From: Candidatus Thiopontia autotrophica
Lineage (GTDB): Bacteria > Pseudomonadota > Gammaproteobacteria > GCF-002020875
Direction of reading: 5' to 3'
DNA length: 43,285 nt
Assembly: GCA_014384675.1 (NCBI GenBank)
Contig: JACNFK010000019.1
Coordinates: forward strand, 1 to 43,285
This document shows positions 1 to 43,285 of the stretch, piece by piece; the stretch's first letter is position 1, and every line of letters starts with the position of its first letter. The notes beneath the pieces are model-generated. The model had not been told where the DNA came from and did no database searches. It worked only from the letters and a program-made list of their open reading frames with translations. The translations under genes were made by a program, and so were the position numbers.

Positions 1-116
1 CTGATGTTATAAAAAATATTAACTGGTTAATTTGCCCTATCTGCCCGCCACAAAGCGGATACAGATACACCGCAGGTTAGGCCAGTGATTTATACCCTTT
101 AACCAACTATAGCTAC

Positions 117-130
117 TTGACCTAGGTCAA
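117..130. promoter_or_regulatory. 14-bp perfect palindrome, possible operator
   Basis: TTGACCTAGGTCAA is a perfect 14-bp palindrome placed 3 bp before the GAAAC direct repeats at 134-150. Its first half also resembles a -35 hexamer. Bases 1-264 contain no ORF that I can support on either strand; apart from this palindrome and the adjacent repeats I see nothing in them. The target gene may lie beyond the left edge. Binding by any regulator is a guess. Confidence 0.3.
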
Positions 131-150
131 ATTGAAACAATACTGAAACA
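131..150. promoter_or_regulatory. GAAAC direct repeats, putative OmpR-type site 1
   Basis: Two copies of TGAAACA occur 11 bp apart (GAAAC at 134 and 145). Tandem GAAAC/GTAAC half-sites spaced one helical turn are typical of OmpR-family operators. The same word recurs at 2360-2400 and 2744-2780 around the ompR-like gene of this window. The gene controlled here is not visible and is probably to the left. Confidence 0.4.
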
Positions 151-264
151 ATTAACTAACTGTAGTGGCCGTCTCATTGTAACAATAATTTCAATATAAC
201 AGAGCTGAACATCCCTTAATTTATGGTTAATTATCCTGCCCAAAAGGGGTTAAATTGATTTAAA

Positions 265-1611
265 TCAGGTAATTTGTAAAGATGCCTCAATGCCCCCAGC
301 AGTACGGTTGTTCAACGCAACTTTCCAACCATTTACATCTGCAAGATTTTTTACAATTGCCAGGCCAAGACCACTACCACCACTCTTGTCTGAACGGGAC
401 TCATCAACCCGATAAAAAGGTTGAAAGATATTTTTTAGATCTTTTTCAGGAATTCCCATGCCACGATTAAGAACACGGATAATTGTATGCTCTGGTGAAC
501 AATCCAGCCTCACCTCCAGACTCTCTCCATCTCCGTAACGGTATCCATTATCGAGATAGTTTGAGAGAATTCTATGCAACGCAGACAGGTCTATCTCTTT
601 TTTGCACTGCCCGCTGTCGGCCCGCCACCCAACACGCATGCCGCCGCGAACTTTTCTATCTACCACCTCCGTTATCGCCCTGTTCAAATCAGTAAGCTCA
701 AGCTTTCCCTGCTTGCCTCCCCGGGCAAACTCCATCGCCTCACTGATCATCTGATCCATCACATCCAGGTCGTCGATAATTCCCTCAACCAGCTCCGGAC
801 TCTGCTCTCTGGAGAGCATCTCTATACTGAGGCGCATGCGGGCAAGTGGGGTTTTGAGATCATGCGATATACCCACCAGCATGGTTGATCTATTTTCAGT
901 CAGATTCTGAACGCTCTTTACCATCCAGTTAAATCGCTGCACCAGCGATGAAAACTCTGCGGGCCCCTTCTCTGGCAGAGGCTTGGGATAAGATCCCATA
1001 GCCATCTCCCCAACTGCACCACGCAACTTATTAATTGGCATAAGCAGCCAGCGGGTAAGATAGTAGACCAATACCATAGAGAGAAAAAATACTGCCAAAA
1101 ACACCAACAACAGCACAGAGGGATTTAGACACCCCTTGCGCTCTTGGGAGAACCCTATACGTATTGATTTTCCTGTTTTGTGCTTTCCCCAAACTACCGG
1201 CAGATCAACCCAATAGTGGCCATGATCATGTCCATATGGATCATGATCACTCTCCCACATGGTTATGGGAACACCAAAACGTTCCTCAATTTCATCATCA
1301 ACAAAGTGCCAGAACGGGATACGCCACTCTGCCGGTCTGATCTTCAGATCTGGGGAGCCCAGTATGAAACCGGTGAACTCATTCTCTCTCTCTGTACCAT
1401 CAAACTCACCAGCAAGACGCAGAAGGGATGGGTTCTCTCTTATCTTCTCCAGGGCATCAACAAAGTGGTTAACCCTGGTCTCCACATTGGGCATCACCAT
1501 CTGCTTGAAAAAGATAATGAAGGTAATCAACTGCAAGAAGAAAATCCCCAGCCCCACCAGAATCATGGTGCGACTATATAGGCTTTTTGGTAGTTTTAGT
1601 GGAAAGCGCAC
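265..1611 (-). CDS. envZ: EnvZ-type sensor histidine kinase
   Basis: 448 aa. Inner-membrane sensor kinase expected to phosphorylate the response regulator encoded just upstream. The order is TM1 (about 17-36), a periplasmic domain of roughly 125 residues, TM2 (about 164-186), HAMP linker, HisKA H-box with phospho-acceptor His250 (GISHDLKTPLARM), N-box (LSNYLDNGYRYG) and G-boxes (GMGIPEKD, GGSGLGLAI). The start is GTG, 3 nt after the regulator stop, which suggests translational coupling. The sensor domain carries a histidine cluster (HDPYGHDHGHYW, His123-132) that I do not associate with EnvZ and that could bind metal or sense pH. The symbol rests on the OmpR-like partner and the domain order; the ligand is unknown. 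Confidence 0.88.
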   Translation of the reverse strand: MRFPLKLPKSLYSRTMILVGLGIFFLQLITFIIFFKQMVMPNVETRVNHFVDALEKIRENPSLLRLAGEFDGTERENEFTGFILGSPDLKIRPAEWRIPFWHFVDDEIEERFGVPITMWESDHDPYGHDHGHYWVDLPVVWGKHKTGKSIRIGFSQERKGCLNPSVLLLVFLAVFFLSMVLVYYLTRWLLMPINKLRGAVGEMAMGSYPKPLPEKGPAEFSSLVQRFNWMVKSVQNLTENRSTMLVGISHDLKTPLARMRLSIEMLSREQSPELVEGIIDDLDVMDQMISEAMEFARGGKQGKLELTDLNRAITEVVDRKVRGGMRVGWRADSGQCKKEIDLSALHRILSNYLDNGYRYGDGESLEVRLDCSPEHTIIRVLNRGMGIPEKDLKNIFQPFYRVDESRSDKSGGSGLGLAIVKNLADVNGWKVALNNRTAGGIEASLQIT

Positions 1612-1614
1612 AAA

Positions 1615-2316
1615 TCAGCTACTGGTGGAGAATATATAACCAACACCCCGTACAGTCTTGATAAAAACCGGATGGTGTGGATCTGCCTCAATCTTCTTGC
1701 GAAGCCTGGTGATTCTGACATCAATACTTCGATCGAAGGCCTCTTCTGAGCCACCATCCAGCAGGTCAAGCAGGTGATCTCTACTCAGTACATGGTTGGG
1801 GTGCTCAACCAGATGTCTCAACAGCTCAAACTCCCCACTGGTCACCTCTACAGCCTCTCCATTCTTGGTTAACGAGTAGCTGTTAAGGTCTACCTGATAA
1901 TCTCCAAATGATACGGTATTTTGATCTTCTGCCCCTGCATCAGCTCTATCGAGTCGCCGTAAAACAGACTGAATTCGAGCCAGCAGCTCTCTTGGATTGA
2001 ATGGTTTGGCCAGATAGTCATCCGCCCCCATCTCCAGCCCCACAATCTTGTCAATCTCCTCCCCCTTGGCGCTGAGGATAATGATCGGAATATTGCTGCT
2101 TGCACGAAGTCTGCGTGCAATAGAGAGTCCATCCTCACCCGGCATCATAAGATCCAGCACAATCAGATTTGGAGAAAATCCAGGGAGAACACTATCCATC
2201 TCCTCACCATCCTCTGCCGTCTCTACCTCATACCCCTGCTCATTGAGGTATCTGGAGAGCAGATCTCTTAGCTTTTGGTCATCATCAACAATCAGAATCT
2301 TGTTTTTTTCTCCCAC
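1615..2316 (-). CDS. ompR: OmpR-family response regulator
   Basis: 233 aa. DNA-binding transcription regulator. The receiver domain (1-120) has acidic pocket Asp11/Asp12, phospho-acceptor Asp55 (VLDLMMPGEDG), switch Ser82 and Lys104 (AKPFNPRELLARI). The winged-helix effector (about 135-230) includes TSGEFELLRHL and RSIDVRITRLRKKIE, ending VRGVGYIF. Resemblance to Escherichia coli OmpR is close, including PGEDGLSI and GADDYxxKPFNPRELLARI. It is first in a two-gene operon with the kinase. A four-unit GAAAC array lies 44-84 bp upstream, in the gap shared with the divergent small exported protein, so autoregulation and control of that gene are plausible. Confidence 0.93.
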   Translation of the reverse strand: MGEKNKILIVDDDQKLRDLLSRYLNEQGYEVETAEDGEEMDSVLPGFSPNLIVLDLMMPGEDGLSIARRLRASSNIPIIILSAKGEEIDKIVGLEMGADDYLAKPFNPRELLARIQSVLRRLDRADAGAEDQNTVSFGDYQVDLNSYSLTKNGEAVEVTSGEFELLRHLVEHPNHVLSRDHLLDLLDGGSEEAFDRSIDVRITRLRKKIEADPHHPVFIKTVRGVGYIFSTSS

Positions 2317-2359
2317 AATACCCCCTTTTAATCAACCAGTTACTCTAAACCAACCCATA

Positions 2360-2400
2360 GAAACATACTGAAATAGTAGGAAATTTTACTGTAACAGCTG
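2360..2400. promoter_or_regulatory. Four-unit GAAA repeat array, putative OmpR-type site 2
   Basis: GAAAC (2360), GAAAT (2370), GAAAT (2380) and GTAAC (2391) follow each other at 10, 10 and 11 bp, one per helical turn. The array ends 5 bp before a TATAAT box (2406-2411) that faces the small exported protein gene. No good -35 hexamer is visible, as expected for an activator-dependent promoter. The array lies between the divergent regulator gene and the small gene and could serve both. Confidence 0.6.
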
Positions 2401-2405
2401 ATCCA

Positions 2406-2411
2406 TATAAT
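2406..2411 (+). promoter_or_regulatory. -10 box of the small exported protein gene
   Basis: A perfect TATAAT sits 35 bp before the ATG at 2446, directly after the GAAAC array. The -35 region (about 2383-2388) is AT-rich without a TTGACA-like hexamer. AAGGA at 2433-2437 serves as the ribosome binding site. Confidence 0.5.
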
Positions 2412-2445
2412 AGTCCACAACTTAAACAAAATAAGGAATTACATT

Positions 2446-2730
2446 ATGAAGTATTCAAACAAAATTATCACAACAGTTGCTGGAACACTATTGATCTCTG
2501 GTTCCGCTATGGCCTCTATAGCTGACGACCATACAGAGGCTGGATGGTCATCAGAGAACATGAGTGAGAACTATAGTGGCGAGCAAGTTAGCTACTCTGG
2601 GACTCCTCTCTCTGCAGAAGAGCTGAATGACAATGGTTTCAACTGGTCATCAGAGAGTCTTAGCAGCAACTTCCAGGAAGTTCGCTACACATTCGACGAC
2701 TTTCTTGAGGAAAGTGGCTTTAACTTTTAA
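2446..2730 (+). CDS. Small exported acidic protein with two internal repeats
   Basis: 94 aa; I do not recognise the family. A Sec signal peptide is clear: lysines, a hydrophobic core, then AMA at 21-23 with probable cleavage before Ser24. The mature part of about 71 residues is acidic and Ser/Asn/Glu-rich with no cysteine. It consists of two diverged copies of one motif: residues 34-65 begin WSSENMSENY and end NGF, and residues 67-92 begin WSSESLSSNF and end SGF. Both follow WSSE-x-(M/L)-S-x-N-(Y/F)-...-V-x-Y. The start is supported by AAGGA eight nt upstream and a TATAAT box. It is divergent from ompR behind a GAAAC array, so a periplasmic or secreted member of that regulon is likely. Confidence 0.75.
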   Translation: MKYSNKIITTVAGTLLISGSAMASIADDHTEAGWSSENMSENYSGEQVSYSGTPLSAEELNDNGFNWSSESLSSNFQEVRYTFDDFLEESGFNF

Positions 2731-2743
2731 TCCTTAACGGATT

Positions 2744-2780
2744 GAAACAATCTGAAATAGTGGTGAAACAACAGAGAAAT
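2744..2780 (+). promoter_or_regulatory. Three-unit GAAAC array, putative OmpR-type site 3
   Basis: TGAAAC, TGAAAT and TGAAAC occur with GAAA at 2744, 2754 and 2765, followed by GAGAAA at 2774. A TATGAT -10-like box at 2791-2796 follows, mirroring the layout at 2360-2411. A start of transcription near 2803 would place the hairpin 2806-2858 at the very 5' end of the transcript. Confidence 0.5.
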
Positions 2781-2805
2781 GGTTGCCCACTATGATGAGA
2801 GTCGT

Positions 2806-2858
2806 GAACAGACACTGGAGGCCTCTCCCTCCTCCTCGATAGTCTCCAGTGTCTGTTC
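2806..2858 (+). ncRNA. 5' leader stem-loop (perfect 15-bp stem)
   Basis: GAACAGACACTGGAG (2806-2820) pairs perfectly with 2844-2858 across a 23-nt pyrimidine-rich loop. There is no T tract, so it is not a typical terminator. It falls immediately after the presumed promoter and before the 34-codon ORF. With the terminator at 3024-3066 the transcription unit would be about 260 nt. It could be a stabilising leader, a translational switch, or part of a dual-function small RNA. Confidence 0.45.
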
Positions 2859-2898
2859 AGCTTGTTTATAGACAATTACCAATAACGAGAATAAGACC

Positions 2899-3003
2899 AT
2901 GAAAAATATGACTAAAAATATTATCAATTTTGTAATGGATCCACTGGGCGAAGGATTCATTGTTATAGGCTCAATGCTCATGTTCGCTCTATTTGCCCTT
3001 TAG
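2899..3003 (+). CDS. 34-residue single-pass membrane micropeptide
   Basis: 34 aa. An amphipathic N-terminus with lysines and asparagines is followed by DPLGEGFIVIGSML and a hydrophobic tail, predicting one membrane segment. Coding status is supported by the strong terminator 20 nt downstream, the promoter-like GAAAC/TATGAT region upstream, and a sequence relative at 3098-3205 (shared P-L-x-E-x-x-x-V-x-G-x-x-L). The ribosome binding site (GAGA, 11 nt before the ATG) is weak. Function unknown; OmpR-type control is suggested by position. Confidence 0.5.
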   Translation: MKNMTKNIINFVMDPLGEGFIVIGSMLMFALFAL

Positions 3004-3023
3004 ATAAAAGTTGTCCTCCCCCT

Positions 3024-3066
3024 AAATCCGATACACATTTCGAAGCTGTGTATCGGATTTTTTATT
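3024..3066 (+). terminator. Rho-independent terminator after micropeptide 1
   Basis: AAATCCGATACACA (3024-3037) pairs perfectly over 14 bp with 3047-3060, with a 9-nt loop, followed by a T-rich tail. The T tract lies on the plus strand, so it ends the unit holding the 34-residue ORF. Confidence 0.9.
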
Positions 3067-3097
3067 GCAACATACACAGATCAATTTAGTATATGAG

Positions 3098-3205
3098 ATG
3101 ACGATAAAGAGAGCGGTAGAGACCATACTTAACACCCTTAACAACCCCTTGATTGAGGTAATACTTGTATTCGGGATCATATTAACTGTTGTGATACTGA
3201 TGTAA
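3098..3205 (+). CDS. 35-residue membrane micropeptide, relative of the previous one
   Basis: 35 aa. A charged amphipathic N-terminus (MTIKRAVETILNTL) precedes NPLIEVILVFGIIL and a hydrophobic end. Aligned on the Pro-Leu pair, it shares P, L, E, V, G and L positions with the 34-residue ORF upstream, and size and topology match. It lies 31 nt after the previous terminator. A TTGCAA at 3065-3070 is a weak promoter candidate and no clear ribosome binding site is visible. The GGGGACAG palindrome begins 4 nt after its stop codon. The shared motif is the main support for calling it a gene. Confidence 0.42.
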   Translation: MTIKRAVETILNTLNNPLIEVILVFGIILTVVILM

Positions 3206-3209
3206 TCGG

Positions 3210-3284
3210 AAAAGGGGACAGATTTATTTTTTCGTACGTGGCCAGCAAAGTGTGGGGTCAGAAAAATAAATCTGTCCCCTTTTT
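3210..3284. repeat. RAYT-type palindrome, GGGGACAG family
   Basis: AAAAGGGGACAGATTTATTT (3210-3229) starts an inverted repeat whose partner is 3261-3284. Arms are about 23 bp with one extra T, and the loop is 27 nt. The GGGGACA tip is shared with 41411-41468 and with half-sites at 39811-39830 and 41493-41513. GGGGTCAG also occurs inside the loop (3254-3261). It is probably a non-autonomous element mobilised by a REP-associated transposase; the link is inferred from the two such transposases at 35-43 kb. Confidence 0.6.
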
Positions 3285-3335
3285 TTAATCAAAGATTCAA
3301 AGCACCCTCCATAGCACCCTCAGACCAATAAAAAC

Positions 3336-3395
3336 AAAAAAGCAGCTTGCCTTAATTGACAAACTGCTTGTATTGGTGGGACATGAAGGATTCGA
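3336..3395 (-). repeat. Duplicated tail of the tRNA-Lys gene plus terminator
   Basis: This 60-nt block matches 3461-3520 at 59 of 60 positions. It carries a copy of the tRNA operon terminator (3336-3369) and the last 22 nt of tRNA-Lys including CCA, and then diverges. The 65 nt between the copies (3396-3460) are GC-rich with small palindromes (TCGGC-TAA-GCCGA and GGACGTCC). Such a truncated tRNA 3' end could be an attachment-site scar of an integrated element or a local tandem duplication. No integrase gene is present. Confidence 0.75.
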
Positions 3396-3460
3396 TCGGC
3401 TAAGCCGAGGCGGCCGCAGGACGTCCACCGAAGGTGAGAATCCCCACATAAGCTGGAAAT

Positions 3461-3494
3461 AAAAAAGCAGCTTGCCTTAATTGACAAACTGCTT
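3461..3494 (-). terminator. Terminator of the tRNA operon
   Basis: Read on the minus strand, AAGCAG and CTGCTT form a stem around an 18-nt loop, followed by six T. It lies 4 nt after the encoded CCA of tRNA-Lys. Confidence 0.65.
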
Positions 3495-3498
3495 ATAT

Positions 3499-3574
3499 TG
3501 GTGGGACATGAAGGATTCGAACCTTCGACCAAGAGATTAAGAGTCTCCTGCTCTACCAACTGAGCTAATGTCCC
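3499..3574 (-). tRNA. tRNA-Lys (CTT)
   Basis: 76 nt with encoded CCA. Acceptor GGGACAT/ATGTCCC, D-stem GCTC/GAGC, anticodon loop CTCTTAA (anticodon CTT) and T-loop TTCGAAT are all present. Last gene of the Pro-Arg-His-Lys cluster. Confidence 0.93.
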
Positions 3575-3580
3575 AAAATA

Positions 3581-3657
3581 TGGGGTGACTGATGGGGCTC
3601 GAACCCACGACCACCGGAATCACAATCCAGGGCTCTACCAACTGAGCTACAGTCACC
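3581..3657 (-). tRNA. tRNA-His (GTG)
   Basis: 77 nt with encoded CCA. Anticodon loop TTGTGAT gives GTG. The extra 5' G typical of tRNA-His (G-1 pairing with C73) is present. It lies 6 nt upstream of tRNA-Lys in the operon. Confidence 0.95.
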
Positions 3658-3693
3658 ATTGTACGTTGCTCTAAAATATTATCCTGCCAAAAA

Positions 3694-3770
3694 TGGCGCG
3701 CCCGGCAGGATTCGAACCTGCTACCCTCGGCTTAGAAGGCCGATGCTCTATCCTGATGAGCTACGGGCGC
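3694..3770 (-). tRNA. tRNA-Arg (TCT)
   Basis: 77 nt with encoded CCA. Acceptor GCGCCCG/CGGGCGC and anticodon loop CTTCTAA (TCT) are visible. Second gene of the cluster. Confidence 0.95.
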
Positions 3771-3782
3771 AGTATCTAAATT

Positions 3783-3859
3783 TGGTCGGGGTGGAGGGAT
3801 TCGAACCCCCGACATTCTGCTCCCAAAGCAGACGCGCTACCAGGCTGCGCTACACCCCG
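3783..3859 (-). tRNA. tRNA-Pro (TGG)
   Basis: 77 nt with encoded CCA. Acceptor CGGGGTG/CACCCCG and anticodon loop TTTGGGA (TGG) are visible. First gene of the operon, preceded by a strong promoter. Confidence 0.95.
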
Positions 3860-3888
3860 AACACCGATTACAAAATCAGCGAGCGCGA

Positions 3889-3916
3889 ATAATACCATCA
3901 ACGGTCTGCAGGTCAA
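3889..3916 (-). promoter_or_regulatory. tRNA operon promoter
   Basis: On the minus strand TTGACC is followed after 16 nt by TATTAT and a GC-rich discriminator (TCGCGCTCGC). That discriminator is the usual sign of a stable-RNA promoter under growth-rate or stringent control. It lies 29 nt before tRNA-Pro. Confidence 0.7.
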
Positions 3917-3977
3917 GATCGAGTGCTATAATGTTGCAACTTTTTTACCATTTATGGTGTTACGGAGCAGAAACAGG

Positions 3978-4835
3978 ATGAGTGCGACTATCCTAGACGG
4001 AAAAGGAATTGCGACAGAGATCAAGGAGGATGTGCGTAGAGAGGTAGACTCCCTGCTCGCCAAAGGACATCGTCAGCCAGGTCTGGCTGTCATCCAGGTA
4101 GGTAGTGATCCCGCCTCTGGCGTCTATGTTCGTAACAAGCGCAACAGCTGTGGAGCTGCCGGCATTCTCTCTATTGAACACGATCTACCAGAGACAACCA
4201 CCCAGGAAGAGCTACTTGCAATTGTTGATCAGTTAAACAACGATCCAACTGTTGATGGGATCCTGGTTCAGCTTCCCCTACCTTCACACATTGATCCTGA
4301 GACAGTTATTGAGGAGATTCACCCAGACAAGGATGTGGATGGCTTCCACCCCTACAACATGGGCCGGCTAGCTCTAAAGATGCCGGTACTTCGTCCCTGT
4401 ACACCAAAAGGTGTAATGACACTTCTGGAACGAACCGGAATCCTGCTAGAGGGGAAGGAGGCGGTAATTGTGGGGGCCTCAAATATTGTGGGACGCCCAA
4501 TGACCCTGGAGCTACTCTCTGCCCGCTGCACCACAACCACCTGCCACAGCAAGACGCAGGACCTAGAGGCTCATGTACGCCGTGCCGAGATCCTGGTTGT
4601 TGGTGTTGGAATACCAAACTTCATTCCTGGTAAATGGATCCGTGAGGGGGCTGTGGTGATCGATGTTGGCATCAACCGGCTGGATGATGGAACCCTGACT
4701 GGTGATGTCGATTTTGAGGGTGCAAGCAAAAATGCTTCCTGGATCACACCGGTACCCGGTGGTGTCGGTCCGATGACTATTGCCACCCTGCTACAAAACA
4801 CCTTGAAGGCGGCCGAGGTTTTCCACGGCACCTAA
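3978..4835 (+). CDS. folD: Methylenetetrahydrofolate dehydrogenase/cyclohydrolase
   Basis: 285 aa. Bifunctional cytoplasmic enzyme that interconverts 5,10-methylene-, 5,10-methenyl- and 10-formyl-tetrahydrofolate. It begins [11 protein letters not shown], followed by the catalytic [10 protein letters not shown] segment, then [13 protein letters not shown], the substrate motif LPLPSHID and the C-terminal signature [13 protein letters not shown]. The NAD(P)-binding loop reads [11 protein letters not shown] chose the ATG at 3978 over one at 3954 because it gives the normal FolD N-terminus and length (288 aa in Escherichia coli) and has CGGAG upstream. It is convergent with cysS across a long palindrome. 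Confidence 0.96.
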
Positions 4836-4838
4836 GGA

Positions 4839-4965
4839 ATCCCTGCAAAAGTGGTGGTGGTACCGTCCAAGCAACCGTCTGTGGCCAGGATGGCCACGGT
4901 CGAGCGATACATGGATGTACTTGAGCGTGTTGCTTGGACGGTACCACCACTACTTTCGCAGGGAT
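4839..4965. repeat. Long palindrome with GGA-hairpin core (copy A)
   Basis: Arms 4839-4875 and 4929-4965 are complementary at 35 of 37 positions. The 53-nt core (4876-4928) folds into two hairpins: GTGGCC-AGGAT-GGCCAC, and TACA-TGGA-TGTA. The core is shared with 15634-15686 while the arms are unrelated. It fills nearly the whole gap between the convergent folD and cysS genes and could act as a bidirectional terminator. ACATGGATGT closely resembles the CsrA/RsmA binding consensus. Confidence 0.75.
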
Positions 4966-4971
4966 ATCAAA

Positions 4972-6363
4972 CTATCCCCGGCGCCAGGTAGTACCCTCGG
5001 CACCATCCTCCAGCACAATCCCCTGCTCCACAAAGAGATCACGAATACGGTCTGACTCTGCCCAATCCTTGTTGGTACGTGCAGCTGCGCGATCCTCAAT
5101 CAACTGCTCAATCTCCTCATCACTGAGACCACCCTCAGAGGATCCCTCCCCCTGCAGAAACTGCTCTGGATTCTGCTGCAACAGCCCAAGAATATCCGCC
5201 AGCTCTCTCAGAAGGGATGCATGAGAGGCAGCCGCTTCAGGTTGAACACTCGCTAGACGGTTGATCTCGCGCACCAGATCAAACAGCACAGAGAGTGCCT
5301 CCGGGGTATTGAAATCATCATCCATCGCCGCATTGAAGCGCTGTCCCCAACCGCTATCCTCAATTGCCTCTACCCCACCTGTCTCGATTCCACGCAGCGC
5401 AGTGTAGAAACGGGTGAGTGCCGCTTGGGCATTCTGCAGATTCTCTTCGCTGTAGTTGAGCGGGCTGCGATAGTGGCTGGTGAGCAGGAAGTAGCGAACC
5501 ACCTCGGCTGGATATTTCTGCAACACCTCACGTATGGTGAAGAAGTTCCCCAGTGACTTTGACATCTTCTCGTCATCCACCCGCACAAATCCGGCATGCA
5601 TCCAGTAGTTGACGAAGCTCTCGCAGGTCGCCCCCTCTGCCTGCGCAATCTCGTTCTCATGGTGCGGGAAGATCAGATCCATCCCCCCGCCATGGATATC
5701 AAAGTGGTTCCCAAGACACTGGGTCGACATGGCCGAACACTCAATATGCCAACCCGGACGCCCTCTGCCCCATGGTGAGTCCCAGCTGGGCTCATCCGGT
5801 TTGGCTGATTTCCAGAGCGCAAAGTCCACCGGATCTCTCTTGAGATCTCCTATCTTGACTCGAGCACCGGCCTGCAGATCCTCCAGGTTCTTGCCTGAGA
5901 GCTTGCCGTACTCCTCAATCTCCGAGACCTCACAGTAGACATCACCATTTTCCACCACGTATGCCTTGCCGTTGGCAATCAGCTTCTCGATCATGTCAAT
6001 AATCTCGTCCATCGAGTGAGTTGCCCGTGGCTCCTGGGTTGGTGGTTCAATTCCCAGTGCTGCAGCATCCTCATGCAGAGCAGCCACAAAACGGTCCACC
6101 AGGTCATTGAAGTCTTCACCATTCTCATTGGCCCGATTGATAATCTTGTCATCAATATCGGTAATATTACGCACATAGTTCACATCGTATCCACGAGAAC
6201 GGAGATAACGAACCACCACATCAAAGAAGACCATGACCCGAGCATGACCAACATGACAGAAGTCATAAACAGTCATCCCGCAGACATACATGTTGACCTT
6301 TCCATCATGGATTGGTTTGAAGGTCTCCTTGGAGCGACTCTGAGTATTGTAGATCTGTAACAT
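4972..6363 (-). CDS. cysS: Cysteinyl-tRNA synthetase
   Basis: 463 aa, class I aminoacyl-tRNA synthetase charging tRNA-Cys in the cytoplasm. The N-terminus carries [18 protein letters not shown] with the HIGH-equivalent HVGH and a zinc cysteine. [24 protein letters not shown] and the KMSKS loop ([12 protein letters not shown]) follow, then the helical anticodon-binding part. Length is close to the Escherichia coli enzyme (461). It is divergent from the exported PPIase gene. The order cysS-ppi-lpxH is conserved in gammaproteobacteria. Confidence 0.98.
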
Positions 6364-6385
6364 GGCGAGAGATTATATCGCCACA

Positions 6386-6415
6386 AGTGATCAATATCAC
6401 TCATAGTGTTATGAT
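6386..6415 (+). promoter_or_regulatory. Possible promoter/operator of the exported PPIase gene
   Basis: AGTGAT-N4-ATCACT (6386-6401) is an inverted repeat followed by TATGAT (6410-6415), 33 bp before the ATG at 6449. The palindrome covers the -35 zone. The regulator is unknown. Confidence 0.3.
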
Positions 6416-6448
6416 TCGCGCCAAGTTTTCACTAGAGACAGGAAGCAG

Positions 6449-7075
6449 ATGAAGAAAAATATAATCAAACTGGGGGCAGCAGTTGCTGTTGTTGGTGCAA
6501 TCCTTTTTACCGTAGTACCTACAGCACCTGCAGTTGCAAACGAGAAGAACCCTGAAATTGCGGCTAACGCCCCTGTGGTCGAGATCAAGACCAACCACGG
6601 GGATATAAGGTTACAGCTAGACTCTGCCCGTGCACCTTTCACCGTAATAAACTTTATCCACTACGTAGAGAAGGGCCACTACAACAGCACAATTTTTCAC
6701 CGCGTTATCCCAGGCTTCATGATTCAAGGTGGCGGCTTCACAACAGACTATGAGAAGAGGCCAACTGATGACATGATCCCAAATGAGGCGGACAACGGCC
6801 TGAAGAACCTGCCAGGTACAATTGCCATGGCACGCACCAGTGACCCACACTCGGCTACTGCACAGTTCTTCATCAATACTGCCAACAACCGTTTCCTTAA
6901 CCACACCAGAAAATCTCAACGTGGCTGGGGCTATACAGTATTTGGCAAAGTTGTAGATGGAATAGATGTAGTACGCAAGATTGAGCAGGTAGAGACCGGT
7001 TCAGGCGGCCCTTTCCGGACTGACGCACCACAACAGATGGTGGTTATCGAGTCTATCCAGATGATATCCAAATAA
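6449..7075 (+). CDS. ppiA: Exported cyclophilin-type peptidyl-prolyl isomerase
   Basis: 208 aa. Catalyses cis-trans isomerisation of proline bonds in exported proteins. A signal peptide with probable cleavage after AVA (residue 30) is followed by one cyclophilin domain (about 43-205). Landmarks are [14 protein letters not shown] (catalytic Arg), the ATAQFFIN core and GYTVFGKVVDG. AGGAAG precedes the ATG. The cytoplasmic paralogue follows 57 nt downstream, so the pair looks like a gene duplication that split between compartments. Periplasmic location is inferred from the signal peptide. Confidence 0.93.
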   Translation: MKKNIIKLGAAVAVVGAILFTVVPTAPAVANEKNPEIAANAPVVEIKTNHGDIRLQLDSARAPFTVINFIHYVEKGHYNSTIFHRVIPGFMIQGGGFTTDYEKRPTDDMIPNEADNGLKNLPGTIAMARTSDPHSATAQFFINTANNRFLNHTRKSQRGWGYTVFGKVVDGIDVVRKIEQVETGSGGPFRTDAPQQMVVIESIQMISK

Positions 7076-7132
7076 AATTTTTACGAATACAATCCGCGCA
7101 AACAAGGTTTGCATAAAACAGAGGAAAACCAC

Positions 7133-7624
7133 ATGAAAGTCAATATGACAACATCCCTTGGGGAGATCACCATTGAACTGGACGGCGACAAAGCCCCCAA
7201 GACTGTAGATAACTTTCTCGGCTACTGTCGTGACGGTTTCTATGACGGCACAATTTTTCACCGTGTAATTCCAGGATTCATGGTGCAGGGTGGTGGCATG
7301 GAGCCAGGCCTGACCGAAAAAACAACCAAAGATCCTGTTGAGAATGAGGCCGCGAACGGACTTGCCAATGATGTCGGCACTCTTGCCATGGCTCGTACCA
7401 TGGACCCCCACTCTGCAACTGCACAGTTCTTCATTAATACCAACAGCAACAGCTTCCTCAATAACCCTGGTCAAGATGGCTGGGGTTACTGTGTGTTTGG
7501 CAAGGTTGTCGAAGGGATGGATATTGTTCGTGAGATCGAGAAGGTAGAGACCGGCAGCCACGGCTTCCATGATGATGTTCCCAAAGAGGATGTGGTCATC
7601 GAGAAGGTGTCTGTAGAGGAGTAG
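7133..7624 (+). CDS. ppiB: Cytoplasmic cyclophilin peptidyl-prolyl isomerase
   Basis: 163 aa (164 in Escherichia coli PpiB). Single cyclophilin domain without signal peptide, starting [16 protein letters not shown]. The active-site [14 protein letters not shown], the ATAQFFIN core and [14 protein letters not shown] are all intact. I chose 7133 rather than an upstream ATG at 7109 because AGAGGA lies at the right distance and the protein then aligns with family starts. It is 10 nt upstream of lpxH, so the two are probably cotranscribed. Confidence 0.96.
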
Positions 7625-7634
7625 TCTGCAGGAG

Positions 7635-8351
7635 ATGTCCACCTGCTTTATTGCCGACCTCCACCTCTCTGCCAGTCAGCCGGAGACGGTGGAGCGTTTT
7701 CTCCACTTTCTCGAAAGTGATGCCAGCCGACACGATGCCCTCTACATTCTGGGTGACCTGTTTGAGATCTGGCTTGGTGATGACCTCTCAGCGCCCGAAT
7801 CAGAATCTATACTGCAGGCGCTGCATGGTGTCACCAGTAGCGGAACACCCATCTACATTCAACATGGCAACCGTGACTTTCTTCTTGGAGAGAGGTTTGA
7901 GCAGCAGAGTGGCTGCAAGCTGATCTCGGACCCATATCTGCTTGAAACAGATGGCTCTCGCATACTTTTGATGCATGGAGATCAACTCTGTATAGATGAT
8001 ACAAGCTATCAACGCTACCGTAACTTTATCCGCAACCCACTGATTCAGTGGATCATGCTCCACCTGCCAATATCTATACGCACCAGAATAGGCCAGAAGC
8101 TACGTGCCCGCAGTGATTATGACAAGGGCGAAAAAACGCAGGAGATAATGGATGTAACCAAATCCGAGGTTATACATACGATGAGCAGATGGAAAAGCCA
8201 TACCCTTATTCATGGCCATACTCACCGTCCAGCTATCCACCACCTTGAGCCAGATGGAGAGCCAGCCATCAGGATCGTTCTTGGTGACTGGGAGTCAGAA
8301 AACAACGTGGTTATTTACAGTAACGGGAAATTTATCCAGCAGAGTATATAA
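7635..8351 (+). CDS. lpxH: UDP-2,3-diacylglucosamine diphosphatase
   Basis: 238 aa. Cleaves UDP-2,3-diacylglucosamine to lipid X and UMP in lipid A synthesis, as a peripheral inner-membrane enzyme. Calcineurin-like metallophosphoesterase motifs are in order: FIADLHL, LGDLFEIWLGDD, HGNRDFLLG, LMHGD and HGHTHRPAIH. Length matches Escherichia coli LpxH (240). The neighbourhood (cysS, ppiB, lpxH) is the conserved one. Its stop codon touches the left arm of the palindrome at 8351. Confidence 0.96.
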   Translation: MSTCFIADLHLSASQPETVERFLHFLESDASRHDALYILGDLFEIWLGDDLSAPESESILQALHGVTSSGTPIYIQHGNRDFLLGERFEQQSGCKLISDPYLLETDGSRILLMHGDQLCIDDTSYQRYRNFIRNPLIQWIMLHLPISIRTRIGQKLRARSDYDKGEKTQEIMDVTKSEVIHTMSRWKSHTLIHGHTHRPAIHHLEPDGEPAIRIVLGDWESENNVVIYSNGKFIQQSI

Positions 8352-8513
8352 CCCAAATCCACAGATAGAAACATGAATACTGCACAACATCTTGACCCAT
8401 ATAGCAATATTTGCTTCCTTGGGTGTATCAATAAGTACACCGCGCGGAATCAAATTTGCTCTATGGATCAATCTGTTGCACATTATCCTACGTTTCTATC
8501 TGAGGATTTGGGT
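8351..8513. repeat. Long palindrome overlapping the end of a coding sequence
   Basis: Arms 8351-8372 and 8492-8513 match at 21 of 22 positions. Inside are further pairings: CATATAGCAA near 8399 with TTGCTCTATG near 8456, and an apical GGTGTA-N8-TACACC (8431-8450). The right arm is coding sequence for residues near the C-terminus of the DUF455 protein; the left arm lies just after the lpxH stop. The gap 8352-8482 contains no gene that I can see. Confidence 0.6.
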
Positions 8514-9346
8514 ATAGACCGCTTCCGGTTGTCACGATCAAGTTGCTGTAGAAACCCAATCTCTGACTCACTGAATCCAGCCTCAACCCTTCCGGGCAGA
8601 TAGAATGGTCCACGTATGACATAAGCCATATGCTCGCGCACCAGGCTTTCAAATGTCTCCTCAGGATCCACGCCACGTTTACCACAGAGATGATGAAACC
8701 ATCTGGTCCCCGCTTTCACATGGCCCACCTCGTCACGCAGAATAATCTTCAATGTTTCAACACTCTGTTGATCACCAATTGAGGCGAGCTTATCCATAAT
8801 CCCCGGATTAACATCTAGGCCACGGGCCTCAAGAATTCTTGGTACTAGCGCCATTCTCAACAGTGGGTCAGAAGCTGTCTTCTCCGCAGTCTCCCAGAGA
8901 CCATTGTGGGCGGGAAAATCACCATACTCATACCCCAGCTGGTTAAGTCTCTCTCTGACAAGCTGAAAGTGATAGCGCTCCTCATCTGCAATCCGCAACC
9001 AGTCATCATAGTATGCGATTGGCATCTCACGAAAACGGTAGACTGCATCAAGAGCAAGATTAATTGCATTAAACTCAATATGGGCAATAGCATGAAGCAT
9101 GGATGCATGCCCTTCCGGACTCCCGAGCCTTCTCCGTTTGAGCTCTCTTGGTGGCACCAGTTCCGGTTTGTGTGGATGGCCTGCCTGCCTGATTGGATCA
9201 GGTTGATTCATGGATTCAGAGCTGAGGCCTCCACTCTTCCAGAGCTCGTAGAGTCGCTCTGTCGATTCCAGCTTCTCTTCCAGACTATCCAGAAATAGGG
9301 TTAGCCCGGTCTCATCAAACAGATTCAGGAGGTCACTCGAGACCAC
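8483..9346 (-). CDS. DUF455 ferritin-like domain protein
   Basis: 287 aa, cytoplasmic. It resembles the DUF455 family of ferritin-like four-helix proteins. Candidate metal ligands lie in IAHIEFNAINLALDAV, DEERYHFQLVRERL and RDEVGHVKAGTRWF. The biochemical role of the family is not known to me. The GTG start overlaps the end of metZ by 14 nt, so it is translationally coupled to the purine/methionine operon. Its last codons form one arm of the palindrome at 8351-8513. Confidence 0.85.
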   Translation of the reverse strand: MVSSDLLNLFDETGLTLFLDSLEEKLESTERLYELWKSGGLSSESMNQPDPIRQAGHPHKPELVPPRELKRRRLGSPEGHASMLHAIAHIEFNAINLALDAVYRFREMPIAYYDDWLRIADEERYHFQLVRERLNQLGYEYGDFPAHNGLWETAEKTASDPLLRMALVPRILEARGLDVNPGIMDKLASIGDQQSVETLKIILRDEVGHVKAGTRWFHHLCGKRGVDPEETFESLVREHMAYVIRGPFYLPGRVEAGFSESEIGFLQQLDRDNRKRSIPKSSDRNVG

Positions 9347-10511
9347 GACTGAGATCCATCTTCAGATCCTCGATCTCCTCCAGACCTACCGCTACCCGCA
9401 CCAAGCCATCACTAATACCCGCCTGCTCCTTCTCTTCCGGAGTAAGGCGGCCATGAGTTGTGGTCGCGGGGTGAGTGATGGTTGTTTTTGTATCACCGAG
9501 GTTTGCGGTGATGGAGACCATCTCGGTAGCATTAATCATCTTCCATGCAGCCTCCTTTCCTCCACTCAGCTCAAACGAGAGTATTCCGCCCGCACCACTC
9601 TGCTGGGTTGAGGCAAGCTCATGCTGGGCATGACTCTCAAGACCGGGATAGTGGACTACCGAGACCTCAGATTGCTGCTCCAGCCACCCGGCCAATTCCG
9701 TAGCATTTTTTGTATGTGCATCCATCCGCAACTTCAGGGTCTCCAGCCCCTTGAGGAAGATCCACGCATTAAACGGGCTCATGGAGGGGCCGGCTGTACG
9801 CAGGAAGCTGTATACATCATTTCCAACACCCTCCTCGGAACCGACCACTGCGCCCCCCATTGCACGCCCCTGGCCATCCAGATACTTGGTTGCAGAGTGG
9901 ATAACGATATCTGCCCCTAGCGCCAGTGGCTGCTGCAGTGCCGGTGTACAGAAGACATTATCTACCGCCAATAGAGCGTTATTGCGATGCGCCAATTCAG
10001 CCAGTGCACTGATATCTCCAACCTGAGTCAATGGATTTGCCGGGGTCTCAAGAAAAAGGAGGCGGGTATTGGGGCGCATTGCCTGTTCCCACTGCAACAG
10101 ATCGGTTAGAGAGACAAACGTTACCTCTACTCCAAACTTGGCCATAAACTGGTTAAAGAGAACAACTGTGGTTCCAAAAACACTGCGAGATACCACTACA
10201 TGATCGCCAGCCTTCAGGACACCCATACAGGTTGAGAGAATTGCCGACATGCCTGATGCGGTTGCCACACAACGCTCTCCACCTTCCAGAGCGGCTAGAC
10301 GCTGCTCAAATGTTCTTACTGTAGGGTTGGTGAAACGGGAGTAGATATTTCCTGGTTCATCTCCAGAAAATCGGGCCGCTGCCTGTTCGGCAGAGTCAAA
10401 AACGTAGCTGGAGGTAGGAAAGATTGCCTCACCGTGCTCACCCTCATTGGTTCTCTGGTGACCGGCTCGAATGGCTCTGGTTGCGAAACCGTACTCCTCT
10501 GGATCAATCAT
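9333..10511 (-). CDS. metZ: O-succinylhomoserine sulfhydrylase
   Basis: 392 aa, PLP enzyme of the Cys/Met metabolism family, forming homocysteine directly from O-succinylhomoserine and sulfide. Seen are YSRFTNPTV, the ASGMSAI loop, NPLTQVGDI and the PLP lysine in HSATKYLDGQGR. The C-terminus has GDTKTTITHPATTTH. The position after purF is the typical gammaproteobacterial metZ context, which separates it from metB/metC paralogues. It is 24 nt after purF. Confidence 0.93.
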   Translation of the reverse strand: MIDPEEYGFATRAIRAGHQRTNEGEHGEAIFPTSSYVFDSAEQAAARFSGDEPGNIYSRFTNPTVRTFEQRLAALEGGERCVATASGMSAILSTCMGVLKAGDHVVVSRSVFGTTVVLFNQFMAKFGVEVTFVSLTDLLQWEQAMRPNTRLLFLETPANPLTQVGDISALAELAHRNNALLAVDNVFCTPALQQPLALGADIVIHSATKYLDGQGRAMGGAVVGSEEGVGNDVYSFLRTAGPSMSPFNAWIFLKGLETLKLRMDAHTKNATELAGWLEQQSEVSVVHYPGLESHAQHELASTQQSGAGGILSFELSGGKEAAWKMINATEMVSITANLGDTKTTITHPATTTHGRLTPEEKEQAGISDGLVRVAVGLEEIEDLKMDLSRGLE

Positions 10512-10535
10512 AACTGCCCCCTCTATACCTCAAGT

Positions 10536-12050
10536 TTATATGGAATTATGAACACCGAGCACCTCATCATCCTGCTGATTGCGCTTCTCTTTTTCAGAGT
10601 CACAGCGTGCTGCTTCAAGGTTTTCAAGATAGTCATCATCAATCCCGCCCGTTACGTAGTTGGCATCAAACACCGAGGTATCAAACTGCTTGATCTGCGG
10701 ATTACCCTCCTGCACTGAATCTATCAGATCCTGCAGGTCCTGATAGATCAGGCGATCGGCCCCAATCAACTCTGCAACCTCCTCCTCGGTACGATCATGT
10801 GCAATCAATTCGGACGCAACCGGCATATCAATCCCATAAACATTCGGATAACGCACCGGCGGTGCCGCCGAGGCAAAATATACCTTTCTTGCACCAGCGG
10901 AACGGGCCATCTCGATAATCTGTGCAGAGGTGGTTCCACGTACAATTGAATCATCAACCAGCAATACATTCTTCCCCTTGAACTCCAGCCCAAGAGGGTT
11001 GAGTTTTTGTCTTACCGATTTCTTGCGCTGCTGCTGACCAGGCATAATAAATGTGCGGCCGATGTAACGATTTTTGATAAACCCCTCTCGATAGACAACA
11101 TTCAGGGCATAGGCAAGCTCAGAGGCTGCAGTTCTGCTGGTGTCCGGAATTGGGATAACCACGTCAATATCATGCTCTGGCCACTCTCGGAGAATCTTGG
11201 TCGCCAATTTTTCACCCATACGGAGGCGCGCCTTGTGCACATGGACCTGATCGATAATAGTGTCTGGACGGGCAAAATATACATGCTCAAAAATACATGG
11301 AGATAGTACCGGATTCTCTGCACACTGCTTCGCAAACAGCTCTCCGCTGTTATCAATATATACTGCCTCACCTGGGTCCAGCTCACGTACCAACTGATAA
11401 CCAAGCGTATCAATCGCCACGCTCTCCGAGGCGACCATATGCTCCTTGCGGCCATCATCAAGTGTACGTTCACCTATGCATAGAGGGCGAATACCAAATG
11501 GATCACGAAATGCAACGATGCCATATCCAGTAATAAGGGTTACTGCCGCATAACCTCCCTGACAGCGTCTATGCACCCCTGAAACAGCATTAAACATATC
11601 GTCCATATCAAGATGCATCTTTCCAAGGTGCTGGAGTTCATGAGCAAAAACGTTCAGCAGAATCTCGGAATCAGACTCTGTATTGATGTGACGAAGATCT
11701 TCCAGATAGAGGTCCTGCTTGATCTTGTCGGCATTGGTGAGGTTGCCATTATGCGCCAGAGCAATGCCATATGGGGAGTTCACATAGAAAGGCTGTGCCT
11801 CCGCGGAAGATGAACATCCTGCCGTAGGGTAACGGACATGACCAATCCCCATATTCCCCTGCAGTCGCAACATGTGGCGGGTATGAAAAACATCCTTGGC
11901 AAGGCCATTGGCCTTCCTTAAAAATATTTTTCCTTCATCACAGGTCATGATACCTGCCGCATCCTGGCCACGATGTTGCAGTACAGTTAATCCATCATAG
12001 AGTTGCTGGTTAACTGGTGAGCTGGAGACAATTCCGATAATTCCGCACAT
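10536..12050 (-). CDS. purF: Amidophosphoribosyltransferase
   Basis: 504 aa. First committed step of purine synthesis: PRPP plus glutamine to phosphoribosylamine. The Ntn-type glutaminase starts [10 protein letters not shown] with nucleophile Cys2. The phosphoribosyltransferase half carries [18 protein letters not shown], the PRPP-binding loop. Length equals that of the Escherichia coli enzyme (505). Between cvpA and metZ in a minus-strand operon. Confidence 0.98.
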
Positions 12051-12091
12051 AGATAATTAGTTCAGTGATGTTCGAAAATATAAAGCGATAC

Positions 12092-12619
12092 TCAGACAAC
12101 CGGAGTATACGAGAAGTAGCTACGCAGGTGTTCAGGAAAATACTCTGTCAACCATGCTGAAACCTCCTGAAAATACTCCAGCAACAGTGATTCATGCCAC
12201 CAGTTATCCTGTGGCAGAGGGGTAAGGCCAGCCAATAGCACGAGCAGCGAGACAATCAATACACCTCGTGCCGCACCAAAGAACATTCCCAACAGGTGGT
12301 CCATTCCTCCAAACCCTGAAAAATCTATCAGACTCTGCATGGCCTTGTTTATCAATGAACCGAGAATCAGGGTGACCAAAAACAGTAGGGCAAATGATGC
12401 CCCTGCACGCAGAGATGGGGTCTCTATCAGAGATTCAAAAATATGGGCCTGATCTGCAGAAAAATTTAACGCCACCCAGAATGCAATTATCCAGGTCACG
12501 AGAGAGATCGCCTCTTTGAAGAAGCCGCGAAGCAGACTGATCCCTGTCGAGATCACAATAATTCCCAAAATTACCAGGTCGGTCCAGTTCAGACCACTCT
12601 GTTCAACAACTGGAGGCAT
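12092..12619 (-). CDS. cvpA: CvpA family membrane protein
   Basis: 175 aa. Four hydrophobic segments (about 14-32, 36-50, 70-90 and 110-130) and the family start LNWTDLVILGIIVISTGISLLRGFFKEAISL are visible. Escherichia coli CvpA is needed for colicin V production and envelope homeostasis; its biochemical role is unsettled. It is first gene of cvpA-purF-metZ, 22 nt after lysS. Confidence 0.93.
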   Translation of the reverse strand: MPPVVEQSGLNWTDLVILGIIVISTGISLLRGFFKEAISLVTWIIAFWVALNFSADQAHIFESLIETPSLRAGASFALLFLVTLILGSLINKAMQSLIDFSGFGGMDHLLGMFFGAARGVLIVSLLVLLAGLTPLPQDNWWHESLLLEYFQEVSAWLTEYFPEHLRSYFSYTPVV

Positions 12620-12641
12620 ATGCTTTCCTTACTTGTCTCTC

Positions 12642-14144
12642 TTATGTTTGCGGTCTCATATGTGGAAACAGTAACACATCACGGATAGATGGCGAATCGG
12701 TGAAGAGCATTACCAGCCGATCAATACCGATGCCCTCACCCGCCGTTGGTGGCATACCGTGCTCCAGCGCAGTTACGTAGTCCTCATCATAGTGCATGGC
12801 CTCATCATCACCAGCCTCTTTCTCTTCGACCTGTCTGCGGAAACGCTCCGCCTGATCCTCATAATCATTAAGCTCAGAGAAGCCATTGGCGATCTCACGA
12901 CCACCAACAAAGAACTCAAAACGGTCGGTAACAAATGGATCATCATCATTGCGACGAGCCAGTGGAGAGACCTCTGTAGGGTATGCCGTAATAAATGTTG
13001 GGTTCATAAGACGGTGCTCTACTGTTTTCTCGAAAATCTCAATCTGCACCTTGCCCAGACCGTAAGAGTCTTTCAGGGGAATCTCCATGTTCTCAGCTAC
13101 TGCTCTGGCACTATCAAGATCATCCAGATCCTGTTCTGCAAGATCCGGATTAAAGTGCAAAATCGACTCTTTTACTGTCATCCGGGCAAACGGCTTGCCA
13201 AAGTCATAGGTGTCGCCCTGATAGCTTACCTGACTGGAACCCAACACCTCCTCCGTCACTCCACGCAACATCGCCTCAGTGGTGTCCATCAGATCCTGAT
13301 AATCGGCATAGGCCTCATAGAACTCAATCATGGTGAATTCAGGATTATGGCGAGTTGAGAGCCCCTCATTACGGAAGTTGCGATTGATTTCGTAGACCCT
13401 CTCAAACCCCCCAACAACCAGACGCTTGAGGTAGAGCTCTGGTGCAATCCGCAAGAAGAGCTCCATATCCAGCGCATTATGGTAGGTGGTAAATGGACGC
13501 GCAGTTGCCCCTCCAGGGATCGCCTGCATCATCGGGGTCTCCACCTCCATAAAGCCGCGCCCATTGAGAAAGTCGCGGATATACTGCACTACCTGAACCC
13601 GAGTCTTGAATACATCTCGTGAGGCATCGTTCATGATCAGATCGATATAACGCTGACGGTATCTAGCCTCGGTATCTGTCAGCCCATGAAATTTCTCCGG
13701 TAGCGGGCGAACCGACTTGGTCAATATCCGGATGGAGTCAACCTTGACCGAGAGCTCTCCAGTCTTAGTCTTGAACATAACCCCTTCAGCACCAATAATG
13801 TCTCCAATGTCCCATTTCTTGAAGCCTGCATACAGCCCCTCTGGCAGGGCATCCCGCTGCACAAAGAGCTGTATCTTTCCGCTCATATCCTTGAGATGGG
13901 TAAAGGCCGCCTTGCCCATGACGCGCTTGGCCATCATCCGTCCAGCCACTGCTACCCGAACTCCCCGCTCCTCCAGTACCTCGGGCTCCATCTCTCCGTA
14001 CTCGGCATGGAGCTCACCAGCGACCACATTCCTGCGGAAATCATTGGGGAAAGCATTCCCCTCCTCACGCAGCAGATCAAGCTTGCGACGCCGCTCCGCG
14101 ATTAATCTGTTTTCATCAACTTTCTGGTTTTGTTCTTTTGACAT
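12642..14144 (-). CDS. lysS: Lysyl-tRNA synthetase, class II
   Basis: 500 aa (505 in Escherichia coli). Charges tRNA-Lys. The N-terminal OB-fold anticodon domain (about 60-150) is followed by the class II core: motif 2 in [15 protein letters not shown]...[13 protein letters not shown], and motif 3 in [20 protein letters not shown]. It follows prfB by 42 nt, the conserved prfB-lysS pair. A 199-codon ORF on the opposite strand is a shadow. Confidence 0.97.
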
Positions 14145-14186
14145 CTTGCTCTTCTCTTCTGGATCTCCGCCTGCGCGGAGATGACT

Positions 14187-15285
14187 TTACAACCCAGACT
14201 TCAAACTCTCCTCAATAAACGGATCCAGATCACCATCCAGAACCGCCTGCGTATTTCCGGTCTCATGGCCTGTCCGCAGATCCTTGATCCGCGACTGGTC
14301 CAACACATAGGAGCGAATCTGGCTGCCCCACCCTATATCAGACTTGGCATCCTCTGCCGCCTGCTTCTCCTCATTCTGTTTCATCAGCTCCATCTCGTAG
14401 AGCTTGGCCTTCAACATGCTCATCGCAGTTGCCTTGTTCTTGTGCTGAGAACGCTCATTCTGGCACTGCACCACAATACCAGATGGTTCATGGGTAATAC
14501 GAACTGCTGAATCAGTAGTATTTACATGCTGACCACCAGCTCCCTGGGCCCGATATGTATCCACTCGCAAATCGGAGGGGTTAATCTCTACATCAATATC
14601 CTCGTTCACCTCAGGATAGATGAATACCGAAGAGAAAGATGTGTGTCGACGATTACCTGAATCAAAGGGTGACTTGCGTACCAGGCGATGCACCCCAGTC
14701 TCTGTCCGCAGCCAACCGAAGGCATACTCACCCTTAACCTGAATGGTGGCAGATTTGATGCCAGCCACCTCACCCGCCGATACCTCCATCAACTCCACAT
14801 CAAAACCACGACGATCACCCCAGCGCAGATACATCCGCAACAACATCTCCGCCCAATCCTGAGCCTCTGTTCCGCCAGACCCGGATTGAATATCGATAAA
14901 GGCATTGGATGCATCCTGTTCCCCAGAGAACATGCGCTGAAACTCCAGCATCTCAATCTCTGCGGTCAGCAACTCAAGATCGGCAACAACCTCTTCAACA
15001 GTATCATCATCACCCTCTGCCTCTGCCATCTGCAGCAGCTCATTGGCATCTGTTGTACCGCTGGAGAGCCGATCAATCCCCTCTACAATCTTCTCCAGTC
15101 GAGCCCTCTCCTTTCCCAGCCCCTGGGCCCGCTCCGGATCATTCCAGACCTCGGGTGATTCCAGCTCACGATTAATCTCAATCAGCTGCTCTGCCTTTTC
15201 AGCATAGTCAAAGATACCCCCTAAGAGCCTCTGTGCGCCCCTGTAGATCTTTGATCTGATTGTAGATTGGGTTGAACTCAATCAT
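14187..15285 (-). CDS. prfB: Peptide chain release factor 2, programmed +1 frameshift
   Basis: 365 aa after frameshifting, complement(join(14187..15209,15211..15285)). Recognises UGA and UAA. The zero frame starts at the ATG at 15285 ([15 protein letters not shown]) and meets an in-frame TGA at codon 26, at 15210-15208. The recoding signal is canonical: AGGGGG, TAT, then CTT TGA C. Slipping +1 on CTT continues as [12 protein letters not shown]. The stop-recognition motif SPF and the catalytic GGQ ([16 protein letters not shown]) are present. The total equals Escherichia coli RF2. Expression is therefore expected to be autoregulated by RF2 level. Reading only the downstream frame gives a wrong N-terminus. 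Confidence 0.97.
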
Positions 15286-15373
15286 GGTTGCCTGCTTCCT
15301 GTGAACTTCTATAAACAGTGGGGAATTATACACACTCTCCCCATGTAAATAGTGGCTCAATGGTAACTACTTA

Positions 15374-15579
15374 CAGCAATTATCATTATGGCGAACAGTT
15401 TATGATTGATCGACTTTAAAAACTATTTGCAACAGATTCTTGGCGCGGTATAGCGTAAAAAATGCAGCTGTTTGAGGGCGCCAGCCTGAGTTCTGCATTT
15501 TAGCGAAACCAAGCTGAGAAGTTGTGCAAATAGTTTTAGGAGAGAAATCATAAACTGTTAGCCATAATGATAATTGCTG
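15374..15579. repeat. Long hairpin element with TTTGAG...GAGTT apex (copy C)
   Basis: The outer arms 15374-15407 and 15546-15579 pair with one mismatch. After an internal loop the pairing resumes with AAAACTATTTGCA, and then AAAATGCAG/CTGCATTTT encloses CTGTTTGAGGGCGCCAGCCTGAGTT. The same apical TTTGAG/GAGTT design occurs at 19024-19201 with different arms. The gap 15286-15725 holds only this element, copy B and presumably the prfB promoter. A 99-codon minus-strand ORF across it is not credible. Confidence 0.65.
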
Positions 15580-15582
15580 AGC

Positions 15583-15719
15583 TATCAATCGTTCCAAAAA
15601 CAGTGGCAGTTTTGTGCGGGCAGCCGTTTGCGGACAGGACGTCCGCAATCGAGCGACACATGGATGTGCTTGAGTGAGCTGCATGAACAAAACTGCCACT
15701 GTTTTTGGAACGATTGATA
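15583..15719. repeat. Long palindrome with GGA-hairpin core (copy B)
   Basis: Arms 15583-15615 and 15687-15719 are a perfect 33-bp inverted repeat. Inside, the core at 15634-15686 matches copy A without gaps (53 nt). Its hairpins are TGCGGAC-AGGAC-GTCCGCA (with a one-base register like copy A) and CACA-TGGA-TGTG. Three base pairs differ from copy A on both sides (T-A to C-G, C-G to A-T, T-A to C-G), so pairing is kept. It sits 6 nt after the recJ stop. Confidence 0.75.
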
Positions 15720-15725
15720 CTTACG

Positions 15726-17408
15726 TTACGAGTTGATAATGGTCTCTACAATTAACTGTAAACTATCTCTACCCCGCCATCGATTGACATCCATCCGGTA
15801 GACAATCTCCAGATTATCACCCCGCTCCGGCAGCAACTGCTCTGACTGATAAAAGGCAATTGCATCTACACGATCACTAGATTCGCTATCACCCAAAACA
15901 AGTTTCAGATGATTCTCACCAACGATGCGCCAGTCATCCAGAACAAAAACATCCCGAAACAGGGGCTCGGGAAAGCCCTGTCCCCAGGGACCTGACTCCC
16001 TCAACAGCTCTGCCGTCTCTAGCAGACGCTCTCCACTGGAGAGTCCACCATCAGTATAAAGCACCCCCTCCAGCATCTCCTCACTGACCAGAGTGGAGAC
16101 CGACTGTTCAAACAGGGTTCTGAAGAGTTCAAAATCGTGTTCACGAATGGACACCCCTGCTGCCATTGCATGCCCCCCAAACTGGAGAACCATGCCGGGA
16201 CTTTTTTTGGATATGGCATCAATCAGGTCCCTTATATGAAGACCAGAGATAGAGCGTGCAGAGCCTTTCAGGGTGCCACTTTCCCCACGGGCAAAGACAA
16301 TTACTGGCCGATGCAACTGCTCCTTGATTCTCCCCGCAACAATTCCAACCACACCCTCATGCCAGTGTGGCTGATAGAGGGCAAGAGCTGAAGAGAGCCC
16401 CTCCCCATCCAGATGCAGGGACTCTATGATGGATTCTGCATCCTCCCGAATTCCTGCCTCTACCTCACGACGCTGTCGGTTGATGCTGTCTAGTGCCTGC
16501 GCCTGAGTAAGAGCCTGCTGCCTATCCTCTGCCAGTAGACAATCAATCCCCGCCCCCATCTCCGCCATGCGTCCTGCCGCATTGATTCGAGGGCCAACAG
16601 TGAATCCGAAATCGGAGGCCACTACACGACCCTGCTCTCTACCCGCCACCTCCAGCAGTGCAGCCACACCTGGTGAACAGTGACCCTGACGAATACGCTG
16701 AATACCGCTGTTCACCAAAATCCGATTATTCCGATCCAGCCTCACCACATCTGCAACTGTTCCAACTGCGACCAGATCCAGCAATGTTGCCGGGTTAAAG
16801 TCAGACCCCAGTTTCTGTCTGACAGCACACACCAGATAAAAGGCAACCCCAACACCGGCGAGGTTGGGGCTTGCAAAATCATCACCATGTTGGTTCGGAT
16901 TTACAATCACATCGGCTGCCGGAAGCTGGTCACCAGGAAGATGATGATCGGTAACTACTACAGCCATTCCAGCCCTCTTTGCCGCCTCTCCCCCGCCAAT
17001 ACTCGATATTCCATTATCTACCGTTATCAATAGATTAGGTTTATATTTTAATGTTAATTCAACTACTTTTTCAGAGAGGCCATAACCATGTCTCTTGCGA
17101 TCTGGCACCACATAATTGATATTTGCCCCCATCGATTTGAGGCCACGCATAGAGACCGCACAGGCAGTTGCGCCATCCGCATCGTAGTCGGCAACAACAA
17201 CAATGGAGTCACCACGACCGATAGAGGAGGCAACAAGCTCTGCAGCCTGTTCCACATTTTTCAGGGAGGATATAGGGAGAAGATTCTTCAGGGAGTGGTC
17301 CAGCTCTGCAACAGAGCGGATGCCACGAGAACGATATATGCGGTCCAGTATGGATGGCACCCCCTCCAGCGGTTGGCTGTCAGGAACGGTGCGCTGGACA
17401 ACTCTCAC
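15726..17408 (-). CDS. recJ: Single-stranded-DNA-specific exonuclease RecJ
   Basis: 560 aa (577 in Escherichia coli). 5'-3' ssDNA exonuclease for recombination and mismatch repair. DHH-family motifs: VVADYDADGATA (motif I), TVDNGISS, VTDHHLPGD (motif III, DHH) and AVGTVADVV. The DHHA1 part includes GRINAAGRMAEMG-like PRINAAGRM and FGGHAMAAGVSI. The ATG overlaps the stop of the RpfE-like gene (ATGA), so the two are coupled. Confidence 0.96.
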   Translation of the reverse strand: MRVVQRTVPDSQPLEGVPSILDRIYRSRGIRSVAELDHSLKNLLPISSLKNVEQAAELVASSIGRGDSIVVVADYDADGATACAVSMRGLKSMGANINYVVPDRKRHGYGLSEKVVELTLKYKPNLLITVDNGISSIGGGEAAKRAGMAVVVTDHHLPGDQLPAADVIVNPNQHGDDFASPNLAGVGVAFYLVCAVRQKLGSDFNPATLLDLVAVGTVADVVRLDRNNRILVNSGIQRIRQGHCSPGVAALLEVAGREQGRVVASDFGFTVGPRINAAGRMAEMGAGIDCLLAEDRQQALTQAQALDSINRQRREVEAGIREDAESIIESLHLDGEGLSSALALYQPHWHEGVVGIVAGRIKEQLHRPVIVFARGESGTLKGSARSISGLHIRDLIDAISKKSPGMVLQFGGHAMAAGVSIREHDFELFRTLFEQSVSTLVSEEMLEGVLYTDGGLSSGERLLETAELLRESGPWGQGFPEPLFRDVFVLDDWRIVGENHLKLVLGDSESSDRVDAIAFYQSEQLLPERGDNLEIVYRMDVNRWRGRDSLQLIVETIINS

Positions 17409-17881
17409 AGTCTTGAGGCCCGTCTGGAAAAAATGGTTTTGCCCCGCTCTATCAGCTTCTCAAAACGCGATGGCTCTCTCCATACCCAGATGCCATTAGC
17501 CCCCTCAACCTTGTGGGGAATAGATATGTGACTATCTGCGAGATCACCTATTGATGCATGGTGCAGCAACATCTGCACCTCATTGAGGAGACGCTTCCAT
17601 AGAAGCTCATCGTCCCCTGCAGGCATGGCATCATGGACATTTGCACCAACCACATGGTGCAGAGGTGTTGTCTTTACAGCCACCCCTGTCGAGAGTTGCA
17701 GCCTCCAGTCGAGATCATCATGGTAACTGAGCACCATGTTCATCTCACTAAACAGCGGCTCAAGTCTATTAATCAAATCCTGCTGCTCTTTGACAGAGAT
17801 GGAGCCCGGCTCAATCTCGAAAAGACGAAGCACATCCCAGTCTGCGACCAGGTGTACAGGCGCTACACGAAATATCTCCAC
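17405..17881 (-). CDS. RpfE-like conserved protein beside recJ
   Basis: 158 aa, cytoplasmic, no clear enzymatic motif. The central LLWKRLLNEVQMLLHHASI and the later GANGIWVW resemble the RpfE-type family (LLNEIQMLLHEHPVN and NSLWLWG), encoded near recJ, prfB and lysS in the rpf region of Xanthomonas. The family is sometimes labelled as a phosphoglycerate mutase-like regulator, but I see no mutase active site. It lies 3 nt after thrC and overlaps recJ by 4 nt. Assignment is from remembered motifs. Confidence 0.65.
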   Translation of the reverse strand: MEIFRVAPVHLVADWDVLRLFEIEPGSISVKEQQDLINRLEPLFSEMNMVLSYHDDLDWRLQLSTGVAVKTTPLHHVVGANVHDAMPAGDDELLWKRLLNEVQMLLHHASIGDLADSHISIPHKVEGANGIWVWREPSRFEKLIERGKTIFSRRASRL

Positions 17882-17884
17882 AGA

Positions 17885-18976
17885 CTACATGTTGTTAAGG
17901 ATTGCTCCCTTAACATCTTCCAGGGTCGCATCAACAGTAATCAGTTCCCGCGTGCTCTGTTTAATAGCTGTGTCTGGATCCTTCAACCCATGTCCAGTCA
18001 GGGTACATACAATCTTGCTGCCAGCCGGGATCTTTCCACTCTTGAGATCACGCAGAGCACCCGCTACAGATGTTGCCGATGCCGGCTCACAGAAGACCCC
18101 CTCTCTCTCTGCCAGTAGTTTCTGTGCGGCCAGTATCTCCTCATCCGTACACTCGTCAAACCAGCCGCCAGACTCCTTCTGCACATTCCACGCCTTGTCC
18201 CAGCTCTGTGGGTGACCAATACGAATTGCAGTTGCCACAGTCTCTGGCTCATCTACCATCTCGCCACGCATAAAGGGGGCAGCCCCTGCAGCCTGATAAC
18301 CAACCATGGTTGGGCGGGTCGGAACGATGCCATCCTCGGCATACTCCACATACCCCATCCAGTGGGCAGAGATATTGCCCGCATTACCAACTGGCAGACA
18401 GTGGTAGTCAGGGGCAGCGCCCAGCTCCTCAATAATCTCAAATGCCGCTGTCTTCTGACCCTGCAGGCGGAACGGGTTGATGGAGTTAACAATGGTAACC
18501 GGAGCCTCTTCACCCACCTCTTTCACCAGCTGCATGCCATCATCAAAATTGCCATGAATCTGAATCACTACCGCCCCATGCATCATTGCCTGAGCAAGCT
18601 TGCCCAGCGCAATCTTGCCGTCTGGAATAAGTACGAAAGCGGTAATACCGGCGCGTGCCGCGTAGGCCGCCGCTGCAGCCGAGGTGTTTCCGGTAGAGGC
18701 ACAGATAATAGCCTTGCTACCCTCCTCTACCGCCTTGGTCACCGCCATACACATGCCACGATCCTTGAATGAACCTGTTGGATTGAGCCCCTCGTATTTC
18801 ACATAGATCTCTGCATCGACCCCCATCTCACCGGGGATATTCTTCAGCTTGATCAGCGGGGTATTGCCCTCGCCCAGATCGATGATTTTTGTATCCTCGC
18901 TTATGGGCAGACGGTCACGGTAACGATCCAAAAGACCTGTGTAGTGTTTTCTAAATGGCACGATAGTTTTCTCCAA
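17885..18976 (-). CDS. thrC: Threonine synthase
   Basis: 363 aa, PLP-dependent; converts O-phosphohomoserine to threonine. The PLP lysine is in NPTGSFKDRGM. The cofactor loop ASTGNTSAAAAAYAARAG and the glycine-rich PVGNAGNISAHW are visible. This is the short form of the enzyme found in many bacteria rather than the longer Escherichia coli type. Followed by the RpfE-like gene and recJ. Homoserine dehydrogenase lies upstream across a 241-bp gap with a hairpin element. Confidence 0.95.
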   Translation of the reverse strand: MEKTIVPFRKHYTGLLDRYRDRLPISEDTKIIDLGEGNTPLIKLKNIPGEMGVDAEIYVKYEGLNPTGSFKDRGMCMAVTKAVEEGSKAIICASTGNTSAAAAAYAARAGITAFVLIPDGKIALGKLAQAMMHGAVVIQIHGNFDDGMQLVKEVGEEAPVTIVNSINPFRLQGQKTAAFEIIEELGAAPDYHCLPVGNAGNISAHWMGYVEYAEDGIVPTRPTMVGYQAAGAAPFMRGEMVDEPETVATAIRIGHPQSWDKAWNVQKESGGWFDECTDEEILAAQKLLAEREGVFCEPASATSVAGALRDLKSGKIPAGSKIVCTLTGHGLKDPDTAIKQSTRELITVDATLEDVKGAILNNM

Positions 18977-19023
18977 CTACAAAATTTTCAGCCCTAAATG
19001 GCCTCACATAATTATAACCGCTT

Positions 19024-19201
19024 ACCCATATGAGCCGGTTCTCTTTATCAACGCAGTGGCTGCGCCCTGTTTTCTGCCTGTTTTTCAGAAGAAGCCTGCC
19101 AGTGTTTGAGCGTAGCGAGTTTTGGCAGGTGCTGAAAAATGGGTGGCAAACAGGGATAGAAGCAGCCTTTGAGAAGAGAAAGAGAGCAGGCTCATATGGG
19201 T
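19024..19201. repeat. Long hairpin element with TTTGAG...GAGTT apex (copy D)
   Basis: ACCCATATGAGCC (19024-19036) pairs perfectly with 19189-19201. Nested pairings follow: GGCTGC/GCAGCC, CTGTTT/AAACAG, TTTTTCAG/CTGAAAAA and CCTGCCA/TGGCAGG. The apex is GTGTTTGAGCGTAGCGAGTTT. Nearly the whole 178 nt fold into one rod. It lies between hom and thrC and might separate or modulate their expression. Confidence 0.65.
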
Positions 19202-19217
19202 GAGTGGTTACCATATT

Positions 19218-20528
19218 TTAATCGAGTGTCTCCATACGGATCCGCATAACCGATCCATATACACAATCCAGCGCCTCAATGGCAGAGAGCGCACGGTTCA
19301 TCCGCCCCTCCTCTGTCTTGTGGGTCAAAAGTACAATGGGTGCTCTTGACCCTTCATTCTCGATATCCTTCTGCATAAAGGCCTCGATACTTATCTCCTC
19401 CTCCCCCAGAATCCTGGTGATCTCTGCAAGCACTCCAGATCGATCCTCAACCTCCATCCTCAGATAGTAGGCGGTCTCGATATCATCAATTGACAGTATC
19501 GGTAAATCCTTCAGGGCATCAGGCTGGAATGCCAGATGTGGCACCCTGTTTTCAGGGTCTGCAGTCAATGCACGTACCACATCTACTGTATCTGCAACCA
19601 CAGCAGAGGCGGTAGGCTCATCACCGGCCCCCGCTCCATAGTATAGAGTTGGTCCTACAGCATCACCCATCACCAGCACTGCATTCATCACCCCATCCAC
19701 ATTAGCGATCAACTGTCTCTCCGGGATCAGGGTTGGATGTACGCGCAGCTCCACACCAGCCTCAGTCTTGCGTGCCACTCCGAGATGCTTGATGCGATAT
19801 CCAAGCTCCTCTGCATAGGAGACATCCTCTGCCGTAATTTTGGTTATCCCCTCTGTCATCGCCTTGTCAAATTGCAGCGGAATACCAAAGGCGATGGAGG
19901 CAAGAATGGTCAGCTTGTGTGCTGCATCAATTCCCTCTACATCAAAAGTTGGATCTGCCTCGGCATAACCCAGCTCCTGCGCCTCCTTGAGCACATCATC
20001 AAAGGCGCGTCCCTTGTCTCTCATCTCTGTGAGAATGAAATTTCCGGTGCCGTTAATTATTCCAGCCAGCCACTGAATCTGGTTAGCTGCCAGCCCTTCG
20101 CGGATCGCCTTGATGATCGGGATACCACCAGCCACTGCAGCCTCAAAGGCAACCATGACCCCCTTCTCCTGTGCCAACTCGAACAGCTCATTGCCATGGG
20201 TTGCAATCAGTGCCTTGTTGGCAGTCACCACATGCTTGCCCTGCGAGAGTGCCTGCACCACCACCTCACGGGCAAATTCGGTGCCGCCCATCAACTCCAG
20301 AACAATATCAATATCCGGATCATTAGCTACCTCAAACGGATCCGTAGTCAGCCGTATCCCCTCTGTCTCACAGATTCTCGGGCGCTCCAGATCACGTACT
20401 GCAGCCATACTAATCTCAATCTGCCGACCAGCACGACGTGCTATCTCTGCTGCATTGCGGGTTAGTACATTTACACTTCCACAACCAACTGTCCCCAGTC
20501 CGAGAACACCTACTTTTACTGGCTTCAT
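19218..20528 (-). CDS. hom: Homoserine dehydrogenase
   Basis: 436 aa, monofunctional. Reduces aspartate semialdehyde to homoserine for Thr and Met. N-terminal nucleotide loop VGVLGLGTVGCGSV; catalytic core with ANKALIATHG, INGTGNFIL and EAQELGYAEADPTFDVEGIDAAHKL. A C-terminal ACT domain (about 350-430, SGVLAEITRILGEEEISIEAF) suggests feedback control by threonine. It follows alaC by 18 nt, the common alaC-hom-thrC order. Confidence 0.97.
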   Translation of the reverse strand: MKPVKVGVLGLGTVGCGSVNVLTRNAAEIARRAGRQIEISMAAVRDLERPRICETEGIRLTTDPFEVANDPDIDIVLELMGGTEFAREVVVQALSQGKHVVTANKALIATHGNELFELAQEKGVMVAFEAAVAGGIPIIKAIREGLAANQIQWLAGIINGTGNFILTEMRDKGRAFDDVLKEAQELGYAEADPTFDVEGIDAAHKLTILASIAFGIPLQFDKAMTEGITKITAEDVSYAEELGYRIKHLGVARKTEAGVELRVHPTLIPERQLIANVDGVMNAVLVMGDAVGPTLYYGAGAGDEPTASAVVADTVDVVRALTADPENRVPHLAFQPDALKDLPILSIDDIETAYYLRMEVEDRSGVLAEITRILGEEEISIEAFMQKDIENEGSRAPIVLLTHKTEEGRMNRALSAIEALDCVYGSVMRIRMETLD

Positions 20529-20546
20529 CTTTTAATTACTTCCCTG

Positions 20547-21764
20547 TTACTGTTCAACGTCAAGAACACCATCACTCTTGAACATCTCTCTGATTCCACG
20601 TACCGCTTGTCGGGTACGGTGCTCATTCTCAATTAATCCAAAACGGACATAGCCATCTCCATACTCACCAAATCCGATTCCCGGAGAGACCGCAACCTTG
20701 GCCTCACTCAACAATTTCTTGGAGAACTCCAGTGACCCCATCTCACGATAAGGCTCAGGAATTGGTGCCCACACAAACATTGTTGCCTTTGGTGGCTCCA
20801 CCTCCCAGCCCACTGAGTTGAGGCCGCTACAGAGTGCATCCCTGCGCTTGAGATACATGTCACAAATCTCATGGACACACTCCTGAGGCCCTTCAAGTGC
20901 AGCTATTGCCGCCACCTGTATCGGGGTGAACATGCCGTAATCAAGATATGATTTCATTCGTGCCAGGGCAGCAACCAGTGTCGGATTACCAACCATGAAA
21001 CCAACACGCCATCCTGGCATATTATAGCTTTTAGAGAGGGTAAAGAACTCTACTGCAATCTCCTTGGCACCATCTATCTGCAGAATTGATGGTGATTGAT
21101 AACCATCAAACACGATGTCTGCATAGGCAAGATCGTGGATAACCCATATCTGATGCTCTTTTGCCAATGCCACAACCTTTTCAAAGAACTCCAGATCAAC
21201 ACAGTGGGTTGTTGGATTGCCTGGAAAATTGAGCACCAACATCTTGGGGCGTGGCCATGAATTCTTGATCGCCTTCTCGAGCTCTGCAAAGAAATCCCCA
21301 TCAGGAGTAAGCGGAACATGACGGATATCTGCCCCCGCAATAATGAAGCCATAAGGGTGAATTGGGTAGGCTGGATTGGGAACCAGCACAGTATCCCCCG
21401 GACCAACAGTAGCCAATGCCAGATGTGCCAGCCCCTCTTTTGATCCAATGGTTACGATTGCCTCTGAGTCCGCATCCAGATCAACCTCGTAGCGGTCATG
21501 ATACCAGTTGCATATTGCCCTGCGTAGACGCGGAATGCCCCTGGACATGGAGTAACGGTGGGTATCTGGACGTTGTGCGGCCTCCGTCAACTTGTCAACT
21601 ATGTGTTGCGGAGTTGGTTGATCGGGGTTTCCCATCCCGAAATCGATGATGTCCTCTCCCCGCTGCCTCGCCTTTGCCTTCAACTCATTAACGATATTGA
21701 ATACGTATGGCGGCAACCGTTTGATTCTCTGGAAATCCTCAATCAAGACCTTAACTCCGATCAT
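20547..21764 (-). CDS. alaC: Glutamate-pyruvate aminotransferase AlaC
   Basis: 405 aa, fold-type I PLP aminotransferase making alanine. It aligns closely with Escherichia coli AlaC (YfdZ) from RLPPYVFNI through [33 protein letters not shown]-like [13 protein letters not shown], the PLP lysine in [16 protein letters not shown], and the [21 protein letters not shown] end. The first about nine residues are uncertain. A REP-like palindrome lies 16 bp upstream. Confidence 0.94.
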
Positions 21765-21780
21765 TTAGTGCCTAAGGAAG

Positions 21781-21815
21781 CTCTGATTAAGTCACTTCGT
21801 GACTCAATCAGAGCT
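21781..21815. repeat. REP-like palindrome GCTCTGATT...GTCAC, copy 1
   Basis: GCTCTGATT and GTCAC form two nested stems around TTC (35 nt in all), with their complements GTGAC and AATCAGAGC. The sequence recurs at 25809-25841, matching for the first 25 nt without mismatch. The flank 21816-21972 contains a further G-rich/C-rich pair (ATGGGGG near 21834 and CCCCCAT near 21865) but no gene. Confidence 0.6.
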
Positions 21816-21972
21816 CCCTCTCAAGTTATCCTATGGGGGAAGGGTTAAAGCTCCTCCCCCAAACCCCCATCCCATTACGCTTTTTCAGAGATTCCCTAAA
21901 AAATTAGACGAAATTATACCTCAGTAATCTTGTATAGAGTAGAAACCATGACCAGGAAACAGCCAGGGCAAC

Positions 21973-22851
21973 CTAAAAAAGTGTCTCTTCTGAATAGCCT
22001 GAGCGCTCAAGAACATCATGCAGATGCTGAAGTGCATCCAGCTGAATCTGTCGTACCCGCTCACGGGTAATCCCCATCTCTTTGCCAAGTTCTTCAAGAG
22101 TCATCTCATCTTCTCCCAACAACCCAAAACGGTGAATAACAACCTTGCGTTCACGCTCCTTAAGGCTATCTAGCCACTCGCTCAGATGGGTGAAAATTTC
22201 GTCCCTGAGAAACAGATCATCCTGATCCTCCAGTGAGGTATCTTCAATTCTGTCACCAACTGTCCTGCTGGAGCCCTTCACAACCGGCAGTTCCGTTGAT
22301 GTCGGGATCTCCCTAAGCTTTAGAATTTTATCAACCTCTTCCGCCGTCTTATCAAGCGATGTCGCGATCTCGGAAATTGAGGGCTCATGGTTTATGGATT
22401 GAGTAAGACGACGAGACTCTCTCATATAACGCCCCATCTCTCTCATGACGTGGACTGGCAAGCGCACTGTACGGGCCTGATTCATCAATGCTCTATCAAC
22501 CCCCTGTCTTATCCACCAGGTAGCATAGGTTGAAAAACGAAAACCTCGCTCTGGGTCAAATTTTTCAACAGCACGAATCAGGCCAAGATTTCCCTCCTCC
22601 ACCAGATCCATAAAGGCGACGCCTCGATTCTGATAACGCCTGGCGATACTTACTACAAGACGCAGATTGGATTCAATCAGATGATTCTTGGCATCCCTGT
22701 CACCCTTTTGTACTTTACGTGCACATGCACACTCCTCCTCCGCGGTCAGTAGCGGAAACTCCCGAATCTCCTGCATATAGAGATGGAGGGCATCATGGTC
22801 CTTTCCCTTCAGTTTGCTGGATGCAAACTTCTCTTGATCTGAACTGCCCAT
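21973..22851 (-). CDS. rpoS: RNA polymerase sigma factor RpoS
   Basis: 292 aa. Sigma-70 family, stationary-phase/general stress sigma factor. Region 1.2 ([21 protein letters not shown]), region 2 ([57 protein letters not shown]), region 3, and region 4 ([28 protein letters not shown]) are all intact. It is shorter than Escherichia coli RpoS (330). Position directly after nlpD is diagnostic for rpoS over other sigma-70 members. As in other species, a promoter inside nlpD may drive it, but I did not locate one. Confidence 0.96.
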
Positions 22852-22859
22852 TACGCCAC

Positions 22860-23777
22860 CTACCTACCACTCCCTGAGAGTTTTGCCAGGTATCTCATTG
22901 GGTCAACCGGTTTTCCATTTTTTCTGACCTCGAAATGCAACTTCACCCGATCGGTACCACTCTTCCCCATTGCTGCGATCTGCTGACCAATTTTTACAAC
23001 ATCCCCCTCCCTAACCTGCAGCTGACTATTATGAGCATAGGCTGTCAATAGATTATTGTCATGCTTGATGATTAACAGCTTTCCATAACGCACCAGACCG
23101 GTGCCGCTATAGACCACCTTGCCATCACCTGCGGCAACAATTGGGTCACCCTCTCTACCACCAAACTCAACTCCTGTAACCCCCCTCTCTTTGGAGTACC
23201 GTTTAATAATTTTTCCAGATGAAGGGCGGCCCATGCTGGTTGCGGCAGAAGATCTACTAACTGCCGTTATCCTCTTGCTCGATTTTGATATCGGCTTTGG
23301 TTTTACCCCTGTTATCTGTCCGGCAGATAGCGCCGACCTCAACCTTAACTTCTGCCCCACATGAATCTGATAAGGTGACTTCAGGCTATTCCAGCGTGCC
23401 AGATTAGCCATTTTAATATTCAGCCTCTCTGCAATAACACTTAATGTATCTCCTGGTCTCACAATATAGTAATCACCAGTTACAGGCTGTGGTTTTGAGG
23501 ATTGTGAGCTGTTTGGGTGCAGACGTAATTTCTGCCCCTTGTGGATTCTGTATGGAGAACTAATTCCATTCCACCTGGCCAGATCAAGATAATCCAGATC
23601 AAATTCCATAGCTATCATGTAGAGGCTGTCACCTGTACGCACTGTATAACTTTCCTGAATCTCTCCAATAAGATGGGTCTGATTAGAGACCGGAGATAGT
23701 GATGGACGACTGCTGCTGCAGCCCACCAGCAGGGAGACAACAACAAACAGGGGGATTATGGCTACTATCTGTCTCAT
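22860..23777 (-). CDS. nlpD: NlpD/EnvC-type lipoprotein, amidase activator
   Basis: 305 aa. Outer-membrane-type lipoprotein with lipobox LLVGC (Cys20) and two LysM domains (about 43-88 and 103-148) that bind peptidoglycan. The C-terminal LytM/M23 domain (about 200-298) lacks the zinc ligands ([17 protein letters not shown]), so it is degenerate as in NlpD, which activates amidase AmiC. I start at the ATG at 23777, which overlaps the yqaA stop as TGATG; the open frame extends further upstream without a signal peptide. Upstream of rpoS, the conserved position. Confidence 0.94.
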
Positions 23778-24352
23778 CAATGTCGCAAGAAGTAGTAGAT
23801 GGCTGCAAGTAGCACGGCAATCCATCCCAGACGAGACATCCAGCCACGCTCCATCTTGAGGAACTTTTCTCCTCCCCAGATAACAAATGCCGCCACCAGA
23901 AAGAAACGGGCGCCACGACCAATAAGTGAGGCCACCAAAAACAGTGGAAGCGACATGGCCAGCGCTCCAGCACTGATAGTAAACAGCTTGTATGGGATTG
24001 GTGAAAACCCGGCAAGGAAGATAATCCATATGCCCCACTCTGCAAACAGTGCCTTGGCGTGATCGTATGAATCCTGCAGCCCCCACTGCGCAATAAGTGG
24101 CTCAACCAGCTCCATTCCATAGAGCCCAATCAGGTAGCCGAAAACTCCGCCGAGCACCGAGGCAACCGTTACCAGAGTTGCATATCGCCATCCTCGAGAG
24201 GGGTGCGCCAGGGTCATTGGTGCAAGCAACACATCAGGTGGAACCGGAAAGAAACTGGACTCCGCAAAACTAAGACCTGCCAAAACAGGTTCGGCATGAG
24301 GGCGATCTGCCCAGACGGCAACCCTCTCATTCATTCTATTCATCCACTCCAT
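23777..24352 (-). CDS. yqaA: YqaA-family (DedA-related) inner-membrane protein
   Basis: 191 aa. A VTT/SNARE-associated-type membrane protein with about four hydrophobic segments. Family features include ESSFFPVPPDVLLAPM near the N-terminus and AGFSPIPYKLFTISAGAL in the middle, with a basic re-entrant GRGARF. DedA-type proteins are linked to lipid transport and membrane-potential homeostasis; the substrate here is unknown. Embedded in surE-pcm-yqaA-nlpD-rpoS; its first codon meets the pcm stop. Confidence 0.88.
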   Translation of the reverse strand: MEWMNRMNERVAVWADRPHAEPVLAGLSFAESSFFPVPPDVLLAPMTLAHPSRGWRYATLVTVASVLGGVFGYLIGLYGMELVEPLIAQWGLQDSYDHAKALFAEWGIWIIFLAGFSPIPYKLFTISAGALAMSLPLFLVASLIGRGARFFLVAAFVIWGGEKFLKMERGWMSRLGWIAVLLAAIYYFLRH

Positions 24353-25017
24353 TATCTTGCTCCTGACCTCATGGGCACAAACTTCACCCTCTCCAGAACC
24401 TCCTCTTCATACCCATCTACTGTTTTTGTCAGCTCCAAAAGTTTCTGCTCCTGCTTCTCTGGCCCTACTGGCACCACCATTCTTCCACCAATCTCCAGCT
24501 GTCCAAGAAGACGGGTGGGAATTCCTGCCGGTGCTGCAGTAACAATAATTGCGTCAAATGGAGCCTTCTCCTCCCACCCCACATGACCATCGTCCAGCTT
24601 CATCTCTACATTCAGAATTCCCATCTCGGCAAATCTATCCTGTGCCCTGCGAATCAATGCACCAATACGTTCTACAGTGTATACATGTGGTACAAGTTGC
24701 GCGAGGATTGCAGTCTGGTAGCCAGATCCGGTTCCGATCTCCAACACCCGTTTTGGGCGCCCATGACGCATCAGCGACTCCGTCATCAGGGCAACGATAT
24801 AGGGCTGCGATATAGTCTGTTCATGGCCGATTGGCAACACCACATCATCGTAGGCCCGGTACGCCAGCGCCTCATCCACAAACTGGTGGCGAGGAACCGT
24901 CCGGATTGCATTCAGCACCTCAAGATCCGTGATCCCCTGCTTCTCCAGCTGACTTATAAGACGCTCTCTAACCCGACGTGAACGAAAGCCAACCTCATAG
25001 TTATTCATGAGAGCCAC
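24352..25017 (-). CDS. pcm: Protein-L-isoaspartate O-methyltransferase
   Basis: 221 aa. SAM-dependent repair of isoaspartyl residues in aged proteins. Seen are the family VPRHQFVDEALAYRAYDD, the SAM motif VLEIGTGSGYQTAILAQL, the DGHVGWEEKAPFDAIIVTAAP segment and C-terminal RFVPM-like VKFVPM. Overlaps surE by 13 nt; the surE-pcm pair is conserved upstream of nlpD-rpoS. Confidence 0.96.
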   Translation of the reverse strand: MALMNNYEVGFRSRRVRERLISQLEKQGITDLEVLNAIRTVPRHQFVDEALAYRAYDDVVLPIGHEQTISQPYIVALMTESLMRHGRPKRVLEIGTGSGYQTAILAQLVPHVYTVERIGALIRRAQDRFAEMGILNVEMKLDDGHVGWEEKAPFDAIIVTAAPAGIPTRLLGQLEIGGRMVVPVGPEKQEQKLLELTKTVDGYEEEVLERVKFVPMRSGAR

Positions 25018-25751
25018 TGCTCCATTCCATCTATCATTGTGCGTTGTGTCAGGTCGGTATGAATTGGGGTTACCGAGATCCAGCCACTCTCTACAGCATG
25101 AAAATCTGTGCCATCTTCTCCATTTTCAGCTTTGCCTGCAGCGCCTACCCAATATATATCCTTGCCACGTGGATCCTTCATTTTTACCACTGGCTCTGAA
25201 CGATGTCTTCTGCCAAGACATGTTGCCTTGAAACCATGAATCTCTTCCCAGGGAAGATTTGGCACATTTACATTAAGGATAGTCTCTGGCTCCAGAGGAT
25301 GCTGTTTAAGTCTCTCCAGTATCTTCTCAACTGCAATAGCGGCAGATTCAAAATATTGACACTGGTCCTCCCTGCAGACCAGAGAGACCGCAATTGCCGG
25401 CAGCCCAAGAAAGCGCCCCTCCATGGCGGCGGCAACCGTACCTGAATAGAGCACATCATCTGCCATGTTGGCACCGGAATTTATTCCGGATACCACAATT
25501 TCCGGATCCTCATCCAGCAATCCTGTAAGTGCCAGATGAACCGAATCAGTCGGGGTGCCATCTACGGAGTAATCTCCGTTCTCATGGGTAAACAGGTGGA
25601 GAGGATGCTCCAGGGTCAACGAATTACTGGCGCCACTACGATTGCGATCAGGGGCAACTACTACTACCTCGTTGCTCTTGGCGAGATGTTTACGCAAGGT
25701 CTGCAGGCCGGTGGCATTTACACCATCATCATTACTAAGGAGGATTTTCAT
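25005..25751 (-). CDS. surE: 5'/3'-nucleotidase SurE
   Basis: 248 aa. Metal-dependent nucleotidase/exopolyphosphatase linked to stationary-phase survival. The acidic metal site LLSNDDGVNATGL opens the protein, then VVAPDRNRSGASNSLT, VSGINSGANMADDVLYSGTVAAAMEG and a C-terminal TDLTQ segment follow. First gene of the surE-to-rpoS operon; a strong terminator 18 bp upstream separates it from pnp. Confidence 0.96.
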   Translation of the reverse strand: MKILLSNDDGVNATGLQTLRKHLAKSNEVVVVAPDRNRSGASNSLTLEHPLHLFTHENGDYSVDGTPTDSVHLALTGLLDEDPEIVVSGINSGANMADDVLYSGTVAAAMEGRFLGLPAIAVSLVCREDQCQYFESAAIAVEKILERLKQHPLEPETILNVNVPNLPWEEIHGFKATCLGRRHRSEPVVKMKDPRGKDIYWVGAAGKAENGEDGTDFHAVESGWISVTPIHTDLTQRTMIDGMEQWLS

Positions 25752-25768
25752 AAGGTATCGATTCTACA

Positions 25769-25798
25769 AAAAAAGGGACCCATCCGGGTCCCTTTTTT
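25769..25798 (-). terminator. Strong bidirectional terminator between pnp and surE
   Basis: AAAAAAGGGACCC pairs perfectly with GGGTCCCTTTTTT over a 4-nt loop. On the minus strand it ends transcripts coming from pnp; the A/T runs also make it work in the other direction. Confidence 0.9.
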
Positions 25799-25808
25799 CT
25801 CTATGAAA

Positions 25809-25841
25809 GCTCTGATTAAGTCACTTCGTGACCCACTCAGA
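25809..25841. repeat. REP-like palindrome GCTCTGATT...GTCAC, copy 2
   Basis: Begins identically to 21781-21805, with GTCAC-TTC-GTGAC intact and the outer right arm decayed (CTCAGA instead of ATCAGAGC). It lies between the pnp stop and the terminator at 25769-25798. Confidence 0.55.
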
Positions 25842-25865
25842 TCTCCCAGATCTCCATCACAAGTT

Positions 25866-27941
25866 TTATACAGCCTTCATGCTCAGACGAATACGTCCCT
25901 GGCGATCAACCTCAAGCACCTTGACCTGAATTGTGTCACCCTCACTCAGATGGTCTCCAACCTTCTCGACCCGCTCTTCCGAAATCTGTGAGATGTGAAC
26001 CAGGCCATCCTTGCCGGGAAGAATGTTTACGAATGCACCAAAGTCCATCAGCTTGACAACTTTGCCCTCATATATCTTGTTTACCTCAACATCGGCAACG
26101 ATAGTCTCAATCCGCTTCTTCGCCTCATTGGCAGCCTCACCATCTGTTGCTGCAATCTTGATACTTCCATCGTCATCCAGATCAATCTTCACTCCGGTCT
26201 CTTCCTGGATGCCACGGATAACCACACCACCCTTACCGATTACATCACGAATCTTGTCAGGATCAATCTTCATGGTGAGATAACGTGGCGCAAACTCTGA
26301 AACCTCATCACGCGGTGTAGAGATAACTGCATTCATTTCACCAAGAATATGGAGACGTGCATCACGTGCCTGATCCAGTGCAATCTCCATGATCTCACGG
26401 GTGATTCCGGTAATCTTGATATCCATCTGCAGGGCTGTGATGCCCTCTTCAGTGCCGGCCACCTTAAAGTCCATATCACCCAGATGATCCTCATCACCAA
26501 GGATATCTGTCAGAACCGCAAACTCATCTCCCTCCTTGATAAGACCCATCGCAATACCTGCAACCGGAGCCTTCAGGGGAACACCTGCATCCATCATTGA
26601 GAGACTGCTGCCACAGACAGAGGCCATGGAGCTTGATCCATTGGATTCAGTAATCTCGGAAACCACTCGCAACGTGTATGGGAATTCATCATTACTTGGC
26701 ACAACCGCCTGCACACCACGCTTGGCCAGCTTGCCATGACCAACCTCACGACGGCCCGGGCTGCCAACACGACCAGTCTCACCAACGGAGAATGGTGGGA
26801 AGTTGTACTGCAGCATGAACGGATCCTTAAAACTTCCTTCAAGCGCATCAATAATCTGGGCATCACGCTCGGTACCGAGTGTAGTTACTACCAGTGCCTG
26901 AGTCTCGCCACGGGTAAATAGTGCCGAACCGTGGGCACGAGGAATAACTCCTGTTTTTACATAAATTGGACGAACCGTTTTGGTGTCACGTCCATCAATT
27001 CGTGGGTTACCCTCAATAATACGACTACGTACTATCTTCTTCTCAAGCTTGCTGACTGCACCTTTAACGGTATCTGCATCCCACTCACTATCTTCAGTGG
27101 CCAGCTCTGCAACAATCTGGTCACGCACCTCGCCCATACGGCCGTAACGCTCCATCTTGTCTGCAATCTGGTAGGCCTCAGTTACACCCTCGGCACCTGC
27201 TGCTGCAACTGCATCGGTCAGGGCGCTATCTTCTGCGGCAGCCTCCCAATCCCACTGCTCTACACCAAGCTCTGCAACCATCTCGTTGATAGAGTTGATA
27301 ACAACCTGCATCTGCTCATGACCAAACAGTACTGCCCCAAGCATTGCCTCTTCGGAGAGAATGTTTGCCTCGGACTCAACCATCAATACCGCATCTGCAG
27401 TACCGGCAACACTCAACTCCAGATCAGATCCCTCTTTCTCACTTGCTGTTGGGTTAAGAATATACTCACCATGGCTATAACCAACCTTGGCTGCACCAAT
27501 AGGGCCCTGGAATGGAACCCCGGAAAGTGCCAGTGCTGCAGAGGTGCCGATCATTGCCGGAATCTCTGAATCTATCTCTTTATCAGAGGATATAACTGTC
27601 GCAATTACCTGCACCTCACTCATGAACCCCTTGGGGAATAGCGGACGAATTGGACGATCAATCAGACGCGAGGTCAGTGTCTCTTTTTCTGTAGGGCGAC
27701 CCTCTCTGCGGAAGAAACCACCCGGGATCATTCCAGCAGCGTAAAATTTTTCCTGATAGTTAACAGTCAGAGGGAAAAAGTCGCGTCCCTCACGTGCCTC
27801 CTTTTCGGCAACAACAGTTACCAGAAGAACTGTATCCCCCATGCTAACCTTGACTGCACCAGATGCCTGACGGGCGATCTCACCTGTCTCTATTGTTACT
27901 GTCTGATTTCCGTATTCAAAACTCTTTATGATAGGTGTCAT
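25866..27941 (-). CDS. pnp: Polyribonucleotide nucleotidyltransferase (PNPase)
   Basis: 691 aa. Phosphorolytic 3'-5' exoribonuclease, a degradosome partner in many species. It has two RNase PH domains, a KH domain ([20 protein letters not shown], about 560-620) and a C-terminal S1 domain ([30 protein letters not shown]). Slightly shorter than the 711-residue Escherichia coli enzyme because the tail after S1 is minimal. It follows rpsO; the gap has a short hairpin (27998-28018) and two direct copies of a 14-bp unit, a likely processing/autoregulation region. Confidence 0.98.
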
Positions 27942-27997
27942 CTATTCTCTTCCCTGACCCATAATGGCTGACCCATAATGGCTAATGGATGCTAGTA

Positions 27998-28018
27998 AAA
28001 CAGGGCCCATCCCCGTTT
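27998..28018 (-). promoter_or_regulatory. Hairpin in the rpsO-pnp gap
   Basis: On the minus strand AAACGGGG and CCCTGTTT pair with one G-T wobble around ATGGG, followed by TTTTA. In Escherichia coli a hairpin here ends rpsO messages and is cut by RNase III for pnp autoregulation. A 14-bp unit, TGACCCATAATGGC on the plus strand, is repeated directly next to it (about 27955-27983). Confidence 0.4.
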
Positions 28019-28041
28019 CAATGTAATTAATAATTCTGCGC

Positions 28042-28311
28042 TTATCGACGCAGACCGAGATCTGCAACCAGCTTGGTGTAACGACCACCATCACTACTCT
28101 TCAGATAATCAAGTAACTTTCTGCGCTGATTAACCATCTTCAGCAGCCCCTGACGGGAGTGGTGATCCTTGTTGTGCTCCTTGAAGTGCCCGGTAAGATC
28201 CTGGATTCGTGCTGTAAGTAGCGCGACCTGAACCTCTGGTGATCCGGTATCACCCTCTGTACGCTGATATTTCTGAACAATCTCGCTTTTTTGCTCTGCA
28301 TTCACTGACAT
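28042..28311 (-). CDS. rpsO: 30S ribosomal protein S15
   Basis: 89 aa, exact family length. Binds the central domain of 16S rRNA. Typical segments are [36 protein letters not shown] and [14 protein letters not shown]...LGLRR. It stands between truB and pnp as in most gammaproteobacteria. Confidence 0.98.
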
Positions 28312-28440
28312 AACTCTATTAACTCCATAACCGCCGTCCAGATTTGAACGACTCTAAAAAAATGCTCACGACTTAAAAATGAAAGGTGCGTATTTTATCG
28401 ATGCAGGCCCAACTCCACAAGGAATATCTGATAAATCATG

Positions 28441-28516
28441 AGGGGGTCAGGTCTGCGTTTTTACTGTTATTTGATACGATCATCAAATAACAGTAAAAAC
28501 GCAGACCTGACCCCCT
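28441..28516. repeat. Perfect 35-bp RAYT-type palindrome, GGGGTCAG family
   Basis: Arms 28441-28475 and 28482-28516 are a perfect 35-bp inverted repeat with a 6-nt loop (ACGATC). The outer tips read AGGGGGTCAGG. The same GGGGTCAGG tip marks the elements around the transposase at 35-37 kb, but the inner arm (TCTGCGTTTTTACTG) differs. It lies in the truB-rpsO gap. Confidence 0.8.
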
Positions 28517-28529
28517 TGCCTGTTCTTAA

Positions 28530-29450
28530 CTATGAAACCAACCTTCTGGGGGCCACTCGGCCATCATCAATAATCTCGCCCACTCCAACAAACTTTTCCA
28601 CATCATCATAGATACGAACCCAGCCATCCTCTGGCGCACCAGAGACCTGTATCGGTTGTCCCTGACGAATATAGTAACTACTATCCCTGTCCAGCTGAAC
28701 CTTGTCGTAATCCTCTACAGCGCTATCGAGAGATAACAGGCGGCTATCCAGCCCTCTGTTTCCATCTGCCTCTCTGATCTCTTCCAGCTCCTCAATAGTC
28801 AGAAGGTCATCTTCCTTATATGGTCCCAACGTGGTTCTACGCAGCTCTGCTACATGAGCACCACATCCGATGATCTCACCAATATCCTCAACCAGGGTAC
28901 GAATATATGTACCCTTGGAGCAGTGCACACTTATGGTCATCCGCTCTTTATCTGCATCAAGCCCAATAAAATCGAGAGCATAAATAGTCACCTGTCGAGG
29001 CTCCCGCTCAATCTCAATCCCCTGGTGAGCCAGTTTATAGAGGGGCTGACCATTAACCTTGATGGCTGAGTGCATTGGCGGAATCTGTTCGATATCACCT
29101 CTGAACTGCTCCAGTGCGTTTTTGATTATCTCTTCACTAACACCCTCAACCGGGCGCTCACTGACCACCTCGCCCTCGGAATCACCTGAACGGGTAACCA
29201 CGCCAAGCTGACACTCTGCCACATAACTCTTGTCGGCATTCAGCAGAAATCCAGAGAACTTTGTCGCCTCTCCCAGGCAAATTGGCAAGATACCTGTAGC
29301 AATTGGATCAAGGCTCCCTGTATGTCCCGCCTTCTTCGCGAAGAAAAGATGCTTTACTCGCTGCAGTGCACCATTGGAGGTAATACCTGCCGGCTTATCC
29401 AGTAGCAGGATTCCAGAGACATTGCGCCCCTTGCGGTTTCTTCTTCCCAT
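28530..29450 (-). CDS. truB: tRNA pseudouridine-55 synthase
   Basis: 306 aa. Makes pseudouridine 55 in the T-loop of tRNAs. Begins with GILLLDKPAGITSN, followed by the catalytic GHTGSLDPIATGILPIC (aspartate nucleophile), VNGQPLYKLAHQG and the RNA-binding SKGTYIRTLVEDIGE. A C-terminal PUA-like domain (about 245-305) follows. rbfA ends 2 nt upstream. Confidence 0.97.
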   Translation of the reverse strand: MGRRNRKGRNVSGILLLDKPAGITSNGALQRVKHLFFAKKAGHTGSLDPIATGILPICLGEATKFSGFLLNADKSYVAECQLGVVTRSGDSEGEVVSERPVEGVSEEIIKNALEQFRGDIEQIPPMHSAIKVNGQPLYKLAHQGIEIEREPRQVTIYALDFIGLDADKERMTISVHCSKGTYIRTLVEDIGEIIGCGAHVAELRRTTLGPYKEDDLLTIEELEEIREADGNRGLDSRLLSLDSAVEDYDKVQLDRDSSYYIRQGQPIQVSGAPEDGWVRIYDDVEKFVGVGEIIDDGRVAPRRLVS

Positions 29451-29452
29451 AA

Positions 29453-29842
29453 CTACTGCTCTTCCTGACGCCCAGAAGGGTGTCTGGAGTTATCCTCGGC
29501 CACAACCTTGTCAATCAATGACTCCATGTCGCTACCATACTCAACTGACGTATCATGTCTGAAATGCAATAGCGGTACGGTTCGCAACTGCAGACTCTTG
29601 CTCAATCTTGAACGCAAAAATCCTGCCGAATGATCCAGTGCTTGCAGCGTCTCTTCCACCGAACTACCTTCACCAAACAGAGTAAAGTAGACCGTTGCAT
29701 GAGAGAAGTCAGAGGTGACATTGACTGCGGTGATTGTTACCCAGCCCACTCTGGGATCCCTCAACTCACGTTGAATAAGTTCACCTAAAGTGCGTTTTAC
29801 CTGCTCGCCAACCCGACGAGTACGTTCATTATTCATTGCCAA
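29453..29842 (-). CDS. rbfA: Ribosome-binding factor A
   Basis: 129 aa. KH-fold factor for 16S rRNA 5'-end maturation and cold adaptation. Starts with RTRRVGEQVKRTLGELIQREL, has DPRVGWVTITAVNVTSDFSHATVYFT and ends with the LRTVPLLHFRHDTSVEYG segment. Lies between infB and truB, 19 nt after infB. Confidence 0.97.
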   Translation of the reverse strand: MAMNNERTRRVGEQVKRTLGELIQRELRDPRVGWVTITAVNVTSDFSHATVYFTLFGEGSSVEETLQALDHSAGFLRSRLSKSLQLRTVPLLHFRHDTSVEYGSDMESLIDKVVAEDNSRHPSGRQEEQ

Positions 29843-29861
29843 CCAGCTCTTGATTCGTCAA

Positions 29862-32393
29862 CTACAAGGTTCTCGCAACCTCTACACGCTCGAAGACCTC
29901 AATCTGATCTCCCGCCTTCACATCGTTATAGCTCTTCACCCCGATACCACACTCTGTTCCAGCACGAACCTCGCTGACATCATCCTTGAATCTGCGCAGC
30001 GACTCCAGCTCACCCTCGTAGATTACGATATTGTCACGTAATACACGGATCGGACTGTTTCTCTTGACCACACCCTCAGAGACCATACATCCCGCAATGG
30101 CACCAAGTTTTGGAGAGCGGAAGACATCACGTACCTCTGCAAGGCCGACAATCTCCTCCTTGAAGTCTGGAGAGAGCATTCCCTCCATTGCGCGCTTGAT
30201 TTCATCAATCGCATCATAGATAACGCTGTAGTAGTGGAGATCAATCCCCTCTGACTCAATCAGCTTCTTGGCAGTTGCATCGGCACGTACATTAAAGCCG
30301 ATCACAATCGCATTGGACGCTACCGCAAGATTGGCATCCGACTCATTAATTCCACCAACTCCAGAAGAGACTACCTTCACCTTCACCTCATCTGTAGAGA
30401 GCTTGTTAAGCGCATCACCCAACGCCTCTGCAGAGCCATGGACATCTGCCTTGATAAGAATATTAACAGCTGAAGTCTCACCATCCTGCATATGTTCAAA
30501 CATACGATCCAGGCTAGCCTGTTTCTGTTGGGCCAGGCGAATATCACGATATTTTCCCTGACGGAAATTGGCAATCTCTCGAGCCTTGCGCTCATTAGGG
30601 ACCACAATAGCCTCCTCGCCAGCCTCTGGAACTCCAGAGAGGCCAAGAACCTCAACCGGAGTAGATGGTCCAGCCTCGCTCAATAGTTCGCCATGCTCAT
30701 CCATCATTGCACGAACACGACCATACTCACGACCAGCCAACAGAATATCACCCTTACGCATGGTGCCACTCTGCACCATCACTGTTGCCACAGCACCACG
30801 ACCCTTATCAACCCTGGACTCAACCACATTACCCTTTGCCGGCGCATCGGTTACCGCAGTCAATTCCAGCATTTCGGACTGCAGGATGATTCCATCCAAT
30901 AGATCATCAACACCCTCACCGGTGTGAGCAGATACATTCACAAACAAGACATCACCGCCCCAATCATCAGGAACTACATCCTTGCTTGCCAGTTCACTCT
31001 TGACTCGTTCAGGATCAGCCTCTGGCTTGTCAATCTTGTTAACCGCAATAATTAGTGGCGCATCTGCCGCCTTGGCATGTTGAATTGCCTCCTCTGTCTG
31101 AGGCATTACCCCATCATCAGCTGCAACCACCAACACAACAATATCTGTCACCTTGGCTCCACGAGCACGCATAGCAGTAAAGGCGGCGTGCCCCGGGGTA
31201 TCCAAAAACGCAATCTCTCCTTTTGGTGTAGCCACACGGTAGGCACCAATATGCTGAGTAATGCCTCCAGCCTCACTATCTGTTACCTGAGACTCACGAA
31301 TGTAATCCAGAAGCGAGGTCTTTCCATGATCAACATGACCCATGATTGTCACAACCGGAGCACGCTGAACCTCATCTCCTGCATGCTCTTCCGTAACCAT
31401 AAGCTCCTCTTCCAGAGCATTCTCTTTCATCAACACAGGAGTATGTCCAAGCTCTTCCACCAGCAGGGATGCTGTCTCCTGATCAATTACCTGATTGATG
31501 GTTGCCATAGTTCCAAGGTTCATCATCACCTTGATAAGCTCAGCCGCCTTGGTAGACATTTTTTGCGCAAGATCACCAACAGTTATGGTTTCTGGAACCT
31601 GCACCTCCAGTACAACTGGTGCTGTTGGCTTGGTAAAACCATGCTCTGTCTCCATCTCCACCTTGGGTGCGCGTCTACCCTTTGCACCCTTCTTCTGTTT
31701 CTTGCGCCCTGACTTGCCAGCAGCAACATGAAGCTCCTTGCGACCATAACGCGTTGGCTGCTTTTTGCCGGATTTTTTTCTGCCCGATGACTCTTTCTCA
31801 TCCTCGCGCTTCTTTTCTGCAGCCTTTGCTGCTACCAGGCGAGCCTGCTCATCAAGAATTCTACGCTCTTCATTCTCTCGAACCTTCTTCTCTGCCTCTT
31901 CTTTCTCTCGTCGAACTGCCTCCTCACGTGCAAGCTCTTCATCCTCTTTTTTCTTAAGCTGGTGTTGGCGACGATTTTCGTCCTGCTGCAGGCGCAGGCG
32001 CTCCTCTTCAGCGCGCCTCTCACGTTCTATTTTCTGTTTATCTTCTGCTTCCCTACTCTGCTCCTCTGCAGCTACAGGATCTATCGGCTTTGTAATTGTC
32101 CGTTTTTTACGAACCTCTACATTAACGCTTCTACTGGTAGAGGAACGTGCTCCACCACCAACCTTCAGGGTTGCTGTTGATCTTTTCTTGAGTGTTACTT
32201 TTTTCTTTGATCCTGCAGATCCTCCACCACCATGGGACTCTCTGAGGAAGCCGAGAAGTTTCATCTTCTCATCATCAGAGATCTCATCGTCTACACTGCT
32301 CTTTGAAATGCCCGCAGTAGCGAGCTGTTCAAGCAGGCGATCCGCTGGAATTTTTACGACCTCAGCAAACTGAGAAATTGTTACCTGTGACAT
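29862..32393 (-). CDS. infB: Translation initiation factor IF-2
   Basis: 843 aa. GTPase that brings fMet-tRNA to the 30S subunit. N-terminal IF2_N (about 1-50), a long charged Lys/Arg/Glu-rich linker (about 65-250), a second IF2_N-type module, then the G domain with [20 protein letters not shown] and [10 protein letters not shown], followed by domains II-IV. Several long antisense ORFs here reflect the linker composition and are not genes. 26 nt after nusA. Confidence 0.98.
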
Positions 32394-32419
32394 GGCTCTG
32401 CCTCTCCTTACCTTACCGC

Positions 32420-33964
32420 TTATGCTTCAGCCTGTTTCTCGGCGTTCTGTTCAATTTCCTGCTCATCAGCAAACCATGGCTCTCTTGCCTTCATGATCAG
32501 CTCTGATCCGCGCTCTGCTGTAAGCTCAAGACCTTCAAGATCCATTAGCTCATCAGTAGCCTGCTCAGCCAGATCCTCCGCAGTTATAATGCCATGCGCT
32601 GCCAGCTTGTACGCCAGCTGCTCATCCATCCCCTCAAGCTCAAGCAGATCCTGCGCCGGGGCTCGCCCCTCCAGAACCTCTTCGTGCGAGATTGCACGGG
32701 TCAACAGATAATCACGGGCACGGTTACGAAGCTCGGCAACGATATCCTCGTCAAACTCCTCAATTGCCATCATATCTGTCTCATCAACGTAGGCAATCTC
32801 CTCGACCCCACTAAACCCTTCCTGAACCAGAATTGCTGCCACGTCCTCGTCTACATCAAGCTGCTCCATCAACCTCTTCTGAATATCTGCCGCCTCGGAC
32901 TCCGCCTTGGTATCGAACTCCTCCTCACTCATAACATTAAGCGTCCAGCCGGTCAGCTCACTGGCAAGACGGATGTTCTGTCCACCGCGACCAATCGCCT
33001 GGGAGAGGTTATCCTCCTCCACCGCAATATCCATCGAGTGCTTGTCCTCGTCTACCACCACAGAGACCACCTCTGCCGGAGACATGGCGTTAATGACAAA
33101 CTGTGCCTCATTCTCATCCCATGGCACGATATCAACTCGCTCGCCGGCCAACTCATTAGAGACCGCCTGCACCCGTGATCCACGGATACCAACACATGCC
33201 CCTACCGGATCAACCCGACGATCCAGACTGTGGACTGCAATCTTGGCACGTGAACCAGGGTCACGAGCAGCCCCCTTCAACTCTATCAACCCGTCACTGA
33301 TCTCTGGAACCTCCAGAGTAAACAGCTCTACCAGTACCTCTGGTGCAACCCGACTTACCACCAGTTGCGGGCCGCGCTGCTCGGTCTGGATCTCCATCAG
33401 GCAGCCACGTAGTCGATCACCCGGGCGCACCGGATCACGTGGAATCTGGTGCTCCCGAGGAATTACCGCCTCGGCATTGCCGCCAAGATCGATAATTGCA
33501 CTGCCGCGATCCATCCGCTTGACGATGCCGCCCAGTAGCTCACCAACTCGCTCCTGATACTCGGCAGCGACCTTCTCTCTTTCAGCCTCTCTAACCTTCT
33601 GGAAGATAACCTGCTTGGCAGCCTGCGCGGCGATACGGCCAAACTCAACCGAGGCGATAGGTTTTTCAATAAATTCACCCGGCTTGATTTCTGGGTCCTC
33701 CTCAACCGCATCAATCAGCCATAACTGAGCATCCGGGTACTCCATCTCGATACCTGGCTCATCTCCATCCAGCACCTCCCAGGTCTGGAAGGTCTCATAC
33801 TCGCCAGTCTCACGATCAATCGCAACACGAACACCGATATCCTCACTATGCTTTTTCTTGGTTGCCATCGCCAGCGCCGCCTCCAGCGCCTGGAAAATAA
33901 CCTCCCTGCTGATATCCTTCTCATTGGAGACAACCTCAACAACCTGCAGAATTTCCTTACTCAT
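32420..33964 (-). CDS. nusA: Transcription termination/antitermination factor NusA
   Basis: 514 aa. Binds RNA polymerase and nascent RNA. N-terminal domain (1-130), S1 (about 135-200), two KH domains (ending [16 protein letters not shown]), and two C-terminal acidic helix-hairpin repeats (about 365-495), as in gammaproteobacteria. I start at the ATG at 33964 ([16 protein letters not shown]), the family start; the frame stays open upstream through a terminator. A strong terminator-like hairpin lies between rimP and this gene, a candidate attenuator sensitive to NusA itself. Confidence 0.97.
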
Positions 33965-34016
33965 AACACAACTCTCTATCTGTAAACCCCGGCCGCTGCC
34001 GGTGAAAAAAACATAA

Positions 34017-34052
34017 AAAAAGGCCGATCTCATCAAAAAGATCGGCCTTTTT
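34017..34052 (-). terminator. Terminator/attenuator in the nusA leader
   Basis: On the minus strand GGCCGATCT pairs perfectly with AGATCGGCC around TTTTGATG, followed by seven T. Extending through flanking A/T the stem reaches 14 bp. It lies 53 nt before the nusA start and 115 nt after the rimP stop. Confidence 0.8.
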
Positions 34053-34166
34053 GTGATTTGGTAGCGGGTACCACATACAACTCCCACTCCCCAACTTGGC
34101 GCGAATTTTACAGCTTATCCCCCCTTTTTCAACCATTTTTTAAACATCGGGGACAAACATCTCCTT

Positions 34167-34616
34167 TTACGCTACCAGGTGTGCCTTATCAATCTGTAGC
34201 AGAGGTATGCGGAAGCTCTCTTCCCCGATTTCAACCACCACATCCCCCTCTTCAACCCCCTTCAGAACCCCCTCAAACTTGCGTCTGCCATCAATTGGGC
34301 ACGAGGTTCGTACAAAGACCATGTTGCCGGCAAAACGGACATAGTGCTCCTCAACAAAGAGAGGGCGCTCCAGTCCCGGGGAGGAGATCTCCAGGTTATA
34401 GTGACCATTCAGTGGATCCTCAATATCCAGCAGCGCACTAAGCTGGTGACTCACCTCGGTACAGTCATCCAGGGTAATCCCATCTTTGTGGTCAATAAAG
34501 ATCCGCAGAATAGAGTGCTTGCCCTGCGGCAGGTACTCAATCCCAACCAGCTCGTAACCCAGCCCCTCTACTACAGGAGCAATGAGTGTATGTAACTTCT
34601 CGCGTATAGTCGCCAT
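34167..34616 (-). CDS. rimP: Ribosome maturation factor RimP
   Basis: 149 aa. Needed for 30S assembly. Segments LIAPVVEGLGYELVGIEYLPQGKHSILRIFID, the DCTEVSHQLSALLDIEDPLNGHYNLEISSPGLERPL core and the C-terminal SH3-like part are present. First gene of rimP-nusA-infB-rbfA-truB-rpsO-pnp. An imperfect version of the nusA leader hairpin lies just upstream at about 34637-34672. Confidence 0.97.
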   Translation of the reverse strand: MATIREKLHTLIAPVVEGLGYELVGIEYLPQGKHSILRIFIDHKDGITLDDCTEVSHQLSALLDIEDPLNGHYNLEISSPGLERPLFVEEHYVRFAGNMVFVRTSCPIDGRRKFEGVLKGVEEGDVVVEIGEESFRIPLLQIDKAHLVA

Positions 34617-34636
34617 CTCTGTTTCAGCCGCCTAAT

Positions 34637-34672
34637 AAAAAAGGGCGATCTTATCAAAAAGAGCCGCCTTTA
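34637..34672 (-). promoter_or_regulatory. Imperfect hairpin in the rimP leader
   Basis: The sequence resembles the nusA leader terminator (AAAGG...TCTTTTTGAT.AGAT...CCTTTTTT on the minus strand), but three mismatches weaken the stem. It retains a six-T tract and lies 20 nt before the rimP start. Confidence 0.4.
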
Positions 34673-34718
34673 TGCAGAATCGGGGTCAGGCTTTCCTTGT
34701 TTCCTTATTTAATTTACA

Positions 34719-35000
34719 CTACTGGCGATACACATCATCATGCGTGCCGACATTGACAGGGATAATCTCATGATCATCCACCAAGAACTCCAATGTAATA
34801 CGGTAGCTGATATTAATGGAGACAGAGTGCACTCCTGCCAACCTCCCCTCCAAGGCATGTAACCGCAATGACCGGTGATATGGGTCCAACTCTAGCAGTT
34901 GCAATGTTTTTAGATATTGACTCCTCAGCTCCGGATGTTTTTTGAGTAATTTTCTTGCCCGTCTACTATAACTCTCACTGAAAACCAGTGAATAACTCAC
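34719..35000 (-). CDS. RelE/ParE-superfamily toxin
   Basis: 93 aa. Small basic protein starting SYSLVFSESYSRRARKLLKKHPELRSQY, with LELDPYHRSLRLHALEGRLAGVHSVSINISYRITLEF and a C-terminal VNVGTHDDVY. This is the RelE/YafQ-like mRNA interferase pattern (ribosome-dependent cleavage in the family). The ATG overlaps the antitoxin stop (ATGA), as usual for type II modules. Catalytic residues cannot be assigned with confidence. Confidence 0.85.
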   Translation of the reverse strand: MSYSLVFSESYSRRARKLLKKHPELRSQYLKTLQLLELDPYHRSLRLHALEGRLAGVHSVSINISYRITLEFLVDDHEIIPVNVGTHDDVYRQ

Positions 35001-35251
35001 TCGCCAGCCACCCGAGCCAGATGTGCTTCAGCCGTTTCACGTACAAAATCACCGTTTTCCAGATCACGGCGCACCTCTAACAGGGCCGCCTCCAACTCCA
35101 TCTCACGCAGATAACGATACTGCTCCAGATGCATCACCACATACTGCTCCTTACCGCGCACAGTAATCACCACCTCTGGCTCAACAAGCAGCCCCTCTTC
35201 AAGGGCAGAGACACCCCTGGTTTTCAGATCATTCGCTGCAATCGTATTCAT
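34997..35251 (-). CDS. Phd/YefM-type antitoxin
   Basis: 84 aa. N-terminal DNA-binding/dimerisation part (MNTIAANDLKTRGVSALEEGL, then VVITVRGKEQYVVMHLEQYRYL) and an acidic C-terminal tail expected to wrap the toxin. I start at 35251 because TAAGGAGG lies 7 nt upstream; the open frame beyond it is not coding. It is first gene of the pair and should autorepress the operon. Confidence 0.82.
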   Translation of the reverse strand: MNTIAANDLKTRGVSALEEGLLVEPEVVITVRGKEQYVVMHLEQYRYLREMELEAALLEVRRDLENGDFVRETAEAHLARVAGE

Positions 35252-35348
35252 AACAACCTCCTTAATCGTACTGTTAATAATACTATCACAAACATACAGA
35301 GCACTCAACGAAATACAATAGGGAAACAAGGAAAGCCTGACCCCTGCT

Positions 35349-36311
35349 CTACAATAAGCGAAGCCTGACCCCGACCTCATCCACTTTGGTTTGCAGGGCT
35401 GGGTTTCTGGCTATTTTTCCACGCAGGGCTTTAACCTGTCTGCTCAGGGTTGGGAGATCTCTCTGCAACTGTTTAGAAATTTCAGTGAGCGTCAGAGCAC
35501 AGTCATCCATACCAACCAGCGCAGTCACGGCTCTTGCCTCTGCAAGGTCTCTTGCACGGCTTGCTCCAGTCACCTCCCAGGCTTCCAGTTGAAACACTTC
35601 GGCAACAACCTCCACCACCTCTTGCGGGGTCACCTCTGGCGGGGTCAGGCTTCGCTTATTGTTGTTATTTCCTGTTTTAGCCTCTATATTGCTGACGAAG
35701 CGCTCCCCACCGAGGATTCTTCCCTGTTCGCTACCGTTACACAGTTGACGGTCCATCTCCTCCTTCACGGGGTGCCCCATGAATTCAAGGTAGTTGTTTC
35801 TAGCTGCAACTGTCTCTTCTCCGAACTGACCCAGCCCCCAATCCATGGTCAGCCAAGGAGGTGCGGCTGCGATACCACTGTACGCACGATGACTACTGTG
35901 TGGGTAGTCTGCAGAATCTGTCACCAGATTGGCCCGAACCGGGTTGAGGTGGATGTAGCGGATCAGCTCCAGCAGGTATTGATCACTGTCGATGAGTATA
36001 TCTTTGTAGCGCCCTTGAAAGAGGTGCCCCACCCTGTCGTGGCGGTGGTTAAACCAGACGGTGTAACGTTGTGACAGGCTCTGCATCAGTTTTGAGAGCG
36101 GTATCTTACCTACCTGCAGCGCCAGATGGAGATGATTTTTCATCCAGCAGTATGCGTGTAGTTTGACTTGGTGCGCCTCTAACCCTTGCGCCAGAATCTT
36201 CTCAAACTGCTGGTACTCTACCGCCTCAGTAAAGATCGTCTGTTTGGCATTACCACGGAGCATCACATGGTAGAGCGCCCCTGGGTAGTGGATTCTTGGT
36301 TTTCTTGCCAT
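35349..36311 (-). CDS. REP-associated tyrosine transposase (RAYT 1)
   Basis: 320 aa, IS200-like Y1 transposase. It has the N-terminal family start RKPRIHYPGALYHVMLRGNAKQ, HUH motif His60-Leu-His62, a candidate catalytic tyrosine at 112 or 119 in YLLELIRYIHLNPVRA, and a C-terminal DnaA-like helix-turn-helix (EARAVTALVGMDDCALTLTEISKQL). The stop codon and last residues (VGVRLRLL) are encoded by one GGGGTCAGGC repeat (35351-35372). An exact 22-bp inverted copy (35641-35662) lies in frame and encodes residues 217-224. The gene is intact. Expected substrate: the GGGGTCAG palindromes. Confidence 0.9.
   Translation of the reverse strand: MARKPRIHYPGALYHVMLRGNAKQTIFTEAVEYQQFEKILAQGLEAHQVKLHAYCWMKNHLHLALQVGKIPLSKLMQSLSQRYTVWFNHRHDRVGHLFQGRYKDILIDSDQYLLELIRYIHLNPVRANLVTDSADYPHSSHRAYSGIAAAPPWLTMDWGLGQFGEETVAARNNYLEFMGHPVKEEMDRQLCNGSEQGRILGGERFVSNIEAKTGNNNNKRSLTPPEVTPQEVVEVVAEVFQLEAWEVTGASRARDLAEARAVTALVGMDDCALTLTEISKQLQRDLPTLSRQVKALRGKIARNPALQTKVDEVGVRLRLL
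35351..35372. repeat. GGGGTCAGGCTTCGC half-palindrome at RAYT 1 3' end
   Basis: Reverse-oriented copy that encodes the C-terminus and stop of RAYT 1. It is a perfect 22-bp inverted match to 35641-35662. Confidence 0.7.
35641..35662. repeat. In-frame half-palindrome inside RAYT 1
   Basis: Forward copy of GGGGTCAGGCTTCGCTTATT inside the coding sequence, giving the Asn-rich linker ...NNNNKRSLTPPE. RAYT 2 has no counterpart segment there, so this may be an in-frame insertion. Confidence 0.6.
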
Positions 36312-36341
36312 CTAACGATAATGCCACTGAATAACAACCAC

Positions 36342-36361
36342 AACAAGGAAAGCCTGACCCC
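36342..36361. repeat. GGGGTCAGGCTTTCCTTG half-palindrome upstream of RAYT 1
   Basis: Reverse-oriented copy; 20 nt identical to part of the arms that bracket the RelE-like cassette. It separates RAYT 1 from the coiled-coil nuclease-fold gene. Confidence 0.65.
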
Positions 36362-36366
36362 GCTGT

Positions 36367-36942
36367 TTAGGCGGCCAAGGTTTCGATCACCTTACCTCGA
36401 CGCTGCAAGATTGTTACCCCTTGCTCCAGAGCCAGATCCCTCACATCATCCTCAATTGCAAAGGTGGCCAATGCCAGATGGTGACGATAGTTCACATATT
36501 CTGGGTACAGTTTTCTAAAATTAATCGCCTTTCGTCCCACCAAGCGCTCAATATCTTTGGGGTGAACACGGTATTTAACCTCAATAATGAATACATCCTC
36601 ACCGTTAATCAGCAGAAGATCGTACTCCTCCTCAATATTCGCAGCATGACGGGTCACATTTTTCTCAATCAAATCAAAATTGATCCCACTCAAAACAGGA
36701 TTCTGCTTCAATGAGTTAAAGTAGAACTCCTCCGCCACCTTCCCCTGATTATTACCTACTCCACCATACATCTCAGCCAGACGATTCAGCTTGGCATCCG
36801 TCTTGGCTAGCTGCACATCCGTTTTGGCCAGCTGCACATCCGTTTTGGCCAGCTGCGCATCCGTCTTGGCCTGCTGAGCATCCGTTCTATCCTGTGCAAC
36901 CGCAAGTCCTGCAACCAGTTTTTTCAATTCATCATCTGTCAT
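36367..36942 (-). CDS. Coiled-coil protein with PD-(D/E)XK nuclease-like domain (DUF3782-like)
   Basis: 191 aa from the ATG at 36942; an earlier start near 36966 is possible and no clear ribosome binding site decides. The N-terminal coiled coil consists of heptads TDxQLAK (about 17-52), encoded by five 21-bp tandem units at 36795-36899. The C-terminal half (about 65-185) has EYDLLLINGEDVFIIEVKYRV, the D...E-x-K signature of the PD-(D/E)XK nuclease fold. Whether it cuts DNA is unknown. It is flanked on both sides by GGGGTCAGGC half-palindromes in the same orientation. Confidence 0.72.
   Translation of the reverse strand: MTDDELKKLVAGLAVAQDRTDAQQAKTDAQLAKTDVQLAKTDVQLAKTDAKLNRLAEMYGGVGNNQGKVAEEFYFNSLKQNPVLSGINFDLIEKNVTRHAANIEEEYDLLLINGEDVFIIEVKYRVHPKDIERLVGRKAINFRKLYPEYVNYRHHLALATFAIEDDVRDLALEQGVTILQRRGKVIETLAA
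36795..36899 (-). repeat. 21-bp tandem repeat encoding heptads
   Basis: Units starting CATCCGT occur at 36795, 36816, 36837, 36858 and 36879. The second and third units differ by one base. Each unit encodes one seven-residue coiled-coil heptad, so copy-number changes would keep the frame. Confidence 0.85.
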
Positions 36943-37011
36943 AGGTTCGACTATACACCTCATCAACCAAAAATCAATCTATGTTTTCTTTTTGTTCTCT
37001 TCCAGATAGGG

Positions 37012-37032
37012 CAACAAGCGAAGCCTGACCCC
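37012..37032. repeat. GGGGTCAGGCTTCGC half-palindrome
   Basis: Reverse-oriented copy matching 35352-35372 except for one base (CAACAAGCG in place of CAATAAGCG). Lies between the DUF3782-like gene and the first DUF4143 ATPase gene, directly before the latter's stop. Confidence 0.65.
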
Positions 37033-37033
37033 G

Positions 37034-38227
37034 CTAATTGTGTCCCCATAATTGCCCATAATTGACAAACTCGATTAATCCCATAACTTCCACATTGTTT
37101 ACTGTTGGATATCTTTCTTTTCCCGGATAAATGATAAATTTATGCGTAGCGTTAATATCATCACAAGCATAATAAAAACCTTTAGAGACAGATGGTGATA
37201 AAGACCTTTTTATTTCTACCGCCAAAATCTGCTTATTTGGGCCTTCTAATACCAAATCTATTTCAGCTTGTGCTGAAGTTCTATAATAGCTATATTGCCA
37301 TTTATCTGATAATTGACCTAGTACATTTTCTATCACAAAAGCCTCCCAACTCGCACCAATAACAGGATGACCTAATAAACTTTCAAAATCTGTAATGGTT
37401 AAAAAACGGTGGGCAATACCACTATCCCTCAAATATATTTTTGGCGCCTTGACCAATCGTTTTTTAGTGTTGCCAGACCAAGGCTGCAACTGTCGAACCA
37501 TATAAAATTCACTCAGCGTATCTATATAACTCTTTATCGTTTTGTAATTAACCCCAATACTCTCACCAAGTTTAGAGTAATTAGCTTGCTGTCCATTATT
37601 ATGGGCAAGCATTGTCCAAAGCCTACGCATTGTGACTGGCTGAATATGCGGCCCCATTAATGGAATATCTCTTTCTATATAAGATGAGATAAAATCCCCT
37701 CTCCAAGACCAACTCTGATCATCCGATGTGGCCAAACAACTATCTGGAAAACCTCCACGTAGCCAATGCTTCTCCATGTTGTATTGATATTCATTCTGGG
37801 CACTCAGTTCACTGACAGAAAATGGTGTTAGCTCTATAAATCTAATACGTCCTGCCAATGTTTCTGATGAGTGTTGAATTAAATCACGTGATGCCGAACC
37901 AAGTAATAGAAACTGCGCTGAACGCTCGCCAGACCTCTTTCTACTATCAACCAAAGAGCGTAATAGTCGAAATAGATCTGGCTGCCTTTGCACTTCATCA
38001 ATAATTAAAAGCTTACCCTTAAACCTTTCAAGATAGGCTTGAGCATCGGATAATTTAGCAATATCTGAATCCAACTCAAGGTCAAGATAATGACTACTTT
38101 TATCAATTAGCTTTGCAACCTCTAATGCTAGTGTCGTTTTACCCACCTGCCGAGGGCCAAGCAGCGCAACAACGGGCATGTTGTTAATCGCATCAACAAG
38201 CTTGCTTTCTAATAATCTTTTTATCAT
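37034..38227 (-). CDS. DUF4143-type AAA ATPase 1
   Basis: 397 aa. N-terminal P-loop domain with Walker A LGPRQVGKTTLA (about 25-36), Walker B LLIIDEVQRQPDLF and a sensor LLLGSASRDLI. The C-terminal DUF4143 domain carries AEIDLVLEGPNKQILAVEIKRS, a PD-(D/E)XK-like E-x-K pattern. These proteins are widespread in mobile or defence-rich regions; the cellular role is not established. It is a paralogue of the gene at 38616 (about half the motifs identical), but no long DNA repeat links them. Confidence 0.85.
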   Translation of the reverse strand: MIKRLLESKLVDAINNMPVVALLGPRQVGKTTLALEVAKLIDKSSHYLDLELDSDIAKLSDAQAYLERFKGKLLIIDEVQRQPDLFRLLRSLVDSRKRSGERSAQFLLLGSASRDLIQHSSETLAGRIRFIELTPFSVSELSAQNEYQYNMEKHWLRGGFPDSCLATSDDQSWSWRGDFISSYIERDIPLMGPHIQPVTMRRLWTMLAHNNGQQANYSKLGESIGVNYKTIKSYIDTLSEFYMVRQLQPWSGNTKKRLVKAPKIYLRDSGIAHRFLTITDFESLLGHPVIGASWEAFVIENVLGQLSDKWQYSYYRTSAQAEIDLVLEGPNKQILAVEIKRSLSPSVSKGFYYACDDINATHKFIIYPGKERYPTVNNVEVMGLIEFVNYGQLWGHN

Positions 38228-38278
38228 TATTGTATTTTAGTACTTTAATTACTAATTTGCAATGTTTACAACACAAAG

Positions 38279-38551
38279 AGGGTCAAACCTGCTTTGTTAG
38301 CGTATTGCTGCTCATCTACTGGCTCACCAAGAAGACGGAGGTATCTGGCACGCGCTGCATCACGCTCTTCATGAAACTGCCGCAGCACCCAATCTGTTGT
38401 CAGCCATGGCGTGATTTGTCGCCCCAGGTAGGCATGGTGACTGCTCCAGGGATAATCATCTGTACTCTCCAAAAATAGGCTGCTTGGCATTGCCGCGTAG
38501 CATGACATGGTAGAACGCACCGGGGTGGAAGAGCCTGAGTTTTCTGGACAT
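38279..38551 (-). pseudogene. Broken RAYT 2-like transposase
   Basis: The start codon (38551) and first about 29 residues of RAYT 2 are kept. The sequence then jumps to the equivalent of residue 131-132 (STDDYPWSSHHAYLGRQ) with a frameshift, runs to about residue 185 (GEPVDEQQ) and jumps again into the terminal repeat. HUH histidines and the catalytic tyrosine are lost. The remaining segments are nearly identical to RAYT 2, so the deletion is recent. Confidence 0.85.
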
Positions 38552-38597
38552 GCGGTTAGTATTGCGCGAATAGCGCTAAAACAGCAGGTTTGACCCT
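38279..38597. mobile_element. Deletion derivative of the RAYT 2 element
   Basis: 319 bp with both ends of the RAYT 2 element (AGGGTCAAACCTGC at 38279, and its inverted partner ending 38597). The interior is the RAYT 2 gene minus two blocks. Non-autonomous and probably mobilisable by RAYT 2. Confidence 0.75.
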
Positions 38598-38615
38598 GCT
38601 ATTCACTTACTTTTT

Positions 38616-39770
38616 TTACAGCAGTCCTAACAAAGCAGACAGGCTAATTGCCTCAACTCCTTTGCCTAATGGAAAGCGCGCCTCACAGCTATGTACAACG
38701 TATTTGTGGGTCGGCTGTAGATCCTCACATGCACTGTAAAATCCTCTGGATAAAGTAGGAGCAGTACTGTATTTCACCTCAATCGCCCAAACCTCTCCAG
38801 CCCCCATCTCAACCACCAGATCGACCTCTGCGCCACCCGTAGTTCGGTAATAACCATAGGTAGCCTGCTTTGGAATCCGATTCAAAATACTTTCAATCAC
38901 AAACCCCTCCCAACTACCACCGACAACAGGATGACCGAGCAAATCGTTGGTCTGCTCTATTCCCAACAACGCATGACAAATCCCACTATCCCGAATGTAA
39001 GTCTTAGGCGCCTTGACCAGTCGTCTACCCAGATTGCTTACCCATGGTTGCAGACGACGAACCAATAGCAGGTCTACCATTAAATCAAGATATCGACTGG
39101 TGGTCACCCCTTTTACATCCAGCCCTTTAGCAAAAGCAGCCGCATTAAACCCCTGCCCCTGATTATGGGCCAACATTGTCCAGAAACGACGTAATGTCTC
39201 AGCTGGGATACGTGGACCAAGCTGTGGGATATCTCGCTCCAGATAGGTACGGATAAAATCGACTCGCCACTCGAAACTATCCTGATCCTCCTCAGCCAGG
39301 AAACTCTCTGGAAACCCCCCACGCCCCCAAAGTTTGGCTTGTTGCTCACCTCCAACCTCAACCACGTCCAAAGATGAGAGTTCAATGTGGCGTGTACGAC
39401 CTGCGAGTGTTTCACTCGCTTGCTTCAGCAACTCAATGGAGGCTGATCCAAGCAATAGAAAGTGGCCACTCTTAATCCCCTTACGCCGGCGCTCATCAAT
39501 GATACCCCGTAGCGGTGCGAACAGATCCGGAACGCGTTGAACCTCATCAAGAATCAGTAATCGATCTTGATTCAGGTTACAGAATTGCTCAACATCTGAC
39601 AGCTTACTAAGATCACTTGGGCGTTCAAGGTCAAGATAGAGAGCATTCCTCTCATTAGCCACCTCAAACGCGAGTGTAGTCTTACCGATCTGTCGTGGCC
39701 CAGTAAGTACTACAGCAGGACTTTTGTCTAGCGCATTAAGCAGCTCGCGCTTCACTTTTCTAGTAATCAT
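38616..39770 (-). CDS. DUF4143-type AAA ATPase 2
   Basis: 384 aa. Walker A LTGPRQIGKTTLAFEVA, Walker B LLILDEVQRVPDLFAPL, sensor LLLGSASIELL, and C-terminal DUF4143 with AEVDLVVEMGAGEVWAIEVKYS. Organised like ATPase 1, with the RAYT 2 deletion element between them. Function unknown; such ATPases have been proposed to act in stress or toxin-antitoxin-like settings, which I cannot test here. Confidence 0.85.
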   Translation of the reverse strand: MITRKVKRELLNALDKSPAVVLTGPRQIGKTTLAFEVANERNALYLDLERPSDLSKLSDVEQFCNLNQDRLLILDEVQRVPDLFAPLRGIIDERRRKGIKSGHFLLLGSASIELLKQASETLAGRTRHIELSSLDVVEVGGEQQAKLWGRGGFPESFLAEEDQDSFEWRVDFIRTYLERDIPQLGPRIPAETLRRFWTMLAHNQGQGFNAAAFAKGLDVKGVTTSRYLDLMVDLLLVRRLQPWVSNLGRRLVKAPKTYIRDSGICHALLGIEQTNDLLGHPVVGGSWEGFVIESILNRIPKQATYGYYRTTGGAEVDLVVEMGAGEVWAIEVKYSTAPTLSRGFYSACEDLQPTHKYVVHSCEARFPLGKGVEAISLSALLGLL

Positions 39771-39810
39771 CTATGCAAATATAACATACAAAGTTTCATT
39801 TGCATACATA

Positions 39811-39830
39811 ACAAATAAATCTGTCCCCTT
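39811..39830. repeat. GGGGACAGATTTATTT half-palindrome after abiEii
   Basis: Reverse-oriented half-site directly following the stop codon of the AbiEii-like gene; same word as 3212-3228 and 41493-41513. No inverted partner nearby. Confidence 0.6.
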
Positions 39831-40676
39831 TTATAACTTTTCCAGTTTATTGATGAAAAACCTTTCACTCCAAAGCGTTAAGCTTGCCTGTTCCGCAGAG
39901 ATCAGAAATGGCGCAACATCTTCTGCCGCCTGCTGCCAATCAATGGATTGAATCTTCTTTTTCAAGGCCTCTTGCAACCACTCTCTGTTGACCTCTATCT
40001 GCTGCTGCGCCCATGGTCCACTTTGTGCCAATGCAGCCGCGATCAATGAGATATTTGGCGTAACCCCCTGCCTGATATACCACCCAAAATCAAACCAGTC
40101 ACGTCCCTTGAGATATGGACGACAAAGTAGCGCGTGTATCTTAAGTGCAAAATTACTAGGCAAATCCTGGACAGTGAGTTCAAAATCCAATGGAAAATCA
40201 AGATAGCTGTATTCAAAACATGAGCCCTCTGGTGGATTAGTATCAATCTCCAGCTTGACCTTTAGCTTCTTCCTGATGCCACCACTCTCATTAAAGAATG
40301 AAAGATCCAGTTGTCGCCCAATGGAGTCATCTTTCAGCATTGCATGACGAACAGCTCGATTCTTATTTGTTCGATCAACCAGCTCACAATCTACACCAAA
40401 GTCGGCCAACACCTCCAACAGCCTGTTTAAATAGGGTGACCACTCAAAATTTGGGTCAGGCTCTTGCAAGATAAAGTCGAGATCCTCTGAGAAACGGGGT
40501 AGCTGGTGCAGTATACGGAGCGCAGTCCCCCCCTGAAAAGCGGCAACTTTAAAGAACCCGGCCCTCCACAATGCATAGAGCGCAAGTTCCTGTAAAATCT
40601 CCTTGAGCGCATGCTCTTGCCCCCTTGAATCAGAAACCTGGTAGCTCTGTAAACGGTGACCTATTAGCTCAATCAC
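39831..40676 (-). CDS. AbiEii-type nucleotidyltransferase toxin
   Basis: 281 aa. Nucleotidyltransferase-fold protein: AAFQGGTALRILHQLPRFSEDLDF holds the GG(T/S) and D-x-D type catalytic residues (SEDLDF). Family members are the toxins of type IV AbiE phage-defence systems and transfer nucleotides to target RNA. It overlaps the gene upstream by 8 nt. It ends directly on a GGGGACAG half-palindrome. Confidence 0.82.
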   Translation of the reverse strand: MIELIGHRLQSYQVSDSRGQEHALKEILQELALYALWRAGFFKVAAFQGGTALRILHQLPRFSEDLDFILQEPDPNFEWSPYLNRLLEVLADFGVDCELVDRTNKNRAVRHAMLKDDSIGRQLDLSFFNESGGIRKKLKVKLEIDTNPPEGSCFEYSYLDFPLDFELTVQDLPSNFALKIHALLCRPYLKGRDWFDFGWYIRQGVTPNISLIAAALAQSGPWAQQQIEVNREWLQEALKKKIQSIDWQQAAEDVAPFLISAEQASLTLWSERFFINKLEKL

Positions 40677-41337
40677 TGATTGTTGCCATTGTAGTAAGAT
40701 CCTGACTCATTTCATCAATCAACAGATGCATCCGCTTATGTTTATAGACCGAGCGGAGCTGTTGCAACTCCTCCATCCTGATGGTTTGTAAATTCTCTCT
40801 ATCAATACGCAACCCCTCTATTAGTCCATTCAAACCAGGGTACTCCATCTTACGCTGGCAAAAAATATCGAGCAGTGCGCGCAGTGGTTGTGCAATCAAC
40901 ACTACACATCCTCCTAACTTTTTACGCTCAACCTTCTCCAGAAAATAGCCTTGCTCAATAGCCAGTGGGTAAAAAAGAAAGCGTCCAAATGGTGCAATAT
41001 CCCGCTCTTCACGCCTTCGGCCCGGCACAATAGAGAGCGTTGTGGGTACAGATTCCGGAATCCACCCATGTAGACTCAGTGCAGATTGCAGTGAGATATA
41101 GGATCCGGGCCGTAGCGCCTGAGCAATACAAAAGGGGGTAGACTGCTGTTTAGAGATATGTTCTGGCAGAATATACCGACCTCGCCTTAAGCGCAGCAAC
41201 TCGCCACGGTGCATCGCTCGGTTGATCAGGTTGTATCGACTTTGCGGTGACCCATCAAGCAGACGCGCCAACTGACTCTCTGTGACAATACGGGCAGCTA
41301 ACCCTGCAGCCTCAATTTCTCTAACGACGTTACGCAT
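40669..41337 (-). CDS. AbiEi-type antitoxin/transcriptional repressor
   Basis: 222 aa. The N-terminal winged-helix region (about 15-55, ESQLARLLDGSPQSRYNLINRAMHRGELLRLRRGRYIL) is followed by the AbiEi-like domain with PGSYISLQSALSLHGWIPE. Precedes and overlaps the nucleotidyltransferase toxin gene, the usual AbiE order. In studied systems the antitoxin represses its own promoter; a short inverted repeat (ATGATACTTTTACATTATGAAAGTATCAAT region, 41343-41372) just upstream is a candidate operator. Confidence 0.78.
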   Translation of the reverse strand: MRNVVREIEAAGLAARIVTESQLARLLDGSPQSRYNLINRAMHRGELLRLRRGRYILPEHISKQQSTPFCIAQALRPGSYISLQSALSLHGWIPESVPTTLSIVPGRRREERDIAPFGRFLFYPLAIEQGYFLEKVERKKLGGCVVLIAQPLRALLDIFCQRKMEYPGLNGLIEGLRIDRENLQTIRMEELQQLRSVYKHKRMHLLIDEMSQDLTTMATISD

Positions 41338-41346
41338 TAATGCATG

Positions 41347-41371
41347 ATACTTTTACATTATGAAAGTATCA
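41347..41371. promoter_or_regulatory. Candidate AbiEi operator
   Basis: TGATACTTT and AAAGTATCA form an inverted repeat separated by about 7 nt, 10 bp before the AbiEi-like start codon. Position suits autorepression. Confidence 0.45.
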
Positions 41372-41410
41372 ATCATTTTATCCAAAATAAGGCAGATAAA
41401 ATAAGGATAA

Positions 41411-41468
41411 AATAAGGGGACACAATACTTAATTCGTCCGTTTGAATTAAGTATTGTGTCCCCTTATT
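41411..41468. repeat. Perfect 25-bp RAYT-type palindrome, GGGGACAC variant
   Basis: Arms 41411-41435 (AATAAGGGGACACAATACTT start) and 41444-41468 are perfectly inverted with an 8-nt loop. Tip GGGGACA is shared with the other elements, inner arm is not. A GGGGACAGATTTATTT half-site follows at 41493-41513. The gap 41338-41553 holds no gene. Confidence 0.8.
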
Positions 41469-41492
41469 TGCAAAGAGCTCCGCTGCGTCAGA

Positions 41493-41513
41493 TAAATAAA
41501 TCTGTCCCCTTTT
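41493..41513. repeat. GGGGACAGATTTATTT half-palindrome before higA end
   Basis: Reverse-oriented copy of the word seen at 3212 and 39811. It lies 40 nt before the HigA stop codon, next to another family-like tip (AGGGTCAGGC, 41533-41542 in reverse). Confidence 0.6.
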
Positions 41514-41553
41514 TGGAGATCATAAATAGTAAATGCCTGACCCTTTACTTGCT

Positions 41554-41832
41554 TTACTTGTATCCAATGGGGCTAATACTGTGATAGTTCTCAACATTGC
41601 AATTAGTTAGATCATAGCTATCTTGTAAGTTCAGCCAATACTGTGGGGAATTATTGAAATATTTCCCAAGTCTTATTGCAGTATCGCTAGTAATAGATCT
41701 GCTTCCTTTTAATATCTCACCAATACGAGTCTGCTGCACAAAGATATCTTTAGATAATCGATAAGCCGTTATACTGTAATCATCCAACAACTCTTGCAAG
41801 AATTCACCTGGATGGAAGTTATTTTTAATCAT
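41554..41832 (-). CDS. higA: HigA-type antitoxin
   Basis: 92 aa. XRE-family helix-turn-helix: NFHPGEFLQELLDDYSITAYRLSKDIFVQQTRIGEILKGSRSITSDTAIRLGKYFNNSPQYWLNLQ, the typical HigA/VapI pattern. Binds and neutralises the toxin encoded upstream and represses the operon. Toxin-first order is characteristic of higBA. Confidence 0.9.
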   Translation of the reverse strand: MIKNNFHPGEFLQELLDDYSITAYRLSKDIFVQQTRIGEILKGSRSITSDTAIRLGKYFNNSPQYWLNLQDSYDLTNCNVENYHSISPIGYK

Positions 41833-41846
41833 AATTTTTATCCTAT

Positions 41847-42128
41847 TTAATGGTAATCAACAATTTCAACATTGTATGCATTACCACTCTCAAAAACAAA
41901 GCACACTCTGTACTGCTGGTTAATTCTAATACTGTACTGCCCTTTTCTGTCACCAGATAAACTCTCTAGATGATTTGATGATGGTAAACGCAAATCATCT
42001 AAACAAGTAGCATTATCTATTTGTATCAATCTCATCAATGCCCTTTTGCCAATTTGATCGGGAATAGACTTATGCTTTCCATCAGTTGCAAATTTTTCAG
42101 TTCGTTTATCAGTGTAACTTTTTATCAT
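41847..42128 (-). CDS. higB: HigB-type toxin
   Basis: 93 aa from the ATG at 42128 (MIKSYTDKRTEKF), the usual HigB start; an ATG at 42140 lies inside the putative operator. RelE-superfamily fold with GKRALMRLIQIDNATCLDDLRLPSSNHLESLSGDRKGQYSIRINQQYRVCF, the pattern of ribosome-dependent mRNA interferases. 14 nt upstream of higA. Confidence 0.9.
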   Translation of the reverse strand: MIKSYTDKRTEKFATDGKHKSIPDQIGKRALMRLIQIDNATCLDDLRLPSSNHLESLSGDRKGQYSIRINQQYRVCFVFESGNAYNVEIVDYH

Positions 42129-42138
42129 ATTTTGCTGC

Positions 42139-42161
42139 ATAGTATCGTACCAAAATACTAT
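42139..42161. promoter_or_regulatory. higBA operator candidate
   Basis: ATAGTAT-N9-ATACTAT is a perfect 7-bp inverted repeat 10 bp before the higB start, where HigA would be expected to bind. A promoter -10 candidate overlaps it. Confidence 0.6.
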
Positions 42162-42230
42162 CGTCAAGTAACATTATCTTAAACTATCATAAATAGTGTA
42201 AAACAGCAGGTTCGACCCTGCTTTATTAAG

Positions 42231-43225
42231 AGGGTCAAACCTGCTTTGTTAGCGTTATTCGGTAGTAATTCAATTGCTCTCTTAACGACACAAGTCGCTC
42301 AGAACGCTCTTTCAGTTTTTTCATCTGACGACTCAGGACCGTGATATCGCGATTAAAGTAGTCAGCGGTCTCTGTCAGGGTCTTTCCTGCATCATGGACG
42401 GCCAGCAAGGTGATCACTGCACGGGCCTCTGTTATTGCTCTGCGTCGGCTTGCGGAGCGGAGTTCATCTTTATTGAGGTTTTGCTGATCACAAATCAGGT
42501 CAACAATCTGCTCAAGTGGGATATTCGGCGCACTGGTGACACCCGCTCTCTCTTCCATTCTACGCAGAAAATCATCACTGCCAATCACCCGTCCTTCGGT
42601 CGTTCCACTGGTAAATAGTGCCTGTTGCTGCTCATCTACTGGCTCACCAAGCAGGTGGAGGTATCTGGCACGCGCCGCATCACGCTCTTCATGAAACTGC
42701 CGCAGCACCCAATCTGTTGTCAGCCATGGCGTGGTTTGTCGCCCCAGGTAGGCGTGGTGGCTGCTCCAGGGATGATCATCTGTACTCTTCACAAGTTCTG
42801 CCCGCACCGGATTGAGGTGGATATAACGAACCAGTTCCAGCAGATAGTGATCGGTATCGACCATCAGCGCCTTGTAACGCCCTTGAAACAGGTGCCCTAC
42901 CCGATCATGTTGCCGGTTGAACCAGTAGGTGTAGCGCTGTGAGAGCACCTTCATCATTTCAGAGAGCGGAGTATCCGCACACTGTAGCAGCATGTGAACG
43001 TGGTTCCCCATCCAGCAGTAGGCATGTAACCGGTGCTTGTGTTGCTCCAACCCTTCAGCGAGAAACCGCTCAAACTGTTGATACGCCCCATTCTCACCAA
43101 AAATAGTCTGCTTGGCATTGCCGCGCAGCATGACATGGTAGAACGCACCGGGGTGGAAGAGTCTGAGTTTTCTGGACATGCGGTTAGTATAGCGCGAATA
43201 ACGCTAAAACAGCAGGTTTGACCCC
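42231..43225. mobile_element. RAYT 2 element with 29-bp terminal inverted repeats
   Basis: 42231-42259 (AGGGTCAAACCTGC start) and 43197-43225 are inverted copies matching at 26 of 29 positions, and they bracket exactly one transposase gene. The deletion element at 38279-38597 has the same ends. A further tip (AACAGCAGGTTCGACCC, 42201-42217) lies just outside. Confidence 0.8.
42235..43179 (-). CDS. REP-associated tyrosine transposase (RAYT 2)
   Basis: 314 aa, paralogue of RAYT 1. SRKLRLFHPGAFYHVMLRGNAKQ, HUH motif His60-Val-His62, candidate catalytic tyrosine 112 or 119 in YLLELVRYIHLNPVRA, and a C-terminal helix-turn-helix region (EARAVITLLAVHDAGKTLTETADYF). Codons for the last residues (RITLTKQV) and the stop are inside the left terminal repeat. 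Intact and likely active, given the nearly identical deletion derivative 4 kb away. It is associated with AGGGTCAAACC tips rather than the GGGGTCAGGC tips of RAYT 1. Confidence 0.92.
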   Translation of the reverse strand: MSRKLRLFHPGAFYHVMLRGNAKQTIFGENGAYQQFERFLAEGLEQHKHRLHAYCWMGNHVHMLLQCADTPLSEMMKVLSQRYTYWFNRQHDRVGHLFQGRYKALMVDTDHYLLELVRYIHLNPVRAELVKSTDDHPWSSHHAYLGRQTTPWLTTDWVLRQFHEERDAARARYLHLLGEPVDEQQQALFTSGTTEGRVIGSDDFLRRMEERAGVTSAPNIPLEQIVDLICDQQNLNKDELRSASRRRAITEARAVITLLAVHDAGKTLTETADYFNRDITVLSRQMKKLKERSERLVSLREQLNYYRITLTKQV

Positions 43226-43239
43226 GCTATGTGACCCCG

Positions 43240-43285
43240 CTATGCAGTCTGTTCACGGTAGACCCAATCTGCGATCTCCTCCTCT
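43240..43285 (-). CDS. C-terminal fragment of an unidentified gene at the right edge
   Basis: On the minus strand the frame GAG GAG GAG ATC GCA GAT TGG reads EEEIADWVYREQTA and then stops at 43240-43242. Only 14 codons are visible. The acidic/amphipathic composition suits an antitoxin tail, but the identity is open. Confidence 0.35.
   Translation of the reverse strand, partial: EEEIADWVYREQTA

Follow-up and report, generated by a model that had tools for sequence, protein, structure and literature searches.

Does the intergenic DNA beside an OmpR/EnvZ-like gene pair of Candidatus Thiopontia autotrophica encode membrane micropeptides, and what would tie them to the neighboring two-component system? 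Micropeptide genes are missed by gene callers, and the window, i.e., the whole stretch of 43,285 nucleotides that was analyzed, contains two candidates, ORF A and ORF B (Table 1). An earlier note had described them as tandem paralogues. The basic description of both stands: the frames are open over 34 and 35 residues, and each encodes a charged N-terminus and one hydrophobic segment. Our answer separates the two. With a probability of about 0.55, we read A as a genuine micropeptide gene, most likely a direct OmpR target, whose transcript would be a dual-function RNA with a hairpin and whose peptide would tune an EnvZ-like kinase, and we set B apart.

Table 1. Features of the window around ORFs A and B.
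Feature	Position	Strand	Remarks
EnvZ-like sensor histidine kinase, 448 aa	265..1611	-	best NCBIfam model EnvZ; best PDB match EnvZ cytoplasmic domain chimera
OmpR-like response regulator, 233 aa	1615..2316	-	best NCBIfam model OmpR
OmpR-type promoter of the exported-protein gene	2360..2411	+	boxes at 2360, 2370, 2380 and 2391 (GTAAC); 10 bp; TATAAT 2406-2411
Exported protein (predicted), 94 aa, probable regulon member	2446..2730	+	signal-peptide-like start; relative in G001
OmpR-type promoter of the A transcript	2744..2796	+	GAAAY boxes at 2744, 2754, 2765 and 2776; 10 bp; -10 TATGAT 2791-2796
5′ leader hairpin, sRNA-like element	2805..2859	+	16-bp perfect stem; loop CCCTCCTCCTC at 2827-2837; fold z = -5.0
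ORF A, single-TM micropeptide of the DPxxE family, 34 aa	2899..3003	+	ATG start
Intrinsic terminator of the A transcript	3024..3066	+	14-bp perfect stem 3024-3060, T run, z = -6.1
ORF B, hydrophobic frame without independent support, 35 aa	3098..3205	+	ATG start

The OmpR/EnvZ-like pair and its promoters

Pfam domains and gene order show a regulator (receiver and winged-helix) and a kinase (HAMP/HisKA/HATPase) encoded together. The regulator scores 303.6 bits against an NCBIfam OmpR cut-off of 331 and the kinase 221 bits against an EnvZ cut-off of 415, both below, yet these are the best-scoring models. We call the two proteins OmpR-like and EnvZ-like because the models rank best although the curated cut-offs are not reached. 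Relatives of the regulator are found in five of five same-genus genomes, with 64–82% identity. The 94-aa predicted exported protein has a relative of 86 aa, 41% identical, at the same position beside ompR in G001; no match to a known family was found for the two proteins, which carry GFxWSSE-like repeats (window 2446-2730 and L045 2945-3205).

The earlier note had seen a promoter-like region upstream of A. It is real, although not of the plain sigma-70 kind, for which a scan of that region returned nothing; it is a four-box OmpR-type promoter, in which four GAAAY boxes with a period of 10–11 bp are followed, after 10 bp, by the −10 hexamer. The DNA upstream of A and of two related peptides, C and E, aligns through repeated GAAAC/GAAAT boxes. 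In the genome that carries the window (G000, 1.58 Mb), the element GAAAY-N5-GAAAY-N5-GAAAY is matched perfectly twice, at the exported-protein gene (window 2360) and at peptide C, and the triple box with 5–6 bp spacing occurs at three promoters only, those of the exported-protein gene, A and C (control 0). The tie between A and the regulator is thus stronger than the proximity first proposed: a near-unique promoter element is common to A, C and the gene next to ompR, and a further relative, D, belongs to a second regulon.

Eight of the nine listed promoters place boxes 11, 21/22 and 31–33 bp upstream of the last box and leave exactly 10 bp to the −10 hexamer. They serve the exported-protein gene, A, C, E, peptide F of G004, the hairpin RNAs of G004 and G003, and norC of G003; the G005 promoter has retained its last two boxes. 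The triple box is missing from two of the six genomes that represent the genus. Relaxing the pattern to two boxes gave 8 sites (control 1), in which regulon sites are mixed with unrelated ones, and these were excluded from the evidence.

OmpR of E. coli binds direct repeats of 10-bp period, GTTACATTTTGTTACAT (PMC5438342). The four boxes of the window, which are predicted sites, likewise form direct repeats with a period of 10–11 bp. From the best OmpR/EnvZ models and these repeats, i.e., from motif and adjacency, we strongly infer that the OmpR-like protein binds the GAAAY boxes.

Two other genes were found under this layout. Peptide F (G004:C25:20526, L080), recovered by a motif-first search, is a 35-aa single-TM peptide, MKEQIIVTGKYVIGAGSILIFLLASFTSILLLVLH, directly under a four-box promoter; it is an unrelated peptide, whose membership in the family of A found no support (637 of 5000 shuffles). 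In G003 (L082, C16:26181), the same layout precedes a gene for a NorC-like cytochrome, which suggests that nitric oxide reduction may be under OmpR control in that organism.

A small peptide family

By its sequence, ORF A is a genuine gene and a member of a small new peptide family. The peptide, MKNMTKNIINFVMDPLGEGFIVIGSMLMFALFAL, when searched against its own genome, retrieved two paralogues with 42% and 38% identity: C (C34:126895, 48 aa, MHNIVKNRFHTIMDPIGEKVVYAVAVLMFTMFAVLAIQPVMILGMLLW, E = 1.9e-4) and D (C15:13707, 47 aa, MKKTGKNRFKALLDPISERLVVLAALLMFSMFAILAIHPFVILGISL, E = 3.2e-4). Peptide E (47 aa, MDKAEKSIFHLIMDPLSERMITALAVLMFSMFALLALYPIAILGLLL) is encoded in the same-genus genome G004 between ychF and an SLC13-type transporter gene, the position that C occupies in G000. 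The four share the motifs K-x7-D-P-[LI]-x-E and L-M-F-x2-F-A and have 10 invariant positions, including D14, P15, E18, L27, M28, F29, F32 and A33, and no cysteine is present in any of them. The V-x-G part of the motif proposed earlier is not a feature of this family, which we name DPxxE. A profile built from C, D and E without A gives A 37.7 bits, a score that none of 5000 region-preserving shuffles reached, and the match comes with the conserved K, DP, E, LMF, F and A.

The divergence within the family is of the coding type. Across all pairs, pN is 0.26–0.34 and pS 0.55–0.83, so that in most pairs synonymous differences are two to three times as frequent as non-synonymous ones (smallest contrast, 0.34 vs. 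0.55); between A and its relatives, the values are 0.34 and 0.55–0.67. C and E are 54% identical in frame, and their identity falls to 28% and 22% when the other frames are read; A, C and E can be aligned at the DNA level over promoter boxes and ORF together. For the A locus itself, we found no direct orthologue; the frame of A is supported through its paralogues. AlphaFold predicts D as one helix over residues 5–46 (mean pLDDT 76.8).

Searches of Pfam, NCBIfam, PHROGs and plasmids with A and B gave no match, and no family member was found outside the genus in a class-wide sample of 369 genomes and a scan of GTDB contigs; genome-wide claims here rest on pattern and profile searches. A 46-aa match in G079, which lies antisense to an ABC-F-type gene, was discarded. 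Between the peptide core MDPLSERMITALAVLMF and the CDP-alcohol phosphatidyltransferase motif LDPVADKLMVAAALVLL there is a resemblance of chance-level significance. Kinship with these enzymes (PgsA motif LDPVADKLMV) was rejected, since the best E over the 369 genomes, 0.00135, is at chance level; their matches recurring in many genomes are one conserved protein matched repeatedly. Downstream of peptide C there are tandem repeats, TCGGCTACGCTGAGGCGGCTCTGCCGCC (L002 1669-1900, G000:C34), and a similar motif is found at window 3394.

The leader hairpin and a dual-function reading

The main feature of the A locus, absent from the earlier note, is the CU-loop hairpin that leads the transcript. Its loop, CCCUCCUCCUC, is seen again in three related genomes, under promoters of the same type and on stems with compensatory changes; the leaders of C and E have no such hairpin. 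When the genus was searched by promoter motif, with no regard to peptide sequence, hairpins with the CCCTCCTCCTC loop turned up in G004 (C46) and G003 (C16), the latter divergent from the ompR gene of G003, and a scan of loci added those of G005 (C104, divergent from ompR) and of G000 C15. The stems of the window, G003 and G005 differ yet pair: 97.8% of cells are paired, both partners have changed in 7 of 15 pairs, and none of 500 shuffles reached this. A covariance model recovers the G004 hairpin independently, at 22.6 bits; the C15 hairpin has the loop in common and not the modelled stem. Because the RNAs of G004 and C15 end in ordinary terminators and carry no DPxxE-family ORF, they are most simply sRNAs.

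Rfam held no family above its gathering threshold for the hairpin RNA. Among the 369 genomes, the hairpin model had matches with E ≤ 0.1 in 13, of which three belong to the genus; outside the genus, the matches are at chance level. One hairpin of a distant gammaproteobacterium from another family (L102, G304), with the loop CCCCTCCTCCTCAG and apparently intergenic, is a possible independent CU-loop RNA.

The loop pairs with the start region of ompR1 at rank 5 among 37 window genes, and this pairing is not kept in G005. An internal start of ompR2, one among several starts tried, pairs with the loop at −24.2 kcal/mol (2 of 500 shuffles). Since the pairing with the start region is unexceptional and does not hold in G005, feedback on ompR at the RNA level is unsupported.

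We propose that phosphorylated OmpR (OmpR~P) would activate a single transcript of about 260 nt, from about 2803 to about 3066, ending at the perfect terminator that the earlier note had recognized. Its first part would be the conserved hairpin exposing the anti-Shine-Dalgarno-like CCCUCCUCCUC loop, and this leader may act as an sRNA whose loop pairs with ribosome-binding sites and silences mRNAs. ORF A would then yield a 34-residue, one-helix peptide of the inner membrane, which may tune the EnvZ-like kinase as a feedback modulator. Because the hairpin comes first and the 34-residue ORF follows, the A transcript is most likely a dual-function RNA, and A is probably a regulon micropeptide encoded on it.

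A different reading would keep only the first half, with the transcript being essentially a regulatory RNA and ORF A a leftover or decaying gene copy, fused behind the hairpin and yielding no functional product. We consider it unlikely, even though several observations fit it. A stops at residue 34, so that it lacks the 13 C-terminal residues present in C, D and E and only about 15 hydrophobic residues are left, for which reason it is possibly a shortened or decaying copy; its ribosome-binding site, AACGAGAATAAGACC, is weak; and the hairpins of G003, G004 and G005 are found without a family peptide ORF. However, A has kept the D-P-L-x-E and LMFxxFA cores together with the low pN relative to pS given above, and the terminator lies directly 3′ of ORF A, which speaks against this reading.

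A second OmpR/EnvZ-like system

Downstream of peptide D there is another OmpR/EnvZ-like pair (ompR2/envZ2), whose kinase again has EnvZ as its best NCBIfam model. The promoters of peptide D, ompR2 and two RNAs, a CU-loop RNA and another short terminated transcript, share GTMAYM-N5-GTAACA-N9-YANNNT, an element with exactly four perfect sites in the whole genome, all at this one locus. The latter transcript, a putative one (L049 about 2185-2310; G000:C15:11185 onward), has the OmpR2-type element at its promoter and is arranged in tandem with the CU-loop RNA, so that the two resemble a tandem sRNA pair.

Counted as perfect sites, beside which weaker sites with fewer boxes may exist, the recognizable regulon of system 1 comprises the 94-aa exported protein, the hairpin-A transcript and peptide C, and that of system 2 its own promoter, one family peptide (D) and two putative sRNAs, one with the CU loop. 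The outputs of system 2 look regulatory because its element is found only at these places. To our knowledge, a micropeptide partner has been described for few sensor kinases. Since system 2 has no visible effector gene and the family copies segregate with the two kinases, feedback modulation of an EnvZ-like kinase by the peptide is our leading idea, by analogy with MgrB acting on PhoQ and MzrA on EnvZ.

Several single-TM small proteins, e.g., AcrZ and KdpF, are known to modulate transporters. The DPxxE peptides could in the same manner be envelope effectors that act on a transporter or membrane complex, such as the SLC13-type transporter, whose gene is divergent from those of C and E and beside which these two peptides are found in two genomes. 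A and D do not adjoin a transporter gene, however, and D lies inside the ompR2/envZ2 locus, so we judge this role quite improbable and prefer kinase tuning.

ORF B

ORF B, MTIKRAVETILNTLNNPLIEVILVFGIILTVVILM, had been presented as a paralogue of A, on the basis of a gapless alignment that indeed contains the P-L-x-E-x3-V-x-G letters and nine identical residues. The two ORFs are adjacent, and their ungapped score was reached by only 4 of 2000 shuffles, B having been picked for that similarity. That they are true tandem paralogues is nevertheless very unlikely. The profile of C, D and E, which A matches, gives B 3.3 bits, a score at least equaled by 418 of 5000 shuffles, so that B falls outside the DPxxE family; its nucleotide similarity to A is weak (41 of 99 positions; 252 of 5000 codon shuffles); no relatives of B were found in the six genomes of the genus; it has no OmpR-type promoter; and it is located beyond the terminator of A. 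What stands of the earlier reading is that A is a conserved membrane micropeptide tied to an envelope-type two-component system; the paralogy of A and B is not supported. B, whose frame opens also at TTG 3065 to give 46 aa, is probably no gene or a decayed remnant, and on present evidence it is not part of the A/OmpR system.

Short ORFs are common here (117 of at least 25 aa overlap the first 9 kb), yet the view that the two ORFs and the hairpin all arose by chance in intergenic DNA deserves almost no credence: paralogues, promoter register, hairpin covariation and the genome-wide rarity of the boxes already refute it for A and the hairpin, although for B it is still the most probable reading.

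Just 3′ of ORF B, the window has a perfect 22-bp inverted repeat, AAAAGGGGACAGATTTATTTTT (3210-3283), which looks like a palindromic mobile repeat. A 64-bp direct repeat, 97% identical (window 3332-3520), covers the 3′ end of a tRNA gene and its terminator-like flank, and a repeat-like insert separates its two copies.

Comparison with known systems

The A locus functionally resembles three known kinds of regulator: micropeptides under two-component control, OmpR-activated sRNAs and dual-function RNAs. MgrB is a 47-aa inner-membrane inhibitor of PhoQ that belongs to the PhoP regulon and has functional C28 and C39 (PMC8404706). The DPxxE peptides are likewise single-TM micropeptides of similar size (47–48 aa in C, D and E), apparently under the response regulator whose kinase they would tune. 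The promoter element of A also occurs at the OmpR-like locus, and the peptide gene may belong to the regulon of its cognate regulator, as mgrB does. In contrast to MgrB, they lack the conserved cysteines and form a multi-copy family split between two OmpR/EnvZ-like systems, and their kinase binding is a proposal. MzrA is a 127-aa inner-membrane modulator of EnvZ (PMC2727453). It offers a precedent for an inner-membrane protein acting on EnvZ within the OmpR circuit, but it is far larger than A, and EnvZ/OmpR represses its gene instead of activating it.

On the RNA side, OmrA and OmrB are OmpR-activated sRNAs that feed back on ompR-envZ (PMC12692685). As an OmpR-controlled tandem pair, they recall the two putative transcripts of the ompR2 locus, for which feedback on ompR-envZ is conceivable; the RNAs described here differ in having no Rfam match, a CU-rich loop and one copy that carries a peptide ORF. 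The sRNAs alpha-r14 and NfeR1 have CCUCCUCCC loops with a CU-rich anti-Shine-Dalgarno seed, and NfeR1 silences the two-component mRNA ntrBC (PMC10746234). They resemble the A hairpin in a CU-rich loop, anti-Shine-Dalgarno-like in the latter, that is kept while the stems change, but they are alphaproteobacterial RNAs with three loops and no OmpR control, and the A transcript has one hairpin, the loop of which, CCCUCCUCCUC, is similar and not identical to theirs; we treat this as likeness rather than homology. Finally, SgrS/SgrT and VcdRP, a dual-function RNA with the 29-aa VcdP (PMC8672173), combine a base-pairing RNA and a small protein in one transcript, a likeness that for A is one of anatomy. 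The A transcript differs from them in that its control is of the OmpR type and its peptide is a membrane peptide from a new family.

The peptide and RNA families are absent from the libraries searched and confined to one genus in our samples, and their combination on one OmpR-type transcript is new.

Meaning for the genus

Tentatively, and with considerable doubt, we hypothesize that the duplicated OmpR/EnvZ systems of the genus work largely via micro-scale outputs: each would have its own copy of a kinase-tuning peptide and a CU-loop sRNA that masks ribosome-binding sites, and in the window the two would be fused as one dual-function RNA with feedback on kinase and translation. The A transcript is, in any case, a candidate OmpR-driven dual-function RNA. 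A promoter-first search can find micropeptides without protein homology: the box layout led to a new family of RNA hairpins and to a second membrane peptide, of 35 aa and unrelated to the first. This small genome has two OmpR/EnvZ-like pairs, each accompanied by its own peptide copy and CU-loop RNA, and thereby offers a natural test in which the co-divergence of peptide and kinase after duplication can be followed.
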